In this document: one piece after another, positions 1 to 64,000 of the stretch
How the letters are laid out: every line of letters starts with the position of its first letter
Position numbering within the stretch: the first letter of the stretch is position 1
Source of the DNA: a virus
IMG/VR virus record: IMGVR_UViG_3300013131_000042
Coordinates: 1 to 64,000 of that record
Direction: 5' to 3' (one strand)
Length of the DNA stretch: 64,000 nt
The notes under the pieces: generated by a model
Seen by the model: only the letters and a program-made list of their open reading frames with translations
Told to the model about the DNA's origin: nothing
Databases searched by the model: none
Position numbers and translations under genes: made by a program

Positions 1-1
1 G

Positions 2-1675
2 ATCAGCGGTGGCGCGGTCACGACGGTCGTTCTTCGTGCGCCGGGGCAGGGGTACGTCGTCGGTGACGTGCTCTCGGTCGCGGCGGCGAGCGTCGGCGGC
101 ACGGGCTCGGGATTCCAAGCGACGGTCGCGACGACGGCCTCGATCCTCCGGAGCGATGGCACCGTTGTCGCTCCTCGCATCGGCGCTGGTACGACGACGC
201 CGCGCGCGCCGATGGACATTATTGGAGGAGGGTTGATTGACAACGCTGCGATTCTTGGCGGCTCCGGCACGGCGAACACGATCCCCCGCTGGACGGGCGC
301 GACGACGTTGGGGGATTCGGCGCTAACGCAAAGCGGCACGACCGTAACGGCATCGCAAGCCTTCACGGTGAATGGCACGCACACGTTCAACGGTAACATC
401 GTCACAGGCTTCAATCAAACGTGGACGCTGAGCGGCAACTTCCTGAACATTCAGAGCGGCCTCCTGTACCTCGACAAGGCGAACAGCCGCGTCGGCATCG
501 GCACGGCGTCGCCGCTGGCCGTGCTCCACACGCTCGCAAGCGCGCCCGAAGCTGGAATTTTTGCATCGGCCAACGCAAATTCATGGATCGTTTTGCGCCG
601 CAGCACCAGCACGGTGCTCGGCTATATCGGCACGGGCGGACTCGCGTCTGGTGGCGCAGCATCGGATCTGACGTTCCGCAGCGAGAGCGGCGGCCTACTG
701 TTTGCGACGGGCTCCACCGAACGCGCCCGCATCAACTCGTCGGGCGACGTCGGCATCGGCACGGCGGCGCCGGTTGGCCGCGCAGACGTTGCGGGCACAA
801 GCGTCAACCAACTCGCATGGGGCCTGCTCTCCGTCCGATCCAACGACGCGCAGGGCGCAGACAAGGGCGGTTCAATCGCGTTTGGTGGCATCTATGATGC
901 GTCCAACGCGACGCATTGGGCGCAGATTAGTGGTCGCAAAGAGAACGGCACGAGCGGGCAGTACGGCGGATATATCGCGTTCGCGACGCGCACGAACGGC
1001 GCGGGCGCGAACGCCGAACGCGCCCGCATCGACTCGACGGGGCGCGCGTTGTGGAACAAGACCGCGACGCCGCTTGGTGGTGCAATCACGCATATTGTAG
1101 GGCAGCGCCCTGGCGGTTCCGGTGTTGGCACTGCGTGGTTTGCCACGGCTGGCAACGGCTTTGCGCTGCTTTCAACGGGCGCGGTTGGCGCTGGTATCTA
1201 CAATGTGACCGGAGATGTAGGGGCAGAAACCTACGAGCAGATCGGCGCATGGGACACCAATGTGTTCAACCTCGCGATCAAGTCCGGCTACGGCCTCAAA
1301 CTCCCCGCCACGCCGGGCAACGCGGACACGCAGACGCTGGATTGCTACCAGGAGAGCACCTGGACGCCGACGCTCGCGGGATTTGGAGGAACAAACCCGA
1401 CCGTTACGGCAACCCTGACGCGCGTCGGGCGCCTAGTAACAATTACGGTTCAAATGCAGGCCACGGGTGGCGCGCAATACAGCGGAACGCTCGGCGCAAC
1501 AACGCTCACGGTGCCCGCTGGCATGACCCCGAACATTCCTGCGTGCACAAATCTCGTCAATGGCGCCGTGGCAAATCTTGGCAACGTGGCCGCGTACAAT
1601 GATGGCTTTATCTATCTGCCAACCTTTGCGCTCACAACCAGTTTTACGTTTTTTGTCATTACCTACCGCGTCTAA
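2..1675 (+). CDS. Tail fibre / receptor-binding protein, 5' truncated by window
   Basis: The frame is open from base 2, upstream of the first in-window ATG at 68, so the gene begins outside the window. The product is rich in Gly, Ala, Thr and Ser with fibre-type repeats: 'VGIGTASP', 'ERARINSSGDVGIGTAAP', 'ERARIDSTG', and a GSGTANTIPRWTGATTLGDS block. The same blocks, and a matching 'GGAV..V...PGQGY..GDVLS' unit at the very start, occur in the fibre at 42983-46939. Such repeats are typical of trimeric phage fibre shafts. It sits just before two small genes of a family that also follows the other fibre. Role as an adsorption fibre is inferred from repeats and context; no receptor domain is recognised. 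Confidence 0.75.
   Translation: MSGGAVTTVVLRAPGQGYVVGDVLSVAAASVGGTGSGFQATVATTASILRSDGTVVAPRIGAGTTTPRAPMDIIGGGLIDNAAILGGSGTANTIPRWTGATTLGDSALTQSGTTVTASQAFTVNGTHTFNGNIVTGFNQTWTLSGNFLNIQSGLLYLDKANSRVGIGTASPLAVLHTLASAPEAGIFASANANSWIVLRRSTSTVLGYIGTGGLASGGAASDLTFRSESGGLLFATGSTERARINSSGDVGIGTAAPVGRADVAGTSVNQLAWGLLSVRSNDAQGADKGGSIAFGGIYDASNATHWAQISGRKENGTSGQYGGYIAFATRTNGAGANAERARIDSTGRALWNKTATPLGGAITHIVGQRPGGSGVGTAWFATAGNGFALLSTGAVGAGIYNVTGDVGAETYEQIGAWDTNVFNLAIKSGYGLKLPATPGNADTQTLDCYQESTWTPTLAGFGGTNPTVTATLTRVGRLVTITVQMQATGGAQYSGTLGATTLTVPAGMTPNIPACTNLVNGAVANLGNVAAYNDGFIYLPTFALTTSFTFFVITYRV
281..316 (+). repeat. Fibre gene repeat tract, copy A
   Basis: Bases 281-300 are identical to 44891-44910 and bases 301-316 are identical to 44920-44935. 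The second copy has nine extra bases (three codons) between the two blocks. The repeat encodes the IPRWTGAT...TTLGD motif in both fibre genes. Confidence 0.85.
717..744 (+). repeat. 28-bp fibre repeat, copy 1
   Basis: A 28-base unit starting CCGAACGCGCCCGCATC and encoding the E-R-A-R-I-N/D-S motif. Copies lie at 717-744 and 1014-1041 in this fibre and at 45171-45198 in the large fibre, differing at only a few positions. Confidence 0.85.
1014..1041 (+). repeat. 28-bp fibre repeat, copy 2
   Basis: Second copy of the unit beginning CCGAACGCGCCCGCATC, in the same reading frame as copy 1 and encoding ERARIDST. It is nearly identical to 45171-45198. Confidence 0.85.
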
Positions 1676-1684
1676 GGTACAATC

Positions 1685-2017
1685 ATGTACGCCACCATCG
1701 AACCCGTTTCCGTCTTCCCGAGCACCGCGACGGTGCTCTACATCAACAACGTCAACGTGCAGCCGGGCACCTCTGCGAGCTTCCAGTGGTGGCTCCAGAA
1801 CGACACGCGCGGCAACCTCACCACGGGCACGATCAACCTCACGGGCGACGCCTACGCCGCCTGGGGCACGGACGACGCCTACCTCTACACGTACACCGCG
1901 ACCGCGCTCGGCTTGACCATCGTCGAGATCGTGCCCGACGCGCCTCCCGCCCCGCCCGCTCCCGAGCCGACGCCCGAGCCGACGCCCGAGCCGACGCCCG
2001 AGCCCGCCATTAACTAA
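1685..2017 (+). CDS. Small fibre-associated protein with PEPTPEP tail
   Basis: A 110-residue protein starting ten bases after the fibre stop. The N-terminal 75 residues look like a small beta-rich domain. The C-terminus is a proline/glutamate repeat (PEPTPEPTPEP), encoded by a tandem 12-base DNA repeat around 1970-2005. It is homologous to 46949-47263, which follows the other fibre: both share M-x-x-T-I-x-P-V-x-V-x-P at the N-terminus, an AxWGxDD motif and the PEPTPEP tail. The constant position after a fibre gene suggests a fibre chaperone, cap or co-assembled virion protein, but function is unknown. Confidence 0.7.
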   Translation: MYATIEPVSVFPSTATVLYINNVNVQPGTSASFQWWLQNDTRGNLTTGTINLTGDAYAAWGTDDAYLYTYTATALGLTIVEIVPDAPPAPPAPEPTPEPTPEPTPEPAIN

Positions 2018-2026
2018 GGAATCACC

Positions 2027-2356
2027 ATGCACGCACTCATCGAACCAGTTCAGATCTCCGGGCTCAGCGGCTCGGGCACCGTCTCCGCGCTCCACGTCCT
2101 CACGGTCGCGGAGACGAAGGGGAAGGACTACGGGCACGCCTCGGTGTCCTACGATTTTCGTGACGGTGATAAGGTGCTGGCCTCGGGCACTCTGCAGATG
2201 AGCGCAGACGACTATGCGCTTGGCTCGGCACAGGACTCCGAGGTTGCTGCGTGGCTTGCCTCGAAGCTGAACTTCGTCACCACGGGCATCGAGAACGCGC
2301 CCGCGCCGGAACGTAAGGTCGACGAACAGGCGGACCCGCAGTCCCCCGAAGGTTGA
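2027..2356 (+). CDS. Small fibre-associated protein, divergent family member
   Basis: A 109-residue protein with a good ribosome-binding site (AAGGA) before ATG 2027. The start M-H-A-L-I-E-P-V-Q-I resembles the 1685 protein (M-Y-A-T-I-E-P-V-S-V), and a region of aromatic and acidic residues (SADDYALGSAQDSEVAAWL) aligns loosely with its WGTDDAY region. It ends in P-E-G like the 46949 protein. It is probably a distant member of the same family. Function is unknown; the position ties it to the fibre operon, which ends at the terminator 17 bases downstream. Confidence 0.6.
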   Translation: MHALIEPVQISGLSGSGTVSALHVLTVAETKGKDYGHASVSYDFRDGDKVLASGTLQMSADDYALGSAQDSEVAAWLASKLNFVTTGIENAPAPERKVDEQADPQSPEG

Positions 2357-2372
2357 TCCATCAGTGACAGTG

Positions 2373-2410
2373 ATACCGCTCTCGTTAAAAGCGAGGGCGG
2401 TATCTTTTTT
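2373..2410 (+). terminator. Rho-independent terminator of the fibre operon
   Basis: A 12-bp stem (2373-2384 with 2392-2403, one G-T pair), a 7-base loop and a run of six T at 2405-2410. It follows the stop of the 2027 gene by 16 bases and is a textbook intrinsic terminator. Confidence 0.9.
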
Positions 2411-2413
2411 ATA

Positions 2414-2443
2414 GACAGTGATACCGCTTACTGCTAGCAGTAA
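2414..2443 (+). promoter_or_regulatory. Direct-repeat copy plus perfect 16-bp palindrome
   Basis: Bases 2414-2428 repeat exactly the 15 bases at 2366-2380 on the other side of the terminator. They run into a perfect palindrome TTACTGCTAGCAGTAA at 2428-2443, 25 bases before the next start codon. The palindrome core TACTG-N4-CAGTA recurs before the capsid gene (18268-18281). It may be an operator or phage promoter element; no convincing sigma-70 boxes are seen. Confidence 0.45.
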
Positions 2444-2468
2444 TGACTCCTACTCAGCAAAGGACAAC

Positions 2469-2843
2469 ATGGAACACTACGCATTCCGCAACGCAGCACG
2501 AGACATTCACCAGCACTATACCGAGCAGCGCGATGCTCAGCGCAAGGTTCTCAAGGAGCAACTGAAGGCGCTCCAGAGTGCGCAAGAGACCATTGAAAAG
2601 CTGGAGAAGCACTTGATCGACACCGAAGAGGCGTTGGCCGCTGCCAACACGCGCATCACGAATCTGGAGAAGGAGTGTGACGCGCGACAGACGGCGCTGA
2701 GTAAGGTGCTGATGAAGAAGTCGCGGAAGAAGTCTGATCCTGCGGTCTTGCGCATCGATAGCAGCGGTTCGCTGACGCCGGGGACGGTTGCACCGGCTAC
2801 GCGTCTCAACATTGGCGGCCCTGCGATGGACAAGCCTTTCTGA
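2469..2843 (+). CDS. Coiled-coil protein, unknown function
   Basis: A 124-residue hypothetical protein. ATG 2469 is chosen over the in-frame GTG at 2418 because AAAGGA lies just upstream and the GTG falls inside the regulatory repeat. Residues ~15-80 are strongly predicted coiled coil (heptads with EQLKALQSAQETIEKLEKHL and AAANTRITNLEKE). A short basic stretch (KKSRKK) and a Gly/Pro-rich tail follow. It is the first gene after the terminator and palindrome. No family is recognised. Confidence 0.6.
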   Translation: MEHYAFRNAARDIHQHYTEQRDAQRKVLKEQLKALQSAQETIEKLEKHLIDTEEALAAANTRITNLEKECDARQTALSKVLMKKSRKKSDPAVLRIDSSGSLTPGTVAPATRLNIGGPAMDKPF

Positions 2844-3151
2844 TGACAGCCAGTAGCCGCGACAGGCAGATGGCCGTCTACGCCATCACTACTGTGTTCA
2901 ATGACTACCCGACCATGCCGGAAGTCATTCATAGGTGGACCAGTAGTGGCGCGGCTATGCTGTCTCACCATATCCGCGTCAAGGGCGGTAAGCGCTGGCA
3001 TTACGCACCGCAGCTGGCTGAGGTCTTCTCGGCCCACAGGGACCGCGAGCGGAAGCTCGAACAGGCCCTCGGCCAGCTGGCCATCCTGCTGGAGTGTGGG
3101 TCCAGCACGGACGATTTGCGGCGCTTCATCAGGGACGCGCTAAAGCGCTAG
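2843..3151 (+). CDS. Hypothetical protein
   Basis: A 102-residue protein whose ATG overlaps the previous stop (TGATG), indicating translational coupling. It is a mixed alpha-helical sequence with Trp- and His-containing segments (IHRWTSS, KRWHYAPQL) that resemble a small winged-helix or DNA-binding fold, and a helical C-terminus rich in Arg and Glu. Not recognised; a regulatory role would be speculation. Confidence 0.5.
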   Translation: MTASSRDRQMAVYAITTVFNDYPTMPEVIHRWTSSGAAMLSHHIRVKGGKRWHYAPQLAEVFSAHRDRERKLEQALGQLAILLECGSSTDDLRRFIRDALKR

Positions 3152-3171
3152 TACCTGGCTACTCTGCTGGC

Positions 3172-3374
3172 ATGGACGACAGCATTCCTGTCGCAGTAGA
3201 GGACGCAGTGCGGCCCGCCTCCAGCTCGAAGCCAAGGTGGCCCAGCTGGAGAGCAAGGTCGAGACCGTCTCACAGAAAAGTGCTTCTATCAGTATCTCTG
3301 ACGACATCGAAGAGCGCGTCGAGAAACTGGAGAAGCAACTTAACCAGAAGACTGCCCGCAAGAAGACAACGTAG
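3172..3374 (+). pseudogene. Frameshifted coiled-coil gene
   Basis: From ATG 3172 the frame reads MDDSIPVAVEDAV and then turns into a low-complexity Ser/Arg sequence. From about 3213 the -1 frame reads a clean coiled coil (ARLQLEAKVAQLESKVETV ... ISDDIEERVEKLEKQLNQK) ending at TAG 3372-3374. That second frame is open from 3144 but has no ATG. The coding signal therefore switches frame near 3211-3216 (CGGCCC). Either the gene is broken by a 1-base indel, the assembly has an error, or there is a frameshift. A GTG at 3237 could start a short version but lacks a ribosome-binding site. Confidence 0.5.
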
Positions 3375-3384
3375 CAGAGGAAGC

Positions 3385-3594
3385 ATGATTATCGCCGAGG
3401 TAGAGACTGAACAACACATCCATGGTTACGAATTCACGGACGGAGATGACTTGGAAGGTGTCGAAGAGTATTTGCGTACGCAACACTCAAGCTGGCAACG
3501 GCTCAGTATCTACCGTGCGACAGAGCTTCGAGACGTGACGACGGGTACTGTGCGCGTTTGCCCACCAAGGCTTATCGTCGAGAAAGTGGCTTAA
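3385..3594 (+). CDS. Hypothetical small acidic protein
   Basis: A 69-residue protein. AGAGGAAGC before ATG 3385 decides the start; the frame is open further upstream but those codons look non-coding. The sequence is acidic in the middle (YEFTDGDDLEGVEEYL) and ends with a valine-rich strand (GTVRVCPPRLIVEKV). It is the last gene before the convergent terminator. No family is recognised. Confidence 0.55.
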   Translation: MIIAEVETEQHIHGYEFTDGDDLEGVEEYLRTQHSSWQRLSIYRATELRDVTTGTVRVCPPRLIVEKVA

Positions 3595-3600
3595 AGAGGA

Positions 3601-3620
3601 AGGGCGCCCTGCGGCGCCCT
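3601..3620. terminator. Bidirectional terminator between convergent genes
   Basis: A perfect 8-bp stem AGGGCGCC/GGCGCCCT with a 4-base loop. It lies between the stop of the + gene (3594) and the stop of the - gene (3624). The + strand continues with a pyrimidine/T-rich stretch, and the - strand continues with TCCTCTTTAAG, so it can serve both directions. Confidence 0.8.
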
Positions 3621-3623
3621 TCT

Positions 3624-3773
3624 TCATTTCTTCTTTCCCTTGGCTTTCTTCTTGGATCGCCCCGCCTCGGTGAGTGCGATGGCCACCGCCTGCTTTTGCG
3701 GGTAGCCTTCCTTCACCATTTTGGAAATGTTCGACGAGACAGTCTTGTCGGACTTACCCTTTTTCAACGGCAT
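3624..3773 (-). CDS. Small basic phage protein, only minus-strand gene
   Basis: A 49-residue protein: a KKGKSDK start, a central helix ([19 protein letters not shown]) and a Lys-rich tail ([11 protein letters not shown]). The '[17 protein letters not shown]' pattern is familiar from small proteins of many tailed phages, but no function is known to me. On the minus strand GGAG lies 7 bases before the ATG. The gene is convergent to 3385-3594 and divergent from the endolysin gene, whose ATG is only 21 bases away. Its promoter must therefore lie within the endolysin gene, and it could produce RNA antisense to that region. Confidence 0.8.
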
Positions 3774-3780
3774 GTAATTT

Positions 3781-3789
3781 CTCCAGGAG
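3781..3789. promoter_or_regulatory. Palindromic double ribosome-binding site
   Basis: CTCCAGGAG contains GGAG on both strands. On + it is 5 bases before ATG 3795 (endolysin). On - it is 7 bases before the ATG ending at 3773. One 9-base element thus serves two divergent genes. Confidence 0.75.
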
Positions 3790-3794
3790 TTGAG

Positions 3795-4877
3795 ATGCTG
3801 ACTGCGAAGGACATCAAAGGTTGGGGTGCGTACTCGGATTTCGAGGGTCCGCTCTACTGGGGCAAGTGGAAGTATACCGTACCTGCCAACGCAAGCGATA
3901 ACGATAAGGTCATCGCGACGATCACGGCTACCGAGGGCGGCGCCTACGATGCCGTCAACTGCTACGACATCTGCATCTTCACGGGCGGTCTGATTCAGTG
4001 GTGTGAGCGCGGCCAGTACTCGGTCAGCGCGATGCTCGGCGCCGTTTCCGAGAAACAGCCGGACCTTGTGCAGAACTGCCTGCGCCCTGCCATGAACGCA
4101 GCGGACGTTGTATTTAAGCGCAGCGATAAAGGCTGGCGCTTCTACTTCAAGGACGGCAGTCTCGTGATGACCGAGGCGGAGCAGCGCAGGCAGTTCTTCG
4201 GCTCGCCGACCGTGGGCAAGAAGGGCACGTGGCAGGAAGCGAACAAGGAGCTGGCCCGTAACTGGACGGCCTGCTTTGTGAACATCTGGGCAGATGAGCA
4301 GGCGCGCAGGACGCAGGTCGAGTTTACGGCCAAGGGGCTCATCTCGAACTTCGTGTTCGGTGAGGCTCGGACGCAGCTGTTCGGGGCAGGCTCGCCACAG
4401 AGCAACGCGGGCCTCCCAGGGGCCGTCCGTGCGGCTTTCATCTCCTTCGCGGCCAACAACCCGGCCAAGACGCTCGCAGCCTACAAGGCGGCGCAGGCGG
4501 CGAACCTGCCGATGTGGACGCAACCCTGGGCGGTAGAGGTGCTCAAACATCTTACCTACACGCCCAAGATCGCCATCTACCCGGAGCGGTACAACAAGAT
4601 CCGTCCCGTCATTGAGAAGCTCTACGGCGTGGATCTGCCTGATATGGCTGAACATCTGCGCGGAGCCGGGGTCTCGAAAGAGGCGCTCATGGGCACGAAG
4701 GAAGCGCAAGAACGGCTCATCAAACTGGGGTACAATCTCGGACCGGCAGGTGCAGATGGTATTGCTGGCGCGAAAACTCGTGCAGCTATCATGGAGTTTC
4801 AGGTAAGGAACGCTATGCCTGCTGACGGTGAATTGTCGATGGCGACCGCACTAAAACTGCGGGAACAGACGAAGTAG
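3795..4877 (+). CDS. Endolysin with C-terminal peptidoglycan-binding domain
   Basis: A 360-residue lysis enzyme that would cut host peptidoglycan at the end of infection. Residues ~299-360 match the PG_binding_1 fold ([30 protein letters not shown]). The N-terminal ~290 residues hold the catalytic part. [14 protein letters not shown] segment with Glu47 looks like a lysozyme-type catalytic region, but the exact glycosidase class is not certain. ATG 3795 is chosen because GGAG lies 5 bases upstream; a long in-frame extension to 3558 overlaps the minus-strand gene and is not coding-like. No signal peptide is seen, so a holin would be needed for export. Confidence 0.8.
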
Positions 4878-4885
4878 AGGAAGCG

Positions 4886-5314
4886 ATGGACCAAGCAGTA
4901 GAGGACTTGTGGGCACAAATTGAAAAGCTCGTGGCTGCAGGTAAAGAGCCTGTTATCCGCATTCCACGCGCAGCAGAGATCAAGATTCCGAAGCGCCCCG
5001 GCCCAGGGCGCCCACCAAAATACGGCGACGGTGCGAAACCCCTGATGCACACCCCCGCGGGCCTGCAGATGGGGTGCCGCAATTTCGGGTGCCTGAATCG
5101 TATCCGGAGGCGGGAGGCGGCCATCACGTGCAGCGAGCGCTGCAAGCAGGAGTTGCTAGACTACTGCCAGCAAACCCTCGCAGTTCTCGAAGGCCAGACT
5201 TCCGCCACGGATTATCCGATGAAGTACCGATGTCGCTGGTTCACCAAGCGTCGTACGGAAAAACTGCGAGAGGTCGGACGGCCGAAGAAGCAGGAGACCG
5301 ATGAAGCTGGGTGA
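4886..5314 (+). CDS. Putative zinc-binding, AT-hook-like protein
   Basis: A 142-residue protein with AGAGGAAG before ATG 4886. Residues ~36-45 contain PGPGRPPKYG, similar to an AT-hook core (GRP). A cysteine cluster follows (CRNFGC ... CSERCKQELLDYC), which could bind zinc. The C-terminus is basic (FTKRRTEKLREVGRPKKQ) with a second GRPKK motif. This suggests a small DNA-binding protein, but the family is not recognised and the role is unknown. Its end overlaps the next start by 14 bases. Confidence 0.6.
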   Translation: MDQAVEDLWAQIEKLVAAGKEPVIRIPRAAEIKIPKRPGPGRPPKYGDGAKPLMHTPAGLQMGCRNFGCLNRIRRREAAITCSERCKQELLDYCQQTLAVLEGQTSATDYPMKYRCRWFTKRRTEKLREVGRPKKQETDEAG

Positions 5315-5528
5315 TGCAATTAAATCGGTTACATCAGCACTTGGCATTCCGCAGTGCGAGCCGTGCAAGGAGCGCCAGCGGAAGTTGAATGAGCTGAGCG
5401 ACTACCTCAACAACCTATTCGGAGGCGAAAATGGACCAGTGGCAACAGTCGGGACCGCTCCATCTGATGGAGATGATGGAGATGGCGGACCAGCAAAAGC
5501 AGTCGCAGGAGAGGTCCCGCCGCGCTGA
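5301..5528 (+). CDS. Hypothetical protein with CxxC motif
   Basis: A 75-residue protein starting at ATG 5301 after GGAG. The first ~40 residues (MKLGDAIKSVTSALGIPQC, then CEPCKERQRKLNELSDYL) look like a small helical phage protein seen next to lysis and packaging genes. The last ~30 residues are low-complexity Gly/Asp and overlap the next gene by 98 bases in another frame. The tail may be a read-through extension after loss of an earlier stop. Function unknown. Confidence 0.5.
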   Translation: MKLGDAIKSVTSALGIPQCEPCKERQRKLNELSDYLNNLFGGENGPVATVGTAPSDGDDGDGGPAKAVAGEVPPR

Positions 5529-5700
5529 ACGTGAGGCCGACGCTGCGATTGCCTTCGCCATCGGGACGCGTGACGGGTTTACCCCGACGCAGCAGGAGTT
5601 TCGCAACGCGTTTGCAAATATCCGGAAAAACCCCTACGGTAGTGGGCGAGGCTTCGGTTTTTCCATCGACACCTCTGGGCGTAAACCAAATAACACGTGA
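5431..5700 (+). CDS. Hypothetical protein
   Basis: An 89-residue protein with GGAGG seven bases upstream of ATG 5431. The N-terminus is Gln/Glu/Met-rich helix (HLMEMMEMADQQKQSQERSRRAEREADAAIAF). The C-terminal half (TPTQQEFRNAFANIRKNPYGSG) is polar. The strong ribosome-binding site and protein-like composition support it over the overlapping tail of the previous gene. No family is recognised. Confidence 0.55.
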   Translation: MDQWQQSGPLHLMEMMEMADQQKQSQERSRRAEREADAAIAFAIGTRDGFTPTQQEFRNAFANIRKNPYGSGRGFGFSIDTSGRKPNNT

Positions 5701-5708
5701 GGTAAATC

Positions 5709-5933
5709 ATGGCTGTTGCTAAGAAGGCCACGAAGAAGGCCGCTAAGAAGGCGGGCGCTGGCGGCGCCAAGAAGGCTGCGAAGAAGGTTGGCCGCAAGGC
5801 TACGAAGAAGGCTGGTGCAGGCGGCGCGAAGAAGGCGGGTGCCCGTCGCGCTGGTGCGGGTGGTGCTCGCCGGGCGACGGCACGTCGTGCGGGGGCAGGC
5901 GGCGCTGGTAAGGGCGGCACGGGCAACACCTGA
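5709..5933 (+). CDS. Histone H1-like Lys/Ala-rich basic protein
   Basis: A 74-residue protein made almost only of Ala, Lys, Gly and Arg. It has KKATKKAAKKAGAGGAKKA-type repeats followed by RRAGAGGA repeats. Such tails are typical of eukaryotic-H1-like proteins and bacterial AlgP/HU tails, which bind DNA non-specifically. A role in condensing phage DNA or coating host DNA is inferred. There is no globular domain. Its repetitive coding DNA (GCGGGCGCTGGCGGCGCCAAGAAG-type units, shown here only by description) may be recombination-prone. Confidence 0.7.
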   Translation: MAVAKKATKKAAKKAGAGGAKKAAKKVGRKATKKAGAGGAKKAGARRAGAGGARRATARRAGAGGAGKGGTGNT

Positions 5934-5951
5934 CCACCACGCGGACAAGGT

Positions 5952-6000
5952 GGGTGTAGCCTGAATCGAAACCGCGTTACCAACCGAAAGCAGGCCACCC
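5952..6000 (+). promoter_or_regulatory. Leader hairpin before the 7-deazaguanine genes
   Basis: GGGTG-TA-GCCTG (5952-5963) pairs with CAGGC-CACCC (5991-6000), giving 10 bp with a 2-base bulge and a 27-base loop. No T run follows, so it is not a terminator. It ends 21 bases before the start of the QueC-like gene, and the following bases (AACTAACGCAGCAGAGGA) hold that gene's ribosome-binding site. Confidence 0.4.
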
Positions 6001-6021
6001 AACTAACGCAGCAGAGGATTT

Positions 6022-6729
6022 ATGCCAGTTGTATTCTTTTCTGGCGGGATTGATAGCTCGGTATTGGCTTACGACATCGCCAAGCGCCCCTTCGCCTACG
6101 GCGTCGATTTCGAGTACGAGGACTTGGTGCTCGTGACGTACGGCAAGGACGGCCGCAAGCGAGCGAACAAGTTTACCGACGAGCTAATCAAAGATGTCCG
6201 CGTGACGGTTGACGTTCGCTGGTTCGAATCACCGCTGGAGTCGTATGACCCGGAGATGGTTCCTGTGGCAGGGCACGGTACGATGGTGCCCTCTGTTGGG
6301 CCGTACACGTGGGACCGCCGCTCGATGCCGTACACGCCTGGACTCATGACGTGGCTCGCGTCGTTGGCGTTTAACCTCGTCTATAGCTGGGAACTGCCCA
6401 ACGGAAAGCCGCAGGTCTTCTTCGGGTTCCAGTACGAGCCGCAGGCGTGGGCGGCGTATGACCGTCGCAAGCTGGCGGCAAACGATACGAGCCCCGCGTA
6501 CATCGAAGCCCTGAACAAGCTCAGCAAGGTAGCTGGAGAGCCTGCCCATTTTCGTGCGCCCTTCCTGGATAACCGCATGAGCCGCTACCAGATCGTGGAG
6601 CTGGGTAAGTTGCTCAAGGTGCCCCTGAAAGACACGCACTCGTGCATCATGCTGCGTGACGCGCACTGCGGCAGATGCTGTCAGTGCATCAAACGAGACT
6701 TGGCGTTCGGCATTCTGGGGGTCGTATGA
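6022..6729 (+). CDS. QueC-like PP-loop ATPase (divergent paralog)
   Basis: A 235-residue protein. The N-terminal SGGIDS PP-loop (residues 7-12) marks the ATP pyrophosphatase family. Near the C-terminus Cys208, 216, 219 and 222 have the same 8-3-3 spacing as the zinc site of the next gene's QueC, with one extra Cys220. True QueC converts 7-carboxy-7-deazaguanine to preQ0. This copy is far more diverged: it has 'PGLMTWLASLAFNLVYSWE' in place of the usual PGRN-type segment. It may act on another deazaguanine or carboxylate. ATG 6022 has AGAGGA upstream, and its stop overlaps the next start (ATGA). Family is fairly sure, substrate unknown. Confidence 0.75.
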   Translation: MPVVFFSGGIDSSVLAYDIAKRPFAYGVDFEYEDLVLVTYGKDGRKRANKFTDELIKDVRVTVDVRWFESPLESYDPEMVPVAGHGTMVPSVGPYTWDRRSMPYTPGLMTWLASLAFNLVYSWELPNGKPQVFFGFQYEPQAWAAYDRRKLAANDTSPAYIEALNKLSKVAGEPAHFRAPFLDNRMSRYQIVELGKLLKVPLKDTHSCIMLRDAHCGRCCQCIKRDLAFGILGVV

Positions 6730-7433
6730 GCAAAGAAAGCGCAGTAGTTTTGTTATCTGGTGGGCAGGATTCAACGACCTGCCTCTTCTGGGCAAAGGAG
6801 CGCTTCGGGCGCGTCCACCCGTTGACCATCTATTACGGTCAGCGGCACGAGGCAGAGATCCAAGCGGCGCGCGTTATCGTCAAGCTCGCGGACATCCAAG
6901 ATCATCTTGTGGTGCAGGATAGTATTCTCACTAACTTGGTATCTAGTGCGCTACTGCAGCGCACGGAACAGGCGTCCGTGAAAGAGACGCGTGCAGGCAC
7001 GGACTTGCCAGCGACCTTCGTACCCGGGCGCAACCTGTTCTTCGCCACGGCCGCAGCCGCGTACGCGTACGAGATTGGCGCGCATCACGTGGTCCTCGGC
7101 GTGTGTGAGACGGACTACTCCGGCTACCCAGACTGCCGCGAACACACGCTCAGGGCGCTGGAGCAGGCGCTCCGCTACGGCATCTGGGGCGAGGAGCCTC
7201 GCTCAGCGAGCCGTAAACACCAGCTGTGGCTGCATACGCCGCTCATGTACAAGACGAAGGCAGAGAGCGTGCAGATGGCGCGTGAGTTGCCGGGCTGCTG
7301 GGATGCATTGGCCCACACGGTGACGTGCTACCTGGGCCGTCGACCAGGGTGCGGTGAGTGCCCAGCGTGCGTTTTGCGTCGTCGTGGCTTTGAGGAGGCA
7401 GGAGAAAATGACCCAGCAAGCGAAATTCACTGA
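6726..7433 (+). CDS. queC: 7-cyano-7-deazaguanine (preQ0) synthase QueC
   Basis: A 235-residue enzyme making preQ0 from 7-carboxy-7-deazaguanine, ammonia and ATP. Visible hallmarks are SGGQDST (residues 11-17), YYGQRHEAEI, the substrate-site VPGRNLFF, CETDYSGYPDCR, and the zinc site Cys201/209/212/215 (C-YLGRRPG-C-GE-C-PA-C). ATG 6726 overlaps the previous stop; an upstream in-frame extension lies inside the first paralog and is rejected. It is followed by QueF, so the cassette points to preQ1. In phages such genes usually feed DNA deazaguanine modification against restriction; supply of tRNA queuosine is the alternative. Confidence 0.93.
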   Translation: MSKESAVVLLSGGQDSTTCLFWAKERFGRVHPLTIYYGQRHEAEIQAARVIVKLADIQDHLVVQDSILTNLVSSALLQRTEQASVKETRAGTDLPATFVPGRNLFFATAAAAYAYEIGAHHVVLGVCETDYSGYPDCREHTLRALEQALRYGIWGEEPRSASRKHQLWLHTPLMYKTKAESVQMARELPGCWDALAHTVTCYLGRRPGCGECPACVLRRRGFEEAGENDPASEIH

Positions 7434-7866
7434 ACTTGGGCGTGGCGTAACCAAGCCGCACGGTGCTGAGGGGCTCGAAATCTTCAAGGCACCGCGTGCT
7501 GGCTCGCTCATCGAGTTCAGAATCCCCGAATTTACGTGTCTTTGCCCTGTTACGGGGCAACCAGACTTCGCCACCATCTACATCCGGTACCTGCCGTGGG
7601 AGAAGTGCGTCGAGTCGAAGTCGCTGAAGCTCTACATGTGGCACTTTCGTGACCGCGGAGCCTTCCATGAGGCTGTGACAGCCGAAATTTGTGACGCTTT
7701 GAACGACCTTTTGGATCCTACGTGGCTGCAAGTGGTCGGAGTCTTCAGTGTCAGAGGCGGAATTTACGAAAAAGTAAGTGCAGAGAGGTCGAATGACGAC
7801 TTTGGCGTGCTCTCAGACGCTGATTTGGCCTACTACCGCTTTAATTTGAGCGATTGTCATGGCTGA
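7408..7866 (+). CDS. queF: 7-cyano-7-deazaguanine reductase QueF
   Basis: A 152-residue enzyme reducing preQ0 to preQ1 with NADPH. It contains the unimodular QueF signature: PEFTCLCPVTGQPDF with catalytic Cys46 and Asp53, CVESKSLKLY (residues 67-76), then FRDRGAFHE with His87/Glu88. Length matches the short (B. subtilis-type) family. ATG 7408 follows GGAGGCAGGAG. It overlaps queC by 26 bases and the terminase by 8, so the cassette is embedded in the late operon. Presence of QueF makes preQ1, not preQ0, the likely pathway end point in this window. Confidence 0.93.
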   Translation: MTQQAKFTELGRGVTKPHGAEGLEIFKAPRAGSLIEFRIPEFTCLCPVTGQPDFATIYIRYLPWEKCVESKSLKLYMWHFRDRGAFHEAVTAEICDALNDLLDPTWLQVVGVFSVRGGIYEKVSAERSNDDFGVLSDADLAYYRFNLSDCHG

Positions 7867-9529
7867 AGAAGAGATTCGCTGCCCACTTAGCGACCGAGAG
7901 CTGATTGATCGCATCGTTTTGTTCTGTGAGACGCTCTCTGAGGTCGCACTTTACACGTATCAGTCGCTTTTCTGCCGACGAGTGGTCGAATCCGTCATCG
8001 GAAACGAGGGTTCGAACATTACGGGCCTCTGGAGCCGTCAGTCGGGCAAGACTGAGACGGTTGCGTGCGTGTGTCTGGGCCTTTCGGTGCTCCTACCGGC
8101 CTTGGCGAAGGCTTTTCCGGACGATCCGAGGCTGAAACCGTACCATAAGGGCTTCTCTGTCGGTGTTTACGCGCCTGTTAAGGACCAAGCGGAGATTTCC
8201 TTCGGTCGTATGCGCAATAAAGTGCACTCTGAGTACGGAGAGGGCATTTTGCACGACCCCGAGATTGGGGTTGAGGTCGTCACGAGCCGTGGTGACACGC
8301 TTTCCTTCTCCAACGGCTCAACAATTATCGCAAGAACTGCCTCTCCCGACACGCAGATTGAAGGTAAGACTCACCACCTCATTATTTGCGAAGAGGCGCA
8401 GAAATTGTCGCGTACGAAGGTCGAAAAAGAGATTCGACCGATGGCTGCGTCGACCAACGGTACGTTCGTGACCATCGGAACTGCGTGGGAGAGTCGTGGT
8501 GGCTTTCACCAGTCGATCCAGAAGAACGTGGACGTGCACAAGACTGGCGGGAAGCGCTCGCACTTCGAATTCGGGTGGGATATCGTCTGCGACGAGAAAA
8601 AGCGGGCATTCCAGAAGGATAAGAACCCGTTTCACCTGAACTACGAGAAGTTCGTCCAGGGCGAGATTTTTAGACTCGGTGGCACAGATAGCCCTGAGTT
8701 CCAGATGAACTTCGAGTGCAAGTGGCAAGAGAGTCGAGCCATTGCCATCAGTAAAAACGTTTTCAAAGACGCTGCGCTCAACGATGTGGAGTCCGGACCA
8801 TTCACGCAGACGGGATTCCAGGTGGCGGGCCTGGACATCGGAAAGACCAACGACGCCACCGTCCTGACCATCTTGGACGTAGATATGCAGCGGCCTATTC
8901 GTAACCCCTATGTGCTCGGGGATGCAAACGAGGATAAACAGCTCTATTACCCAAAGATCGTCGTCGACTGGGTAGAGCTGATGGGCTCGTTCGAAGGCCA
9001 TTCGGGCCAGTACGCGATGCTTGTGGACTACTTGGCCCGAACTAACGTCAAGGTTATGGTCATCGACGCTACTTCGATGGGTGACCCTGTCTACGAGCGC
9101 ATCGAAGCGATGATTGGCGGGTCCATCATCTGCGTCCCGTACAAGTTCTCCTCAATTAGCAAGTCGAACCTCTACAAATACTACCTACAAGAGCTTAACT
9201 CTGGTCGGGTAAAGTACGCGGCAGGTCCTACGACGCGGCAACGGCATGAGTTCCGCAAGTTCACCCAGGAAAACTTGGATCTGGACAGGATCGACTATGG
9301 CTCGTACGCTGTCTGCCAAGCCCCGGAAGGTGGCCATGACGACTACCCGGACTCTGCTGCGCTCGCCTGCTGGGCGGAGAAGATTGCTGGGGACGTTGCC
9401 TTACCTGAAATCAAGGTAGAATCGGCATCGACAGTGTTCGGTGGCCACGGTCGACGTGGGCGAGGTCAGAGTGAAGGTTCGGTAACCGTCTCAGGCGGTA
9501 GAGGTTCGCGATATGCGCGTCGTGGGTAA
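7859..9529 (+). CDS. terL: Terminase large subunit
   Basis: A 556-residue DNA-packaging motor that translocates DNA into the prohead and cuts concatemers. The ATPase domain has Walker A SRQSGKT (59-65) and Walker B LIICEEA (174-180), followed by a TIGTAW coupling-type motif. The RNase H-like nuclease has GLDIGKTND (Asp326), VIDATSMGD (Asp403) and GGHDDYPDSA (Asp494/495/498). The C-terminus is a Gly/Arg/Ser-rich tail. No small terminase subunit is recognisable next to it; one of the small unknown genes may fill that role. Confidence 0.93.
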   Translation: MAEEEIRCPLSDRELIDRIVLFCETLSEVALYTYQSLFCRRVVESVIGNEGSNITGLWSRQSGKTETVACVCLGLSVLLPALAKAFPDDPRLKPYHKGFSVGVYAPVKDQAEISFGRMRNKVHSEYGEGILHDPEIGVEVVTSRGDTLSFSNGSTIIARTASPDTQIEGKTHHLIICEEAQKLSRTKVEKEIRPMAASTNGTFVTIGTAWESRGGFHQSIQKNVDVHKTGGKRSHFEFGWDIVCDEKKRAFQKDKNPFHLNYEKFVQGEIFRLGGTDSPEFQMNFECKWQESRAIAISKNVFKDAALNDVESGPFTQTGFQVAGLDIGKTNDATVLTILDVDMQRPIRNPYVLGDANEDKQLYYPKIVVDWVELMGSFEGHSGQYAMLVDYLARTNVKVMVIDATSMGDPVYERIEAMIGGSIICVPYKFSSISKSNLYKYYLQELNSGRVKYAAGPTTRQRHEFRKFTQENLDLDRIDYGSYAVCQAPEGGHDDYPDSAALACWAEKIAGDVALPEIKVESASTVFGGHGRRGRGQSEGSVTVSGGRGSRYARRG

Positions 9530-10010
9530 TGGAATCGGTATTGATGTACGCGGTGGGACGCCTGCGCTGCAAAAGCGTATTCGAGAGGCTGTCTCCCGTT
9601 ACCCGTCGTGGTTTGTCCGAGCCGCACGCGTCGCTCATTTTGAGATTTCGGACGCTCCGGAAGTGCGAGACCAGCTGGCCATCTACCAGCACGGGACTCG
9701 TATTGTTTACATCTGGTCTAAAATTGGTGGGTTGGTGCAGAAGGCGATTGGCCACGAACTGGCCCACGCCATCGACGACAACTTTGACCAGCCGCACGCC
9801 TTCAGTAGTGTGCCGGACTGGCAGCAACTTCACCGTAACCAGAGCAACTTCGACATACCAAAGTATGGAGAAATTCCGCTGGAATACTTCGCGGACATGG
9901 TGACCAAGTACTTCATGTACGGGCCACAGAAACTGTCCACGACGCATCCATCGGAAGTGGTGTTTATTAGCAACGTGTTTAAGATTCTCCAAGAGGAGTT
10001 TGGATCATGA
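9513..10010 (+). CDS. Zinc metallopeptidase (HExxH zincin)
   Basis: A 165-residue protein with HELAHAID (His81, Glu82, His85) and a downstream EYFADM (Glu124), the pattern of a gluzincin-like active site (lethal-factor/M34-like or related). ATG 9513 overlaps the end of the terminase gene by 17 bases. Its location between terminase and portal, and the absence of a recognised prohead protease elsewhere in the window, suggest it might process head proteins, but it could also be a virion or host-directed protease. No signal peptide is seen. Fold assignment is fairly good; target unknown. Confidence 0.7.
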   Translation: MRVVGNGIGIDVRGGTPALQKRIREAVSRYPSWFVRAARVAHFEISDAPEVRDQLAIYQHGTRIVYIWSKIGGLVQKAIGHELAHAIDDNFDQPHAFSSVPDWQQLHRNQSNFDIPKYGEIPLEYFADMVTKYFMYGPQKLSTTHPSEVVFISNVFKILQEEFGS

Positions 10011-10447
10011 GCAAGCTGAGCAAGAAGGACCTTCACACCCCGTTCACCTCGAAGACGATCTCCAAGCTGATCGGCTTCTTCCTCCGCGGTCAGTCGGAGC
10101 AGGCGACCGCTGCGAGCCTCGCGGCTGCGCCTGTCGTTGGCCTCACCCCCGCGACCCAGAACGGCAAGATCACGAGCCTTTACCTCGTGTCGTCGAACGC
10201 TGCCGCCGCGGGTGAGTCGATGGTCATCGACGTGCTCAAGAACGGCGTGTCGATTCTCACGTCGACCTACACCTTCAACAACACGAAGAGCGCGGACACG
10301 CAGATCGAACTTCCGCTTGCGGCGGCTTCGGCTAACCTTCTGATCGGTGACCGCCTCACGGTGACGCGTACGTACACCGCGGGTGGCTCGCCGACGATGA
10401 CGGCGACGAGCGTCGTTGCCGAGTACAGCCCGAACGACAGCGAGTAA
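10007..10447 (+). CDS. Beta-rich structural protein (head/decoration candidate)
   Basis: A 146-residue protein overlapping the previous stop (ATGA). After a helical start (SKKDLHTPFTSKTISKLIGFFLRG) it has alternating beta strands rich in Ala, Thr and Ser: KITSLYLVSSNAAAAGESMVIDVLKNGVSIL, DRLTVTRTYTAG. This resembles phage virion surface or decoration proteins. Codon use is biased to GC-rich preferred codons, as for the capsid gene, consistent with high expression. Function is inferred only from composition and context. Confidence 0.6.
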   Translation: MSKLSKKDLHTPFTSKTISKLIGFFLRGQSEQATAASLAAAPVVGLTPATQNGKITSLYLVSSNAAAAGESMVIDVLKNGVSILTSTYTFNNTKSADTQIELPLAAASANLLIGDRLTVTRTYTAGGSPTMTATSVVAEYSPNDSE

Positions 10448-10451
10448 TACA

Positions 10452-10667
10452 ATGTCTAACCCAGGCGGACGTGGTGGATGGTCATGGGGTGTAACCCCTG
10501 AGACGCGTAACCTCATGAGCGACCCGGGGTACTCCCCGACGCTCCGTGAGTCGCTTACGCTCGGCGTTGGCAAGGCGCACCGGAACGTGGTTTATGCGAA
10601 CTACGATTTCCGTAACTTCGGACGTTCGTACCTCGGCACGCAAGGACGTATCGGCGAGGAGGAGTGA
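10452..10667 (+). CDS. Hypothetical small protein, head region
   Basis: A 71-residue protein rich in Gly, Arg and Tyr (GGRGGWSWGVTPETRNLMSDPGYSPTL ... YANYDFRNFGRSYLG). The start at ATG 10452 lies four bases after the previous stop. It may be a minor virion component. No family is recognised. Confidence 0.55.
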   Translation: MSNPGGRGGWSWGVTPETRNLMSDPGYSPTLRESLTLGVGKAHRNVVYANYDFRNFGRSYLGTQGRIGEEE

Positions 10668-10670
10668 GGC

Positions 10671-11159
10671 GTGGGCCTCTACTACGTCCGATATTATGCT
10701 GACATGATCCACCCGGATCGGTTCAAGGGCTCCGCAAGGGGCCTACTGATCCGGGGGCTCAATTTTATGCGCTGGAAGCTGGAGACGGCTGTCCAGCGTT
10801 TGGTGCTTCGTTGGATGCTCGACCACCATGCTGTGGATGCACAGCGTGGCACTGAGCTAAAACGGAGCTTCGAGCTTGATGTCGCAGCAGAGAACTTGGA
10901 GATGGCGCAAACCTCGCCTCTGAGGGCTGAAGAGGTGCGCATGACCGCTGCGCGTGCAGAACGTTACGCGATGGGCGGCGGACTTGTCTCCACCATGGAT
11001 GCGGCGCTGAAGGAGAACATGGAACTCCCGAAGCGGCCTATGCCCCCACAGAACCTCATCGCGGCTTTTGGCGGAGAGCCGCGCACTTCTCGTTACGCCA
11101 AAGGCCACCGTAGGACGCTCCAGGCGGACGAGTCACATTTCGAGCCTGTAGATGAGTGA
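10671..11159 (+). CDS. Hypothetical protein, head region
   Basis: A 162-residue protein. GTG 10671 is chosen because GAGGAGGAG lies just upstream; an in-frame ATG at 10704 lacks such a site. It is mostly helical with an Arg-rich middle (GLLIRGLNFMRWKLETAVQRLVLRWML) that could be amphipathic, and a polar, Pro-containing tail. Placed between terminase and portal, it might be a small terminase-like or connector factor, but no signature supports this. Confidence 0.5.
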   Translation: MGLYYVRYYADMIHPDRFKGSARGLLIRGLNFMRWKLETAVQRLVLRWMLDHHAVDAQRGTELKRSFELDVAAENLEMAQTSPLRAEEVRMTAARAERYAMGGGLVSTMDAALKENMELPKRPMPPQNLIAAFGGEPRTSRYAKGHRRTLQADESHFEPVDE

Positions 11160-11409
11160 TCTTTCGGAAGCTACTTCAGCCATTGGGTGGGTCCTCGCTC
11201 ACGGAGTAGAGGCCGTCGAGGCTGTTATTATCATCGCGCAATCTCTGGCGCTGCGTAGTCTCTGGATGGACTGCAAGGCGTGCACGGAAAAGCGTGTGGA
11301 AGAGACACGCGAGTTTATCGACATCGCTGAGCGACTTCACGACAAGATACACGGCACTGCCGATGACTTGGTAAAAGTCGCTCAGTTTATCGAGAAGAGG
11401 CGACCATGA
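11152..11409 (+). CDS. Small membrane protein (holin/spanin-like candidate)
   Basis: An 85-residue protein with one hydrophobic stretch (GWVLAHGVEAVEAVIIIAQSL, residues ~12-32) followed by a charged helical region (KRVEETREFIDIAERLHDKIHG) likely to form a coiled coil. One membrane segment plus a coiled coil fits an i-spanin or class III holin shape. It lies far from the endolysin, so this is only a suggestion. It overlaps both neighbours, showing operon coupling. Confidence 0.5.
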   Translation: MSDLSEATSAIGWVLAHGVEAVEAVIIIAQSLALRSLWMDCKACTEKRVEETREFIDIAERLHDKIHGTADDLVKVAQFIEKRRP

Positions 11410-11588
11410 TTAAGGGGAAAGTTAACAAGGAGCAGCTGTGCCTGCGCGAGTCGCTCTCAAAGCTGGAGACGGCGCTCGTCCGTCTTGACACAGTAAGAGA
11501 GATCATTCGTGGAGTTATTACGAACGATGTTGAGCGCGCTGTGCTGTTTGCACAGCCGGATGAGGCGCAACCTAAGCAGGTGCACTAA
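11406..11588 (+). CDS. Hypothetical small helical protein
   Basis: A 60-residue protein starting at an ATGA overlap with the previous gene. It is one amphipathic helical stretch (LRESLSKLETALVRLDTVREIIRGVI) then a polar tail. It is translationally coupled to 11152-11409, so the two might act together. Not recognised. Confidence 0.5.
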   Translation: MIKGKVNKEQLCLRESLSKLETALVRLDTVREIIRGVITNDVERAVLFAQPDEAQPKQVH

Positions 11589-11896
11589 TGCCGACCAACT
11601 TCCCCGCAGTGCAGGACGCTACTCTGCAGAAGTTTTTAGACGCGTTAGTTGAGTGCGTACGTCTTCCTGACGGCTCGGCGCCCGCTGTGGCGCCAAATGC
11701 CTTTAAGGACTCCTTGCAGGAGGTGGTGCCGCTCACGTACATCAGCGAGGTCGCTGTCAACTTCCGTGTCACCGCAGACGGACTCTCGGCCCTCGTGTCG
11801 ATCGAACCGCTTGGTGGTTTGCGTGGCGCGTCTCGCGGAGCCTACCCCGTCGCAGGGGTCGTTGATATTACTACACTCGCCAGCAAGCTGGCCTGA
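11588..11896 (+). CDS. Hypothetical protein, portal-proximal
   Basis: A 102-residue protein overlapping the previous stop by one base. It has a helical N-terminus (ATLQKFLDALVECVRL) and a beta-rich second half (SEVAVNFRVTADGLSALVSIEPLGG). It directly precedes the portal gene (13 bases). Not recognised; may be a minor head component. Confidence 0.5.
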   Translation: MPTNFPAVQDATLQKFLDALVECVRLPDGSAPAVAPNAFKDSLQEVVPLTYISEVAVNFRVTADGLSALVSIEPLGGLRGASRGAYPVAGVVDITTLASKLA

Positions 11897-11908
11897 TATA
11901 GAGTCGCC

Positions 11909-14041
11909 ATGCCCCTCTCGTTTTTCACCAACTCCGGTAACAGCTACGGCAGCGCTCTGCCGTTTCAGCGCATCGTAGAGCCCGCGCAGCTTGGGTTCTT
12001 CCTGGACCTGGAGCAGGCAGAGCTGCTGCGTATCCAGCGGTATAACGAGGGGTGGCGCTTCTACTTCGGCAAGCACTGGATGTTCAAGCGAGAGGACGGT
12101 GAGCCTCTCGTCACCATCAACCTCTTCCGCAAGATCATTGACAAGAGCGTCGCGTTCCTTGTGGCCAAGGGCTTCAACATCTCGACCCCGGAAACTCTGG
12201 AAGAGGTTACGAAGCCTTTTATTGACGAGGTGTGGACGTATAACAAGCGCGACCAGTTTGCTTGGGACGCCGCCACGATGGGCGCGTGCACGGGCGACGT
12301 TTTCGTACTCATCACGTACGAAGACCCGACGCCGATGCAGCAGCGCATCAACCCGTTCTCGCAGGGCCGTATCCGCGTCAACCTGCTTGGCTCGGAACAG
12401 GTCTACCCCACGTGGGACCCGCTGAACACGGATACGCTCGTCGCGGTGCGCATCGAGACGGTCTACTACGCCGAGCGCGGGACGCGTGAGCTAGACCGGG
12501 ATGACCGCGTGAATCACGAGGGTCGTCAGCTCTACACGAGGCGTTTTACGCAGATCATCACGCCGACGCAGATCGTGGAGCAGTTCCACGGAGAACAGCC
12601 TCGCGTGCGCCCGAACGTCCTGGGCGAGATTCCCATGGTGCACATCAAGAATCTGTCGCTGCCGAAGGAGTACTACGGCCTCAGCGACGGCTTCGACCTG
12701 ATTGATCTGCAGCGGGAACTCAATGAGAAGGCTACCGATATTTCCGATACTATTAACTATCACTCTGCACCTGTCACGGTTATTACTGGAGCTAAAGCCT
12801 CGCAGCTGAGCCGTGAAGCGCGTCAGATTTGGTCGGGCCTGCCGAAGGATGCCAACGTCTTCAACCTGAAGCTCGAAGGCGATCTCACAGCCGCGCACAA
12901 CTATCTCAAGTTCATCAAGACATCGCTGCACGAGCTGTCTGACGTGCCCGAGAACGCGCTTGGCGCTTCTCAGCCCATCTCGAATACCAGCGGTGTGGCG
13001 CTGCATCTTCAGTATCAGCCGCTCATCGAGAAGACGCGTCGTAAGAAGGTGCAGTACGCGCCTGGTTTCGAGCAGATTAATTACTTCATCCTGCGCATCG
13101 GCATGGCGAAGGGCCTGATTAATCTGCCGTTTGACCTGTGCCGTCACTGCGGCGGTCGCATCATCGAGATTGAGACGAAGGACACGGCCAAGGTCTGGAA
13201 TCCCGAGGCGCAGACTTACGTCGACCAGCCTATTCGGAAGAAGCGCTGTTACCACATCGAGAAGGGCACTTTCGAGTTCTCAAAGCCGGAAGAGATGCGC
13301 CTCAAGTTCTGGCGCAAGTACGGCTTCGGGCAGGAGCTTCGAGAACTGCCGTATGCACAAATTGAGAAGGAGATGCGCGGCGGTTTTGAGTCGTTTTGGG
13401 ACTACGCGGCGCAGCAAGAGAAGAAACTGCAGGCGTGGGTTGAGGCGAACAAGGCCCAACTGACGCCCCAGCCTGCCCCTGCGGGTGAGGGAGAGCCCGC
13501 CCCGCAGGCTGCACCGATGCAGATTCCGCCCGAGCTTGCGAAGCTGCTGGGGCCGCAGCCACCCAAGGGTCTGACCCCCGGCGTGATTCCGACGCACGAG
13601 ATTGACGTGCCGGAGGAGCCGGAGAAGGTTACTGTTACTATCCCGTACGTTAATCCTGATACGCAGGAGTACATGTTCTCGGAGACGAAGGAGCTGTTCC
13701 TCGTCCCCACGGGATGCCATCGTCCAGCCTACCTGAACCCCTTTGAGTCCACCGTGGACTTCCAAGAGACGCTGCCGAAGGATGAGGCCATTCAGTCGCA
13801 GCTCTACGCGCAGTATCAGGCGTCTGGCTGGGTCGACGCAGACTGGGTCCGTGAGCGCATCCCTGAGATTGCCGCGGATGCCAGCGAGATTCGTCGCCGC
13901 ATGAAGAATCAACCCGTGGCGCCTGCAAAGGGTGCGAACATGTACCAGGAGCTGGCGCCACCGCAGACGCCGACTGCCTCGGTACCTGATGCGGCGGGAA
14001 ACCCTGTCTCTGTAACCAATCAACTCGATAATCAGAAGTGA
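11909..14041 (+). CDS. Portal protein
   Basis: A 710-residue protein forming the dodecameric ring through which DNA enters and leaves the capsid. The N-terminal and central parts show the SPP1/phi29-like portal pattern: RIQRYNEGWRFYFGKHW, NLFRKIIDKSVAFLVAKG, FAWDAATMGACTGDVFVLI, VYPTWDP, NTSGVALHLQYQPLIEKTRRKK and a long stem helix. A Cys-containing segment (CRHCGG) and a Pro/Ala-rich stretch (~505-545) are inserted before the C-terminal domain. It lies downstream of the terminase, as usual. Confidence 0.9.
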   Translation: MPLSFFTNSGNSYGSALPFQRIVEPAQLGFFLDLEQAELLRIQRYNEGWRFYFGKHWMFKREDGEPLVTINLFRKIIDKSVAFLVAKGFNISTPETLEEVTKPFIDEVWTYNKRDQFAWDAATMGACTGDVFVLITYEDPTPMQQRINPFSQGRIRVNLLGSEQVYPTWDPLNTDTLVAVRIETVYYAERGTRELDRDDRVNHEGRQLYTRRFTQIITPTQIVEQFHGEQPRVRPNVLGEIPMVHIKNLSLPKEYYGLSDGFDLIDLQRELNEKATDISDTINYHSAPVTVITGAKASQLSREARQIWSGLPKDANVFNLKLEGDLTAAHNYLKFIKTSLHELSDVPENALGASQPISNTSGVALHLQYQPLIEKTRRKKVQYAPGFEQINYFILRIGMAKGLINLPFDLCRHCGGRIIEIETKDTAKVWNPEAQTYVDQPIRKKRCYHIEKGTFEFSKPEEMRLKFWRKYGFGQELRELPYAQIEKEMRGGFESFWDYAAQQEKKLQAWVEANKAQLTPQPAPAGEGEPAPQAAPMQIPPELAKLLGPQPPKGLTPGVIPTHEIDVPEEPEKVTVTIPYVNPDTQEYMFSETKELFLVPTGCHRPAYLNPFESTVDFQETLPKDEAIQSQLYAQYQASGWVDADWVRERIPEIAADASEIRRRMKNQPVAPAKGANMYQELAPPQTPTASVPDAAGNPVSVTNQLDNQK

Positions 14042-14049
14042 GGCTAATT

Positions 14050-14352
14050 ATGAAGGATATGAGCAACTGTTCGGGCTACACGACGGGCGACAAGGGCGGC
14101 TCGTGCGGCCCTGTGGGTCACGGCATGTCGAGCTGCGGGACCAAGAAGATGGGCATGGGCGGCAAGAGCGGCCGTCGCACGAAGGCCACCCCGGGTATGT
14201 ACTACTCGGACGGCATGGGTGGCATGAGCCACAAGTACATGGCCGGTGACGGGATGGATGGTATGCCTTCCATGAACACGCATGAGTTCAAGGGCGGCAT
14301 GAAGGGTAAGACCCCGTTCCTCAAGAAGATGATGGCGAAGAAGGGCAAGTAA
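14050..14352 (+). CDS. Gly/Met/Lys-rich small protein
   Basis: A 100-residue protein with very high Gly, Met and Lys and repeated GGM/MGG motifs (KKMGMGGKSG, DGMGGMSHKYMAGDGMDGMPSM, FKGGMKGK). It is low complexity, basic, likely disordered. ATG 14050 has GAGG upstream. Codon use is of the highly expressed type. It may be a minor virion or DNA-associated protein; function unknown. Confidence 0.6.
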   Translation: MKDMSNCSGYTTGDKGGSCGPVGHGMSSCGTKKMGMGGKSGRRTKATPGMYYSDGMGGMSHKYMAGDGMDGMPSMNTHEFKGGMKGKTPFLKKMMAKKGK

Positions 14353-14353
14353 T

Positions 14354-14773
14354 ATGTTCATCCCGAATCAGTTCGTCTCGTCGACCGCGTTGCGTCAGCG
14401 TGAGTATGACCCCGAGGGTCGTCTGCGTGAGTTTCGCATCACGGGCGGACGCGATTCGGATGATGGGGGCATCGCCGAGGCAAACAGCCTCTACGCCACG
14501 GATGCCGAGTTTTTCGGGTCGATGGCGCCGTTCCTCAGACGCAATAAGGCACGGGACGCGCGACGCCGTAACTATGTCATCCAGCCGGGAGGAGCTGCGA
14601 TCGTGTTCAGCGGTCCTGCCCCGGCGGTGCCCCCCTCGCCCCTGCGGGCGCTTATGCCCTCTGCGCAAGAGTCCTTCGGCCATAACTCCTACGATGGGAC
14701 CAAATTTGGTGGCGGAGGAGCAGTGTTTAATGTGAGTGATGCTGGACCTGTGGGTAGGGGCGGTGCTAGGTAG
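14354..14773 (+). CDS. Hypothetical protein, head region
   Basis: A 139-residue protein starting one base after the previous stop. It is polar, with an Arg-rich segment (RRNKARDARRRNYV) and a Pro/Gly-rich C-terminus (GPAPAVPPSPLRAL, GGGGAV). Not recognised. Probably a minor structural or assembly protein because it sits between portal and transglycosylase genes. Confidence 0.5.
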   Translation: MFIPNQFVSSTALRQREYDPEGRLREFRITGGRDSDDGGIAEANSLYATDAEFFGSMAPFLRRNKARDARRRNYVIQPGGAAIVFSGPAPAVPPSPLRALMPSAQESFGHNSYDGTKFGGGGAVFNVSDAGPVGRGGAR

Positions 14774-14796
14774 CCTCGCTCAACCCGAGGTACAGC

Positions 14797-15510
14797 ATGA
14801 TTCTGAGCAAATTTGCGTTGCAAGCCGTTCTCGTTGCCGCTGAGGTTTTTTCCAGCCCCACGCGTGACTTCGAAAAGCTGAGCGGAATTGCAGCTAGCGT
14901 TGCGGCCAGTGTCGAGGAGAGCCGCGTGTTGCCGTTCGAGGGTGAGGCCGCGCAAGAGGCGACGGTGCTCGCCCTCGTAGCTATTTCGGCGCACGAGAGC
15001 CATTTCCGGGACGACATCCGCCAGTGCAAGGTCCGCGGAGACCATGGGGCCAGCGTGTCCATGTACCAACTACACAATGGTGTTATTTGGCGCGGCAACA
15101 GCCTCAAGGATATCTGTAATAATGAGGTTCTTGCGGGTAAATTGGCGATTCAAGCCTTGGTAGATGCCAAGCAGCGGCTGAAGACCATTCGCAGCATGTT
15201 CCGTGGATATGCTACTGGAAATCCTGCGAAGCCTGCAGCTAGCGCCGATGCGCATCACGGGCTTTCTGGCATGTTCTTTACGCTTGCCAAACATCCAGAC
15301 TTCGACATCATTCCTAGTGATAGTAATCGTCGTCTGAGCGCCTCCTGGAGAACTAATGAGCAAGAAAAAGCCACCTTTGGGGTCAGGCGCTCGTTTCGCC
15401 AAGCTGGAGAAGTCTCTGGAGGCGAAGGGGGCGGAGAAGCCGCAGGCGCTTGCTGCTTGGATCGGCCAGAAAAAGTATGGTCCTTCCAAGATGGCAAAGA
15501 TGGCTGCTAA
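14797..15510 (+). CDS. Lytic transglycosylase-like protein
   Basis: A lysozyme-fold protein. Residues ~55-185 hold the SLT-type core: AISAHESHF with catalytic-type Glu67, then RGDHGASVSMYQLH and a TIRSMFRGYATG segment. Placed among head genes, it may be a virion-associated enzyme that opens the cell wall during DNA entry. The last ~50 residues (from ~188) overlap gene 15356 by 155 bases and look like out-of-frame translation of it. A TAATGA in a neighbouring frame sits exactly at the next start. The natural C-terminus was probably near residue 187 and was lost by a 1-base change or assembly error. Confidence 0.7.
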   Translation: MILSKFALQAVLVAAEVFSSPTRDFEKLSGIAASVAASVEESRVLPFEGEAAQEATVLALVAISAHESHFRDDIRQCKVRGDHGASVSMYQLHNGVIWRGNSLKDICNNEVLAGKLAIQALVDAKQRLKTIRSMFRGYATGNPAKPAASADAHHGLSGMFFTLAKHPDFDIIPSDSNRRLSASWRTNEQEKATFGVRRSFRQAGEVSGGEGGGEAAGACCLDRPEKVWSFQDGKDGC

Positions 15511-15646
15511 AGAGCGGTCTAAAAAGCACGGAATGCAGATGGGTCCGTCTGGCTATGGCACGACGCACGGCCTCGTTCACGTGTATGGCGCTGAGGCGTA
15601 TGACCCCAACGCTCATGAGTATCTGAGCCCCGCACAGGATTACTAA
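15356..15646 (+). CDS. Small basic phage protein
   Basis: A 96-residue protein with GGAG before ATG 15356. The N-terminal half (GSGARFAKLEKSLEAKGAEKPQALAAWIGQKKYG) is a widely seen phage small-protein motif, followed by a Lys-rich helix (KMAKMAAKERSKK) and an acidic tail with AHEYLSP. The tail motif 'DPNAHEY' resembles 'NSHEY' and 'SAHEY' motifs in neighbouring small proteins (15646 and 19982). Function unknown, probably structural or DNA-associated. Confidence 0.65.
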   Translation: MSKKKPPLGSGARFAKLEKSLEAKGAEKPQALAAWIGQKKYGPSKMAKMAAKERSKKHGMQMGPSGYGTTHGLVHVYGAEAYDPNAHEYLSPAQDY

Positions 15647-16101
15647 TGTCGTTGACCAAGTGGTTCGACGAGAAGTGGGTTGATATCTCCCGTCCTAAAA
15701 AGGACGGGGGGTATGAATCCTGCGGCCGTAAAGACGCTTCAGAGGGCAAGTACCCGAAGTGTCTCCCGGCTGCGAAGGCTGCACGCCTCTCGGAGACGGA
15801 GCGCAGCTCGGCCGTTCGTCGCAAGCGTAGTGCGGAGAGCAAGATGGCTGGCAAGAAGGATGGAAAGCCTGTATTCGTGGCCACGAAGGCGGAACACGGC
15901 GCTTCGGAGCCCACGAACAAGAAGCTCTACGCGCAGGTGAAGTCGGCAGCGAAGAAGAAGTTCGACGTGTACCCCTCTGCTTACGCTAATGGCTGGCTTG
16001 TGCAGGAGTACAAGAAGCGTGGCGGCGGTTATCGCAACACGCATGGCTACACGGCGGACGAAGAGTGCTGTAACGACAACAGCCACGAGTACCGCAAATG
16101 A
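15646..16101 (+). CDS. DUF5872-like protein
   Basis: A 151-residue protein. Residues ~5-70 contain WFDEKWVDISRPKKDGGYESCGRK and KYPKCLPAAKAARLS, and the C-terminal part has KLYAQVKSAAKKKFDVYPSAYANGW, matching the DUF5872-type pattern common in phages and large viruses. Two conserved cysteines lie in the N-terminal part. It overlaps the previous stop by one base. The biochemical role of this family is unknown to me; a nucleic-acid or virion role is possible. Confidence 0.75.
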   Translation: MSLTKWFDEKWVDISRPKKDGGYESCGRKDASEGKYPKCLPAAKAARLSETERSSAVRRKRSAESKMAGKKDGKPVFVATKAEHGASEPTNKKLYAQVKSAAKKKFDVYPSAYANGWLVQEYKKRGGGYRNTHGYTADEECCNDNSHEYRK

Positions 16102-16286
16102 AGCGCAAGCCCAAAGTTAGTGCGCCCGTGAATTTTGGCGAAAACAGCGTCGCGGGCTACGACCTTGGGCCTCTCATGCCCTCGAACCGTGCCGAGATTC
16201 CGATGAACTCGCACGATCAAATTGAGCGGCTGAATGCCAATGACATCACTGGATTCCGCTGGGACATCCGGTTTGACGGAGTTTAA
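16098..16286 (+). CDS. Hypothetical small protein
   Basis: A 62-residue protein beginning at an ATGA overlap. Basic start (MKRKPKVSAPVNFGENSV), then polar. Not recognised; likely part of the group of small virion-region proteins between portal and scaffold. Confidence 0.5.
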   Translation: MKRKPKVSAPVNFGENSVAGYDLGPLMPSNRAEIPMNSHDQIERLNANDITGFRWDIRFDGV

Positions 16287-16288
16287 CG

Positions 16289-16729
16289 GTGAAGAAAATG
16301 GGCCTATCTAAGCGTGACATGAATCGTTTCATGGAAGTCGTACCCGGACCGTCCCCTGTCCCGGGTCCGTCGCGTTCCGTTGGCGTGGGCGTGGGCGGTC
16401 TTCCGCTCTTCCACGAGGGCGGCGTTCGTGCGGGCGGTGACTGGGAGACCCTTCCCTCGGTCATGGTGCCGTTGCCGAAGCAGGGCTACGACGAGCATCG
16501 GTTCCACGGGATGGGGCCATCCAAGGCGTCGATGATGTCGCTTGAAGAGGGCGAGGAAGGTAGTGAAGATGCAGAAGACATGCCGCCGTCCTCAAAGCCA
16601 GCCCCGCCGACCACGGGTAAAATGGGCATGGGCCGGAACGCCAGCTGCGGTTTCCGTGGTTGTGGATTTGCCTCGAAAGACCATGGTCTTATGGCAAAGC
16701 ATCGTCTATCGTCCCATGGGCTCAAGTAA
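16289..16729 (+). CDS. C2H2 zinc-finger-containing protein
   Basis: A 146-residue protein. GTG 16289 is preferred because GGAG lies 7 bases upstream; ATG 16298 is the alternative. It has Pro/Gly-rich and acidic disordered regions (PGPSPVPGPSRS; EEGEEGSEDAED). Near the C-terminus Cys120-x4-Cys125-x12-His138-x4-His143 forms a complete classical C2H2 zinc-finger pattern with Phe and Leu at usual core positions. Such fingers are rare in phage proteins. A nucleic-acid or protein-binding role is inferred. It lies in the head gene block, before a small hairpin. Confidence 0.65.
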   Translation: MKKMGLSKRDMNRFMEVVPGPSPVPGPSRSVGVGVGGLPLFHEGGVRAGGDWETLPSVMVPLPKQGYDEHRFHGMGPSKASMMSLEEGEEGSEDAEDMPPSSKPAPPTTGKMGMGRNASCGFRGCGFASKDHGLMAKHRLSSHGLK

Positions 16730-16735
16730 TCTTTC

Positions 16736-16756
16736 GTACTGATTTAGTATCGGTAC
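16736..16756 (+). promoter_or_regulatory. Inverted repeat before the pre-scaffold gene
   Basis: GTACTGAT (16736-16743) pairs with ATCGGTAC (16749-16756), allowing one G-T pair, with a 5-base loop. It starts with the TACTGATTT sequence also found before the capsid gene. There is no T tract, so a promoter, operator or RNA-processing hairpin is more likely than a terminator. Confidence 0.4.
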
Positions 16757-16783
16757 TATCTCACTGCAACAGGAGACACGAAC

Positions 16784-17110
16784 ATGGCTGTTAATTTTGG
16801 CAAGACGACCAACATGGTCGAGGGCTCGCTCGGCTCTGGTGACTACCAGATGTACGGCGTCGGTAACAACCCGATGGCTTTCCGTGAGGCCACCCGCAAG
16901 GGCAAGTTCCCGAGCGACAACACCGGTCCGGACCGCTCGCAGGGTGAGAACTCTGGCGCCGGTTCGCTCTACTCGGCGATGCTCAATGAGCGCCCGAACA
17001 TCTCGAACCCGCGTAACCGCGGCCCGGAGCGCGCCCCGTCGCGCGATGGTGCGACCTCGATTCCGATCGTCGCGATGACTGCCCGTGGTACGGGCCGCGT
17101 CGGCGGCTGA
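16784..17110 (+). CDS. Hypothetical structural protein upstream of scaffold
   Basis: A 108-residue protein with AGGAG before ATG 16784. It is polar and Gly/Arg/Asn-rich (NMVEGSLGSGDYQMYGVGNNPM; RNRGPERAPSRDG), mostly without hydrophobic core. Its codon use is strongly biased to the GC-rich set used by the capsid gene, suggesting high expression. It may be a head-associated or disordered virion protein. Not recognised. Confidence 0.55.
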   Translation: MAVNFGKTTNMVEGSLGSGDYQMYGVGNNPMAFREATRKGKFPSDNTGPDRSQGENSGAGSLYSAMLNERPNISNPRNRGPERAPSRDGATSIPIVAMTARGTGRVGG

Positions 17111-17150
17111 TTAACTAAAAGTTTCTCTAAAGGACGTAGGAGCGAAGAAC

Positions 17151-18254
17151 ATGCCTCAGCAAACTAACGAAGCCCCAAACGTTGAACAGGTCCCTGCAGC
17201 TAACGCGGCGTCTACCGACACGATTACTGAGGATACCGAGCGTCGGATTCAGAAGGCTCGGGAGGAAGAAAAGCGTCGTCTCTATGCTCAGATTGAGCAG
17301 GAGAAGGCGGAACGTCTTTCTCTTGAGAAGAAACTTGCGGAGCGTGAGAAGGCGGAGAAGGAGCAAAAGCTCGCTCAACTTCCCCCGGATCAGCAAGTTG
17401 TTGCCCGACTGTCCGAGCTTGAGCAGCGGTTGGCTGCTGAACGTGGTGAGGCGCTCCAGCGCGAAGCCACGCTTCAGAACCACCTTCGCGCGTTGGGTCT
17501 TGTGGCGTACCGCGAGCGGGCGCTTCAGGAAGTTCCCCGTGAAATCCATGACTTCGTCCATGGAAATAGCGAGGAAGAAATCGACGTTGCGGTTGATCGA
17601 GCCAAGTCGCTTTACGGGTCGTTGGAACAACGTCTGCGAGCTAAGCTGGCCCCCGTCCAGCCCGCTCCGCAAGCAATGGCGGTGCCGATGGCGCCTCCAC
17701 CAATGAATCCGGCGTTTGTCGCGCAGCCTCAGTATCCCGTGGCGGGTTTCCCTACGGCCACTAACCCCCTCCCGGTCGCGGAGGGGTTGGCAGAGACTGA
17801 CCTCACTGCCATGACTTCGGAACAGGCAGTCCGCAATGGCAAGTACGGTGGCGAAATGCGTGATCGTATCCTTGCTCAACTTCGCGGACAGGCCGGTGCG
17901 TATCAGCCGACTAACCCCGGTGCTACGCCCCGTCACCTGAGCGGCGTGTCCTATCAGCAGATGCCGAACGGTGTCATGCAACCGATGGGTACGCCGATGC
18001 AGGCTCCGATGCCTACGCAGATGGTCCAGTCTCCCAGCCCTGTGGGTATGCCCGCCCCCATGCCAGTCATGGATGCAGGTGACCCCCGGGCTGCGGCTTT
18101 GGCAGCGATTCAACGCACGCACGCAGGACAGAACCCAGTCATGGGAGCACAGCAAGGTGCAGGTAACGCTCTGGCGGCTGCGCAAGCCTATGCCCAACAG
18201 CATGGAATTGCGAACCCGGCAGAAGCCTTCGCCGCGCGGTTCTCTCAGGGCTGA
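17151..18254 (+). CDS. Putative capsid scaffold protein
   Basis: A 367-residue protein directly upstream of the capsid gene. Residues ~25-115 are a long coiled coil (ERRIQKAREEEKRRLYAQIEQEKAERLSLEKKL). The C-terminal ~200 residues are Pro/Met/Gln/Ala-rich and disordered. This shape and position are typical of internal scaffolding proteins that shape the prohead. Segments such as DLTAMTSEQAVRNGKYGGEMRDRI and the end IANPAEAFAARFSQG may contact the capsid protein. No protease motif is visible within it. Confidence 0.75.
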   Translation: MPQQTNEAPNVEQVPAANAASTDTITEDTERRIQKAREEEKRRLYAQIEQEKAERLSLEKKLAEREKAEKEQKLAQLPPDQQVVARLSELEQRLAAERGEALQREATLQNHLRALGLVAYRERALQEVPREIHDFVHGNSEEEIDVAVDRAKSLYGSLEQRLRAKLAPVQPAPQAMAVPMAPPPMNPAFVAQPQYPVAGFPTATNPLPVAEGLAETDLTAMTSEQAVRNGKYGGEMRDRILAQLRGQAGAYQPTNPGATPRHLSGVSYQQMPNGVMQPMGTPMQAPMPTQMVQSPSPVGMPAPMPVMDAGDPRAAALAAIQRTHAGQNPVMGAQQGAGNALAAAQAYAQQHGIANPAEAFAARFSQG

Positions 18255-18264
18255 TCTGACCTCC

Positions 18265-18285
18265 GTGTACTGATTTCAGTAACAC
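18265..18285 (+). promoter_or_regulatory. Inverted repeat before the capsid gene
   Basis: TACTG-ATTT-CAGTA at 18268-18281, extended by GTG/CAC with one bulged A. The arms equal those of the palindrome at 2429-2442. It lies 15 bases before the capsid ATG and overlaps the leader; it could be a late promoter element or an mRNA-stabilising stem. Confidence 0.45.
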
Positions 18286-18300
18286 TAGGGAGATTCTAAA

Positions 18301-19284
18301 ATGCCGTCCGTTCTCAATACCGCCAGCACGACTGGCGCCGGTTTTAGCCAGCAGGTCAACGCGATCCGCGACGTTTACAGCGCGGAAATTTGGTTCGCCG
18401 CTCTTCCGATCCTCAAGTTCGACCAGTTTTCGACGAAGAAGACCGAGCTTGGTGTTCAGCCGGGCCGCACCATCCAACTTCCGAAGTACGGTTCCATCAA
18501 GCGTGGTGGCCGTCTCCAGGAAGGCGTCCGTCTCCAGACCCGCGGCATGAGCATGTCTCAGGCGTCGCTCACGGTCTACGAGCAGGGCAACGCGATCGGG
18601 TTCTCGGAGTACCTCCTCCAGACCTCGTTCTTCGACCAGCTCTCGGCTGCGTCGCTTCTCCTCGGTCGTGACATGGCGGTCGTTCTCGACCTCCAGCTCC
18701 GCGACACCGTCGTCTCGGGCACGAACGTCGTGTTCGCGAACGGCCGTGCGAGCCGCACCGCCCTCATCGCGGGCGACTCCTTTGACACCCAGGTGCTCAA
18801 GGACGCGGTCGAGACCCTTGAGACCAACAACACCCCGAAGTGGGCGGGCGACCACTATGTGTGTTTCCTCCACCCGCACCAGGGCCGTGGCCTCCGTGAC
18901 GACAACGACTGGATCAACGCTTCGCTCTACGCGGGCGCGACCCAGATTTACACGGGCGAGATTGGCCGTTACGAGGACGTTCGTTTCATCTCCACCACGG
19001 TGATGCCGAACGGCCGTAACTCGGCTGTCGACCCCAACACGGGCGACTACGTCGACATCGGCTTCAACCCGGCCCTCGCGGCTGGCTTCGCCGGTAACCA
19101 GACCACCATCTATCAGGCTGTCCTCTTCGGTGAGTACAGCTACGGTCACGCGACCGCCCTCCCGGTCGAACTCCGCGACAACGGCGTCGAGGACTTCGGT
19201 CGTGAGCACGGTCTCGCGTGGTACGCCATCTGGGGCCAGGGCGTCCTCGAAAACCCGAACATCGTCGTCATCGAGACGGCCTGA
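18301..19284 (+). CDS. Major capsid protein (N4-gp56 family)
   Basis: A 327-residue HK97-fold shell protein. N4-gp56-type features are an AEIWFAALPILKFDQFS start region, GRTIQLPKYGSIK, the long helix GRDMAVVLDLQLRDT, and DHYVCFLHPHQGRGLRDDNDWINASLYAG followed by EIGRYEDVRFISTTVMP. Codon use is extremely biased to a small preferred set, as expected of the most abundant virion protein. It follows the scaffold gene and a short inverted repeat. Confidence 0.93.
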   Translation: MPSVLNTASTTGAGFSQQVNAIRDVYSAEIWFAALPILKFDQFSTKKTELGVQPGRTIQLPKYGSIKRGGRLQEGVRLQTRGMSMSQASLTVYEQGNAIGFSEYLLQTSFFDQLSAASLLLGRDMAVVLDLQLRDTVVSGTNVVFANGRASRTALIAGDSFDTQVLKDAVETLETNNTPKWAGDHYVCFLHPHQGRGLRDDNDWINASLYAGATQIYTGEIGRYEDVRFISTTVMPNGRNSAVDPNTGDYVDIGFNPALAAGFAGNQTTIYQAVLFGEYSYGHATALPVELRDNGVEDFGREHGLAWYAIWGQGVLENPNIVVIETA

Positions 19285-19305
19285 TTTTAGATTAGGAGCA
19301 ATCAA

Positions 19306-19629
19306 ATGGCTAACGTCAACGCTACCCTCCAGACCGTCCCGATGGGCGTGAACCAGGGCAACATCTTCTACGTGCTCGCCAACGTGGGCACGGGCCTCGC
19401 CGCGGCGGACACGCTCACGGTGACCCTTCCCGCGGAAGTCTCTGCGGACAGCCGCCCGTTCTCGGTTCTCACGTACGGCCCTGCGGCTGCAAACGTGGTG
19501 ACCATCGACGCGGACCTCGTCCTCACGAGCCACAACGTGTCGACGGGCGCTACCGTCCTCACGGCGGGCGGCAACGTCGCGCTGAACAGCAAGGTCCTTA
19601 TCGGCTATATCGGCGCCGGTACGGCCTGA
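19306..19629 (+). CDS. Putative capsid decoration protein
   Basis: A 107-residue protein 21 bases after the capsid gene, with AGGAG before ATG 19306. It is nearly all beta: NATLQTVPMGVNQGNIFYVLANVGTG, DTLTVTLPAEVSADSRPF, HNVSTGATVLTAGGNVALNSKVLIGYIG. It shares the capsid gene's strong codon bias. Size, composition and position fit a capsid cement or decoration protein; no named family is recognised. Confidence 0.65.
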   Translation: MANVNATLQTVPMGVNQGNIFYVLANVGTGLAAADTLTVTLPAEVSADSRPFSVLTYGPAAANVVTIDADLVLTSHNVSTGATVLTAGGNVALNSKVLIGYIGAGTA

Positions 19630-19649
19630 AATTAACCAAGGGTTGAATC

Positions 19650-19982
19650 ATGAGCAAGAATGAAGCAAAGGTCGTCGTCCGTGAACCTGTCCAGCCGTCG
19701 CACCAGGGCTACCAGTCTCAGGAAGCGTTTGAGCAGGCCACGCTGAAGAGTGCAGAAGACATCGGCCTTGATCAGCCCGTGGTTGCGGAAATTCTGGTCC
19801 AGGCGCCGGAGAAGATGGTGGCGGTGGACCCGGTCGAGATGGAAACGCTCGTCCGGGTTCGCCCCCGCGAAACTATCCCTTCCATGCGTTACGGCAAGCG
19901 CCTGTTTAGTTTCCAGGCTGGGAAGGAAGTGCTGGTTCCGAAGTTCGTCCAGCAACACCTCCTCGAAAAGGGAATTATCTGA
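19650..19982 (+). CDS. Hypothetical head protein
   Basis: A 110-residue protein after the decoration gene. It has a polar start (SKNEAKVVVREPVQPSHQGYQ) and a C-terminal part with RVRPRETIPSMRYGKRLFSFQAGKEVLVPKFVQQHLLEKG, which looks like a small beta domain with a closing helix, similar in outline to head-tail joining or capsid-vertex proteins. Not recognised with certainty. It overlaps the next ATG by one base. Confidence 0.55.
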   Translation: MSKNEAKVVVREPVQPSHQGYQSQEAFEQATLKSAEDIGLDQPVVAEILVQAPEKMVAVDPVEMETLVRVRPRETIPSMRYGKRLFSFQAGKEVLVPKFVQQHLLEKGII

Positions 19983-20395
19983 TGCGATACGGCCTCTGCC
20001 ACGGCTACGACAGTGAAGACGAGTTCGAGGACTCTGCGCACGAGTACCGTGGCGGGGCCGAACCGCATATGACCAAGAAGGACAAGGATCCCCGGGGAGG
20101 GCTTACTGCCGCTGGCCGTGCGAAGTTTAACAAGGCCACTGGTGGTAATCTCAAACCGGGGGTTCGCGGTGCTGCTGACAGCCCCGAGAAAATGCGTAGG
20201 AAGGGGTCGTTCCTGCGACGCCACTACGCCAAGAGCGACACCCCGCCGCTCACCAAACCGAACGGGGAGCCGACGCGTTACGCTCTGCAGGCACGAGCCT
20301 GGGGCGAGCCGTTGCCGAAGAACGAAGCCGACGTTCGAAAACTGGCGGCAAAAGGCGCTCGACTTCTTGAGCGTTATCGTAAGACGAAAGACTGA
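19982..20395 (+). CDS. DUF6321-like protein
   Basis: A 137-residue protein. The central part DPRGGLTAAGRAKFNKATGGNLKPGVRGAADSPEKMRRKGSFLRRHY matches the DUF6321-type signature (shown in pieces: GGLTAAGRAKF, LKPGV, KMRRKGSFLRR) found in many environmental phages. The N-terminus is acidic with CHGYDSEDEFEDSAHEYRGG. Arg/Lys-rich throughout. Possibly a nucleic-acid-associated virion protein; function unknown. Confidence 0.7.
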   Translation: MRYGLCHGYDSEDEFEDSAHEYRGGAEPHMTKKDKDPRGGLTAAGRAKFNKATGGNLKPGVRGAADSPEKMRRKGSFLRRHYAKSDTPPLTKPNGEPTRYALQARAWGEPLPKNEADVRKLAAKGARLLERYRKTKD

Positions 20396-20397
20396 CA

Positions 20398-21831
20398 ATG
20401 CCTCTTGATACCCCGTTGCTCGCCGAACTGCGTCGCCGCATCAAAGATGTCCGCTACTCGCAGCGGGCGATGGGGGTGGCTGTCTCTGATTCGTACGTGA
20501 CGAACGCGTACGCTGAAATTACTAACGGTCGGTTTATGGTCAATGTGGTCGGCGGCACGGCCCCGAACATTGATATCGACCTCGCTAGTTCCCGCTACGA
20601 CACGGTCGGCAAGCTGTATCAGGCCATCTCGCGCCTGCCCGGCTACACCGTCTCTCTCGACGAAGACGCGGAGCAGGACCACCTCTCGACGGACCTGGAG
20701 CCCTTCGGCCCCATCGATATCCAGGAGGTTGGTATCAACCTGCGGCATCGGCTGTTTTCGGACATCGAGCTGACGGAAATTCTGCAGCAGGCGGTGAGCC
20801 GTCACAACCCGACGTTCACGGTTAGCACTCTTCCCCCGCAAGAGAACGTGTTCGTCCTCATGCTGGCCCACTCGCAGGTCATCACGGCGCAGGCGTACGA
20901 CGCCTCAAAGCGCCGGGGAATGGACGCTACGGTGGAGACGCTGCTTGCCATGGCGCAGCAGATGGAGACCACGTACGTTGCGGACACGTCGCGTCTCCAG
21001 AAGGCGCTTCACTCGCCGAAGGGGCCGAATCCGAACACGCTGGCAGAGGGCGACGTTGTTCTCGGCAAGTTGTACCGCCGCAGTATGCGCACGGGCTTCA
21101 TGAGCCCGATCTCGCAGAACCTGCCGCCTAGCGAAGCTATTATCATCGATTTTGACGAGCGCGATATCGAGGACACGAACGCGCGTATTCGTTGGGAGCG
21201 CAACCGCGACATGTCTTTCTTCAGCTACGAGCTGTGGATGGACAGTCAGCCGGAGGTGCAGCGTTCTCGTGAGGGCCTTGTCTACACCACGACGCCCTTT
21301 GCGCAGTTGCCTACCGAGTTCGATGCGGTGGATCGGCGCTCCAGCTCGACGCTCGTCTTCCGCAGCTTCGGCCCCAACTCCAACTTCAATCGCTCTACCT
21401 TCTCCACGTTCGTCGAGGAGTTCGGGCAGTTGATGACGAGCTTCGTGGTGCCTCGGCTGGAGCCCGAGTCGGTCTACTACTTCCGTCTGTTTATCGTCGA
21501 CTTGAATTATGAGTCTGTCGGCTCGAACGTGCTGCAGGTGCGTACCAAGACGCTGCGCTGCCGGTTCACGGAGTATAACTGGACGGATAAAACCTCTGGT
21601 CCTCCGGGTACGGTGGTCACGCTCAACTTCGACCCGGCGCGTGGGCAGTTCACCACGGCTCATGAGCTACGCATCGGCGACAAGCAGGTAGTGCCGACGA
21701 TTATTACGCCGTTCCAGGTGTCCTTCGTTGTACCGTCGTTTGTCAATCGACAGGTGCCGAAGGACCTTGTGGTCACCTCCCCGACCAAGCTGGTGGACGT
21801 GCGACGCGAGGCGTTCACGGTGACTGCGTGA
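20398..21831 (+). CDS. Neck/head-tail protein with Ig-like C-terminal domains
   Basis: A 477-residue virion protein. The N-terminal ~200 residues are mixed alpha/beta. Residues ~245-385 look like fibronectin type III modules (ARIRWERNRDMSFFSYELWMDSQ ... LEPESVYYFRLFIVDLNYESVGSNVLQVRTK). The last ~80 residues resemble an IPT/TIG Ig-like domain (GPPGTVVTLNFDP ... HELRIGDKQV ... DLVVTSPT). Located between head and tail-completion genes, it may be a neck or whisker-type protein. The exact role is inferred. Confidence 0.65.
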   Translation: MPLDTPLLAELRRRIKDVRYSQRAMGVAVSDSYVTNAYAEITNGRFMVNVVGGTAPNIDIDLASSRYDTVGKLYQAISRLPGYTVSLDEDAEQDHLSTDLEPFGPIDIQEVGINLRHRLFSDIELTEILQQAVSRHNPTFTVSTLPPQENVFVLMLAHSQVITAQAYDASKRRGMDATVETLLAMAQQMETTYVADTSRLQKALHSPKGPNPNTLAEGDVVLGKLYRRSMRTGFMSPISQNLPPSEAIIIDFDERDIEDTNARIRWERNRDMSFFSYELWMDSQPEVQRSREGLVYTTTPFAQLPTEFDAVDRRSSSTLVFRSFGPNSNFNRSTFSTFVEEFGQLMTSFVVPRLEPESVYYFRLFIVDLNYESVGSNVLQVRTKTLRCRFTEYNWTDKTSGPPGTVVTLNFDPARGQFTTAHELRIGDKQVVPTIITPFQVSFVVPSFVNRQVPKDLVVTSPTKLVDVRREAFTVTA

Positions 21832-22523
21832 TTCGCTTCAAGCCCAACCTGCAAGAGTTGGGTGTCTTGAAGGGTCGCCTTCAAGGTCTGCCAGCCGCTG
21901 TTCAGCCCATCGCCATGGTGGGCGCGGCGCGTTCTGCGAATCAGTTGGCCCGCATGGTACGAGAGGCCATCCTGACTCAGTCGGTGCGCATGAAGGCGCT
22001 GACGCCGGACTGGAAGGCAGAGAAGAAGCGGCGTGGGCTAGACCCTCGCAAGCTCGTGGCCACGCAGGAGTACGTGAACTCCATCCAGGTCTTTCCGGTC
22101 CGCGGAGGCTACGCGGTGGGCACAGACTGGGAGTTCGTCTTGGTGCACGAGTACGGCGCACCTGCCGCAAATATCCCTGCCCGCCCGCACTGGCGTCCCA
22201 CGGTTAACAAGTGGCAGAAGACCAGTGGCAAGACTATTAAGATGGAGTTCTACAACGGCATTGCCGACTACTTTGCCAAAGGTAAAGCGGCCACCAATAA
22301 GCTGGAGCAGGAGGCCAAGCGTCGCTCTTCGGCACAGAAGAAGACGGGCACAGCCAAGCTGAAGAGCGCCATTTACAAGGTGCTTGGCATCTCGCCTAAG
22401 AAGCGTCGCTCTGCAAGCACGGGCGGCGCCGGACGCACTGCAAAGCCAGCGTCGTTTAATAAAGCCATCGAGGACCTGATTAGGAGCGCGATGGGCAAGC
22501 GCGGAGGAACGAGGACCAAATGA
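21828..22523 (+). CDS. HK97 gp10-like neck / tail completion protein
   Basis: A 231-residue basic protein starting at a GTGA overlap. It has the gp10-like layout: an amphipathic helix (SANQLARMVREAILTQSVRM), ATQEYVNSIQVFPVRGGYAVGTDWEFVLVHEYGAP and IPARPHWRPTVNKW, then a Lys/Ser-rich C-terminus. Proteins of this family close the connector or terminate the tail. The C-terminal basic stretch (KKRRSASTGGAGRTAKPASF) is longer than usual. Confidence 0.7.
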   Translation: MIRFKPNLQELGVLKGRLQGLPAAVQPIAMVGAARSANQLARMVREAILTQSVRMKALTPDWKAEKKRRGLDPRKLVATQEYVNSIQVFPVRGGYAVGTDWEFVLVHEYGAPAANIPARPHWRPTVNKWQKTSGKTIKMEFYNGIADYFAKGKAATNKLEQEAKRRSSAQKKTGTAKLKSAIYKVLGISPKKRRSASTGGAGRTAKPASFNKAIEDLIRSAMGKRGGTRTK

Positions 22524-23410
22524 TGTTCCTTGAGATTGATTACGCAGTGTATAAACTGCTTACTGGCTACCCGCTCGATAAGCAGGGACGACCAGAGGTG
22601 GACGCGCAGGGAATTCCTCTGAACCGCGCAGCCTTTGGCGTGGGTTCCTCGGGGCGTAAGCCGTCGTACGGTATCCGTATCCCACAGACGGTGGCGGGCT
22701 TCGATCCGAAGCGTGGCCTTACGAGCCAAGACCCGGAAGCGCTGCGCATGTTCACGAAGGGCTTCAGTCCGAACACGTTCAAGCAGGTGCCAGTTTACGA
22801 CGAGAATTTGGAGGGTCGTAAGTTTGCAGACATCTGGCCGTCCGTGACGTTTCGCCAGGAGTTCTTCGAGTTCAACTCCAGTACGTATGTTACGGAGACG
22901 CTGACCTGTCCGGAGCCAGGATCTCCGCAGCAGACGATTCTGAACGCGCGCGGACAGGTGGTGGCGACCGGCTACGAGTCTTATACGCAAAGACCCCACC
23001 CTGAAGCATTTGATGTGTCGTACACCATCACGATTCATGCAAAAAATCGCATTGAGCGTGATCTCATCAGCCAGCAGATCCTGAATTTGATTCCGGCGAG
23101 AACCGCGCTGGAGGTGGAGTACCAGGACGGCACTACGCACATCTGTGATATGTTGCTGACGGACACTGCTACGCTGGATTTTAACGCAGCTGACCTGGGA
23201 ATGAATCTCACGGGAGAAGAGCAGCGTCTGTATACAAGAGCTTTTACATACCTCGTTGAGGGGTATTTCGACAACACCACCAACCAGTTCGGTATGACTG
23301 ACGTTACGCGCTACCGCGCTATCACTGAGAGATTGTTCGAGCTGGCCAACATGCAGAACGTTCTGGTCGAACCGCAGTACAATCCTGACGACTCGTTCGT
23401 CGTAATCTAA
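22520..23410 (+). CDS. Tail terminator / sheath-proximal protein
   Basis: A 296-residue protein just upstream of the sheath gene. The C-terminal part has YTITIHAKNRIERDLISQQILNLIPARTALEV and TYLVEGYFDNTTNQF, resembling phage tail terminator-type proteins that cap the tail before head joining. The N-terminal ~130 residues include a Pro/Gly-rich region. It overlaps the previous stop by four bases (ATGATG). Assignment rests mostly on order and general fold impression. Confidence 0.6.
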   Translation: MMFLEIDYAVYKLLTGYPLDKQGRPEVDAQGIPLNRAAFGVGSSGRKPSYGIRIPQTVAGFDPKRGLTSQDPEALRMFTKGFSPNTFKQVPVYDENLEGRKFADIWPSVTFRQEFFEFNSSTYVTETLTCPEPGSPQQTILNARGQVVATGYESYTQRPHPEAFDVSYTITIHAKNRIERDLISQQILNLIPARTALEVEYQDGTTHICDMLLTDTATLDFNAADLGMNLTGEEQRLYTRAFTYLVEGYFDNTTNQFGMTDVTRYRAITERLFELANMQNVLVEPQYNPDDSFVVI

Positions 23411-23421
23411 GAGGTTTTAAC

Positions 23422-25845
23422 ATGGCGTCGTTTCTCAGCCCCGGAATCAAGGTCACCGAGATCGCAAAGGGTCCGGTAGCTTTTTCGAATATCCCGACCG
23501 CTATCGGTGGTTTCCTTGCCGAGGCCCAGAAGGGTCCTGCCAACACGGCGAAGCTCGTCACGAGCCTCACGGAGGCGCAGGAGATTTTCGGTTCTCGTTA
23601 CACCACGGGCGTTCTTGAGGATGCCCTTACCGCGTTCTTTAACAACGGCGGTGCTTCTTGCTATGTCGTGCGTGCGATTTCCAGCACGGCGGCGACGGCT
23701 TCGCGCCAGCTGACCACGCCGGGCGCGGCCACGGCGGGTACGCTTTCGTCGAGCGCGGGGTCCTTCCCGGTCATCCTCGCGAACGGCGACACGTTCATCG
23801 GCGAGGTTGATAACGTCGCTGCTGGTACGGTCACCATCGTGGCGCAGCCTGCCCAGGCGACGGGCGCTGCTGCGACCTATGCCGCGGGTGGTGCGGGCGA
23901 CTCCATCGGTATCACCGTGGCGGGCGTCCTCGGCGGCGCGCTCCAGACGGTCAACCTCAGCTCGGTGGGTGCCACGCAGGCTGACTACCTCGCGGCCCTC
24001 AACGCGGGCCTTCTCGGCGTCTCGGCGGTCAACTTCGGCGGCCAGATTCGTCTCGTGAGCGACCGTAAGGGTACGGCGGCGCAGATCAACATCGGCTCGC
24101 TTGGCGGCGCTGCTGGTGCGAAGACTGGCCTCTCCCTCGGCGTTAGCTCGGGCTCCGGTAACGTGGCCGATGTGGCGGCGGTGGCGGCGAGCGAGGTTGC
24201 CTCGCTCTTTAACACCACCTTTACCGGCTCGACGACCGTTGCGAACGCGAACAACTCGGTGACCTGGACCTCCGGCACGACCGGCCCGACCTCTGAGGTT
24301 CAGTTCACGGGCGGTACGGGCGTTGCGAAGATCACGGGCTTCGACAACGCGGCCCACCCTGGTTCGACGACCGCCCCCACCAACACCGTCCTTGCCACGG
24401 CGTCCTCGCCCGGCGCTTGGGGTAACACGGACTGCCAAGTGCAGGCGACGCGTGTGGACACCACGGTGACGCAGGTTGGCGCGGTGACCCCCGCCGGTTC
24501 GGCCTCGCAGCTGACCCTCGTGTCGGTCGCGCGCCTCGCTGTGGGCGACACCGTCTCGATTACCAAGAGCGGTAACACGCAGCGCGCCGTCATCAGCCAG
24601 ATTGTGCCGTCGCTTAATCGCGTCGTTTTCGTCTCTCCCATCACCATTCCGGTGGGTGGCTACACGACGACCGACAACGTGGTGCTGGAGACCTTCACCC
24701 TCGCGGTTTACACGCTCTCGCAGGCGCTGGTGGCCTCGTTCACGAATCTTCGCATGTCCGCGCTCGCGGGCGCGAACTACTTCGTGAACAAGATTAACAA
24801 CACGTTCAACACGCCTCTCACGGTCACGAACAACAACTCGGTGGCCTCTGACCCGCGCCCGTCCACGGACGTGGCTCCGGTGGCGATGACGGGCGGTTCG
24901 AACGGTGCGGCTCTCGTGTCGGCGGACTGGATCGGAAGCCAAGCGCTCTCGACTGGCATTTACGCTTTCGATCAGGCGCAGGATGTCAACTTCATCTCTA
25001 TCCCGGACATTACCTCGGTTGCGAATCAGTCGACCGTTGGTCCTATCTCGGTGACGGTGCCGAAGGCGCTGGAAACGTACGTTGCGAACCGTGCCGATCT
25101 CATGGCCATCCTCGATGCGCCGGAAGGCTCGTCTGCGTCGCAGGTAAAGACCTACGTCGAGACGACCGCCAACTTCGCGTCGGCTTACGAGGCCATCTAC
25201 TGGCCGTGGGTCAAGGCGCTCAACCCGACCACGGGCTATCTCGACTCCTACAGCCCGAGCGCGTACATCCAGGGCATTATCGCTCGTACGCACAGCGCTG
25301 TGAACATCGGTCAGGCTCCGGCAGGTACGACCTACGGCGTCCTCACGGGTGTGCTCGACACGGACACGCGCATCACGCTCGGTAGCGCGACGTACGACTC
25401 CATCTACCCGTCCGGCATTAACGCCATCATTCCGCTGCCCGGAAACGGTGTTTGCGCAATGGGCTCGCGTACGCTCGATCCGACCGGTGAGTTCGGACAA
25501 ATCTCGGTGCGTATCGTGTTCAACACGCTCAAGCGCCTCCTCAAGGACCAGCTCTTGTTCGTGCTGTTCCAGAACAACAACGATGACACCCGTTCGGCGG
25601 TCACCCGTATCGTCTCGTCGCTGCTCCGTCAGTGGCGTGAGGCGGGTATTCTCGCAGGCAACACGGATGCCGAATCGTTCTTCGTCATCTGCGACCGCAC
25701 CAACAACACGGCGCAGGTGATTGCCTCTGGCAAGCTCGTCGTCCGCGTCGGCATTGCGCCGCAGCGTCCCGCCGAGTTCCTCGACATCACCCTGGAACAA
25801 GACACCCGCGCGACTGAGGCTGCTGCGGCGGCTCAGACCCTCTGA
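23422..25845 (+). CDS. Contractile tail sheath protein
   Basis: An 807-residue protein of the outer contracting tube. The N-terminus (SPGIKVTEIAKGPVAFSNIPTAIGGFLAEAQKGP) and the C-terminus (GRTLDPTG-type segment, QISVRIVFNTLKRLLKDQLLFVLFQNN, SLLRQWREAGIL, KLVVRVGIAPQRPAEFLDITLEQD) are classic sheath regions. Residues ~85-430 form a long Ala/Gly/Thr-rich, beta-strand insertion, probably surface-exposed domains that make the protein larger than T4 gp18. Strong codon bias indicates high expression. Confidence 0.95.
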   Translation: MASFLSPGIKVTEIAKGPVAFSNIPTAIGGFLAEAQKGPANTAKLVTSLTEAQEIFGSRYTTGVLEDALTAFFNNGGASCYVVRAISSTAATASRQLTTPGAATAGTLSSSAGSFPVILANGDTFIGEVDNVAAGTVTIVAQPAQATGAAATYAAGGAGDSIGITVAGVLGGALQTVNLSSVGATQADYLAALNAGLLGVSAVNFGGQIRLVSDRKGTAAQINIGSLGGAAGAKTGLSLGVSSGSGNVADVAAVAASEVASLFNTTFTGSTTVANANNSVTWTSGTTGPTSEVQFTGGTGVAKITGFDNAAHPGSTTAPTNTVLATASSPGAWGNTDCQVQATRVDTTVTQVGAVTPAGSASQLTLVSVARLAVGDTVSITKSGNTQRAVISQIVPSLNRVVFVSPITIPVGGYTTTDNVVLETFTLAVYTLSQALVASFTNLRMSALAGANYFVNKINNTFNTPLTVTNNNSVASDPRPSTDVAPVAMTGGSNGAALVSADWIGSQALSTGIYAFDQAQDVNFISIPDITSVANQSTVGPISVTVPKALETYVANRADLMAILDAPEGSSASQVKTYVETTANFASAYEAIYWPWVKALNPTTGYLDSYSPSAYIQGIIARTHSAVNIGQAPAGTTYGVLTGVLDTDTRITLGSATYDSIYPSGINAIIPLPGNGVCAMGSRTLDPTGEFGQISVRIVFNTLKRLLKDQLLFVLFQNNNDDTRSAVTRIVSSLLRQWREAGILAGNTDAESFFVICDRTNNTAQVIASGKLVVRVGIAPQRPAEFLDITLEQDTRATEAAAAAQTL

Positions 25846-25860
25846 TAGGAGTAATTAAAA

Positions 25861-26340
25861 ATGGCACGTGCAGCAGTTGAAGATCCGATTAAGGTATTCC
25901 GCTTTCGCCTTGCGATTGACGGTTTCCAGCGCGCCGCGTTCGCGGAAGTGACTGGCATCGACCGTACGACGGAAGTCGTGAACTACCGCGAGGGCGGAGA
26001 TAACACCACGGTTAAGAAGTCGGCGGGTCTCACGACCTTCCCCGATATCACCCTGCGCCGTGGTCAAATTATCAATGGCACTCCTGGTGGTACGAACGAT
26101 TTCTACGACTGGGCCAAGCAGGTGTTCGACGTGACCACGAACGGGAACGCCGCGAACTACCGCAAGGACATCGACATCATTCAGCTTGACCGTGCGGGTG
26201 CGCCTGTGCGTAAGTGGCGCGTGCGCGAAGCCTTTGTCGTCGGTTTCAAGCCGTTCTCTGACCTTAACGGCCAGACGAACGAGAACTCGATGGAAGAACT
26301 TCGCCTCGCACATGAAGGCTGGGAAGGTATCCCGGTCTAA
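25861..26340 (+). CDS. Tail tube protein
   Basis: A 159-residue inner-tube subunit of the gp19/Hcp-like family: FRFRLAIDGFQRAAFAEVTGIDRTTEVVNYREGGDNTTV, LTTFPDITLRRGQI, TNDFYDWAKQVFD, and a KWRVREAFVVGFKPFSDLNG...MEELRLAHEGWE end. It follows the sheath by 15 bases with AGGAG, the standard myovirus order. Confidence 0.93.
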   Translation: MARAAVEDPIKVFRFRLAIDGFQRAAFAEVTGIDRTTEVVNYREGGDNTTVKKSAGLTTFPDITLRRGQIINGTPGGTNDFYDWAKQVFDVTTNGNAANYRKDIDIIQLDRAGAPVRKWRVREAFVVGFKPFSDLNGQTNENSMEELRLAHEGWEGIPV

Positions 26341-26364
26341 TACAGCAAATAGAAGGAGCAAAAG

Positions 26365-27162
26365 ATGGATACAGGCGTTTTCGAACTCCCCAACGCGATT
26401 TGCACGGACCACGGTCAGTGGGTACGTGAGATTGAACTGGCGGAGATGACCGGCGAAGAGGAAGACATCCTGGCGGACCAGACCCGTGTCATTGGCAAGG
26501 GGAAACTGGCTCGTCGCGCAGACCAGCGTATGACGGAGATTCTGTCTCGCTGTACGGTGCGCATGGGGGATTGGACGCGTCCGGACGGTAAAGACCGTTT
26601 TAACGCACCTACCTTTTTCGTCAAGGCTTGGGAGAACGCTTATACCAACGACCGCGCCTTCTCTATCATCAAGCTGCGGCAGGTCTCTCTCGGTGACACC
26701 ATGCGCATCGAGGAGACCTGCCCGGCTTGTGACAAAGAACTCAAGCGTGTAGTTATCGACCTCAATGACCTTGAGGCGCATCCAATTCCGTTCGAGACCG
26801 CGTGCCAGACCCGCCGCAAAGTTGTGTTGCCAAAAAGTCAGCACGTAATTACTTGGCGCGCTTTCACTGGCAAAGACGAGTCACTGCTTGAGGAAATTCA
26901 AGCAAACCGTAAAGGCGACATGCTTTCCGCGGTACTTCAGGCACGCGTTGTCGAGGTGAACAACCTGCCTGTGCCTAACGTGCTGGAGTACGTACAGCGC
27001 ATGTCCCAGCGCGACCGTCGATTTCTTTCGCAACATATCGACGAAGCCGAAGGCGGGCTGGACACTACAGTGCACATTACCTGCGACAGTTGCGGACAGG
27101 AATTCACGCGGCAGTTGAACGTAGGTCACAAGAGTTTTTTCTTCCCCTCGGAAGTCGAATAA
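26365..27162 (+). CDS. Tail assembly chaperone / baseplate hub assembly protein
   Basis: A 265-residue protein between tube and tape measure. Residues ~20-110 have the T4 gp26/gp51-like or tail-chaperone pattern (REIELAEMTGEEEDILADQTRV, RADQRMTEILSRCTVRMG, FFVKAWENAYTNDRAFSIIKLRQVSLGD). Two CxxC pairs (CPAC at ~127-130 and CDSC at ~243-246) likely build a zinc ribbon. A U-UUU-UUC slippery heptamer lies seven codons before its stop, so a fraction of ribosomes may extend it by -1 frameshift into the next frame, as in lambda G/GT. Confidence 0.8.
   Translation: MDTGVFELPNAICTDHGQWVREIELAEMTGEEEDILADQTRVIGKGKLARRADQRMTEILSRCTVRMGDWTRPDGKDRFNAPTFFVKAWENAYTNDRAFSIIKLRQVSLGDTMRIEETCPACDKELKRVVIDLNDLEAHPIPFETACQTRRKVVLPKSQHVITWRAFTGKDESLLEEIQANRKGDMLSAVLQARVVEVNNLPVPNVLEYVQRMSQRDRRFLSQHIDEAEGGLDTTVHITCDSCGQEFTRQLNVGHKSFFFPSEVE
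27135..27141 (+). promoter_or_regulatory. Candidate -1 frameshift site (TTTTTTC)
   Basis: In the zero frame the heptamer reads T-TTT-TTC, the X-XXY-YYZ form. Slippage by -1 keeps both Phe codons paired and continues in the frame of the next small gene, avoiding the stop at 27160-27162 and giving a ~340-residue fusion. A CCTCG/CGAGG pairing (27146-27150 with 27173-27177) follows as a weak possible stimulator. Confidence 0.55.
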
Positions 27163-27176
27163 CGCTGGAGAACGAG

Positions 27177-27386
27177 GTGGCGACATTTGCAGAGCACTGG
27201 CAACTGTCGCCCTTCGACACTCTTCGACTTCCGATTGCGCGACGAAAGAGGCTACTGCGCTGGAAAGAGCGTCACGCTAATCTTGTTGCCCAGCAAGCTC
27301 GAAGCCGCACTGAGGAATCTAGCGGTACGTTCACTGCAGAGGACATTAACTACATCTGGGGCAGTGATTCTGGCGAGGAGTTTTAG
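27177..27386 (+). CDS. Small tail chaperone partner (separate or frameshift product)
   Basis: A frame encoding ~69 residues from GTG 27177, preceded by GGAG at spacing 6. The frame stays open upstream through the slippery site, so it can also be the -1 extension of the preceding chaperone. The sequence (HWQLSPFDTLRLPIARRKRLLRWKERHANL, then an acidic tail) is typical of short proteins just before phage tape-measure genes. Both an independent start and frameshift expression are possible; the sequence cannot decide. Confidence 0.65.
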   Translation: MATFAEHWQLSPFDTLRLPIARRKRLLRWKERHANLVAQQARSRTEESSGTFTAEDINYIWGSDSGEEF

Positions 27387-27388
27387 CT

Positions 27389-29809
27389 ATGGCAACAGGC
27401 GGCACGGGTGGGATGAAGTACACCATCCAGATGGATATTCAGGCCAACACCAAGGCGGTGGGGAGCCTGACGCAGTCTGTTGATACGCTGGCAAAGTCGC
27501 TCGCGAACCTTCAGAAACAGGGTGACAACGCAGGGAAGGGCATGGCTGGCGGCCTTGCTAGTGCCAACGCGCAGGGGTACTTCCTTGCGTCTACGTTGGA
27601 GCGCGCAGGGCGTCAGTCTCTCTTTTTCGCGAAGGCATTCGCCTCCGCCACTGTGGGTTCTTTCACAACCCTGCTTCACGAAGCAGCTAATTTGGAGCAG
27701 TTTATCATCCGTCTTCAGTCCACTCAAGGCACGACGAAGAAGGATGCGCTCGATATTTTTAACTACACTATTAAGGCAACGACGCATCTCCCCATCACCG
27801 AGGCGCAGCTCGTACGCATCGCGACTACATTCAAACAACGCGGCATGGATATCCGTGAGGCATTCCACGGGAAGACTTATGAGGACATTATCAAGTCCGG
27901 GCACGCGGTAGAGGGTCTCGCACAAAGTATGGGTAACGCAGGCAAAGAGGGGGTGGGCCTTCTTGACCTATTTAGCGACCTTGCGACAACGCAGGGTCAG
28001 CTTGCTACGGAAGACATCGGGAAGTTCGTCCGAGAGTTCTCAGAGTTCATGGCGACAGGCCAGACGCGCTTCCTCCGTACCCGCCTTGATCCTGCACTGC
28101 TGCACGAACTCAACTCGACGAAGGCCAACGCTGGCAAGGCGATGGATGTCATCTACGAGTACTTGGCAAAGCGCAATGCTCTTGGTGTGTCACGCCTATC
28201 GATGCAGACGTTTAGTGGTGTTACTACTAACTTCAAAGGTCTCCCGCAGCGTATCGCAAACGCCGTATTCCAGCCGGGACTTGCGGAAGGTATGGCCCGC
28301 AAGTTCTCGTTGGCTTTGGCGAAAGCCTTTGAAACGATTAACGAGTACTTTGACGAGTCTACAGAGAAGGGCAAACGCTTCTTGCCCGAGCTTCGCAAAA
28401 TTTTTGATTTTATTGGAGGAGTCGGCATATCTGTTATTAACGGGCTGACCAAAGCCTTTGAGCGCATGGCTAACTTCATGATCAACAATCCCGGCCTCGG
28501 GAAATTTTTGACCATGGTGGGTAGCATTTTGGCGGGTCTTCTTGCGCTGCGCGGTGTGATGTTCCTGTTTAGGGCATCGCTAATTACGATTGCTTTGGCT
28601 GGCAAACTCGTAGCCGGAGTTACCGCTGCGCTAAATATCAGTACAGGATTGCTGGCGCTCAAGTACGCCGGACTCATCGCAATCGGCGGCATCTTTTTTG
28701 CGATGTTCCGCAAGGTTGGCATGGTCATCAGCGCCGTACACGAAGCCATGACCAGCTTTAATCCAAACACAGGTATTTGGACGATCGCGCGAAAGACCTA
28801 TGATGAGCTGCAAAAAGGCGGTCTTATGGGTCTATTTGAGAAGTTGCTAGAGGTAGGACTCAAGCTCAAGCTAATGTTTGAAGACAAGCTGAGCATGGAG
28901 AAAGCCTTTCCCACGCTTGCAGCAGTGCGCAACTTTCTCCGTGATCTCGGGGACGCATTCGTGCACGTCGTTGATGTAATGCTTGGTGTACGACCTGCGG
29001 CTAACGTGTCTAAGGGCGGCATGGCCGCGGTGGGAACAAGTGCCGGAAACCTATCTGTCGCGATTCAGCGTGTTTCTGAGGTAGGCAGCGAGCTAGCTAA
29101 GACCATGTCTAAAGAGATTCCAACAGGAGTGGCGGACGCCATTGACTGGTTTGCCACGCTGATTGAGTTCTCAGACAAGGTAATTAGATACGCCCTTAAC
29201 CCGCTGCTCTTTGCATTGTCGGGTGTGGCCTCTGCCGTAGCTCTAGTAGCTGCGTCGATTGCGGTCATGCTAGGACGCGGGGAACTTGCCGACAAGATGA
29301 CTGAGTTCGCAGTTGACGCAGCAAAGAGCGCTGGCAAGGCGTTTACGTGGTATAACCCTGAGCGCGACGAGGACACGGGGGAGCTGAACGTTGTAAAGTC
29401 TCTGCGAGGGCGTGCTACGGCTCTCCGTGCGGGGCTTCCCACCGCCACAGGCCCTGAGCGCGGTATCTTTCCCGAGGTCGCGAGTGCAACGCTGGCGACT
29501 ACGTATGTTGACCCCGCTACTGGGCAGTCTGTGCGCGTACCGTACGCAGGTATCAGCGAACGAGCGGGTGTGTCCTACGACAGGTCACAGTTTCCAGCGA
29601 CTTTCGCGGGCGGTTTTGACCCCCTCTCAACTTTCCCAGCGCTGCAGCAGGCTGCATCGTCCCAAAAAGTCACTGTCAACAGTAATGTCTTTTTGGACGG
29701 GCGTCAGATTGCTGCTGTGACCAACAATCAGGCGATTGTTGAGCGTGACAGAAGAGGCGACACGCTCGCGGGGAACATGACCCCCATGTCCTCGCTGGTA
29801 ACCCCGTGA
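27389..29809 (+). CDS. Tape measure protein
   Basis: An 806-residue protein that sets tail length and occupies the tube lumen. The N-terminus is alpha-helical with VDTLAKSLANLQKQGDNAG, and a hydrophobic centre (~365-450) holds several membrane-type segments (LTMVGSILAGLLALRGVMFLF, ITIALAGKLVAGVTAAL, AGLIAIGGIFFAMF); another lies near 610-640. It follows the chaperone genes. With the usual ~0.15 nm per residue a tail of about 120 nm is expected (rule-of-thumb estimate). Confidence 0.9.
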   Translation: MATGGTGGMKYTIQMDIQANTKAVGSLTQSVDTLAKSLANLQKQGDNAGKGMAGGLASANAQGYFLASTLERAGRQSLFFAKAFASATVGSFTTLLHEAANLEQFIIRLQSTQGTTKKDALDIFNYTIKATTHLPITEAQLVRIATTFKQRGMDIREAFHGKTYEDIIKSGHAVEGLAQSMGNAGKEGVGLLDLFSDLATTQGQLATEDIGKFVREFSEFMATGQTRFLRTRLDPALLHELNSTKANAGKAMDVIYEYLAKRNALGVSRLSMQTFSGVTTNFKGLPQRIANAVFQPGLAEGMARKFSLALAKAFETINEYFDESTEKGKRFLPELRKIFDFIGGVGISVINGLTKAFERMANFMINNPGLGKFLTMVGSILAGLLALRGVMFLFRASLITIALAGKLVAGVTAALNISTGLLALKYAGLIAIGGIFFAMFRKVGMVISAVHEAMTSFNPNTGIWTIARKTYDELQKGGLMGLFEKLLEVGLKLKLMFEDKLSMEKAFPTLAAVRNFLRDLGDAFVHVVDVMLGVRPAANVSKGGMAAVGTSAGNLSVAIQRVSEVGSELAKTMSKEIPTGVADAIDWFATLIEFSDKVIRYALNPLLFALSGVASAVALVAASIAVMLGRGELADKMTEFAVDAAKSAGKAFTWYNPERDEDTGELNVVKSLRGRATALRAGLPTATGPERGIFPEVASATLATTYVDPATGQSVRVPYAGISERAGVSYDRSQFPATFAGGFDPLSTFPALQQAASSQKVTVNSNVFLDGRQIAAVTNNQAIVERDRRGDTLAGNMTPMSSLVTP

Positions 29810-29842
29810 TGTGCGCTAACAGCTCTAGCTAGGTGACGTACA

Positions 29843-30400
29843 ATGGCTTTTTCGAATACACGTGCTCCGACTCGCGGCTTCTTGATGGTACCCGAGCGTA
29901 ATAACCTCATGGTGCTGTTTCAGTTTAACCCGGCAGAGTACACTGAGACACACGAGGCCATTTACCCCAAACACGCTGTCCCAGGCGCCTCGCACCCTGT
30001 GTACCAGTACGGTGCCGGAGGCGAGCGTCTCATCTCGTTCACGCTGTACTTCGACGCAGACCTTGGTTTTCGACGACAGGACGCCAATAGCCAAGACTAT
30101 GTCATCGACAAGAATGTGCTGTCGCTGAAACCACTGCTAAATAAAATTCGCTCGCTCACTTACCCTATTGTTAAAAACGTATCTGGAATTCGCCAAATTT
30201 ACGCGCCTACTGCGTATTTGGAGGTTGGTAACTTGCTCGGCATTGAGCGAATTCAATGCATCGTTAAAAAAGCAGATCCTCGGGTGACTTTTTATAGCGC
30301 TGGTTTGGAACCTTTGAAGGCGCAGGTCACGATGGAGTTGGCGCAGGTTGTGGATAAGCGCGTGACGGCACAGCAGATCCAGTTTGGCCGTTACACCTGA
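29843..30400 (+). CDS. CIS tube / LysM-type baseplate protein
   Basis: A 185-residue protein. The sequence FQFNPAEYTETHEAIY...GGERLISFTLYFDAD is the pattern of the N-terminal domain of contractile-injection-system tube-initiator proteins. These link the tube to the baseplate hub. It follows the tape measure gene by 33 bases with no clear terminator between. The C-terminus (PLKAQVTMELAQVVDKR) completes a beta domain. Confidence 0.75.
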   Translation: MAFSNTRAPTRGFLMVPERNNLMVLFQFNPAEYTETHEAIYPKHAVPGASHPVYQYGAGGERLISFTLYFDADLGFRRQDANSQDYVIDKNVLSLKPLLNKIRSLTYPIVKNVSGIRQIYAPTAYLEVGNLLGIERIQCIVKKADPRVTFYSAGLEPLKAQVTMELAQVVDKRVTAQQIQFGRYT

Positions 30401-30411
30401 TGAGGTAAGTC

Positions 30412-30726
30412 ATGGCTCTTACAAAAGACAGCCGTCTCACGCTAACGGCCGTAATCCAACCAGTAGACCAGTTCACTCTGCAACCCACTGCCCCGAAGTT
30501 TTTGGATCTTCGCCAGCGTGTGGGGCAAGATCGGACAGACTCATTCGCAACAGTCGGGGTGACTAATTGGCCGCTGCTGGGTAGTGAGTTGTACGGCGTA
30601 GGTCTGCGGTGGTGGGCTGCGGCAGATACGTCTGGTGTAGTTGATCCCTTTGTAGAACTACCAAGTGGGACCACCGTGCGTGCGCCTACGATCGAGCGGC
30701 TCCTCTTTGATGTACTGAGGTTCTGA
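30412..30726 (+). CDS. Small baseplate protein (gp53/LysM-like)
   Basis: A 104-residue protein. Its C-terminal half (TNWPLLGSELYGVGLRWWAAADTSGVVDPFVELPSGTTVRAP) resembles the LysM-like / gp53-type baseplate module in which 'YG...LWW.IA...G..DPF.L..G..L.VP' is common. It lies between the tube-initiator and hub genes and overlaps the next start by one base, fitting a baseplate component. Confidence 0.65.
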   Translation: MALTKDSRLTLTAVIQPVDQFTLQPTAPKFLDLRQRVGQDRTDSFATVGVTNWPLLGSELYGVGLRWWAAADTSGVVDPFVELPSGTTVRAPTIERLLFDVLRF

Positions 30727-32021
30727 TGGCCATCATCCGTGAATACCAACAGGTCTATGCTCCGCAGGTCTTCTTGAAATCTCTCAACCAGATTTCAGGA
30801 GACATTATTGCGAACATGATTGACTTTGAGTTCACGGAAGATCCGCAAAAGATGAACTTGGTCACGCTACGTATCGCAGATCCAGATTTTGTGTTCACAA
30901 ACGACAAACGCTTTCAGCAGGGCGTTGGCTACGAGATGCGCTGGGGTTATCTAACCGACCTTAGCGCCGTCGAGCGTTTTGTTGCCTCTCGAATTACTTT
31001 CAGTTTTCCTGACGCAAACAACATGCCTGTTATTACTTTACAGGCTAGTGGTTTTGAGAAACTGATGAATTTGACAGGCAATCCGCTCAACTACGGTCCT
31101 GTGGCTTCTAGTGAAGTTGCAGCAAAGATTGCAGAGCGGTACAGTTTAAAAGCGGTAATTGAGCCATCTAAAGATGCCCGTAAGCAAAACCGTATGCAGG
31201 GTGCGGATGTCACAGACTTCGAATTTTTGTCATCGTTGGCCAAGAAGCTGAGCTGGGAATTCTTTATTGAGCAGAACACGCTGTACTTTAGGCCGTTTAG
31301 TATCGACAACTATAGGTCTAACAACTTGAACTCCGAAGAGTTGGTGTTTTCGTATCGAGATGATGCTACAGGAACTTTGCTCTCATTTGAGCCAGTTGTA
31401 AATAAAAAACCAGGTCTGATTGGAACCACTGGCACGGATATTCAAAAAGGAAAGCCAGCACAGGCTGCGGTTCCCGCTGACCGGGATATTATCGGCGCTG
31501 CTTCTACCTCGGGTCAGGTGTGTACCTGGGGACAGAACATTAGCGAGGAAGAGCGCTTTGCGTGGATCGCGCAGCAAGAGGCGCTTCGTGGCGGAGGGTC
31601 TCGTCCAACACAGCCTCAGAACAAACGTGTCCCTGTGCGCTTTGCGACACCGGAGGAGTCGGACACCCTGATTCGGTCCAACGCAGAGGCGCTAGCGATT
31701 CACCTAAAGTTGAACACAGAGAAGGCGGAGGCTACCTTCGTAGGAAGTCCGCGCCTACGGGCGCGCAGAATTATTACAGTAAATAACGTAGGGCCGTACT
31801 CGGGGCAGTGGCTGATTACGGGTACCACGCACAAAATATCTGCGGACCATGGGTACACGGTCACTACCACGCTGTCTCGCGCTGCGGCAAAAGACCAGAA
31901 GAAGGCCAAAACAGGTCCGCCTGTGTCGTCGCAGGCTGAGGATAGACCAGTTTTCGGTTTTGGCAGTCCTACCGGAGATGTAGAGACACAGGGTGTGTTG
32001 CTGCAAGAGGATAAACGATGA
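30726..32021 (+). CDS. Baseplate hub protein (gpD / gp27-like)
   Basis: A 431-residue protein with the late-control-D architecture: N-terminal beta barrel (FEFTEDPQKMNLVTLRIADPDF ... GVGYEMRWGY), helical AEAKIAERYSLK-type segment (SSEVAAKIAERYSLKAV), then TDFEFLSSLAKKLSWEFFIEQNTLYFRP, and the second barrel with RARRIITVNNVGPYSGQWLITGTTHKIS. The hub holds the spike and adapts tube six-fold to spike three-fold symmetry. The last ~40 residues are polar and extend beyond the domain. Confidence 0.85.
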   Translation: MAIIREYQQVYAPQVFLKSLNQISGDIIANMIDFEFTEDPQKMNLVTLRIADPDFVFTNDKRFQQGVGYEMRWGYLTDLSAVERFVASRITFSFPDANNMPVITLQASGFEKLMNLTGNPLNYGPVASSEVAAKIAERYSLKAVIEPSKDARKQNRMQGADVTDFEFLSSLAKKLSWEFFIEQNTLYFRPFSIDNYRSNNLNSEELVFSYRDDATGTLLSFEPVVNKKPGLIGTTGTDIQKGKPAQAAVPADRDIIGAASTSGQVCTWGQNISEEERFAWIAQQEALRGGGSRPTQPQNKRVPVRFATPEESDTLIRSNAEALAIHLKLNTEKAEATFVGSPRLRARRIITVNNVGPYSGQWLITGTTHKISADHGYTVTTTLSRAAAKDQKKAKTGPPVSSQAEDRPVFGFGSPTGDVETQGVLLQEDKR

Positions 32022-32602
32022 GCGCGTACTTTGGTAAGTACAAAGGTTTCGTACGCGATAATAACGACCCAGAGAACCGCGGTCGTTTACGTCTATTTTG
32101 CCCTCAAATTATGGGGTCGGATGATACCGCTACCTCTTGGTTAGGCTGGGCGGAACCGTGTCTTCCGTGGATTGGCGGCTTGCCGACGCTTGACTTTGGA
32201 TCTCCGTACTCCCGGGGCCAGAATGGTGTAGACGAGATCGGTGTATGGGTTGAGTTCCAGGGCGGTAATCTGGACTTCCCCATCTGGACTGGCTGTTTCA
32301 TCGTCGCCCCCACAGCGACCGACGCACGCGCACAGCTGGCGCTCACGAGCACGTCTGGCGCAGTGGGCGGCAGTATCATCGCCAACCCCGGCGGCTCTGA
32401 CCTGGGCGCGCTGGACCCGCCCAAGCCGCAGATTGCGGACGAGACGCGCCTGCTCGTCAAGAAAGGTCGGGACATCGTCATCGGATCGCAAAGCGGCGGA
32501 TTCATCATCATCGGCCCTTCTGGCGTACAGCTTTCCGGTGTACAGGTGACCATCAACGGGAAGCTGTTCGACGCACTGAGCGGCGAGAACTACTCAGGCT
32601 GA
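32018..32602 (+). CDS. Baseplate spike protein (gpV / gp5 OB-fold)
   Basis: A 194-residue protein beginning GKYKGFVRDNNDPENRGRLRLFCPQI, the hallmark of gpV/gp5 N-terminal OB domains, with GVWVEFQGGNLDFPIWTGCF next. The C-terminus (RDIVIGSQSGGFIIIGPSGVQLSGVQVTING) looks like a short beta-helical spike. No lysozyme domain is present. It overlaps the hub gene by four bases. Confidence 0.85.
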   Translation: MSAYFGKYKGFVRDNNDPENRGRLRLFCPQIMGSDDTATSWLGWAEPCLPWIGGLPTLDFGSPYSRGQNGVDEIGVWVEFQGGNLDFPIWTGCFIVAPTATDARAQLALTSTSGAVGGSIIANPGGSDLGALDPPKPQIADETRLLVKKGRDIVIGSQSGGFIIIGPSGVQLSGVQVTINGKLFDALSGENYSG

Positions 32603-32612
32603 AGAGGACTCT

Positions 32613-33449
32613 ATGGGCCGTTATGTCTGCGTCACTCCATGTCTTACGCCGCCCCTACTTACAGGGCTGACCATCCCTATCCCCCTGGGTGGCGCGGGGA
32701 AGTTGACCACTAGCGGCAACCTTAGTTTCAGTGCGGACTGTAACGGTTGTAAGGCGACCACGGAAGTTCTTCTGAAACTAGAGCCTGCGCTGGCTGGCAT
32801 TGATCCGTTCCTCGACCTGATTGGCTGCGTTGCCGCGGCCATCAAGATGCTCAAAGAGATCCCAAACGCCATTCTGACGTTGGATGCTTCAGCCCTTCTT
32901 GACCTGCTGTCGGAGTTGCTTGGCAAGTGCCAGAAGTACATCACGCTGGGTACGTTCCCTGGCGCGCTCGTGTGCGAGTTCGCAAATTTCACAGACAAGA
33001 CGTTGAAGCTCATTCGTGCTGCGTTGCTGTGTTTTAACGGGCTTCTAACCTCAGCTCTCACACTAAACATCAACGCAGTAATTCTGCTGGGCGATGTAAA
33101 TCCGCAGATTCGCCGAAATGGTGAGTGTCTGGCTGCGCGTATTCAACGAAACCTTACTACCTTGAATACTCGTGCCTCAGTGCTCTCTGACCTCATTGCG
33201 GCGCTCCAGGTCATCTTTGATCTGCTAGGTATTGCAGGTCTCTCCTTCGATGACATCAAGAACGCGGCTTCGGCGTTCACGGCGTTCCTGCAGTCTGCTG
33301 TGCCCAGTGTCCCGGAGGACTTGCAGGCGTATATCCAGCAAGCGGTGGATGCCACGACTGAGTTCGAGCAAGCGCTCAAGTTCACCACGGATAACATCAC
33401 CGGTCCCACTGTCGTAGTTTGCCAGACCACGGGGTTCATTCCAGTATGA
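32613..33449 (+). CDS. Helical baseplate-region protein, unknown
   Basis: A 278-residue protein. The N-terminal part is Pro/Gly/Thr-rich with CNGC; residues ~50-230 are helical with hydrophobic stretches (FLDLIGCVAAAIKMLKEIPNAILTLDASALLDLLSELLGKC) and many Leu repeats. It lies between spike and gp25 genes, where other phages place hub-associated or spike-tip chaperone proteins. Not recognised. Confidence 0.6.
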   Translation: MGRYVCVTPCLTPPLLTGLTIPIPLGGAGKLTTSGNLSFSADCNGCKATTEVLLKLEPALAGIDPFLDLIGCVAAAIKMLKEIPNAILTLDASALLDLLSELLGKCQKYITLGTFPGALVCEFANFTDKTLKLIRAALLCFNGLLTSALTLNINAVILLGDVNPQIRRNGECLAARIQRNLTTLNTRASVLSDLIAALQVIFDLLGIAGLSFDDIKNAASAFTAFLQSAVPSVPEDLQAYIQQAVDATTEFEQALKFTTDNITGPTVVVCQTTGFIPV

Positions 33450-33868
33450 GTAGCCTACAGGGATTTCTGAACACGTTCGGCAGAGGCCCGGCTTACCCGA
33501 TTCGGTTTGACCCATCGGCGAGCCGTTTTCGCATTTCGCGGGACGAGCAGATTGTGAAGGACTCGATTGCGCAGATTATCAGCACTGATATCAGCGAGAG
33601 ACCTTACCTGCTCAAGAATGGCCAACCATACGGTACGCGTCTTCGGCAGACGCTGTTCAGCGGGGCAGCGGCGGTAGAGGCGGCGGCCCCGTTTGAGATT
33701 GCAAGAGCGCTCGATATCTGGGAACCGCGCGTGGCTGACGTGTCTGTATCCGCGTCCTCTCAGCCTTCGGGCAGTGGCACGCAGGTCAACATCTTCGTCT
33801 CGTTCAGGTATCGAGCCTCTAATCGCTCCGATAACCTCGTCTACCCGTTCTTCGTAGCTACGTTGTGA
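33446..33868 (+). CDS. gp25-like baseplate wedge protein
   Basis: A 140-residue protein of the GPW/gp25 family, the sheath-initiating wedge subunit. Characteristic parts are YPIRFDPSASRFRISRDEQIVKDSIAQIISTDISERPYLLKNGQPYGTRLRQTLF, then a beta end. The conserved E-R-P/G-Y region is present (SERPYL). ATG 33446 overlaps the previous stop (ATGA); nine upstream in-frame codons are not needed. Confidence 0.85.
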   Translation: MSSLQGFLNTFGRGPAYPIRFDPSASRFRISRDEQIVKDSIAQIISTDISERPYLLKNGQPYGTRLRQTLFSGAAAVEAAAPFEIARALDIWEPRVADVSVSASSQPSGSGTQVNIFVSFRYRASNRSDNLVYPFFVATL

Positions 33869-33875
33869 GGCTGTA

Positions 33876-36032
33876 ATGGCTGCTGGCGCACCGAACTCTC
33901 CTGTATTCAACTACACCAGTCTTGATTTCTCCACAGTCAAGTCGGACTTGATTCGGTACGCCCAGTCGCGTTTTCCGGACGAGCTGTGGACGGATTTTAA
34001 CGACAGCAACTTCGGCACGTATTTGCTCGACATGATGGCGTACTCGACGGACCTGCTGTCGTACGCCATCAATGCACAGGTGCTGGAGACGCTGCCGCTG
34101 ACTGCCGTACGCGAACAGAATATGATTAACATCGGTAAGACGCTGTCTTACCAACTGCGCAGTGCGACGGCTGCCACGGGTCAGGTTACGCTAGCACTGA
34201 CGGGTGTCGGAGCGTTCACGATCTCCGAACACCTACAGTTTTCTACGTCTGATAATATTATCTTCCAGCCCGTCAATAACGTCCCTGTCGGCGTGGGCGT
34301 GACCTCTGTCACCCTGGACGTGGTGGCTGGACGCGAGATTTATCTGGAGACGCTCGGACTGGCGGACGGTACGCAAGCCGAGTCTTTCCAGCTGTCGCAG
34401 ACTGCTGTTATTGACGGCACTATCTTTGTGTTTGTGAACTCTGTGCTGTACACGGAGACTCAGAACATCGTGCTCGCGGGGTCTGGCGCCCAAGTCTACG
34501 TCCGTACGGTCGATGACAGTGGGTTCACGACGATTACGTTCGGAGACGGCCAGAACGGCACGCTGCTGCCGTTGTCCGCCACCGTCGAAGCGACGTACAA
34601 GGTTGGCGGTGGACTATCGAGCACGGTAGCGGCGGGTGCAATTACTAACGTCGCTGGTGACTCCACGGGTGCGCCAATCCCGACACAGATTATTAGCGTG
34701 TTGAATACCTCCGCCACTACGGGAGGCGGTCCGGCCACGACGTTGACCCAGGCGCGGCAGGAGCTACCGCTTACGGTCAAGGCGAACGACCGCGCAGTGA
34801 CTTCGCAAGACTACGCAACCTTCGCCTCATTGGTTACCGGTGTACAGCGCGTCTCTGCGGTATCGGGTGTGCTCGTGGGAGGTTCTGCCCCTGTGCTGCT
34901 GTTTGTCGTACCGAGCGGTGGCGCCTCGGTAGACCCGCCACAAGGGCCGTCTGCCTCGCTCAAGACGGATATCCTGACGGCCTTGGCGCCAAAGAAGATG
35001 CTGAACAAGCGCATTCAGGTGCTTGGCCCTGTGTACGCTCGGATGCAGATTGACGTAGATGTGTACGTCCTTGCGGGCTCTTCTGCAGACGTGGTGTACC
35101 AGCAGGTGGTGGCAGCGCTCAAGCGTCGGTACGACCCAGGCGTCTCGACCTTCGGCGAATTCATGGGCCTGCAGGATGCCTATGACACGCTCAGCCCTGC
35201 CACGAACCCGGGCGTAGGCCGTGTCGTTTACCGCAAGTTCACGGTGCAGGCGTACGGCGCAGCCTACGTAAACCGCACGCCTACGGGTACGGGGGATATC
35301 GAGTGGATTGTAACCGACCCTGAGACGGCGGATAGGCGCGAATGGAACGTGCTTTTTACGTCAGCCACTACTTTCCAAGTGCGCGAGCGCTGGCCCGGAC
35401 GCTTGTCGCGAGTCGAGAGCACTGTCGTATTCGATGACCAAGCCAGCTATCCCGATAACTTCTTTACGGTCGGCGACTTCGTGCTGCGGCCTCGTCCAGA
35501 GGAAAACAGCACGTTCTACCCCGTGCTTGGCAATGACGCCCAGGCTATTACCGTAAGTGGTAATATCGGAGGGGATGCTGTGCCGGGTGATCCGTACGTG
35601 GTTGAGCGGCTCGCCTTCACCACCGGAAAGGTGCTGTCCACGACGTTGACCGCGGATGCCTCAGCGACCACAACGTTGACGGTGGCCAGCACGGCGGGCT
35701 TTGTGGCAGGCGACAAGGTGGTTGTGCGCGACAGCCTCACGGCCACGGCTTCGTACGTTACCGCCGCGGTGGTTAACGTCGCGTCGGCCACCTCTATCGT
35801 TCTCGACACAGCAGTTACCGCAACTACAGGCTGGTACCTGAGTGCACGCTGGGAAGCGCCGGATGGTTCTGTGACCTTTGCAGTCGACGCGGGCAGCACG
35901 GCGTTCATCATGGGTGACCAGCTGTACGTCGATACCTACGAGCCTACGGACGACATCCAGCTACGGCCCGAAAACTTCCCCGTGTTGTTTGACAGCGGTC
36001 TTACGGTGCGCGTCATTGGTGGGGTGCGCTGA
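33876..36032 (+). CDS. Baseplate J-like wedge protein (gp6-like)
   Basis: A 718-residue wedge protein. The start SLDFSTVKSDLIRYAQSRFPDELWTDFNDSNFGTYLLDMMAYSTDLLSYAINAQ is the gp6/gpJ N-terminal signature. A TITFGDGQNGTLLPLSATVEATYKVGGG motif follows, then NDRAVTSQDYATFASLVTGVQRVSAV (baseplate J core). The C-terminal ~200 residues are beta-rich and may contact fibres. Located after gp25 as usual. Confidence 0.88.
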   Translation: MAAGAPNSPVFNYTSLDFSTVKSDLIRYAQSRFPDELWTDFNDSNFGTYLLDMMAYSTDLLSYAINAQVLETLPLTAVREQNMINIGKTLSYQLRSATAATGQVTLALTGVGAFTISEHLQFSTSDNIIFQPVNNVPVGVGVTSVTLDVVAGREIYLETLGLADGTQAESFQLSQTAVIDGTIFVFVNSVLYTETQNIVLAGSGAQVYVRTVDDSGFTTITFGDGQNGTLLPLSATVEATYKVGGGLSSTVAAGAITNVAGDSTGAPIPTQIISVLNTSATTGGGPATTLTQARQELPLTVKANDRAVTSQDYATFASLVTGVQRVSAVSGVLVGGSAPVLLFVVPSGGASVDPPQGPSASLKTDILTALAPKKMLNKRIQVLGPVYARMQIDVDVYVLAGSSADVVYQQVVAALKRRYDPGVSTFGEFMGLQDAYDTLSPATNPGVGRVVYRKFTVQAYGAAYVNRTPTGTGDIEWIVTDPETADRREWNVLFTSATTFQVRERWPGRLSRVESTVVFDDQASYPDNFFTVGDFVLRPRPEENSTFYPVLGNDAQAITVSGNIGGDAVPGDPYVVERLAFTTGKVLSTTLTADASATTTLTVASTAGFVAGDKVVVRDSLTATASYVTAAVVNVASATSIVLDTAVTATTGWYLSARWEAPDGSVTFAVDAGSTAFIMGDQLYVDTYEPTDDIQLRPENFPVLFDSGLTVRVIGGVR

Positions 36033-38581
36033 TGGCTTTTACGCTTACGTTAGCGTCGATGCCCGCACAGCGTCAGCTTTTGCTGACGTTTAACACGAAC
36101 GTGCAGACCATCGTGCCTGCGGGCACTGCTGCGTACGACATCAACTCGTACACGCTGTCGAATAACGCCTCGGTTACGGCTGTTGTACAGATTAGTGCTA
36201 ACACTATTCTGCTGTACACGACGGAGCTGCAGAGCGTCATCAATTACAGAGTGACAGTCACGGGAGCGCTCACAAACACGTTGGGCGACCCGCTGACGGT
36301 GCGCACGGCTGTCTTCGTGTCCTACACGCTGACGCCGCCGTACGTGGTGGCCAGCCTCGTGGCTAGCTCTGGACCGCGCGGGCGACGCGTCGACCTGCGG
36401 TGGGAGAATCCTGCGGGCGTCGATGCTATCCGCATTATCAGAACGCTGCGTAGCTGGCCGTTTGACTTCACGGAGCCGACGCCGGGGGCTGTTACGGTAT
36501 TCGAGGACCTCTCTTCTGCAGAGTTCTTCAGTGACGTAGGACTTGGCTATGTGGCGGTGCTGGCTGCGAATACTGTAGTCGGTGTTGCAACCGTCTCGGT
36601 TCCGTCTTCCTATCTTTTTAATCCAGGTGATACTGTTCAACTGGTGTCCGTAGACGGACCGTACCTTGAGGAGACGAAAGTCATTCTCTCTGTCGGCGTA
36701 GGAAGTCTTACGTTTACTACGCCACTCGCGCAGGTTTTCTTGGCGGGCTCTCACATCGGATATCCGGAGCCGTTGAATGAACAGACGTACTATTACTACA
36801 CCGTGTTGGTGAGTAATGCGGGACCGCTCGCACTGACTGCCTATGACCTCACGGATGCTAGCAGGGCCTACGCACTCTCAGTTGCTGTGTATAATTCGAA
36901 GGATAATTTCCTTTGGCCAAACACGCCTGCTATCTATCGCGAGATGGATGCGCTACCTGTTGCACAGGGCGGCGGCGGCGGCACGCTCGACAAACTTTAC
37001 GAAGTGATGGGCGGGTGGTTGAACGTCATGCGAGGCAACGCCAACGCGATTGCGCTGCGCAATGACCCAGATATGGCGCCCATTGACGCCCTCATTGCGG
37101 CGAACTCAGCGCTGGGCTTCTCTGGTGAAGGCCAGACGTATGACTTCGACGCGCTGCGACGCACCTTCTCCAGCATTACATCTGTCTATAAAAAGAGAGG
37201 GTCGTGCCCCGGTGTACAGCAACTGGCGCAGTTGCTTGTTCGCTGGGCCGTCGTCTGTGTGGAGTTCGGACAGGGTAACTGCATTGGCCTGACCAACATG
37301 AAGACGTGGGACGGCACGTCTGAGCTGGATACCGGGGAAGACTCGGTGACGAATGCCATCACGCAGGTGGTGATCTCGGCCGCAGGCTCGGCGGTCATCA
37401 CTGACCCTGAGAAGGGCACGCCTGTGCCTCCCGTGCCGTGGGATGTGGTCAACCGCTGGGCACGAGGTAAGGCGCGCGACAGCATGGGCAACGTCGTCTG
37501 TGTCGCGAACAGCGGCTACATTGCAGGCGTTGCAGGGACGCTGACCACGCAAGACCTGTACGCGTACGTGCAGCTGGCTGCACCTGTGCTGGTGGGCGCC
37601 ACGACCATTGTGGTTGACGATATCCGTGGCTTTCAGCCAGGGCAACGTATTCAGCTTGTTAATAACGTTCCGTATGCGCCTAACGCGTACCGCTCAGAGA
37701 TTGTCGATGTGGCAATCGGCGGCGTGAACGTTGCCACCAACACGATTACCCTGCGCCGTCCTACGCAGTACGCCTACGCGTCTAGTTCACGTGTCAGCCT
37801 GCAGACCACCATCTTCCGGAAGGAGTTTGAGGGTTTGGCTACGGCGGTAGGTGTGTCCACCCTGACGGATAGCAACGCCCTCTGGGTGGAGAATCAGTGG
37901 ATCGGATACAAGCTGCTGTACATTGACGGCGTGGTGCGGACCATCGTCAGCAACACGAGCCAAGTGCTGACGGTTACGGGCGCTCCAATGGCCGCGTCTG
38001 GCTCGAACGACTACCGCATCGCCTACGGCTTTTCGGCAGGCACGTTCAGCACGGCGACGGCCTACTTGCGGTACTACGTCGGCAACGGCGTCCACACGGA
38101 CATCTTCGAGCCGACCTGGAGCGTGAAGCTCGTGGCGGAACCGAATGACCCGCGTAACCGTCTCTGGCAGGGGCCTGGGTCGACTCTTCTTGGAGCCTGG
38201 GGACCCACGGATGCAGGTATTTACGTGACCAGTACATCACAGGGTGGTGGTCTGGGCGTCGTGGCGCGTGGCAAAGAGGGGTCGGTCGGGCTTCAAAAGA
38301 GCAAGCTGGTACTGGACCCTATTGGCTACCGAAACCCAGGAACGCCATCTTTGGTCGGATATTATCTGAACCCCAACCAAAACCAGACGACCTTTTTTGA
38401 GATCCTGATCGACAACGGCACGAGCCTTGTGGTCGCGGGTGATATTTCCTCGTTCGTGGTCTCAGGCCAGCCTTACTATGTGCTATCCAAGCGTGACATG
38501 AACCGTTTCTTGGCCCTGCAAAAACGGGTCTTTTACGAGTTCACCGACACTGACGTTCGGCCCCGACTCCTCCTGGTGTAA
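36032..38581 (+). CDS. Baseplate wedge protein (gpI/gp7-like) with Ig domains
   Basis: An 849-residue protein overlapping the previous stop by one base. Residues 1-90 look like an SbsA/Ig-like domain, and ~105-280 like fibronectin III (GRRVDLRWENPAGVDAIRIIR). The middle contains a P2 gpI-type segment (ANSALGFSGEGQTYDFDALRRTFSSITSVYKKRGSCPGVQQLAQLLVRW). The C-terminal 350 residues are beta-rich. It probably connects wedge and fibres. Confidence 0.75.
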   Translation: MAFTLTLASMPAQRQLLLTFNTNVQTIVPAGTAAYDINSYTLSNNASVTAVVQISANTILLYTTELQSVINYRVTVTGALTNTLGDPLTVRTAVFVSYTLTPPYVVASLVASSGPRGRRVDLRWENPAGVDAIRIIRTLRSWPFDFTEPTPGAVTVFEDLSSAEFFSDVGLGYVAVLAANTVVGVATVSVPSSYLFNPGDTVQLVSVDGPYLEETKVILSVGVGSLTFTTPLAQVFLAGSHIGYPEPLNEQTYYYYTVLVSNAGPLALTAYDLTDASRAYALSVAVYNSKDNFLWPNTPAIYREMDALPVAQGGGGGTLDKLYEVMGGWLNVMRGNANAIALRNDPDMAPIDALIAANSALGFSGEGQTYDFDALRRTFSSITSVYKKRGSCPGVQQLAQLLVRWAVVCVEFGQGNCIGLTNMKTWDGTSELDTGEDSVTNAITQVVISAAGSAVITDPEKGTPVPPVPWDVVNRWARGKARDSMGNVVCVANSGYIAGVAGTLTTQDLYAYVQLAAPVLVGATTIVVDDIRGFQPGQRIQLVNNVPYAPNAYRSEIVDVAIGGVNVATNTITLRRPTQYAYASSSRVSLQTTIFRKEFEGLATAVGVSTLTDSNALWVENQWIGYKLLYIDGVVRTIVSNTSQVLTVTGAPMAASGSNDYRIAYGFSAGTFSTATAYLRYYVGNGVHTDIFEPTWSVKLVAEPNDPRNRLWQGPGSTLLGAWGPTDAGIYVTSTSQGGGLGVVARGKEGSVGLQKSKLVLDPIGYRNPGTPSLVGYYLNPNQNQTTFFEILIDNGTSLVVAGDISSFVVSGQPYYVLSKRDMNRFLALQKRVFYEFTDTDVRPRLLLV

Positions 38582-38583
38582 AT

Positions 38584-41500
38584 ATGGCTGACATTACCAA
38601 AGACTCGTTTAACGAAGCAAATGATTTCACCAAGGTCGTGTTCCAGCGTGGACGCGACCTTATGGACTTCGAACTCAACGAGTTCCAGGACATCCTCCGC
38701 GTGTTCTCGGCGCGTCTGGGGCAGGTAGGTGTCGGGCTGTGGCAGGCAGCGGCCTCCATCAGCTATCCGTACTCTTCGGACAACGGCCTGGAAGTCGTAG
38801 TGTCGCCGACCTCTACGCCGAACGAGGTGCAGATTAACGCAGGCACGTTCATCGTGGACGGTATCGTCCAGGACTACCTGCTGCCCACGACGTTCGTGCT
38901 GCCCGCTCCGGCCGGGACTATCCAGTACGACATCGTGTACATCGCGGTGGTCGAGAGCGAGGTTGCTGACCCCAACGCGGTGCCGCAGATTGGCCCCACG
39001 ACGGTGCGTCGCCAGTTGACCACGACGGTGCTGACCTACCGCACGGCGTCGCTGCCGTTCGACCCGTCGTTCCCCGTGAACCCTGCGACGTGGCTGTGGC
39101 AGGGGCAGACTCGGTACTACCCGATTGCTGTGGTTACGCGCCCCGCGCTGACTGCGGTGGTTACGGCCGCAGACATTCTCGACCTTCGCCGTCAGACGCC
39201 TTCTCGCACGCTCGCTGAGGCGGCACGGGTTGCGGACTTCAAGCTGGAAGCGCTCATCACGCCCTCGCTTGAGACGCCAGTGCGCGATGTCAACGGTATC
39301 GATAACCAGCTGATTGTTGACATTAACAAGAACAATAGCGCAAGCCTTATCGCACTGAACGACGTGCTGACCGTTCGTTCGCGACAGCAGAGCGGCTCTG
39401 CGCAGACGATGGCGACGCTTACGCGCTACGCCACGACCACGACAGGTGTCGCGGGACGGCTCGCGCTCGGTACGAACTACGCGCTCTACGGTACGTCGAC
39501 GCTCCGTCTCCAGGACGATAACATCGTCAACACTGGCTACCCTGCCCCTGTCACCGACAAGTTCGTGCGCCTCTCCTCGACCGCGAACGGAGCCTCTGTT
39601 CTCCGTATCGGCGAGCAGGGTGCTGTTGTCCAGAACACGACGCTGGCGCTGAGTTCTCAGAACCTGCTGAAGTCGATTAACGGCCGTGTTCACGTGTCTG
39701 TCGGCGACGGCACTGTGTCGTTTGGTGACTTCAACGGAAGCAACGCCATCCAGCTGGCCATGGACTTCTACGTCGCGGCAGTGGCCGCAGGTGCCGTCAT
39801 CGGCTCTTACGAGATTGACGTAAAGCGCGGCACGTACGTTATTGCTTCGACGATCAACATCCCCGTAAATTCGGTTATCACGCTGACGGGAGATAATGCC
39901 CGCTCAACTGTGGTGCAGGTGCTGCTTGCAGCAGGCAGCGGTTTTGCCCTGCTGACCAACTCTGCTGTGGAGTTTAGGCGTCTGCAGGTCGAGGGTGGCG
40001 GAAGCACGACGGCCCTCGTGTCGGTTGGCTCGGGCGTATCGTTTATCACCGAAGACTGTATTTTCGAAGCCGCCAGCTTTGGTGTTGTGGTGCAGGGGGC
40101 AACCTCCCTGCTGTTCATGCGTACGCTGTTCCGCGCATCTCCAGGTGTTGCGGATACGCCGCTTGTTCAGCTGCGCGTGGGCGCCACGGTCTCCGGCGGA
40201 GACTATGTCTTCAAGGACTGCGGATTCTACACGCAGGGCACGAACGACATTCCCATCGTGCGCGTGCAGGGCTCGGGGTCTTACGCCACGTCGAGCAGCA
40301 TTCGATCGGTACAGTTTATCGGATGCTCTGCGGCGCTTGGTGGCGGCATCAACACAGGGTCTGCGTTTAACCCAAGCGCTGTAAATACCGGCTTGCTGGA
40401 CTTTGTACCGAACGGCGCAAACATCAACAACGTTTACTCCAAGACTGGTGTGGATCGTGTCGTTATTCGTGACTGCTCGATTTCAGCCACTGCGACCGCA
40501 ACCACTGACTGCCTGACGGCACTGCGCATCACGGCAAACCGCGTGGGCGATTTTAGCGGTATCTTGTTCACGAGTGGTTTTCTCACCGTGGACTATCTGC
40601 AGATTACAGGCTTGACGGTCACAATCGATGGAACTACTGGTCTCAGTGCTGTAAACACGATTAGTCCTGTCATTATCGGGCTGTATCACGCACACATTGA
40701 TATTGAGGATGTCACGATCCAGAGTGTTACGTCGTCTGTAGGCGGCGCAAACAACGGCAAGATTCCGTATGACGCTTACACGTACTTCACCCCTGACGGT
40801 GCAGTAGCTCCTGCGCCGAACACGGGCGCCAAAGCGCTCAACGCTATTGCGGGTGTCGAGTCCGCTGCTGTGGCAATTGCAAACCGCTGGTTTGGTGCGG
40901 TGCACTACGCACTCACGGAAATCGCAACGCGTAATCCGCAACCTACGACGCTCATCTCTAACCTCCGTATCTTTGGTTTTGAGCGTGGCGGTACGTCGGT
41001 GCACAGCTGTGGCGGTGAGTTGCTGGTTCACGCATCGGGCACGTACGCGTACATCTCTGACCTGGAGGTGTCGAACTACAAAAACTCTAGCGCTACGACG
41101 CGTCTATTTGCGCCAGAGAGCCGTGTGCGGCTTATGACCACGCGCGTGGAGATCAGCGGTGTTAACAAGCCAATTATGGATGCACGCCGCGTAAATATGA
41201 CGGGCTATTACGCACGTCAAGGCGCTGTGGTGTCGCTCTCCATTACGAACCCCGGCAGTGGGTACACAGATGGTTTCTACGCCGGGTACGTGACTTCGGG
41301 CGCGGGCTCTGACCTGCGTGTAAATGCGCTCGTCCAGGGCGGCGTTGTGACACAGGTGCAAATTGCCAATCCAGGGTACAACTGGACTGTGAGTAATGTT
41401 GTATCCGTTGTACTGCCCACAGGTACGGGAGCCCAGTTTACCGTCACTGCCGTGTCTCCAGCGTCGCAGTGGTTGTCTGGGTCTTCGTTTACAGGCGCCA

Positions 41501-42327
41501 GTGGTCAGCTGTCGTCGGTCAGCGATGCGGCCTACCTGCTCCTTTCGGACCGCACGACCAACCCGCCCTTCCCCGAAGTGTCGCACGCATCTATCAGCCT
41601 CTCTGACGTAGACATTTCTGGATACCAGACGGAGACGGCTGTTCCCCAGGGAGCCGCCATCGGCTCGTACGCAGTAGGCTCGGACTCCATTACGGTAAAT
41701 AACTCTCGTCCAAATGTAGGTCGCGGTATTTATTTTGGGGCGCCGAACACCGCGCCTAACGCGAAGTATGCAGTGCTTACTATCAACGGCTGCGCACTGC
41801 TGCCCGACAACTCCGCGGACGGCAACGGTATGAGCGGCACGATTACTGTGGACTGCGGGGCAGACCAACTCACCGTCTGCAATAACACCGTTGCAGGCAG
41901 TGCTGTCGGCAACGATGGACCGGTCACCGTCGCACAGTACGACGCGGACTATGCGGGCAGCATGGAACTGACGGGAAATGTATTTGGATGTTTTGGCCCA
42001 GACGGCACGTCTCCCGCAAGCGTAAGTCTGAGGTTCTTGTGCAATTTCTGGCCTCTCGGTGCACAGGTGGTGCCCCGTGCCGTGGTTTACGGGAACGCGT
42101 GCCGCAAGTCTCTCGGAGGTACCGGCACCGTGCAGTACGGCATCTACTTCAATAACAAACGTATTAGCGCTTCCGGCACGCTTCCCAACACCGATCAGAT
42201 CACCCTGTCGTCTGTGAACGGGCGAGGGCTTGCCACAATCGAGAGCGGCTACGGAAACACTCCTATGCACTTTGTTAAGGGCTCTCAAATTGTCGATAAC
42301 GACGCCTTCCTCTGGACGGATACCTGA
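38584..42327 (+). CDS. Large baseplate/tail protein with pectate-lyase-like beta-helix
   Basis: A 1247-residue protein. The N-terminal ~230 residues (DSFNEANDFTKVVFQRGRDLMDFELNEFQDI, then VQINAGTFIVDGIVQDY and YDIVYIAVVESEV) are a baseplate-attachment module common in myoviruses. Residues ~370-900 have the strand-turn pattern of a right-handed parallel beta-helix (KRGTYVIASTINIPVNSVITLTGDN, FEAASFGVVVQGATSLLFMRTLFRA). Residues ~885-960 carry NPGSGYT/NPGYNW repeats also seen in the large fibre. It may bind or cleave a surface glycan; no catalytic residues can be assigned. Confidence 0.75.
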   Translation: MADITKDSFNEANDFTKVVFQRGRDLMDFELNEFQDILRVFSARLGQVGVGLWQAAASISYPYSSDNGLEVVVSPTSTPNEVQINAGTFIVDGIVQDYLLPTTFVLPAPAGTIQYDIVYIAVVESEVADPNAVPQIGPTTVRRQLTTTVLTYRTASLPFDPSFPVNPATWLWQGQTRYYPIAVVTRPALTAVVTAADILDLRRQTPSRTLAEAARVADFKLEALITPSLETPVRDVNGIDNQLIVDINKNNSASLIALNDVLTVRSRQQSGSAQTMATLTRYATTTTGVAGRLALGTNYALYGTSTLRLQDDNIVNTGYPAPVTDKFVRLSSTANGASVLRIGEQGAVVQNTTLALSSQNLLKSINGRVHVSVGDGTVSFGDFNGSNAIQLAMDFYVAAVAAGAVIGSYEIDVKRGTYVIASTINIPVNSVITLTGDNARSTVVQVLLAAGSGFALLTNSAVEFRRLQVEGGGSTTALVSVGSGVSFITEDCIFEAASFGVVVQGATSLLFMRTLFRASPGVADTPLVQLRVGATVSGGDYVFKDCGFYTQGTNDIPIVRVQGSGSYATSSSIRSVQFIGCSAALGGGINTGSAFNPSAVNTGLLDFVPNGANINNVYSKTGVDRVVIRDCSISATATATTDCLTALRITANRVGDFSGILFTSGFLTVDYLQITGLTVTIDGTTGLSAVNTISPVIIGLYHAHIDIEDVTIQSVTSSVGGANNGKIPYDAYTYFTPDGAVAPAPNTGAKALNAIAGVESAAVAIANRWFGAVHYALTEIATRNPQPTTLISNLRIFGFERGGTSVHSCGGELLVHASGTYAYISDLEVSNYKNSSATTRLFAPESRVRLMTTRVEISGVNKPIMDARRVNMTGYYARQGAVVSLSITNPGSGYTDGFYAGYVTSGAGSDLRVNALVQGGVVTQVQIANPGYNWTVSNVVSVVLPTGTGAQFTVTAVSPASQWLSGSSFTGASGQLSSVSDAAYLLLSDRTTNPPFPEVSHASISLSDVDISGYQTETAVPQGAAIGSYAVGSDSITVNNSRPNVGRGIYFGAPNTAPNAKYAVLTINGCALLPDNSADGNGMSGTITVDCGADQLTVCNNTVAGSAVGNDGPVTVAQYDADYAGSMELTGNVFGCFGPDGTSPASVSLRFLCNFWPLGAQVVPRAVVYGNACRKSLGGTGTVQYGIYFNNKRISASGTLPNTDQITLSSVNGRGLATIESGYGNTPMHFVKGSQIVDNDAFLWTDT

Positions 42328-42329
42328 CT

Positions 42330-42632
42330 ATGGCTGACCCCGTTACCGCCGTTAGTGGAATTCAAGGACTCACTGGGGAAATCACGGTCCCCGTCCCTCC
42401 CAACGCCCCGGCGGCGATGGGTCCAGCAACGCTGGTGGGAAATGCGGGTCTGGTTCTGCAAGCTAGTCCGTCGAATATCGCGCCTGTTTACGTGGGCAAC
42501 TCGACTGTGACTATCAGCTCTGGGCTCTGGCTTTTGCCGGGGTCCTCCATGTTCATCCCCGTCAACGACGCCTCGGACGTGTACGTGATTGCCGCGGTGG
42601 CGGGTCAGCTCGTTCGCGGAATGGAGCTGTGA
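42330..42632 (+). CDS. Small beta-rich tail protein, tandem paralog 1
   Basis: A 100-residue protein two bases after the beta-helix gene. The second half (PVYVGNSTVTISSGLWLLPGSSMFIPVNDASDVYVIAAVAG) aligns with the next protein's IVYIGPSTMSVAGDGGVELRAGSSIFYPISEVDSLYAVAASG. Proteins with this V-Y-V/I-G..S...G..L..G.S.F.P pattern occur next to phage fibres and may bind carbohydrate or cap fibres. Function not established. Confidence 0.65.
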   Translation: MADPVTAVSGIQGLTGEITVPVPPNAPAAMGPATLVGNAGLVLQASPSNIAPVYVGNSTVTISSGLWLLPGSSMFIPVNDASDVYVIAAVAGQLVRGMEL

Positions 42633-42633
42633 G

Positions 42634-42972
42634 ATGAGTGTTGTTACCCACGCACAAGGCTTTCCTGCAAGTGGCGGCATTGGCGCAAACGTCGGCGCCA
42701 GTGTCGCAGCATCAGGCAATATCTCGGTCACTACTGCTGTAGCCCAGCTGGTGCCTTTCCCGGTACGCAAGGCAATTGTCGGAGTGCTGATTCAGTCACG
42801 GTCGACCAATGCGGCGATTGTTTATATTGGGCCGTCTACGATGAGCGTAGCAGGGGATGGTGGTGTCGAACTGCGCGCAGGTTCGTCAATTTTCTACCCT
42901 ATTAGTGAGGTAGATTCGCTGTATGCAGTTGCCGCAAGCGGCACGATGACGGTGGCAGTTCACTGGGTGTAA
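42634..42972 (+). CDS. Small beta-rich tail protein, tandem paralog 2
   Basis: A 112-residue protein. ATG 42634 (GTGAG upstream) directly follows the previous stop. N-terminal ~45 residues are Gly/Ala/Ser-rich, then the same beta module as paralog 1. The pair arose by tandem duplication. They sit between the beta-helix protein and the long fibre. Confidence 0.65.
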   Translation: MSVVTHAQGFPASGGIGANVGASVAASGNISVTTAVAQLVPFPVRKAIVGVLIQSRSTNAAIVYIGPSTMSVAGDGGVELRAGSSIFYPISEVDSLYAVAASGTMTVAVHWV

Positions 42973-42982
42973 GAGGTAAACA

Positions 42983-45900
42983 ATGTCTGGTCTGATTTAC
43001 ATCGAGAATCCCGAGCTTGTCGCTGGTGTTAGTGGCTCGGGCACGATCAACCGTTTGCCTCTGTGGACCGGCATCTCGACGCTCGGAAACAGCGCACTCA
43101 CCCAGCTGGGGACGTTGGTCGGCGTAAACGTAGCGGTACCTACAGCGGGTTTGAGCCTGCCTGCTGGTACGACGGCTGCGGCCTCGATGAATTTTGCGAC
43201 CGGATCGGCGCCCACGACGCCTAACGCGGGCGACTTGTGGTTCGACGGTACGTATCTCTACCTTCGGGCAGGAGGCATCAACCAGCCGCTCAACGCGCCG
43301 TACGGCACGGGTACGCAGGACCGTCTCAGCAAGTGGGGACCCGGCGGCCTTGGCTTGACGGACACTGTTATCGTTCAAGATAACTCTCTCGGGTACATGA
43401 ATACCCGCGTCGTTACGACGACGGAAACTAACGTGCTTGCGCTCGACTCAAATGCGGGCGTAGGTCGTAACTTCACCTTCCGCAGCGGTGGCCTCGACCG
43501 CTTCGCGATGCGGGTAACCGGGACAGAGAGCGGCAGCGACACGGGCGGTGATTGGTCGCTCCGTCGCTACGATGACGCAGGCGTGTCTCTTGGACAGCCG
43601 CTTACGGCTGTACGTAAAGACGGACGTGTTTATACGAGCGATAACTTCGGTGCGGGTACGGACCCGGGCACCGGTAGCGCTATTTTCTCCTTGACGGGGC
43701 TCGTGGGCGGTAGTGGTTACGCGGCTAGCGCATCTGGTGTGGCGCTGACGGGCGGCTCTGGTACCGGCGCTACTGCGTCTATTGTTGTCAGCGGTGGTGC
43801 CGTTACCTGGGTCAACCTGGAGAGCCCCGGACAGGGGTATCAGGCCGGTGATGTTTTGTCGATTACTGGCGGCACTGGTACTATCCAAGTGCTGTCTGTC
43901 TCGAAGGTGTCTCGTGTATCGGGACTGCTGTCCGCTAGCGGCCGTATCGGCGCAGGAACGACCCAACCAACCGCAGGCATTGACTCAAGGTTTGGCGCGG
44001 TCGTCACTGGATGGCAACGTCGATCGCAAATCCTCTCGTCAGGAACAATCACCACCGCTGACGCCTACATGCTGACGATCGGCGGAAACGGTCTCGAAGA
44101 TATCGACGTTTCTAGTGCGACGACCCTGACAGGAATCGGTGTCTTTCCGCGACTCACGTCATCAACGTCGCGCGCCGTGAGTGCAATTCGCGCCGAGCCA
44201 CAGCTAGTTGTTACGTCGGGTAGCACGGCTAGATTCTCCCTCGTGTTCTCTGGTCTTTTGCAGCGTTCCAGCGCAACGGATCTCAACACAAATACAAATC
44301 TGCGAGGGATGCAGCTTAACGTCGGCAATAACAATGCCGCGGTTGCGTACACGACACCGGAAATTAGCGGCGTTCTGGTTTTTGCCAACAATACCCAGGC
44401 GGCGGGCTCCGTCGTCACAGCGCAGGATGGGTTTCGTGCGACGATCTCGCAGGGAGTGACTTCCGCGGGAACCGTAACTACTTCATCGCTTTTTCGTGGT
44501 GTTTTCTTCAACGTAAGTTCCGTTGTCTACACGACGTTCTACGGCCTGCGGCTAGAAAATGCGTCGATCACGGCGCCGGGAACGCGCCCAGTCAACTACT
44601 GGGGCATTAGCCAGGAGGATGCGTTTGCCAAGAACGTCTTCGCGGGCAGTACCGCCATTGGTCTGGCTGCAGGTACGGTAGCCGCTGCTTTCTTGGAACT
44701 TGCGGCGGGAACAACTGCCTCGGCACAGATTCGTTTTCGTACGGGTGTTGCCCCCTCAAGCCCTGCGACGGGTGACCTCTGGTTTGACGGTACGGACTTC
44801 AAGGCCCGTAATGGCGCCGGTACGCAAACCGTCGCGTATGTCGGAGGCCCTGGTGTAGGCACTGTTACGGGCTCCGGCACGTCCGGCACCATCCCCCGCT
44901 GGACGGGCGCAACTCCGTCGACGACGTTGGGGGATAGCGTCATGGTGCAAGTGGGGTCCGGCATCGGGCTCGGCACCTCGACGCTCTACACGGGCACCAA
45001 GCTGCAAGTCGCAGGGTCCGGCGGTATCGCCGCGATCACGTCCGAGGACACGAACGGCGGCGGCAACTTCCTGCGTTGGCTCGCCGACACGACGAACAAC
45101 CCGCTGATCAACTGGACGACGGGCAGCGCGCTGCGCTTCGCCACGTCGACCAGCGCCTTCGGTACGTTCGCCGAACGCGCCCGCATCGACTCGTCGGGCA
45201 ACCTCAGCCTCGGCGCAAGCCCGAGCAGCGGAAATCGCATCCTTCTTGGCGGCATTGGAAGCGGTACGAGCTACGTGAAGGCGAACGAGGCTGTTGTCCA
45301 GATGGGCAACATCTTTGCGGGCACTCTGCAGCTACTGACGAATAACTCGCCGCAAATGACGGTGACCAGCGTTGGCGATGTGGGTATCGGTACGAACAGC
45401 CCCGGCGCCAAGTTGGACGTTAACGGCGCTGCGCGTGCCCAATACGGCGTTTTCACGGCAGGCGTCTCTGCCTTCCTCTCGACGACGGGCGCACTGTACA
45501 CGTACTACACGTCCGGCACGGGAATCGTTGCGGCGTTTGCGGATAACAGCAGTACAGCCGCTCCGCTTGACCTGTTTTCGGGCAGTGTGCGCGGTCTGCG
45601 CGTAACGACTACTGGTAACGTAGGTATTGGACTCACTGTTCCGCAGACTCGTGCAGAGATTAACTACGGCACGTTGATTGCGGTTGCGCCATCTACGCCA
45701 AACACCACTACTGCGGTCACGCTGAGCGCCAACGACCCTGGCACTACGGCGGCGGGCAGTGGCGTACTTATGCAGCTGCGGCCCATCACTAACCGTGGTG
45801 CGGCGGTGGCTATTGGTGCAATCAACGAGAGTACGAATAAGGACGGTGGCGGCGCTCTCACGTTCTACTACAACAACGGTAACGGTACTGTAGCGGAGGC

Positions 45901-46939
45901 AATGCGGCTGTCGTCGGCTGGTAATCTCGGTATTAACGTTACGCCAAACGCGTCATACAAACTGCATGTTAACGGCACGATTGCTGCGTGGGACGGTACG
46001 AATGGACGCGTTGCACTGACACCGTCCGGTTCAGCACTTACGGGCTACGTTGACTGGCGTAACGGTGCAGGTACGCGCCTCGGCTACATGGGCGGCGGCA
46101 GTTCTACAAACCTGAATCTCAACCTGGAGAACAGCGCTAACCTGCTGATCAGCGGCGGCAACGTCGGCATTGGGATAACAACTTCTCCGAGTGCAACTCT
46201 TGAGGTTGGCCGAACCACGCTAGGGGTTGTTGATATAAGGCTTAGCAGCGCTGGAACAGCGTACATGAATTTGTACGCGGGCAGCGGTGTCGGAGCCGCG
46301 GTACTTATGTCTGTGCAACCTGAGCCCCTTGTTCTGGGAACGGCAAATTCCGAAAGAATGCGCATTGACTCTGTAGGCAACGTCGGCATCGGTGGCACGC
46401 CTACGACGTACAAGTTGGAGGTGCTCAGCTCGGATCTGAGTGTCTACGATGTGCGGGTCGGGCGTGGCGCTGCGGGAGATGATCAAAGCACGGTGGTTGG
46501 TCGTATCGCACTTGCGTCCAATACGACGGGTGGCAAGAACACGGCCATCGGCTATGCCACTCTGAACCTTGCCTCGACTGCCAACTACACGGTCGCTATC
46601 GGAGCCCAGGCATTGCAACTGCAGACCGGTGGCGACGGTAACGTAGCCATTGGTTATCTGGCAGGCGGTGTTCTTACGACCGGACAAAATAACACTATTA
46701 TTGGTACTAACGCCTGCGTAGCAAACCTCATTACAGGTTCTAGCAACATCGTTATTGGTTCCGGTGCGGACACGCTGTCAGGAAGCGCAAGTAACAAACT
46801 TGTTATTGGCAGTAGCGCGAACTACGTCGCTACGGATGGTGGACCTACGACCTACTACGCTACCGCAGGTTCGTCTGATGGTTACATCATTATAAATCTA
46901 AACGGCAGAGAAGTAAAAATCGAAGTATTTAAGGTCTGA
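42983..46939 (+). CDS. Long tail fibre with repeat shaft and YadA-like head repeats
   Basis: A 1318-residue protein. The N-terminus (GLIYIENPELVAGVSGSGTINRLPLWTGISTLGNSALTQ) and a repeat near residue ~560-660 (LAAGTTASAQIRFRTGVAPSSPATGDLWFDGTDFKARNG; GTIPRWTGATPSTTLGDS) are internal duplicates. The shaft has many VGIGT/ERARIDSSGN units. Residues ~1165-1285 carry NVAIG/NTAIG/NIVIGSGA repeats like YadA or Hep/Hag heads of trimeric adhesins, ending in a short ...NGREVKIEVFKV tail. Likely trimeric host-recognition fibre. No S74 chaperone domain is seen. Confidence 0.82.
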   Translation: MSGLIYIENPELVAGVSGSGTINRLPLWTGISTLGNSALTQLGTLVGVNVAVPTAGLSLPAGTTAAASMNFATGSAPTTPNAGDLWFDGTYLYLRAGGINQPLNAPYGTGTQDRLSKWGPGGLGLTDTVIVQDNSLGYMNTRVVTTTETNVLALDSNAGVGRNFTFRSGGLDRFAMRVTGTESGSDTGGDWSLRRYDDAGVSLGQPLTAVRKDGRVYTSDNFGAGTDPGTGSAIFSLTGLVGGSGYAASASGVALTGGSGTGATASIVVSGGAVTWVNLESPGQGYQAGDVLSITGGTGTIQVLSVSKVSRVSGLLSASGRIGAGTTQPTAGIDSRFGAVVTGWQRRSQILSSGTITTADAYMLTIGGNGLEDIDVSSATTLTGIGVFPRLTSSTSRAVSAIRAEPQLVVTSGSTARFSLVFSGLLQRSSATDLNTNTNLRGMQLNVGNNNAAVAYTTPEISGVLVFANNTQAAGSVVTAQDGFRATISQGVTSAGTVTTSSLFRGVFFNVSSVVYTTFYGLRLENASITAPGTRPVNYWGISQEDAFAKNVFAGSTAIGLAAGTVAAAFLELAAGTTASAQIRFRTGVAPSSPATGDLWFDGTDFKARNGAGTQTVAYVGGPGVGTVTGSGTSGTIPRWTGATPSTTLGDSVMVQVGSGIGLGTSTLYTGTKLQVAGSGGIAAITSEDTNGGGNFLRWLADTTNNPLINWTTGSALRFATSTSAFGTFAERARIDSSGNLSLGASPSSGNRILLGGIGSGTSYVKANEAVVQMGNIFAGTLQLLTNNSPQMTVTSVGDVGIGTNSPGAKLDVNGAARAQYGVFTAGVSAFLSTTGALYTYYTSGTGIVAAFADNSSTAAPLDLFSGSVRGLRVTTTGNVGIGLTVPQTRAEINYGTLIAVAPSTPNTTTAVTLSANDPGTTAAGSGVLMQLRPITNRGAAVAIGAINESTNKDGGGALTFYYNNGNGTVAEAMRLSSAGNLGINVTPNASYKLHVNGTIAAWDGTNGRVALTPSGSALTGYVDWRNGAGTRLGYMGGGSSTNLNLNLENSANLLISGGNVGIGITTSPSATLEVGRTTLGVVDIRLSSAGTAYMNLYAGSGVGAAVLMSVQPEPLVLGTANSERMRIDSVGNVGIGGTPTTYKLEVLSSDLSVYDVRVGRGAAGDDQSTVVGRIALASNTTGGKNTAIGYATLNLASTANYTVAIGAQALQLQTGGDGNVAIGYLAGGVLTTGQNNTIIGTNACVANLITGSSNIVIGSGADTLSGSASNKLVIGSSANYVATDGGPTTYYATAGSSDGYIIINLNGREVKIEVFKV
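44891..44935 (+). repeat. Fibre gene repeat tract, copy B
   Basis: Matches 281-316 as two identical blocks (20 and 16 bases) separated here by nine extra bases. It encodes IPRWTGATPSTTLGD. Confidence 0.85.
45171..45198 (+). repeat. 28-bp fibre repeat, copy 3
   Basis: Same unit as 717-744 and 1014-1041, encoding ERARIDSSG in the large fibre. It links the two fibre genes at DNA level. Confidence 0.85.
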
Positions 46940-46948
46940 GAGGAAATC

Positions 46949-47263
46949 ATGTTTTCTACCATCACTCCCGTTAACGTTTACCCCAACGCCTGCTCTGTCC
47001 TGTCCGTAGACCAAGCGGTCGTGCGTCTCGGTATGGGCGCCACCGTCTACTGGCAGCTGTACACGGCGGAAGGGCTTCAGACGCAGTCGAACACCACCCC
47101 GATGCCTGCGGAAGTCTACGCCCAGTGGGGCGATGACGATAAGTTCGCCTTCGAGTGGCTGGCTCAGAAGGAAGGACTTACCATTACCGGCCCCATCACC
47201 ATGGACCCGCCCTGGATGCCTCCCGCGCCCGAGCCTACGCCGGAACCTGCGCCTGAAGGTTGA
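46949..47263 (+). CDS. Small fibre-associated protein with PEPTPEP tail, second copy
   Basis: A 104-residue paralog of 1685-2017, again ten bases after a fibre stop. Shared features are M-F-S-T-I-T-P-V-N-V-Y-P at the start, a W/Y-Q-L strand, AQWGDDDKFAFEW against AAWGTDDAYLYTY, and the C-terminal PEPTPEPAPEG. The fixed pairing with fibre genes argues for a fibre-related job such as assembly or capping. Confidence 0.7.
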   Translation: MFSTITPVNVYPNACSVLSVDQAVVRLGMGATVYWQLYTAEGLQTQSNTTPMPAEVYAQWGDDDKFAFEWLAQKEGLTITGPITMDPPWMPPAPEPTPEPAPEG

Positions 47264-47337
47264 TCCCTTCACAAAACGCGTAGACGTGTTACCGTGCCAA
47301 AGCTAAAGCCGTAGAGGCCCCAGCAAAGGAACCGAAC

Positions 47338-47553
47338 ATGACCCCGACGCCTGATCAGAAGCAGATTGAGACCCAGAACCGTGCCCTCTCCACGCTCGTG
47401 GCGGCGGCGCGACTTGCCCAGTCCAAGGGCGCCTTCACTCTCGAAGAGTCGACGGCTATCCTTGAGGCGATTCGCGTGTTCGAACAGCCGCCCCCGGGCG
47501 CTGCGCCGCAGGCTTCGGCCGAAGTCGTGGCTCCGGCGGCTGGCACGGCCTGA
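47338..47553 (+). CDS. Hypothetical small helical protein
   Basis: A 71-residue protein with AAAGGAACC before ATG 47338. It has a helix (NRALSTLVAAARLAQSKGAFTLEESTAILEAIRVFE) and a Pro/Ala tail. It is separated by 74 bases from the preceding gene and lies just before a terminator. Not recognised. Confidence 0.55.
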   Translation: MTPTPDQKQIETQNRALSTLVAAARLAQSKGAFTLEESTAILEAIRVFEQPPPGAAPQASAEVVAPAAGTA

Positions 47554-47574
47554 CCGACACGATGTGATAGAACC

Positions 47575-47608
47575 AGGGCAGAGGCTACGGTCTCTGCCCT
47601 TTTTGTTT
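47575..47608 (+). terminator. Rho-independent terminator
   Basis: A perfect 9-bp stem AGGGCAGAG/CTCTGCCCT with an 8-base loop, followed by TTTTGTTT. It ends the transcript carrying the fibre and small genes, 22 bases after the stop of 47338-47553. The T run leads directly into the ribosome-binding site of the next gene. Confidence 0.9.
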
Positions 47609-47617
47609 GGAGGACCC

Positions 47618-48565
47618 ATGCCCCAGCCCGGCGATACGGTAGAACTCTACCGAGATATTACTGAAAACGGTATTCGCACAGACCCCGCGACTCTAACGCT
47701 CACGGTTACGACCCCGTCTGCGGTCTCCACCGTGTACACCTACCCATCGTCTCCGAACATCACGAAGACGGAGACGGGTAAATTCAAGGCGGCAGTCACC
47801 GTCAACGCCGCTGGTATTTGGGCCTACACGTGGGCCTCGACGGTGCCCACGACGACGTTCACGTCCAAGTTCCAGGTTGACCCGCTGTTCGAGAGCGTGA
47901 CTTACACGGTCACGAATCTCGTAGGCGGCGCGGCTTTGCCGAACGTACTGCTGGAGTTTTTCGACTCGTCCTCGAACTTGGCTCCGAGGGCTACGGCCAG
48001 GACCAACGCGCTTGGGCAAATCACCGCGCGCCTTCTTCCGGGCGTCTACCGTGTGGAGGGGCAGCTGACCAAGGCGGCGCCGCTCCGCACGCAAATCACC
48101 GTGCTCGACACCAATGGTGTCACGCCGCAGACCTTTGCGGGCACGATGTCGCTCTACACGATTAACAACCCTGTTGCTGCGCAGGTCTGCCGCCTGTTCG
48201 GCTTCATGGTCGACAGCCTTGGCGTACCGCTTCGTGGTGTCGAAGTGATGCTGACCACGGTCGGCATGGGCTGGAACAAGCCCTTCGTCAACGGGCAGGC
48301 CACCGGTATCGACCCGCTCAACCAAGCTGTGGCCACCCAGTGGCGCAGCGTCTACACCGATAACAACGGCTTTTGGGAGACGGATGTGCCCGTGGGAGCG
48401 CTGCTGCGGGTACGAGTTCCTGTAATTTACTACGACAAGATTTTCCGCGTACCGGAGGAGACGACGCTGAACATCAAGGATGCGCGCACCGACGCTCTTA
48501 CGATGGATACGGGGATCACCAATGAGGTGCCCTATACCGGTGGCTACGCGGGCAATCCGCACTGA
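47618..48565 (+). CDS. Virion protein with Ig/carboxypeptidase-regulatory-like domains
   Basis: A 315-residue protein. ATG 47618 has GGAGG upstream and lies ten bases after the terminator's T run; in-frame codons further upstream belong to the previous gene region. Residues ~1-95 look like an Ig-like domain (DTVELYRDITENGIRTDPATLTLTVTTPS...KFKAAVTVNAAGIWAYTW). Residues ~100-165 and ~190-290 resemble CarboxypepD_reg-like modules (LPNVLLEFFDSSS...GQITARLLPGVYRVEG; SLGVPLRGVEVMLTTV). Probably a tail or fibre accessory protein. Confidence 0.65.
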   Translation: MPQPGDTVELYRDITENGIRTDPATLTLTVTTPSAVSTVYTYPSSPNITKTETGKFKAAVTVNAAGIWAYTWASTVPTTTFTSKFQVDPLFESVTYTVTNLVGGAALPNVLLEFFDSSSNLAPRATARTNALGQITARLLPGVYRVEGQLTKAAPLRTQITVLDTNGVTPQTFAGTMSLYTINNPVAAQVCRLFGFMVDSLGVPLRGVEVMLTTVGMGWNKPFVNGQATGIDPLNQAVATQWRSVYTDNNGFWETDVPVGALLRVRVPVIYYDKIFRVPEETTLNIKDARTDALTMDTGITNEVPYTGGYAGNPH

Positions 48566-48573
48566 GGTAGACC

Positions 48574-48822
48574 ATGCACGAGAAGGTAGAAGTCTGGATG
48601 GCGTTTGCTTGGCCTGCGATCAGCTTTGTGCTGAACGCGTTCTGGGCGCAGAAGACGGAGGAGTGGTGGCAGGAGTGGGCAGAGCCGAAGGGCTTTGGCG
48701 GCATGTGCCTGCTCACCTTCAAGTCCATCTGCCAGAAGTACGGGTCGGACTGCGGTCCTGACCTGAACGCTTTGAAGAGCCGCAAAAAGCCTGAAGAAAC
48801 GACGAACGACCAGCCTGTTTAA
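48574..48822 (+). CDS. Small membrane protein, holin candidate
   Basis: An 82-residue protein with GAGG before ATG 48574. One hydrophobic segment (VWMAFAWPAISFVLNAFWA, residues ~7-25) precedes a Trp/Glu-rich amphipathic stretch and a charged tail (SRKKPEETTNDQPV). Short length, single membrane helix and charged C-terminus are compatible with a holin or other membrane effector, but there is no direct sequence match. It is the last gene before the replication block. Confidence 0.5.
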   Translation: MHEKVEVWMAFAWPAISFVLNAFWAQKTEEWWQEWAEPKGFGGMCLLTFKSICQKYGSDCGPDLNALKSRKKPEETTNDQPV

Positions 48823-48830
48823 TAAACTTG

Positions 48831-48860
48831 TTGACTGCGCGTCCTCTGGCTGTGTAGAAA
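48831..48860 (+). promoter_or_regulatory. Candidate sigma-70-type promoter for the replication operon
   Basis: TTGACT (48831-48836) and TAGAAA (48855-48860) with an 18-base spacer, placed in the only sizeable gap between tail genes and replication genes. The match is moderate. A start just downstream would place much of the hairpin within the leader only in part, so promoter and hairpin functions may compete. Confidence 0.35.
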
Positions 48861-48890
48861 CTACTACGTTTCTGACAGTTCAGAGGACGC
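48839..48890 (+). promoter_or_regulatory. Long leader hairpin covering the helicase ribosome-binding site
   Basis: Three nested stems: GCGTCCTCTG with CAGAGGACGC (48839-48848/48881-48890), CTGT with ACAG (48850-48853/48875-48878), and AGAAAC with GTTTCT (48856-48861/48868-48873), loop TACTAC. In total 20 bp with two small internal loops. The 3' arm contains AGAGGA, the ribosome-binding site for ATG 48894. Confidence 0.7.
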
Positions 48891-48893
48891 AGC

Positions 48894-50288
48894 ATGTTGA
48901 TTCGCCTGAAGCGCCGGGAGAGCCCGGCTGACGTAATCGTACGCGGGGCCATGGTGCGCGCCCCCAAACACCTTGTGAACATCGACAAGGTCCGCAACGA
49001 CCTGAAGCTCAGGAACGCCGCCTACTGGCAGGCCATGCAGACCGGAGCCCCGACGCAGGGCCTGGAGCCCTTCCTGGAGCTGTTTCGGGAGACGGACGAG
49101 TGGGTCGAGGTTCCTCGGCACTACCCCCTGCCCTTGCTCGCCCCAGCGCCTGCCACGACCACGCAGGTCCTCACGGGTCGACCACTGCAGGCGGGGCCGC
49201 TCTCGAAGATTGAGCCCCGGGACGAGGTGCAGGTCGAGTCGGTGGACGCGCTACTGGCGGACCGGACCGACAAGATTCTCGCGCTCGGCTGCGGGAAGGG
49301 GAAGACGTTTGTCAGCCTCTACTCGGCGGCAAAGGGGAAGCGTTACCCCATCCTGGTGGTCGTCCACACCAACGCTCTCCTCGACCAGTGGCGTCAGCGC
49401 ATCACAGACTTTCTGGGGATCGAGCCAGATGATGTCGGCCACATTCAAGGTCCCACTGTCCGCTGGAACGGGTACGGGATCGCGGTTGCAATGCTGCACA
49501 GTCTGGTACAAAAGCAGTACGAGGACGGCTTTTACAAGTACTGGAATTTGGTCATCTTCGATGAGGTTCATCGTATCGGGGCCAAGACGTTCATCCAGGC
49601 TGCTAGCATGTTCAACGCCGAGCGCTGGGGCCTTTCTGCCACCCTGCAGCGTGCAGACGGTATGGACAAGGCCATCCACCTGCATCTCGGACCGGTAGCC
49701 TACGAAGACCTGCGTCAGCCGCTGGAGCCGACCATCTACTTCGTGCCCACTAACCTGCAGATTAATATGCAGCGTTACATCTTCCGTGGTGGGCGCGTTA
49801 ATTTGGCGCAGCTGATGACGACGCTGGCGGACCACCCAGTGCGCAACCAGAAAATCATGCACTGGCTGGACAAAGCAGTGAAGGATGGGCGTACGGTGCT
49901 CGTGCTCGGGGAGCGCCTGAGCCAGCTGTCAACGCTCTGCGAGATGATGACGAGCACGGAATCGAAGGCCATTCACGTGGGTTCGATGACGCAGGAAGAG
50001 CGCCGGGATGCGCTGACTAAGCAGGTGGTCTTTGCCACGCAGCACTTGGCGAAGGAGGGGCTCGACCGGCCCGCTTTCGACACGCTGTTCATCCTCATCC
50101 CGTTCGGCGGAGATGGCCGTCTGCAGCAGTCGGTAGGCCGTATCCTCCGCACGTTCGATGGCAAGAAAGACCCAAAGGTTCTGATTTTCGAGGACGATAT
50201 TAGTATCATCAAAGCCCTCGGAAATAAGATGAGGCGTAACTTGAAGAAGATGGGCTATCCCGCAAAAGAGCTGAAGAAGAAGGAGTAG
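48894..50288 (+). CDS. SF2 DNA helicase (UvsW-like)
   Basis: A 464-residue DEAD/DEAH-class helicase. Walker A GCGKGKT (132-138), DEVH box (223-226), SAT motif III (248-250), and motif VI QSVGRILR (412-419) are all present in order. UvsW-like phage helicases remodel recombination intermediates and stalled forks. The first ~110 residues form an extra N-terminal domain. First gene of the replication block; its ribosome-binding site lies in the long hairpin. Confidence 0.88.
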   Translation: MLIRLKRRESPADVIVRGAMVRAPKHLVNIDKVRNDLKLRNAAYWQAMQTGAPTQGLEPFLELFRETDEWVEVPRHYPLPLLAPAPATTTQVLTGRPLQAGPLSKIEPRDEVQVESVDALLADRTDKILALGCGKGKTFVSLYSAAKGKRYPILVVVHTNALLDQWRQRITDFLGIEPDDVGHIQGPTVRWNGYGIAVAMLHSLVQKQYEDGFYKYWNLVIFDEVHRIGAKTFIQAASMFNAERWGLSATLQRADGMDKAIHLHLGPVAYEDLRQPLEPTIYFVPTNLQINMQRYIFRGGRVNLAQLMTTLADHPVRNQKIMHWLDKAVKDGRTVLVLGERLSQLSTLCEMMTSTESKAIHVGSMTQEERRDALTKQVVFATQHLAKEGLDRPAFDTLFILIPFGGDGRLQQSVGRILRTFDGKKDPKVLIFEDDISIIKALGNKMRRNLKKMGYPAKELKKKE

Positions 50289-50291
50289 TAG

Positions 50292-50711
50292 ATGAGTATC
50301 AAGTTCGAGGTGCGTGACCGGCTGTACGAGGGATACAAGCCCTCAAAGCCTGCCCGATGGGCGATGGTCGAGCGGAAAGGGCGACGCATGTTCGTCCAAG
50401 AGCTGAACGAGGAGATTGAGCTGTTCTCCATCAAGACGCTCGCAGAGGCGCTCGACCGGGAGCAGAAGCAAATCTACCTGTGGGAGAAGGAGCGCAGTTT
50501 TCCGAAGCCGCTCTTCGAGATCGCACAGGATAAGTCTCGCCGTTACTACAGCCACACGCAGGTGCTGAACTGCCACCACCTGTGGCGCCGCAAGTATAAC
50601 GGTATGAAATACTTTAAGAACACGGACTTGTTCTTGAGCTTTATGGCCGACATTAAACGCGTGTTCTACGCACGTACCCTGGTAGTTGGAGCGAACGGAG
50701 AGTTGCCATGA
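50292..50711 (+). CDS. MerR-like HTH DNA-binding protein
   Basis: A 139-residue protein with GGAG before ATG 50292. Residues ~44-88 (FSIKTLAEALDREQKQIYLWEKE..FPKPLFEI...RRYYSHTQV) read as a winged helix-turn-helix of the MerR/excisionase type. Lacking an effector domain, it may be a transcription regulator of the replication operon or a replication accessory protein. Overlaps the next start (ATGA-type). Confidence 0.65.
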   Translation: MSIKFEVRDRLYEGYKPSKPARWAMVERKGRRMFVQELNEEIELFSIKTLAEALDREQKQIYLWEKERSFPKPLFEIAQDKSRRYYSHTQVLNCHHLWRRKYNGMKYFKNTDLFLSFMADIKRVFYARTLVVGANGELP

Positions 50712-51118
50712 GTGATGAGAAGGTTGATTTCGACAGCGAGGACATCAAGCCTATCGACGAGAAGACCGTGATGACGGTTGCGGGCTTCAAGCGTTACCGC
50801 AAGCGCGTAACCAACGACCTTAATAACGTGCTCTTTGAGCTGCAGAAGGGGGTAATCGACGGTCAAGTGCGAATTAACCTTGTGTGGAACTCGATTAACG
50901 CTATCATTAGGTCTCTGCACATCGTGGGGCTCATCACCGACGAGCAGATTGTCGAGGCGGGGCGCCAACTTATGCAGGAGCACGAGAAGAACATGGAGGA
51001 GTTCAAGGCCGCTCACGCAGAGAAGCGACCGCCGAACCCCGAGAATGTAACGAAGACGCCTGTGGAGCACTTCCGCGATGTGATCGTTCCACAGGTGCGC
51101 AAGCCAGAGAACAACTAG
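50708..51118 (+). CDS. Hypothetical protein, replication block
   Basis: A 136-residue helical protein starting at an ATGA overlap. Segments VAGFKRYRKRVTNDLNNVLFELQKGVIDGQVRINLVWNSINAIIRSLHIVG and a charged C-terminus. Not recognised; co-transcribed with helicase and HTH genes. Confidence 0.5.
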   Translation: MSDEKVDFDSEDIKPIDEKTVMTVAGFKRYRKRVTNDLNNVLFELQKGVIDGQVRINLVWNSINAIIRSLHIVGLITDEQIVEAGRQLMQEHEKNMEEFKAAHAEKRPPNPENVTKTPVEHFRDVIVPQVRKPENN

Positions 51119-51127
51119 GAGACGACG

Positions 51128-51598
51128 ATGAAGATCAAGACGCAGAAGAAGACGGAGAAGAAGGTGCAGGACCGCTCGGAGTTGGAGACGCTTTGCCAGC
51201 GCATCGTCAACTTGGAGCAACAGATCCGCGAGTGGGAGGAGTCGTACGAGAACGTCTTCACCCACTGGCGTGAGTTGATGACGGAGAAGGAGGGCGTGAC
51301 GGAGGCCATCAAGACCGAGGCACGCAAGTTCTCCACGCCCGGCAACACGGAAGTCCTCGCTGAGAGCGCGAGCCTTTTCGTGTCCGTGCAGGGCCGTCTG
51401 AGCCCACTGGAGTACGACTACTCGAAGGCGTCGCTCATGTGGCCGTCCGAGGTGTTGGCCAAGGTCACGACCAGCCAGATCGACACGAAGAAGTTGGCTG
51501 GTTTTATTGAGGCCGGTATTCTCGACAAGGACACCGCTGCGAAGGCTGCGCTGCCGCGCACGCCGCAGACGCCTGCCGTCACCATCAAACTTCCGTGA
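51128..51598 (+). CDS. Hypothetical coiled-coil protein, replication block
   Basis: A 156-residue protein with AGGAGACG before ATG 51128. Lys-rich start (MKIKTQKKTEKKV), coiled coil at ~18-50 (ETLCQRIVNLEQQIREWEESYENVF), then a more globular C-terminus ending in a Pro-rich strand. Not recognised. Confidence 0.5.
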   Translation: MKIKTQKKTEKKVQDRSELETLCQRIVNLEQQIREWEESYENVFTHWRELMTEKEGVTEAIKTEARKFSTPGNTEVLAESASLFVSVQGRLSPLEYDYSKASLMWPSEVLAKVTTSQIDTKKLAGFIEAGILDKDTAAKAALPRTPQTPAVTIKLP

Positions 51599-51606
51599 GG
51601 TCTGTC

Positions 51607-51966
51607 ATGCCGAAAATCATCAAGCGCAACGCGCAAGGAAACGTCCACAGTGCTGTCGTTGTGCGAAACAACACGACGAAGCAAGAGGTCGCCCGTGAAG
51701 AGCAGGATCGCAAACTGCCGCCGGTCGATGTCGCCCCTGGAAAGGCCATCGCGTATGTCCGTGTTGTGGATAGCGTGAAGCTCTCTCACAATTACCACAG
51801 CCTCGGTATCGATGTCGGGGTGGAGATGCCTTTCGAGGTCACCCCTGGTGAGGTAGACCAGTTGATCCCTGCCCTTGAAGCTGTGCACGCGCTGGTCGAA
51901 GACGAGCTGGCGCAGCGCACCAAAGACTTGCGGCAGTTCCTCATCCAGCTCTCCTCCGGACGGTGA
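51607..51966 (+). CDS. Hypothetical protein, replication block
   Basis: A 119-residue protein. ATG 51607 is favoured by GAGG six bases upstream; GTG 51595 is an alternative. It has a basic N-terminus (PKIIKRNAQGN), a beta middle with AIAYVRVVDSVKLSHNYHSLGIDVGVEMPFEVTPGEVDQLIPAL, and a helical end. The pattern 'YHS.GI.VG...P..V.PGE' is reminiscent of proteins with a thiol-free beta barrel next to phage recombination genes; no family named. Confidence 0.5.
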   Translation: MPKIIKRNAQGNVHSAVVVRNNTTKQEVAREEQDRKLPPVDVAPGKAIAYVRVVDSVKLSHNYHSLGIDVGVEMPFEVTPGEVDQLIPALEAVHALVEDELAQRTKDLRQFLIQLSSGR

Positions 51967-51968
51967 CA

Positions 51969-52439
51969 ATGCGAGTCGTAAGAGTGGTCAAACGCCCGTG
52001 CTCCGAAGTGCTCTCGAAGCTGGAGAGCAAGTTCGAGCGCAAGCCGAACCTGAAGCTCTTGCGGCCCGCATACCAACACGCTCAACGGGTGCCCGTGAAC
52101 CGCTGGTCCGCCATCGCGTTCACGGCCCTGTTCTGCCGTAAGTACTACGACCGTTATCGCAGGGACTGGAAGGGCGGCGAAAGCCTGCTCATCGTCCACC
52201 AGACCTTGCGCAACTTCGTGACACGGGTCGGCAAGCAGGACGCTCGCAAAGCGATTGAGGCCATCTTCTCGACACAGTTCCACTGGGTCACAGGCCACCT
52301 GAACGCTCTAAATAACGACAACTTCTTTTCGTCGTATCTCGTGCCCGTCATGGCGCGGACTGAGCGCAAGGCGGGCGAGCAAGCAGAGTGGACTGGAGAG
52401 GTGACGCAGCAGGCTACATATCAGCAAGTCTATCTATAG
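51969..52439 (+). CDS. Hypothetical protein upstream of helicase loader
   Basis: A 156-residue basic, helical protein with NRWSAIAFTALFCRKYYDRYRRDW and TLRNFVTRVGKQDARKAIEAIFSTQFHWVTG. The start is ATG 51969 or GTG 51963 (GTGA overlap); the sequence does not decide. It directly precedes the DnaC-like gene and may be a replisome organiser or loader partner, by position only. Confidence 0.5.
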   Translation: MRVVRVVKRPCSEVLSKLESKFERKPNLKLLRPAYQHAQRVPVNRWSAIAFTALFCRKYYDRYRRDWKGGESLLIVHQTLRNFVTRVGKQDARKAIEAIFSTQFHWVTGHLNALNNDNFFSSYLVPVMARTERKAGEQAEWTGEVTQQATYQQVYL

Positions 52440-52449
52440 GACGCAGCAA

Positions 52450-53031
52450 ATGACGAAGTATGGGATTCCGAAGCGCTTCTCCGAAGCGACGCTGAACTCT
52501 ATTAGCCCTGAACAATTTACGATGGTCTATAACTACGCAGAGAACCTGCGTAGCCGTATTCGGGATGGCGAGGGCCTCATCCTGTCAGGACCACCAGGAG
52601 TCGGAAAGACCTGGGCGATGGCTGGCCTCACGCAGCACTACACGAAGGTGGTGCCGAGGGCAGACTACGTGTTCATCACAGCGCCAGAGTTCTTCGATGC
52701 CTACAGCCTGTTTCGTGTGGACGAGACGGAGCCTAGCGGCTGGGACAGCTACAGAGCGCAGTCCTTTGCGCTGACTGCGGAGACAATACACTGGCTCGTA
52801 ATTAACGACCTTGGTAAAGAGTACCGAGGTGGCAAGCTCTCAGAGCAGATTCCGCACAAGCTGGGCAAGGTGCTGCGCTCTCGCAGCGAGCGTAACTTGA
52901 TTACGCACATGACCACGAATCTGACGCCCACGGCTTTTAAGGAAGCCTACGGCGACTCGATTGCCAGCCTCGTGTCTGAGAGCACTACATTCTTCACGGT
53001 CACCGGACCTGACCGTCGAAAGGCCAACTGA
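52450..53031 (+). CDS. DnaC/IstB-like helicase loader ATPase
   Basis: A 193-residue AAA+ protein. Walker A GPPGVGKT (47-54) and Walker B WLVINDLG (Asp120), then sensor-like SERNLITHMTTNLTP (Thr/Asn at ~155-158). It lacks the N-terminal zinc region of bacterial DnaC. It would load the replicative helicase encoded next; stop and start overlap by one base, as expected for a coupled pair. Confidence 0.85.
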   Translation: MTKYGIPKRFSEATLNSISPEQFTMVYNYAENLRSRIRDGEGLILSGPPGVGKTWAMAGLTQHYTKVVPRADYVFITAPEFFDAYSLFRVDETEPSGWDSYRAQSFALTAETIHWLVINDLGKEYRGGKLSEQIPHKLGKVLRSRSERNLITHMTTNLTPTAFKEAYGDSIASLVSESTTFFTVTGPDRRKAN

Positions 53032-54305
53032 TGTCGTACGATAAAGAGAGAGCTATCCTCACCAAGATTATTGAGTCTGGTGATATCAACTACGTCGTAC
53101 GTAACCGTATGACGCACGAGCACTTTACGCAGGATGACCACCGCACGGTGTTCAAGTTCCTCGTGTCGTCTTACGAGCAGTACGGCACGGTGCCGTCGCT
53201 GGCGCTGGTGCGCGATGTCTACCCGGACTTTCACCCCGAAGAGACGGACGACGCCGCGGAGCTGATTATCGGGACGGTCAAGCAGCGGAAGCTGTACGAA
53301 GACCTGACCAAAAGCCTGTCGACCATCGCGGCAACGGTGCGCGCAGACCCCGAGGGTGCGCTCAGGCGCCTCCAGACGGACGCCGCGGTGCTCAGCCTGG
53401 AGAACGCGTCCTCGGAAGAGGAAGACGCCACGGCGGCCCACCAGCAGGTCAAGGCGGCGTACGAGCGGTCCAAGAAGCTCAAGGGTCTTCTTGGCTACGC
53501 GTGGCCATGGGAGCGTCTTAACGCAGCGACCCGTGGTATCCGCAAGGGCCAGTTCATTGGGCTCTACGGTCCTGGCGGTACGATGAAGACGTGGCTGCTT
53601 ACGTACATCGCGCACTACATGCACTTCACGTTCGAGAAGCGCCCCATCTTCTTCACGTACGAGATGCCCGTCGAGGACATCCGCTACCGCTGGGCTGCGC
53701 TCAGGGCTGGCATTAACTACGAGCGCTTCCAAGACGGCCATCTGACGCCGGATGAGGAGGCGAAGCTCTATAAGACGCTGGAAGAGCTGGCGGAAGAAGA
53801 GGTTCCGTTCATCATTACGGAGCTAGAGTCCTCCGGCCAAGCGGCACTCACGGAAATTCGTGCCAAGGCTCAACAGCATAGAGCAGATGTTATTCTCATT
53901 GACGGTCTCTCATTCCTAACGGATAGCGTGGGTGAGTGGTCGTCGTTCGCCGAGGTGACGCGTGGCCTCAAGACCATGGCCCGCCGTACGCGTATTCCGA
54001 TTATCGCTACCCACCACGCCAACCGTCAACGCGGCAAAGTTAAAGCCGAGGATAACGAGACTTCCGATGTCGCTTTCGGCGATGCTCTTTCACGTGATGT
54101 TGACGTGCTTCTTCGTATCGTGCGCACTCCCCAGCACGAAGAAGCCGATGAGCTGATGATCGCCATCAAGAAGGTCCGTGAAGGCAAGCGCTGCAGTTTC
54201 ATTCTGCACGCGAAGCCTGCGGAGAACTTCTCACAGAAATTCGGCGACGTTGTCGAAGCGCTGCCACAAGTATCAGAGGACGAAGAAGACGGTCTGCTCG
54301 CATGA
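53031..54305 (+). CDS. DnaB-like replicative helicase
   Basis: A 424-residue RecA-fold helicase. The N-terminal ~125 residues are the DnaB-N-like domain. Walker A reads GPGGTMKT (180-187), where the usual Gly before Lys is Met. Walker B VILIDGLSFL (Asp291), and ATHHANRQRGK serves as motif H3/H4. Tail is acidic. Genes of loader before and primase after complete the replisome. The altered P-loop still keeps Lys-Thr, so activity is expected. Confidence 0.85.
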   Translation: MSYDKERAILTKIIESGDINYVVRNRMTHEHFTQDDHRTVFKFLVSSYEQYGTVPSLALVRDVYPDFHPEETDDAAELIIGTVKQRKLYEDLTKSLSTIAATVRADPEGALRRLQTDAAVLSLENASSEEEDATAAHQQVKAAYERSKKLKGLLGYAWPWERLNAATRGIRKGQFIGLYGPGGTMKTWLLTYIAHYMHFTFEKRPIFFTYEMPVEDIRYRWAALRAGINYERFQDGHLTPDEEAKLYKTLEELAEEEVPFIITELESSGQAALTEIRAKAQQHRADVILIDGLSFLTDSVGEWSSFAEVTRGLKTMARRTRIPIIATHHANRQRGKVKAEDNETSDVAFGDALSRDVDVLLRIVRTPQHEEADELMIAIKKVREGKRCSFILHAKPAENFSQKFGDVVEALPQVSEDEEDGLLA

Positions 54306-55405
54306 GTGGAGTAACTCCGGAGAAGCTGCAGAAGTGGTTGGTTGAGGCGGGAGCACAGCGCATCAGGCTGTCTCCCACCGGCAACTTCATTTCGACGTGC
54401 CCGTTTCACGCCGATACGAGCCCATCGTTCTCGATTCACGGAACGACTGGGCTTTACCACTGCTTCTCCCAAAGCTGCGGAGCTGTTGGCAATGCGTTTA
54501 CGTTCGTTACGAGGGCGCTCGGCTGGACGCGGGACAGGGCTATCGAAGAACTCGGCGCCTGGGACGGGGATGACGCAGACAAGGTCGTCGCGGAACTCCT
54601 CACCTTCCCAGACTACGCAGATCGATTTAAGTCCGGAGACCTTGGCCCAACTGAGACTTCTATTTCAGCCCACCAACTCGGAGCATATAGTTTCTGCCCA
54701 CGATACCTCCTCAATAGAGGATTTGATAAAGCTGTGCTTTCCGCTTGGGAAGTGGGATATGATCTTACCACTGGCCGGGTTACTATTCCTGTGCGGTCTA
54801 TGGATGGGCTGCTCGTGGGGATCAGCAAGCGCGCCGACGAGGGTACCCCCGGAGCCAAGTACGTCCACCTCGGGTTCAACAAAGGATCCTTCCTCTACGG
54901 AGCCGACCAAGCCCCGCGTGGTTCCGAGGTCTGGGTCGGGGAAGGACAACTGGACGCCATTGCCCTCGACCAATTCGGACTGCCCAGGGGGTTCGCCGTG
55001 TCAACGATGGGTGCCCTCGTAAGCGAAGCGCAGATTAAACTACTCTCTGTTTACAAGCGCGTCGTCCTGTGCTTTGACAACGACATGAACGGCGTCATGG
55101 CGACTCTACGGGTTGGCCATGGCCTCACGCAGACCGCTGTCGAGCAAATACTTGTCGCCGACAAATTTCCACAAGACATAAAAGACCCTGCCGACCTACT
55201 ACTTGCTACTGATAAACAGCGCTCTACTTTTATAAATGAACTAACTCCATACGAACTCTGGTCTGTCAACACACTACTCACAATCTCAGAAGGTAAGAAC
55301 AATGCGAGGCTTTGGCGCAGTAAAGGAAGTGAAGAAGGAGATGGACGAGCGACGCGCTTCGTTCGGCGGGAACCGCGTCCAGGACTTCATCATCAAAGAC
55401 GGTGA
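54302..55405 (+). CDS. DnaG-like primase
   Basis: A 367-residue primase. The CHC2-type zinc finger is CPFH (33-36) with Cys54 and Cys59. The TOPRIM domain has WVGEGQLDAIAL (Glu214) and CFDNDMNG (Asp259/Asp261). ATGA overlap with the helicase stop. The last ~34 residues overlap the ssDNA-binding gene by 104 bases in another frame and look like out-of-frame translation (RRSKGSEEGDGRATRF-like), so the functional end may be earlier. Confidence 0.88.
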   Translation: MSGVTPEKLQKWLVEAGAQRIRLSPTGNFISTCPFHADTSPSFSIHGTTGLYHCFSQSCGAVGNAFTFVTRALGWTRDRAIEELGAWDGDDADKVVAELLTFPDYADRFKSGDLGPTETSISAHQLGAYSFCPRYLLNRGFDKAVLSAWEVGYDLTTGRVTIPVRSMDGLLVGISKRADEGTPGAKYVHLGFNKGSFLYGADQAPRGSEVWVGEGQLDAIALDQFGLPRGFAVSTMGALVSEAQIKLLSVYKRVVLCFDNDMNGVMATLRVGHGLTQTAVEQILVADKFPQDIKDPADLLLATDKQRSTFINELTPYELWSVNTLLTISEGKNNARLWRSKGSEEGDGRATRFVRREPRPGLHHQRR

Positions 55406-56225
55406 AGAGGTTGAGATTTGGTTTAACGGCACGTCCGATGAGCCGCTCCTCTTCAAGGAACACACGGCTCGCGCGACGGTGAACGGCAAAGAGCGCTTCA
55501 TGCGCGAGATTTGTGCCGCGGATATGGAGAAGCACGATGGCTGCGTCTTCTGCTACCTCCACCAGAACGGCGACAAGCGCATCGGCAAGGCGTCTCACAA
55601 GGCCGCATTCAACGTTATCGATACCCGCTGGGTTCACAAGATCACGGAGATGCGTGATGGCCGTGAGCGCACGATGACGTTGCCGTGCTCGGACGACAGC
55701 AAGTGCGAGCACTGCCGTAAGCGCGTTCCGCGTGAGCGTGCCGGGCAGCGTCGCTGGGCGGTGAGCCTGACGACGGCACAGGCGCTTGCTGGCGTGAACG
55801 AGGCTCTGGAGCGCCGCTGTGCGTGCGGCGGCAAGCTCAAGAAGGTTGGTTACGTCGGCCCCAAGGGCAAGGTCCTTCCGGATATCGACGATGTGGATAA
55901 CCCGGAAGAGTGGGAGGCCAAGCACGAGTGCAACAAGTGCAAGAAGCCGACGCCACTCAACATCTTCTCGGTGCCCGTCACCGTCCGCCGTATCGGCTCT
56001 GACATGAAGACGACCTATAACTTCATGCCGGGCGCACAGCAGGACATGGAAGACTGGATGACGGAGCTGGAGCCCTACGACCTGGAGACGACCGTCAAAG
56101 CCTTCCCGGCGGCATCGCAGGCAGAGCGTATCGGCGTGGCGAATCCGTTTGCCTCCGGTGCGCGTAAGCGTGCTACGGAATCTTACGGCTCTGGGGATGA
56201 AGATCCTTGGGAGTCGGACTCCTGA
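55302..56225 (+). CDS. ssDNA-binding protein, gp32-like
   Basis: A 307-residue protein. The core FGGNRVQDFIIKDGEEVEIWFNG..DEPLLFKEH and CVFCYLHQNGDKRIGKASHKAAFNVIDTRWVH resembles phage single-stranded DNA-binding proteins. Four Cys pairs (CVFC 81-84, CEHC 135-138, CAC 173-175, CNKC 210-213) suggest two zinc sites. The acidic tail SGDEDPWESDS fits the protein-interaction tail of SSBs. It lies between primase and polymerase genes. Confidence 0.75.
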   Translation: MRGFGAVKEVKKEMDERRASFGGNRVQDFIIKDGEEVEIWFNGTSDEPLLFKEHTARATVNGKERFMREICAADMEKHDGCVFCYLHQNGDKRIGKASHKAAFNVIDTRWVHKITEMRDGRERTMTLPCSDDSKCEHCRKRVPRERAGQRRWAVSLTTAQALAGVNEALERRCACGGKLKKVGYVGPKGKVLPDIDDVDNPEEWEAKHECNKCKKPTPLNIFSVPVTVRRIGSDMKTTYNFMPGAQQDMEDWMTELEPYDLETTVKAFPAASQAERIGVANPFASGARKRATESYGSGDEDPWESDS

Positions 56226-56260
56226 CGCAGCAAACGACGTACAACTAGACGAGGTATAAG

Positions 56261-58270
56261 ATGCGAGTGCGAGTGCCCATTCGACGGCGTTCGGTGTTCC
56301 CGAACGTCGATGGTGTCTTCATCGCAGACACGGCTGAGAAGTGCCAACAGGCACTGCGCATGATCGCAGACTGGCCGGTGGTTGGTGTCGATACGGAAGC
56401 GTACGGCGCCAACCTCCGGGAGCAGTCTCCCGTCTACCACGCGAAGCCGGTCTCAATTCAGTTTGCCGGAGCTAAGGGCGCACAGATTTTCGTGCCGCTA
56501 TGGGACCACTACCTTCCACTACTCAACGTGCTCAAGCCGTTCCTGGCCGAGGAGACGGAGCGGAAGGTTCTCCACAACGCGAAGTTCGACATGCATGTCC
56601 TCGCGAACGCTGGCGCTCCGATGCGCGGCCTTCTCGGGGACACGCTTGTCATGCACTACCTGTATTACAACGGCGAGCAGTTCCACGGCCTCAAGGAGGC
56701 GGTAAAGCAAATCTTCGGCGAGGAGACTGTCGAGTACAGCGACACGTTCAAGAAGCCGGTGCTCAAGAAGAACGGTGAGCCGTCTGCTTCGCGCACTTAC
56801 GTGCCGTCGCTTGTCGAGGTGATTAAAGAGCCCGCAGGTATTGAGACCTTGGTCCGCTACTCGGTCAAGGACCCTTGGTACACTGTGCGGCTCTTCCAGC
56901 ACTTGGAGGAGAAGCTGCGCGCAACGCAGTGGACTAAGCAGGGCTCGTACTACGACTATTACCGTAAGTTCGAATTGCCGTACACGGACGTGCTCTACCA
57001 GATGGAGCGCCGCGGCTGTCTTATCGACATGCCGTACCTGGAGAAGGCCAAGACCGACGCTGAAAAGAAGATCGAAGAGATCAAGTTCAAGTTCGGTCAC
57101 GAGTGCGCCAAGCGTGGCGTCGCCACTACCTACATCGAGAAGTTCTCCATGGACTCCCCGAAGCAGGTGGCGGAACTGCTCGAAGGACAGCTCGGCGTGC
57201 ACATCCCGGACCGTACCGCCAAGGGTGCGCCGTCCACGAGTGAGGGCTCTCTCGCCAAGATTCGTGGCGCAGGGAAGCCCGTCGTAGACCTACTGCTCGA
57301 ATACCGCGGACTCGTGAAGCTGCAGGGCACGTACCTCGAAGCCTTCAGCAATCTTGCTCCGCAATACAACGGTCGTCTCCACACGACGCTCCGCCAGACA
57401 GGCACGGCTACGGGTCGTCTGTCGTCCAGCGCGCCGAACCTCCAGAACATTCCTGCGTCCGAGAAGGATGTATTCGGTATTCGTAAAGCGTTTATCGCTC
57501 CGAAGGGCATGGTCATCGGCGACATCGACTTGTCGCAGATTGAAGTGCGTCTCGCGGCCCACTTCACCAAGGATGCCACACTGCTCAAGGCTATTCGCGA
57601 GGACTGGGATATTCACGCCCTCACTGCTACGCGTACGAGCGATGCCGTGGCGGACTTCGTGGTTGGCAAAGAGGTCAACGCCGACCTGCTGCACGAAGTG
57701 AAGAAGAAGTTCCCCGATGAGCGCCGTAAGGCCAAGCCAATCCTTTTCGGCACGTTCTACGGCATGGGTCCAGCGAAGTACGCAGACCAAGTCGGCGTGT
57801 CTGTCGAGGAAGGCAAGTTCGCCCTGGAGCGCTTCTTCTCCCTCTATGGCGGCCTTCGTGGCGGCATTAACTCCATCCAGAAGTACTGCTACGAGCACGG
57901 CCACATCCGTACGTTGCTGCGTCGCTACTGCCAGATTCCATGGATTCGTTCGGAGCAATTGGAGCTGCGCAAGCAGGCAGAGCGGCAGGCGTTCAACTAC
58001 ACGATTCAGGGCTCGGCCGCAGACCTGCTTCGCATGTCCATGCTTCTTATCGAGAAGGACGAGCGCCTCAAGCAGTTGGGCGTACGCATGACGCTGCAGA
58101 TTCACGACGAACTGCTCTTCGAGGTGCCGAAGGGCGCTGAGCAGGAAGTCAAACCAATTATCGAAGAGTATGTTTCACACCCGTACCGCGCTCTCGGCAT
58201 GAAGGATCTCCTCGTCGACACACCTGCGGAAATCGGGTTCGCACCTACTTGGGCGGAGGCAAAGGCATGA
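56261..58270 (+). CDS. DNA polymerase, family A
   Basis: A 669-residue replicative polymerase. The 3'-5' exonuclease has DTE (Asp44/Glu46), HNAKFD (Asp110) and YSVKD (Tyr200-Asp204). Polymerase motif A is DIDLSQIEVR (421-430), motif B RRKAKPILFGTFYG (488-501, Lys492, Tyr500), motif C HDELLFEV (Asp616). Tyr at the end of motif B predicts usual tolerance for dideoxynucleotides. No 5' nuclease domain. Start has GAGG upstream. Confidence 0.95.
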   Translation: MRVRVPIRRRSVFPNVDGVFIADTAEKCQQALRMIADWPVVGVDTEAYGANLREQSPVYHAKPVSIQFAGAKGAQIFVPLWDHYLPLLNVLKPFLAEETERKVLHNAKFDMHVLANAGAPMRGLLGDTLVMHYLYYNGEQFHGLKEAVKQIFGEETVEYSDTFKKPVLKKNGEPSASRTYVPSLVEVIKEPAGIETLVRYSVKDPWYTVRLFQHLEEKLRATQWTKQGSYYDYYRKFELPYTDVLYQMERRGCLIDMPYLEKAKTDAEKKIEEIKFKFGHECAKRGVATTYIEKFSMDSPKQVAELLEGQLGVHIPDRTAKGAPSTSEGSLAKIRGAGKPVVDLLLEYRGLVKLQGTYLEAFSNLAPQYNGRLHTTLRQTGTATGRLSSSAPNLQNIPASEKDVFGIRKAFIAPKGMVIGDIDLSQIEVRLAAHFTKDATLLKAIREDWDIHALTATRTSDAVADFVVGKEVNADLLHEVKKKFPDERRKAKPILFGTFYGMGPAKYADQVGVSVEEGKFALERFFSLYGGLRGGINSIQKYCYEHGHIRTLLRRYCQIPWIRSEQLELRKQAERQAFNYTIQGSAADLLRMSMLLIEKDERLKQLGVRMTLQIHDELLFEVPKGAEQEVKPIIEEYVSHPYRALGMKDLLVDTPAEIGFAPTWAEAKA

Positions 58271-59334
58271 AGGTTAAGAAGGCAACTACCGCGGCTACTA
58301 ACGACGTTACGAAGCAGGAAAAGATTCGCTTGCTCATCGACCAGTGCAACAAGTCGTTGGGTACGGAGGGCAAAATTTATGTCGGTACACAACACACGAA
58401 GCTCGAAAGAATCCCCACGGGTGTCCTCGCGTTCGACACCATCACGGGTGGAGGTCTCGTTCGAGGTCAGCTCTTGGAGCTTTACGGAGAAGAATCGAGC
58501 GGAAAAACTCTCCTCTCTCTCCTATCTGCCGCTGCGGTTCAAAAGGTTGGCGGAGTCGTCGTCTGGGTCAAAGGCGAGTCATTCGACGCGGCGTGGGCTG
58601 AGCGGCTGGGTGTTGACCTGTCTAGCTTGGTGCTGGTCGAAGCTGCGACCGGCGACACGGCGCTAGAGGCGGCCATGACCATGGTCGAGAGCGGCTACGT
58701 CGACCTGCTTGTCATGGACTCGTATCAGGCCCTGGGCACGCGCAGGGAGAGCGAGGCGGGGGTTGAGGCGGAGTCCTACGGCGGTGGCGGCGCGAGCCAG
58801 ATGTGGGGTCGCGTGATGCGCCGAGCCTACGCAGCGGCCAACGGAGGACCTGCTGCTCGTACGTGCTTTCTGGGTATCTCTCAGGTCCGCGCCAAGATTG
58901 GCGGCTTCTCCCCCAACGGCCAGCCCGACCCCGAGCCCACGGGTATCAAGGCGCTGCGTCACTGGAAGGGAATCTCCGTGCAGTGCAAGAAGGGTGAGCC
59001 AACTTACAACGACGGTAGCAAGGAGAAGCGCTTCATTGTCGCGCGTGAGTTCAAGCTGCGCTGCGTGAAGAACAAGACCTTCCCGCCGGAGCGTACGGGC
59101 GCCTTCACTTTTTACTTCCGTAACTGGCAAGGCGTGCCGTTTGGGGTAGATAAAGCTCTCGAAGCCTGCCGTCTCGGACGCTACACGGAGGTTCTTACCT
59201 CCAAGGGTTCGTGGATTGAAGGCTGCGGTCTGCGTGCACAGGGAGAAGAGGGGTTCGTTGCCCAGCTTCGGGCTAACCCCAAGGCGATGCAGACTCTGAC
59301 GAAGGCTATTATGGAAGCAGTGGTACGAGAATGA
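58267..59334 (+). CDS. RecA/UvsX-like recombinase
   Basis: A 355-residue strand-exchange ATPase. Walker A GEESSGKT (74-81), Walker B-like VDLLVMDSYQAL, and LGISQVRAKIGG (loop region). ATG 58267 overlaps the polymerase stop (ATGA). Together with SF2 helicase, SSB and nucleases it supports recombination-dependent replication. Confidence 0.9.
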   Translation: MKVKKATTAATNDVTKQEKIRLLIDQCNKSLGTEGKIYVGTQHTKLERIPTGVLAFDTITGGGLVRGQLLELYGEESSGKTLLSLLSAAAVQKVGGVVVWVKGESFDAAWAERLGVDLSSLVLVEAATGDTALEAAMTMVESGYVDLLVMDSYQALGTRRESEAGVEAESYGGGGASQMWGRVMRRAYAAANGGPAARTCFLGISQVRAKIGGFSPNGQPDPEPTGIKALRHWKGISVQCKKGEPTYNDGSKEKRFIVAREFKLRCVKNKTFPPERTGAFTFYFRNWQGVPFGVDKALEACRLGRYTEVLTSKGSWIEGCGLRAQGEEGFVAQLRANPKAMQTLTKAIMEAVVRE

Positions 59335-59567
59335 ACCCCCTGGATGGCGGCTGCTGGGCTGTGAAGTGCACGAAATACGACAAGGTGGAGATTGTCATCC
59401 TCACCCCGTCCTGGATCAGTGCACGCAACGCAGCGGCCAAGTACTTTAACTGCCACGTAAATGATTTGAGGTTGAACTATGCCAAAAGGCAGGCTCTTAA
59501 ACCCGGCGCGGTCTGCTTCACAGTCACAGAGGCGCTCGAAGTTGCAGGAAAAATCCACAGCAAATGA
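59331..59567 (+). CDS. Hypothetical small protein
   Basis: A 78-residue protein at an ATGA overlap with recA. Beta-helix pattern (GCWAVKCTKYDKVEIVILTPSWISARNAAAKYFNCHVNDLRL) resembles small phage alpha/beta proteins. It overlaps the following nuclease gene by 89 bases in another frame. Not recognised. Confidence 0.55.
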   Translation: MNPLDGGCWAVKCTKYDKVEIVILTPSWISARNAAAKYFNCHVNDLRLNYAKRQALKPGAVCFTVTEALEVAGKIHSK

Positions 59568-59844
59568 CATTCGTGGTCGCACTCAGCCCGGCTCTGGGAA
59601 TCAGTGGCACAGCAAGTGCGATGTGAAGAGCGCCAACTGGCTGGTTGAGTGCAAGACGACGCAGCAGAGTTCTTTCCGGATCACCGATCTCATGTGGAAA
59701 GTGCTGCGTCTAAATGCGCTACGAGAGGGCAAAATCCCGGCGCTCCAGGTCGATCTCCAAGGGGAGAGGCTTGTCGCGATTCCGTACGACGTGTGGATCG
59801 ATTTGGTTGCTGTTGATACTGGGAGTTCGAATGCTGAGCATTAA
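59479..59844 (+). CDS. PD-(D/E)XK nuclease (resolvase-like)
   Basis: A 121-residue protein. ATG 59479 has GAGG upstream. GSGN (38-41), Asp48 (CDVK) and VECKTT (Glu57-x-Lys59) form the nuclease core as in small Holliday-junction resolvases. The N-terminus is basic (RRSKLQEK). Probably resolves branched DNA during recombination or packaging. Confidence 0.72.
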   Translation: MPKGRLLNPARSASQSQRRSKLQEKSTANDIRGRTQPGSGNQWHSKCDVKSANWLVECKTTQQSSFRITDLMWKVLRLNALREGKIPALQVDLQGERLVAIPYDVWIDLVAVDTGSSNAEH

Positions 59845-60559
59845 GCTGAAGAAGTCGTTGATGCAGGCCGAAGGGTCTGTCGATAAAGAACTGTTGAAGG
59901 CTGAGCCGCCGTCCACGGTGGCCTACATCGATGCGGTGCTGCGGGAGCGAACGCGCGAGCGTAAGTTCTTCCGACCGTCCATGCTGCACGGTTGCGACCG
60001 ACAGAACGTTTTCCACTACACACGCTCGCCATCGAAGCCGCAGCGTCAGGAGCCGCGCATGATGCGTATCCTCGACAACGGTACGGCGGTGCACGAGGTT
60101 CTCCAGGGTTACCTCAGTGACCATCCGGACGTGTGGTTCGCCCCGGAGTCTCGTATTCTCGTGGAGATTAACGACGCCTGGGTGCGTGGCTCGTGCGACG
60201 GAGTGCTTATCCGTCGTAGCGATGGGTACCGCTGGGGCATCGAAATCAAGACGATTGCTCATGACGAGTTCATGAAGCTCTCGAAGCCCAAGAAAGAACA
60301 CATTGCGCAGGCTATGATTTACATGGCGGTGCAGAAGCTGTACTGGATTACGATTATCTACTGGGATAAAGACAAACAACACCTAAAAGAGTATCCGATT
60401 GCCTTTGACCCGGTGCTCTGGAAACAAACGCAAGAGCGTATTAAACACTTGGTTTCATACGTGCACGCGAATACCCTGCCTGATTATGACAAGAGCACTT
60501 GCAACACGTTCTTCTGTCAGTACGTCGACCACTGCAGATCCAAGGGAGCCCCGGTATGA
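59831..60559 (+). CDS. Cas4/RecB-like exonuclease with likely Fe-S cluster
   Basis: A 242-residue PD-(D/E)XK nuclease. GTAVHEVLQGYL (His88), GSCDGVLIRR (Asp123) and GIEIKTI (Glu138-x-Lys140) mark RecB motifs I-III. Cys55 in SMLHGCDRQNVFHY and Cys224, Cys229, Cys235 match the one-plus-three cysteine layout of Cas4/AddB 4Fe-4S nucleases. ATG 59831 has GGAG upstream. In phages it likely resects DNA ends for recombination; no cas1 or cas2 is near. Confidence 0.8.
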   Translation: MLSIKLKKSLMQAEGSVDKELLKAEPPSTVAYIDAVLRERTRERKFFRPSMLHGCDRQNVFHYTRSPSKPQRQEPRMMRILDNGTAVHEVLQGYLSDHPDVWFAPESRILVEINDAWVRGSCDGVLIRRSDGYRWGIEIKTIAHDEFMKLSKPKKEHIAQAMIYMAVQKLYWITIIYWDKDKQHLKEYPIAFDPVLWKQTQERIKHLVSYVHANTLPDYDKSTCNTFFCQYVDHCRSKGAPV

Positions 60560-60987
60560 AGAAGTGGATTTCAATTTTTGCGCTGAGCAGTGCGCTTTCT
60601 GGCTGTTGGCTGATGGCGCCGAATCACGTCGAGAACACGACGGCTTCTGTACTGCAGGCTACGTCGACTTCGATCGAGGCTGCTCAGAGCACTGCGGTTT
60701 TGTACTACCGTTTTGAACAGCAGCGCATCATCAACGACGGCCTGCGCGACGGTCTTACCAAAGAACAAGTGCTCAATAAAATCAGCGAGCTTCGCATCAA
60801 GTGGTCGCCCACGTGGATGCTCTTTGAAGAGGCCCGCGTTGCGTACAACGAACTGCTTGACCTGCTGAAGCTCGTGGCGGCGGGCACGAAGAAGCAGGAA
60901 GACTTGGCCCCGGCCTATTCGAAGCTGCAGGAGAAGCTCAGCGCCGCTGAGTTTGCTATGGCGACGGCACGAGGAGACCACCCATGA
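60556..60987 (+). CDS. Putative lipoprotein
   Basis: A 143-residue protein. ATG 60556 overlaps the previous stop. MKKWISIFALSSALSGC is a signal peptide with lipobox LSGC (Cys17). The mature part is helical (coiled-coil-like EAARVAYNELLDLLKLVAAG; SKLQEKLSAAEFAMA). Could be an o-spanin-like or superinfection-exclusion lipoprotein; neither is proven. Embedded between nuclease and small genes. Confidence 0.7.
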   Translation: MKKWISIFALSSALSGCWLMAPNHVENTTASVLQATSTSIEAAQSTAVLYYRFEQQRIINDGLRDGLTKEQVLNKISELRIKWSPTWMLFEEARVAYNELLDLLKLVAAGTKKQEDLAPAYSKLQEKLSAAEFAMATARGDHP

Positions 60988-61190
60988 GCATTGTCGAGCT
61001 TTACAAGCTGTTGAACATCATCATCTCTTTGGCCCCGGACGCGGCTGATGCCGTGAAGAGGGCACTCGAAGGCTGGGGCAAGGCCAGCAACACCGACATC
61101 GATCTCTCTCAGCTGAAGCCCATCAAAGAGGCACAGCACAAGAAGGTGGATGCGGATATCGATGCTGAGATTGAAAGGCTGTTCAAGTGA
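60984..61190 (+). CDS. Hypothetical small protein
   Basis: A 68-residue protein at an ATGA overlap with the lipoprotein gene. N-terminal hydrophobic helix (IVELYKLLNIIISLAPDAADAV), then a Lys-rich helix (KKVDADIDAEIERLF). Coupled to the lipoprotein, the two might act as a pair at the membrane. Not recognised. Confidence 0.5.
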   Translation: MSIVELYKLLNIIISLAPDAADAVKRALEGWGKASNTDIDLSQLKPIKEAQHKKVDADIDAEIERLFK

Positions 61191-61570
61191 GCGAGAAGGA
61201 GTTCACGGTCGGGGATCTTAGTATCCCCGATTTTATTAAGATTCTCACTAACGCCATCAAGCGTCCGGATAACGCGGAGCCTGTGATGGCGGACCTTACC
61301 GTCAAGGACTTCCTGCAAGAGATGACGACGGTGGTGCAGGGCAAAGCCTTTCGAGGCGCCCAGCAGGAGCAGCTGATTGGCCAGCAGGTGATGCAGGACT
61401 GGGCCGGGCTTCGGAACGTGCTGGCCGTCACGCAGCCCTACAGGCTTGAGTCGCAGGCGGACTATGACAAGTTCGTCAAAGACCTGGGCGAGTCCATGAA
61501 GGGCAAAGCGCGGCTCGTAGTGGCCGTTGCTCTACTCCAGCCAGACGGAAGCTATGGGCCTGTTGGATAG
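61187..61570 (+). CDS. Hypothetical protein
   Basis: A 127-residue protein from GTG 61187 (GTGA overlap with previous stop). Helical, acidic (TVGDLSIPDFIKILTNAIKRPDNAEPVMADLTVKDFLQEM). Not recognised. Confidence 0.5.
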   Translation: MSEKEFTVGDLSIPDFIKILTNAIKRPDNAEPVMADLTVKDFLQEMTTVVQGKAFRGAQQEQLIGQQVMQDWAGLRNVLAVTQPYRLESQADYDKFVKDLGESMKGKARLVVAVALLQPDGSYGPVG

Positions 61571-61874
61571 GTGTGAGTTCTGTGGGTGTCGTATTCGCGG
61601 TAACGTGGACGACCCAGTCATCTGGATTAAAGAAGGCGTACTCTGCCAACGGTGTCTGAAAGATGATCGACGAAGCAAACGACGTAGCAACGAAGCCTCG
61701 GCTCAAGGTGACGGTCAAGCGGGCGCAGCCGTCCCCACCGCAGGAGCCACCCCGCATGGTCGAACAAAACACACTCCAGGAAATACGGAAGAAGTTCGAC
61801 AAAATGCAACTACGCCTGCCAGCAAGACCATTATCCGGGTCAGGAGAGCCCTTAAATCCACAACTGCCCCCTGA
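61554..61874 (+). CDS. Zinc-ribbon protein
   Basis: A 106-residue protein. ATG 61554 lies inside the end of the previous gene. Residues 6-35 have CEFCGC and CQRC, a two-pair zinc ribbon (RCEFCGCRIRG ... GVLCQRCLKDD). The Ala/Thr/Gly-rich tail (~45-106) overlaps the next gene by 212 bases and may be an out-of-frame extension. Confidence 0.5.
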   Translation: MGLLDRCEFCGCRIRGNVDDPVIWIKEGVLCQRCLKDDRRSKRRSNEASAQGDGQAGAAVPTAGATPHGRTKHTPGNTEEVRQNATTPASKTIIRVRRALKSTTAP

Positions 61875-62235
61875 TTTGACTATCCTCACTGACATCAAAT
61901 TAGGGCAGTTGTTCAGCGAGTTCTGTTGTATGGCGCAGTATGCGCAGCTACAGTTGGCCATCAAGGCAGTCGAGACCAGCGCGAAGAAGCGGCTTGAACG
62001 AGTTGTACGCGCACAAGCTCGGCTGACGAAAGAAGGCACAGTAGGAGAGCAGGAAGCTCAGGTCGAGATAGACCCCTCGGTACGAGATGCGGCATTTCAT
62101 ACCCTCGTTCAAGAGGGCACTGAAGCGATGACGAACGCGATGTTGCAGGGCTATATGATTGGGCGAGACGCTTGCAGCAGAGAACTAACGAGACGACAAT
62201 GGACGATAAAGGATTCACTCGGCGGCGGCAGGTAA
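61663..62235 (+). CDS. Hypothetical protein
   Basis: A 190-residue protein. Disordered Pro-rich start (RAQPSPPQEPPRM), then helices (TLQEIRKKFDKMQLRL; AIKAVETSAKKRLERVVRAQARL; FHTLVQEGTEAMTNAMLQGYMIGRD). It overlaps the zinc-ribbon gene by 212 bases; an internal ATG at 61756 could be a shorter start. Not recognised. Confidence 0.5.
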   Translation: MIDEANDVATKPRLKVTVKRAQPSPPQEPPRMVEQNTLQEIRKKFDKMQLRLPARPLSGSGEPLNPQLPPDLTILTDIKLGQLFSEFCCMAQYAQLQLAIKAVETSAKKRLERVVRAQARLTKEGTVGEQEAQVEIDPSVRDAAFHTLVQEGTEAMTNAMLQGYMIGRDACSRELTRRQWTIKDSLGGGR

Positions 62236-62525
62236 CCGGAGAACAAGAACTCCGGGTCGCCAACTCCACGGACGTGCGCTACCTCGCCACGGCCATCCTT
62301 CGTTACTTGGATGAGGGCAAGCGGGTGTACTTGTCCTGCATCGGCGTCCAAACTATTAGTCAAGCATGTAAGAGCGTCGCTGTGGCAAACGGCGAGCTGG
62401 CCCCGCAGGGCTACGTGCTGACGCTTCTCCCGACGTTCCAGGTGAGGAACTTCGAGGACAACGGGGAGACTGTGGAGCGCACCGTACTGCGGTTCGCTCT
62501 GCACGAGCAAGCAATCGGCCTGTAA
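62199..62525 (+). CDS. SpoVS-like (Alba-fold) protein
   Basis: A 108-residue protein. VANSTDVRYLATAILRYLDEGKRVYLSCIGVQTISQACKSVAVANGELAPQGYVLTLLPTF matches the stage V sporulation protein S pattern (S.D...A.AI......V.L..IG...I.QA.K..A.A.G.LAP.G......P.F). SpoVS-like proteins have an Alba-type fold that suggests nucleic-acid binding. ATG 62199 is chosen within the end of the previous gene. Overlaps the next start by one base. Confidence 0.75.
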   Translation: MDDKGFTRRRQVTGEQELRVANSTDVRYLATAILRYLDEGKRVYLSCIGVQTISQACKSVAVANGELAPQGYVLTLLPTFQVRNFEDNGETVERTVLRFALHEQAIGL

Positions 62526-63196
62526 TGGGCCGCTATCAGCGCCAGAAAGGCAAGAGAGGGGAGCGCCAGACAGCCACCGAGCTGCGCGAGGCGTTCCCCT
62601 CTCTCGCTGATGGGATACGACGCGGCTGGCAAACGCGCAGCGGCAGCGACGAGCCTGATGTTATGGGCTTGCCTGGGTATTGGTTGGAGGTTAAAACCGG
62701 CGCTATGCCCAACCCGCGTGCTGCTCTGAAGCAGGCGGACGAGGCACGTGGAGACTCCGAGCGGCCCATCGCTATTATTCGTGATGATAGAAAGAAGCCG
62801 TTCGCCGTTCTCTACTGGGAAGACCTAATTGAGTTACTGAAGTATAAGTTGGAGAGGGTGCAGCATGACGACGAGAGACCTGATGTACGTGCGCGGCGTG
62901 GACGGCAAGATGTATCTGGAGGTGCCGACCCCCGAGGGAACCAAGTACGCAGAGGCCGAAAAGGGTCTCTCGTTCAAGGAACTGCCGAACGGGAAGTGGA
63001 TGGCGGTGCGGGACATGGACCTGCACGCTCGGCAGCAGATGGCGGGGAGCCACAAGGACTTCTTCGACGCGAAGGAAGCGCGCCACCGGATGAAGCGAGT
63101 GGACGCGCTGGAGAAGCAGTTGGAGCAGATGGCGATGGACCGGGCGGACCCCGGCGTGTCGCCCAACGTCAGGTACGTGTCAGACGGAGAGTCTGA
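62525..63196 (+). CDS. PD-(D/E)XK nuclease (Hjc/VRR-like), with overprinted tail
   Basis: The first ~112 residues form a resolvase-like nuclease: KGKRGERQTATELREAF (Glu13), WQTRSGSDEPDVMG (Asp45), WLEVKTG (Glu55-x-Lys57). After residue ~113 the frame continues as Arg/Gly/Ala-rich sequence across 332 bases shared with gene 62865, which looks like translation of that gene in the wrong frame. The real protein probably ended near base 62865; a lost stop or 1-base error is likely. Third small nuclease of this block. Confidence 0.65.
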   Translation: MGRYQRQKGKRGERQTATELREAFPSLADGIRRGWQTRSGSDEPDVMGLPGYWLEVKTGAMPNPRAALKQADEARGDSERPIAIIRDDRKKPFAVLYWEDLIELLKYKLERVQHDDERPDVRARRGRQDVSGGADPRGNQVRRGRKGSLVQGTAEREVDGGAGHGPARSAADGGEPQGLLRREGSAPPDEASGRAGEAVGADGDGPGGPRRVAQRQVRVRRRV

Positions 63197-63410
63197 GCGG
63201 CTCTTTGCGGAGTACGCGGCTGCTGCACGGGAAGGGCGGGGCAAGGAGAGCCCGTTCCAGCCACTGCAGTCCTACGGTCAGAAGCTCATTACGAAGACGG
63301 GGAAGGCGATTCGGCCCCTGCTCAAGGGTGAGATTGGGATGATTGGCTCGACCATCATCTGCTTGGAGCAGGGTTATGGCACGGGTAACTTCTCGTCTGG
63401 AGGCATCTGA
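62865..63410 (+). CDS. Hypothetical protein
   Basis: A 181-residue protein starting at ATG 62865. Mixed sequence: TTRDLMYVRGVDGKMYLEVPTPEGTKYAE, WMAVRDMDLHARQQM, helical AKEARHRMKRVDALEKQLEQMAMDR, and a C-terminal RPLLKGEIGMIGSTIICLEQGYG. Composition is clearly protein-like, unlike the overlapping frame. Not recognised. Confidence 0.6.
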   Translation: MTTRDLMYVRGVDGKMYLEVPTPEGTKYAEAEKGLSFKELPNGKWMAVRDMDLHARQQMAGSHKDFFDAKEARHRMKRVDALEKQLEQMAMDRADPGVSPNVRYVSDGESERLFAEYAAAAREGRGKESPFQPLQSYGQKLITKTGKAIRPLLKGEIGMIGSTIICLEQGYGTGNFSSGGI

Positions 63411-64000
63411 TGGCGCTCGAAGTAGGTACGATTAATCGAGACACTACCTATCCGTTTAACGACACGGGTACGGGTATGGCGTTTGCGCTCTACCAAGCGC
63501 TCAAGGCGTACAAGGTCGACCTCTCTAAGCGAGATAATTTGCCCGCAGCTACGGGCACGGTTCTCGTACGCGGCGGACGTAACCTTGTGTTGACTGCCCC
63601 CGATGGCTCGACGTTTCCCGCGCTTGTGTCGACCACGGACCCGCGACGCAACAAGGTCTCTATCGGGACTGAGTCTCGGACGGTGCAGCAAATCATCGGC
63701 ACGGACACGGTTATCGTGGACGCGTTCTTTCCGAACAACGGCTACTCCGGGCCGTACTCTACGTATAACGACTACGATAACAAGCCCTCGTACTACACGG
63801 GAACGACGGCTCAGTGGAACGCGCTGACGCCTATCGAGCAGTGGCGTGTGAACATCGACTACAGCACGAACAAACAGCTCGATGAGCAGATGCGTACGGC
63901 GCTGGCGCTGGCCAATGGTCTAGTGCCCTATGTTGTAGCCAACGCCGAGGTGTCTGTGCTTATCCCAAGCACCCTGGCAGGGCTTCAGAAGTTGCCGACG
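63410..64000 (+). CDS. Possible tail or virion protein, 3' truncated by window
   Basis: ATG 63410 overlaps the previous stop (TGATG) with GGAGG upstream, and the frame is open to the window end (197 codons). The product begins ALEVGTINRDTTYPFNDTGTGMAFALYQALKAYKV, with beta-rich and polar parts (PNNGYSGPYSTYNDYDNKP; TAQWNALTPIEQWRVN). The composition resembles a virion protein, which would make the direction change from replication to structural genes here, possibly leading to further fibre genes. Not recognised. Confidence 0.55.
   Translation, partial: MALEVGTINRDTTYPFNDTGTGMAFALYQALKAYKVDLSKRDNLPAATGTVLVRGGRNLVLTAPDGSTFPALVSTTDPRRNKVSIGTESRTVQQIIGTDTVIVDAFFPNNGYSGPYSTYNDYDNKPSYYTGTTAQWNALTPIEQWRVNIDYSTNKQLDEQMRTALALANGLVPYVVANAEVSVLIPSTLAGLQKLPT

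Follow-up and report, generated by a model that had tools for sequence, protein, structure and literature searches.

The gene at positions 16289–16729 of the window, the 64,000-nucleotide stretch analyzed here (bases 1–64000 of a 67,961-base virus record), encodes a protein with one C2H2 motif at its C-terminus, which confirms the observation that the first-pass annotation had made from the sequence, and the four ligand residues of this motif are kept in three homologues. With a probability of roughly 0.4, we tentatively read the product as an accessory protein of the head gene cluster, whose finger would be a basic knob that docks a disordered chain to nucleic acid non-specifically.

The C-terminal motif and its chance expectation

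The C-terminal end of the 146-residue product reads ...SCGFRGCGFASKDHGLMAKHRLSSHGLK (translation of 16289–16729, + strand), which spells C-x4-C-x12-H-x4-H with 3 residues left after the last His. The motif had been called complete and isolated, and it is both, there being one finger per protein; the window protein has 2 Cys in total, each of them a motif ligand. The protein had also been described as disordered and acidic. Disorder fits the AlphaFold2 model, in which the mean pLDDT per 10-residue block is 46–57 across residues 1–110. The acidic character applies to residues 85–105 (charge -7) but not to the protein overall, which has a net charge of +2; residues 106–146 amount to +6, and the finger region carries a charge of +5 or +6 in all four proteins, i.e. 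that of the window and those of the records L006, L051 and L010.

The exact motif occurs in 1 of the 518 stop-to-stop frames of at least 60 aa in the window. Shuffled frames contained a mean of 0.23 motifs per six-frame set, with at least one motif in 21% of 300 shuffles, and thus the motif by itself is unremarkable for a 64-kb window; upon shuffling of the finger protein only, it appeared in 25 of 200,000 sequences. The coding signal of the finger gene (codon-position GC of 0.65, 0.51 and 0.66) is weaker than that of the portal gene (0.61, 0.40 and 0.76), and therefore the homologues matter for the reality of the gene too. We hold the motif to be real because its ligands are conserved in these homologues, the motif not being sufficient by itself.

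Table 1. Coordinates of the finger gene, its neighbors and its homologues in related virus records
Feature	Position	Strand	Remarks
Portal protein	11909..14041	+	phrog_64, E 6e-35; upstream border of the variable spot
96-aa ORF with HGMQMGPSGYG motif	15356..15646	+	
ORF with DUF5872	15646-16101		PF19197, E 2e-14; several PHROGs of unknown function
62-aa ORF	16098..16286	+	Directly upstream of the finger gene
Finger-protein gene	16289..16729	+	146 aa; GTG start, ATG three codons further in
Second conserved stretch	16415..16498	+	EGGVRAGG...ETLP...K.GYDEH; common to window, L006, L051
Finger domain	16640..16726	+	29 codons, residues 118-146; from sequence
Ligand Cys codons	16646-16648 and 16661-16663	+	
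Ligand His codons	16700-16702 and 16715-16717	+	
orf16784	16784..17110	+	Conserved 108-aa neighbor; position marker in relatives
Putative scaffold gene	17151..18254	+	Position just before the capsid gene; Glu/Lys-rich N-terminal part
Major capsid protein	18301..19284	+	phrog_1357, E 1e-53
Tail sheath	23422-25845		PHROGs
L006 homologue	L006:5325-6224		299 aa; C-x4-C, x12, x4
L051 homologue	L051:4156-4971		271 aa; C-x3-C, x12, x4
L010 homologue	L010:3-251		Cut by contig start; C-x2-C, x12, x4

Homologues and the predicted fold

Related records were gathered by scanning viral contigs with the capsid protein, the product of the neighboring orf16784 and the portal protein. In three other virus records a finger protein is encoded directly upstream of the orf16784 homologue (Table 1). 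The contig represented by L002, L003, L050, L063 and L070 was left out of the homologue count, since it has almost the same sequence as the window, with 1 mismatch over 12,438 bases. Loss of the ligands in homologues had been named in the first-pass annotation as what would refute the finger, and the outcome of this check was favorable: C, C, H and H are kept in four of four proteins, all of which satisfy the pattern C-x(2-4)-C-x12-H-x(3-5)-H, and most other residues differ. In the four-row alignment the three homologues are 37, 33 and 24% identical to the window protein, and the 11 invariant columns include all four ligands; the Lys at C2+5 is likewise invariant in the four fingers. The proteins of the window and L006 have no Cys outside the finger. 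A second conserved stretch, with the consensus EGG(V/I)R.GG...ET(L/M)P...K.GYDEH, is common to the window, L006 and L051 proteins, establishing the latter two as homologues beyond the finger, and the putative homology of the truncated L010 protein is based on where its gene lies, on the finger and on the triplet EGG.

Further searches left the family at four members in the data searched. Scans of viral contigs with the capsid protein, the neighbor, the finger protein, the portal protein and the finger alone recovered no member besides L006, L010 and L051. In tblastn searches, the window protein had no match among 50,697 phage records and the L051 protein none outside, and a search with the L010 protein gave 3 matches at chance level (E 9). 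Protein alignment against genome contigs found no relative, and alignment of the capsid protein against genome contigs, in search of hosts, no match. Regular-expression matches in L007/L008/L009, L013, L019, L027, L030, L043 and L049 are located elsewhere, for the most part in frames of biased composition, and were discarded as fortuitous. The trees built for orf16784 and the capsid protein are largely unresolved, good support being limited to 0 of 9 and 3 of 16 inner branches, respectively, and do not decide whether the finger was gained once.

The Pfam model of the classical finger (PF00096), run over 19 related records, produced three matches, which are exactly the fingers of L010 (21.7 bits), L006 (13.4) and L051 (12.6), the scores in separate protein searches being 20.2, 14.8 and 14.4 bits, respectively, the last two on fragments; none of the 19 records reaches the curated cut-off of 25.2 bits, but this recovery is independent of the regular expression. 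No Pfam model matched the window finger itself. The canonical C2H2 finger places an aromatic core residue at C2+4, where all four fingers lack one, the aromatic being found instead at C2+2 (window, L006 and L010) or C2+3 (L051), and this displacement probably accounts for the lack of a Pfam match to the window finger. Helix position 4 is occupied by a hydrophobic residue in all four (M, L, L and F). A profile made from the four fingers (A8) matched, over 24 records, only the window (G000:16640-16726), L006, L051 and L010; since these four built the model and are contained in it by construction, the 20 records without a match, many of the 24 being fragments, are the informative part of this search. 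Against PDB sequences, the 29-position four-finger profile gave 9 matches at E<=1, all of them C2H2 fingers, with a best E of 0.03.

With the four-row alignment as input, AlphaFold2 predicted strands near residues 118–119 and 128–129 and a helix at 132–143 with pLDDT of about 88, i.e. the beta-beta-alpha order within residues 118–143, the remainder of the protein mostly being at pLDDT <60. The 48-aa stretch given as a single sequence yielded no structure (pLDDT 59). A Foldseek comparison of the predicted finger with the PDB returned, among the best 50 of 53 matches, zinc-finger entries by title except for 3ax1, Serrate, which carries a C2H2 finger as well; all 53 matches had E >1, and VIA-align gave similarly weak Z values of 2.0–2.9. 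PMC12383448 reports that AlphaFold 3 is confident on random sequences of zinc-finger size too, and calls its confidence at that size equivocal. We accordingly word the beta-beta-alpha fold of the finger as likely, as a modeled feature.

These data bear on the possibility that the motif arose by chance or is a vestige, with no zinc bound. The 0.23 motifs expected per shuffled window, the missing Pfam match of the window finger and the failure of the single-sequence model to fold would all be accommodated by it; nevertheless, the ligands are kept in all four proteins with spacer changes that stay inside the classical pattern, the window and L006 chains are devoid of other Cys, and L010 scores 20.2 bits to PF00096, and hence we consider this explanation very improbable.

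Relation to known C2H2 fingers

The first-pass label of a classical finger stands as far as spacing is concerned, and falls short in the absent Pfam match of the window finger and the displaced aromatic core residue. The likeness to the PF00096 class, of the TFIIIA/Zif268 kind, consists of the C-x(2-4)-C-x12-H-x4-H spacing, the hydrophobic helix position 4 and the predicted beta-beta-alpha order, whereas the phage finger is single, has its aromatic early and scores below the 25.2-bit cut-off. TFIIIA-type proteins bear tandem arrays, in contrast to the one finger of each phage protein. An early aromatic in the form C-x-F-x-S, like that of the phage finger, is seen in the even-numbered fingers of ZFY (PDB 1klr, 1xrz and 5znf), which were found by both the PDB sequence profile and the structure comparison; ZFY, however, is a human multi-finger protein and the phage finger stands alone.

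Among viral proteins, AFV1p06 of the archaeal virus AFV1 resembles the phage protein in having a single finger with disordered flanks, and differs in a Glu for the fourth ligand, a folded extension and an archaeal host; it binds zinc, as well as DNA with an affinity that depends on the sequence (PMC3541406). Membership in its family was rejected, since the window protein ends 3 residues past the last His and so has no folded extension after the finger. The case of AFV1p06 would favor a role as a sequence-specific transcription regulator of phage or host, a function suggested for C2H2 proteins of archaeal viruses. We regard such a role as unlikely for the phage protein, given that its gene sits inside a late head cluster, that the window protein has no predicted folded extension, and that the base-contact residues at helix positions -1, 2, 3 and 6 differ among the four homologues (DGLK, SHGQ, SHGR and STGR), which makes a conserved DNA target unlikely.

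The bacterial Ros-type regulators had been mentioned in the first-pass annotation as a comparison, which does not hold. As described in PMC9779718, Ros/MucR proteins are likewise small and have C2H2 ligands in a basic C-terminal region, but their spacer is 9 aa long and their globular domain is larger; with 12 residues between the second Cys and the first His in all four phage fingers, membership in the Ros group was rejected.

The first-pass statement that such fingers characterize eukaryotes and seldom occur in phages is borne out in part. According to PMC3541406 and PMC9779718, C2H2 fingers are almost confined to eukaryotes, the exceptions being archaeal viruses and Ros-type regulators; against rarity in phages, 'zinc-finger domain protein' families are already present in PHROGs (phrog_9929, phrog_9259 and phrog_35915), and a phage finger is therefore not new in itself. 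Homologues match these families weakly (L010 with E of 0.069 and 0.4, L051 with E of 0.012) and the window protein matches none of the three; by these scores, the finger proteins appear to be a distinct family. Literature searches of an open-licence library listed no paper whose title or displayed abstract deals with a C2H2 finger in a protein from the head cluster of a tailed phage. We regard the finger proteins as a small new family within a known type. They add a further well-delimited case, namely a lone conserved finger that has the 12-residue spacer of eukaryotic fingers and is encoded in a late gene cluster of a tailed phage, and a compact one for tests of zinc and DNA binding, and leave the understanding of such fingers unchanged.

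An accessory spot between portal and capsid genes

The finger gene starts 2 bases after the stop of the ORF upstream (16286 to 16289) on the same strand, and a sigma-70 scan of 15600–18400 found no promoter-like site; co-transcription with the neighbors is therefore likely. The C-terminus of the upstream 62-aa ORF (..RFDGV) matches that of the ORF upstream of the L051 finger gene (42% over 36 columns, E 9e-5). The putative scaffold was so designated by position and composition, with no match to a head family. As a separate observation, GTACTGATTT occurs at 16736–16745, just before orf16784, and at 18267–18276, just before the capsid gene; with at most one mismatch there are 5 such sites in the window against 1.68 expected, and 5 or more sites were counted in 2 of 100 shuffles.

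The annotated cultured relatives BRock and BS162P1, whose capsid proteins are 42–45% identical, have no comparable block of small genes before the capsid gene: the order in BRock is portal, one ORF and capsid gene, and BS162P1 has two small ORFs before the capsid gene, its portal being named by position only. The four-finger profile detected no finger in these two or in the faecal record MT835482.1. The uncultured relatives each have different small ORFs between the portal and capsid genes, and the finger is found in 4 of the 24 records searched, related records with 59–83% identical capsid proteins mostly being without it. The finger gene is thus accessory, located in a variable spot between the portal and the scaffold/capsid genes. 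The first-pass term 'head-region' accordingly suits the location of the gene, a role in the virion being conjectural, the accessory spot being missing from BRock and BS162P1.

A short motif, HGMQMGPSG(Y/F)G, belongs to a small ORF distinct from the finger gene in the window (15527–15570) and in L051 (about 3645), and is found as HGMQMGPSGFG inside the finger protein itself in L006 (about 5502), the last hinting that the products act at the same location. In L009:1358-3193, three successive ORFs have a common C-terminal stretch of about 55–65 residues (39–55% identical), possibly a common targeting tag, and the first of them resembles phrog_7595 as well as phrog_220 (E 1e-11), the family named 'minor head protein and DNA pilot'.

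The L009 ORFs, along with the different small ORFs that fill the portal–capsid spot in each relative, would fit a product carried inside the head as cargo and then injected, its finger acting on host DNA or RNA. The same comparison found no common tag in the spot ORFs of the window itself, and we consider injection unlikely. An even less probable extension is that the portal–scaffold spot is a cargo cassette operated through short swappable tags, in which a eukaryotic-style finger enters the host on the phage genome and then binds nucleic acid in the cell.

A closer competitor is that the finger is a protein-docking module holding the chain to capsid, scaffold or portal, with nucleic acid not involved. 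Lone fingers often bind proteins; the base-contact positions vary among the homologues, the L006 chain runs 89 residues past the finger, which is hence no simple tail, and the gene adjoins orf16784, the putative scaffold gene and the capsid gene. Weighing against a protein partner are the basic finger region of all four proteins and the limitation of the finger to so few records despite closely related capsid proteins, indicating that the capsid does not need it. This explanation, possible but somewhat doubtful taken singly, accounts for the data almost as well and is a close second to nucleic-acid binding.

We favor non-specific nucleic-acid binding because all four proteins have a basic finger region, the Lys at C2+5 is invariant and the contact residues are variable; docking or non-specific binding is in any case likelier than sequence-specific regulation. 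In the favored reading, the finger gene would be expressed together with the head genes, and its product would be a long disordered chain with a single small zinc-stabilized beta-beta-alpha C2H2 finger at its end. This basic finger would attach the chain to nucleic acid with little sequence preference, the partner presumably being phage DNA during or after packaging. Zinc binding, DNA as the partner and presence in the head are inferred here. Elsewhere in the window, two adjoining QueC-like ORFs at 6022–7433 (PF06508, E 2e-14 and 2e-66) point to 7-deazaguanine chemistry, perhaps for DNA modification.

Follow-up and report, generated by a model that had tools for sequence, protein, structure and literature searches.

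The leader of the first replication gene of this virus, which encodes a helicase, is probably a translational insulator, a switch of the T4 gene e type through which the replication operon answers only to its own promoter. The leader folds into a long hairpin that pairs the ribosome-binding site (RBS) with the core of a promoter candidate, and this arrangement recurs in two of three relatives.

The window analysed here, a stretch of 64,000 nucleotides with a G+C content of 58%, is part of a virus record of 67,961 bases in total. The record encodes a tail sheath protein, a terminase and a portal, and its source, as judged from the sequence, is an uncultured myovirus. The structural genes end at about 47.3 kb, and two further genes precede the replication module, which begins at 48894 on the same strand. 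The hairpin is located exactly at the boundary between the tail/structural module and the replication module, in the following setting:

47575..47600, + strand: intrinsic terminator about 1.3 kb upstream of the hairpin, with two genes in between (terminator scan)
48574..48822, + strand: small gene immediately upstream of the hairpin (open reading frame, ORF)
48894..50288, + strand: SF2 (ResIII/DEAD-like) helicase, gene 1 of the replication module (Pfam PF04851, E = 5.7e-18; PHROG 16 DNA helicase, E = 4.8e-43)
50292-50711: gene 2 of the operon, which weakly matches a MerR-type HTH (E 0.00037, slightly below the cut-off)
52450..59334, + strand: remaining replication module, with DnaC-like loader, DnaB, DnaG, PolA and RecA (profile matches)

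The helicase start codon at 48894 is backed by alignment with the relatives described below, in which the gene with the MerR-type match is also kept. The terminator scan detected none between the end of the small upstream gene (48822) and the helicase start, and therefore the transcript of that gene would enter the hairpin. Since the upstream ORF ends 14 nt before the stem, ribosomes translating it should not open the structure. Elsewhere in the record, a Cas4-like PD-(D/E)XK exonuclease gene (59714-60559) follows the RecA gene, and a RusA-like resolvase gene holds, inside its start, an 18-nt inverted repeat (62550-62607) whose arms are 89% complementary and 22 nt apart. Beyond the window, a GTP cyclohydrolase family protein is encoded (L049:5573-6202, or G000 65573-66202; PHROG E 1.6e-55), which is possibly a member of the 7-deazaguanine pathway.

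The leader itself consists of the following elements:

48831..48836, + strand: -35 candidate TTGACT (position kept in all three relatives, as TTGACA in the most distant)
48836..48861, + strand: 5′ arm, which holds the promoter spacer and the -10 candidate (MFE structure, 25 pairs; z -6.4)
48855..48860, + strand: -10 candidate TAGAAA, after an 18-nt spacer and within the 5′ arm (sequence; weak match)
48862..48867, + strand: hairpin loop (fold)
48868..48894, + strand: 3′ arm, whose last base is the A of the helicase start codon (fold)
48882..48887, + strand: SD sequence AGAGGA, paired in the 3′ arm (sequence and fold)

Folding reproduced the three stems of the original prediction, of 10 bp (48839-48848/48881-48890), 4 bp (48850-48853/48875-48878) and 6 bp (48856-48861/48868-48873), as well as its placement of the AGAGGA ribosome-binding site within the 3′ arm. 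The fold is wider than first reported, extending from 48836 to 48894 with 25 pairs, among them TGC/GCA at the base and the A of the helicase start codon; the -35 box and the first codons could form six more pairs, several of them G-U. The hairpin is genuine and much more stable than chance would allow, with the MFE of positions 48830-48910 being -39.9 kcal/mol compared with -20.7 ± 3.0 kcal/mol for shuffled sequences (z = -6.4; 0 of 200 shuffles as stable). It is also strong when DNA parameters are used (z -4.9), so the fold by itself does not separate an RNA element from a DNA element.

In a scan of both strands, the hairpin ranks fifth in stability among the 60-nt folds of the 64 kb, and other similarly stable hairpins are present in the window, several of them within genes. 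The most stable 60-nt fold of all, at 26671-26730 (-39.4 kcal/mol), lies within an ORF and has a GGCAGGTCTC/GAGACCTGCC stem. The accessibility of the RBS in the helicase leader is the second lowest of 84 rough gene calls, the lowest belonging to a doubtful antisense ORF. A search of the window for further copies of the hairpin gave none beyond chance, and no exact match to the pattern of the 3′ arm was obtained in viral contigs. Rfam returned two weak, unrelated matches, neither of them over the hairpin and none above the gathering score. An intrinsic terminator can be ruled out, as the hairpin has no U tract, its stem runs into GCATG, and it is absent from the list of the terminator scan.

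The promoter match that had been noticed over the 5′ half of the hairpin is visible in the sequence as TTGACT-18-TAGAAA and agrees with the consensus at 9 of 12 positions; a strict promoter scan omits it, since the -10 box does not end in T. From the position of the -10 box, transcription is predicted to start at about 48866-48868, in or just after the loop. Strictly speaking, the leader does not belong to the T4 late leaders, the candidate TTGACT-18-TAGAAA not being of the T4 late type (TATAAATA). We also considered an N4-type hairpin promoter, used by a virion RNA polymerase; of the large proteins searched, none matched an RNA polymerase family, and the stem of an N4 hairpin promoter is far shorter than the one found here.

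According to the mechanism that we propose, read-through RNA from the tail and structural genes would carry both arms and fold into the long hairpin, in which the SD sequence and the start of the helicase AUG would be unavailable and no helicase would be made. Transcripts from the internal promoter would begin in or just after the loop and would lack the 5′ arm, so that the SD sequence would be exposed and the helicase translated. Activity of the promoter, its start site and its early timing are inferred, as is the occurrence of read-through. The original prediction regarded main transcripts starting after 48860 as evidence against such a switch. This is wrong, since transcripts of this kind are the active state that the switch predicts, and they would argue only against a switch that controls those main transcripts themselves.

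Three relatives were found by a polymerase search and subsequent alignments: L002 (an 81 kb record, G001), L035 (69.6 kb, G002) and L072 (93 kb, G003). Named phages yielded no nucleotide match, and neither a single-protein search with the helicase nor two contig scans produced any relatives. The helicases of L002 and L035 are both about 51% identical to that of the window, and that of L072 is 44% identical. The gene order across the structural and replication genes is common to the window, L002 and L035; the gene comparison for L072 covers the terminase and the helicase. The helicases of named distant phages that share a related terminase are only distantly related, and these phages were kept out of the leader comparison. 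The DNA polymerase of L002 (L002:9941-12814) carries an insertion of about 270 residues (residues about 523-790) within the conserved NFG..YG motif, which begins CIAEGQRVLT and ends VVGN before T; it has no match in Pfam, is absent from the polymerase of the window, and looks like an intein.

Almost nothing is shared by the leaders beyond TTGACT, so that their MAFFT alignment is not meaningful, and base pairs were therefore compared by position relative to the AUG. The distance from TTGAC[AT] to the AUG is 63 nt in the window, 90 nt in L002, 75 nt in L035 and 72 nt in L072. Plus-strand TTGAC[AT] hexamers number 11 to 27 per genome in three genomes, from which roughly 0.004-0.012 per genome would be expected by chance in a given 30-nt zone. 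Because this estimate is so low, the hexamer before the helicase gene has probably been retained as a promoter element. The -10 box is weak in both the window (TAGAAA) and L002 (TAACCC) and good in L035.

The promoter core (spacer and -10 box) forms 18 pairs with positions -20 to +2 of the AUG in the window, 15 in L002, 12 in L035 and none in L072. In the window, L002 and L035, most of the shared paired positions hold different bases and the pairing is kept, with the arms being about 42 bp (window), 71 bp (L002) and 53 bp (L035) apart from centre to centre. The L002 hairpin has an MFE of -52.5 kcal/mol (z -5.9); its pairing runs through the AUG itself, and its leader has an extra strong inner stem. 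The L035 fold as a whole falls short of significance (z -1.5) and its duplex is short and interrupted, but the SD sequence still pairs with the promoter core. The L035 promoter candidate, TTGACT-17-TACCTT, comes directly after a strong intrinsic terminator (L035:3850-3877), for which reason a promoter is needed there; this terminator separates the structural module from the helicase promoter, whereas the window has no terminator at that place. L072 keeps the hexamer in place, as TTGACA, but has neither a significant hairpin (z -0.66) nor any pairs between promoter core and RBS. The search in related genomes that had been suggested as a check thus showed the pairing geometry kept, with unrelated arm sequences, in two of three relatives and absent from the most distant one. 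As read from the sequences, the layout common to the window and these two relatives is TTGACT followed by a stem with its 5′ arm within the promoter core and its 3′ arm over the SD/AUG.

As a control, only the promoter core was shuffled, 500 times per genome, with the SD sequence and the coding start kept. The RBS was as closed as in the native leader in 23/500 shuffles for the window, 1/500 for L002 and 7/500 for L035, and the shuffled leaders folded as stably in 0/500, 0/500 and 33/500 cases, respectively. When every TTGAC[AT] with a suitably spaced SD sequence and start codon downstream was ranked within each genome, the helicase leader came first for pairing between promoter core and RBS in the window, L002 and L035, with 14.0, 16.3 and 15.7 expected pairs. 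Averaged over a stretch of 13 nt at the RBS, the probability of being unpaired, compared between the long transcript and one starting 32 nt from the -35 box (-35+32), rises from 0.08 to 0.38 in the window, from 0.21 to 0.73 in L002 and from 0.10 to 0.40 in L035. Truncation of the 5′ end is thus predicted to open the RBS about 3.5- to 5-fold; in the short transcripts of the window (0.38 unpaired) it is still partly paired.

The original prediction had offered two readings, a translational switch from which transcripts starting inside the hairpin escape, and an operator acting as DNA. The comparison favours the switch, with two relatives having the same geometry and different arm sequences. In the operator reading, which we regard as unlikely, a phage repressor would bind both arms and block the promoter between them. 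The repeat does overlap the promoter candidate and is stable with DNA parameters, the centres of its arms lie 42 bp from each other in the window, and the second gene of the operon, with its weak MerR-type match, is conserved in the relatives. However, the arms are unrelated among the relatives although the pairing persists, and their spacing varies, which together favour pairing over a DNA-binding site. The stems also include bulges and G-U pairs, and in every case the 3′ arm stops at the SD/AUG, which an operator does not need. A MerR-type operator was rejected as the main reading, as such sites require a dyad inside the spacer and none is present.

A slightly poorer prospect is an RNase III processing site, at which the duplex would be cut in read-through RNA, either freeing the SD sequence or setting off degradation of the upstream message. 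A nearly continuous duplex of about 25 base pairs makes a plausible RNase III substrate, and the hairpin sits at a module boundary; this would nevertheless leave unexplained the coincidence of 5′ arm and promoter core in three phages and the position of the end of the 3′ arm at the SD/AUG, and the L035 duplex is short and interrupted. The stable stem over the RBS, and the additional inner stem in L002, might also suggest a conditional element, riboswitch-like or a thermometer, which would open on all transcripts by a ligand, a protein, an sRNA or temperature. We consider this improbable: no Rfam match covers the hairpin, there is no conserved sequence for a ligand or protein to read, and the promoter would strip the 5′ arm from its own transcripts. 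Least probable of all is a chance by-product, a strong hairpin with no regulatory role. Its absence from the most distant relative and the comparably stable hairpins elsewhere in the window, some within genes, would fit, but not three differing sequences with one geometry that is top-ranked in each genome.

The insulator that we favour resembles several known leaders. Hairpin-masked leaders are found in T4 gene e (lysozyme), soc, 49 and I-TevI and in phage Aeh1 mobE (PMC3014915, PMC2988022). For T4 gene e, it was shown experimentally that longer transcripts form an inhibitory structure and that translation is efficient on transcripts whose promoters lie in the 5′ strand (PMC3014915), and the same mechanism was also shown experimentally for I-TevI and others (PMC3014915, PMC2988022). 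The T4 genes under such control are all late genes that are present on early and middle gene transcripts (PMC2988022). The likeness would lie in the SD and/or AUG being masked on long transcripts that come from upstream and in an internal promoter, a candidate in the window, that overlaps the 5′ arm, so that its transcripts lack this arm and are translated. The T4-type leaders belong to late genes silenced on early and middle transcripts and use T4 late promoters, whereas the leader in the window belongs to the first replication gene behind structural genes, has a sigma70-like promoter candidate and comes from another lineage. In the IS10/Tn10 transposase leader, an inverted repeat likewise masks the SD sequence on read-through RNA and the element's own promoter starts within the repeat; that leader serves a transposon gene with antisense RNA control and has no sequence relationship to the window. 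The phage lambda N leader is also an early-gene leader with a hairpin controlling translation. It differs in that the hairpin is carried on the promoter's own transcript and is removed by RNase III.

For the lineage of this uncultured myovirus, we think there is an even chance that an RBS-masking hairpin of free sequence and fixed geometry is an early-gene lock, which would keep replication proteins from being made on late structural read-through RNA; by analogy, its timing would be inverted relative to the T4 late-gene locks. If this holds, the device of a promoter within a hairpin, as in T4 late genes, extends to another phage lineage with the opposite timing, and it insulates a module boundary without a terminator. 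Because the geometry is fixed and the sequence free, sequence searches would miss such leaders. The geometric search for pairing between promoter core and RBS, which ranked the helicase leader first in three genomes, could be applied across phages.
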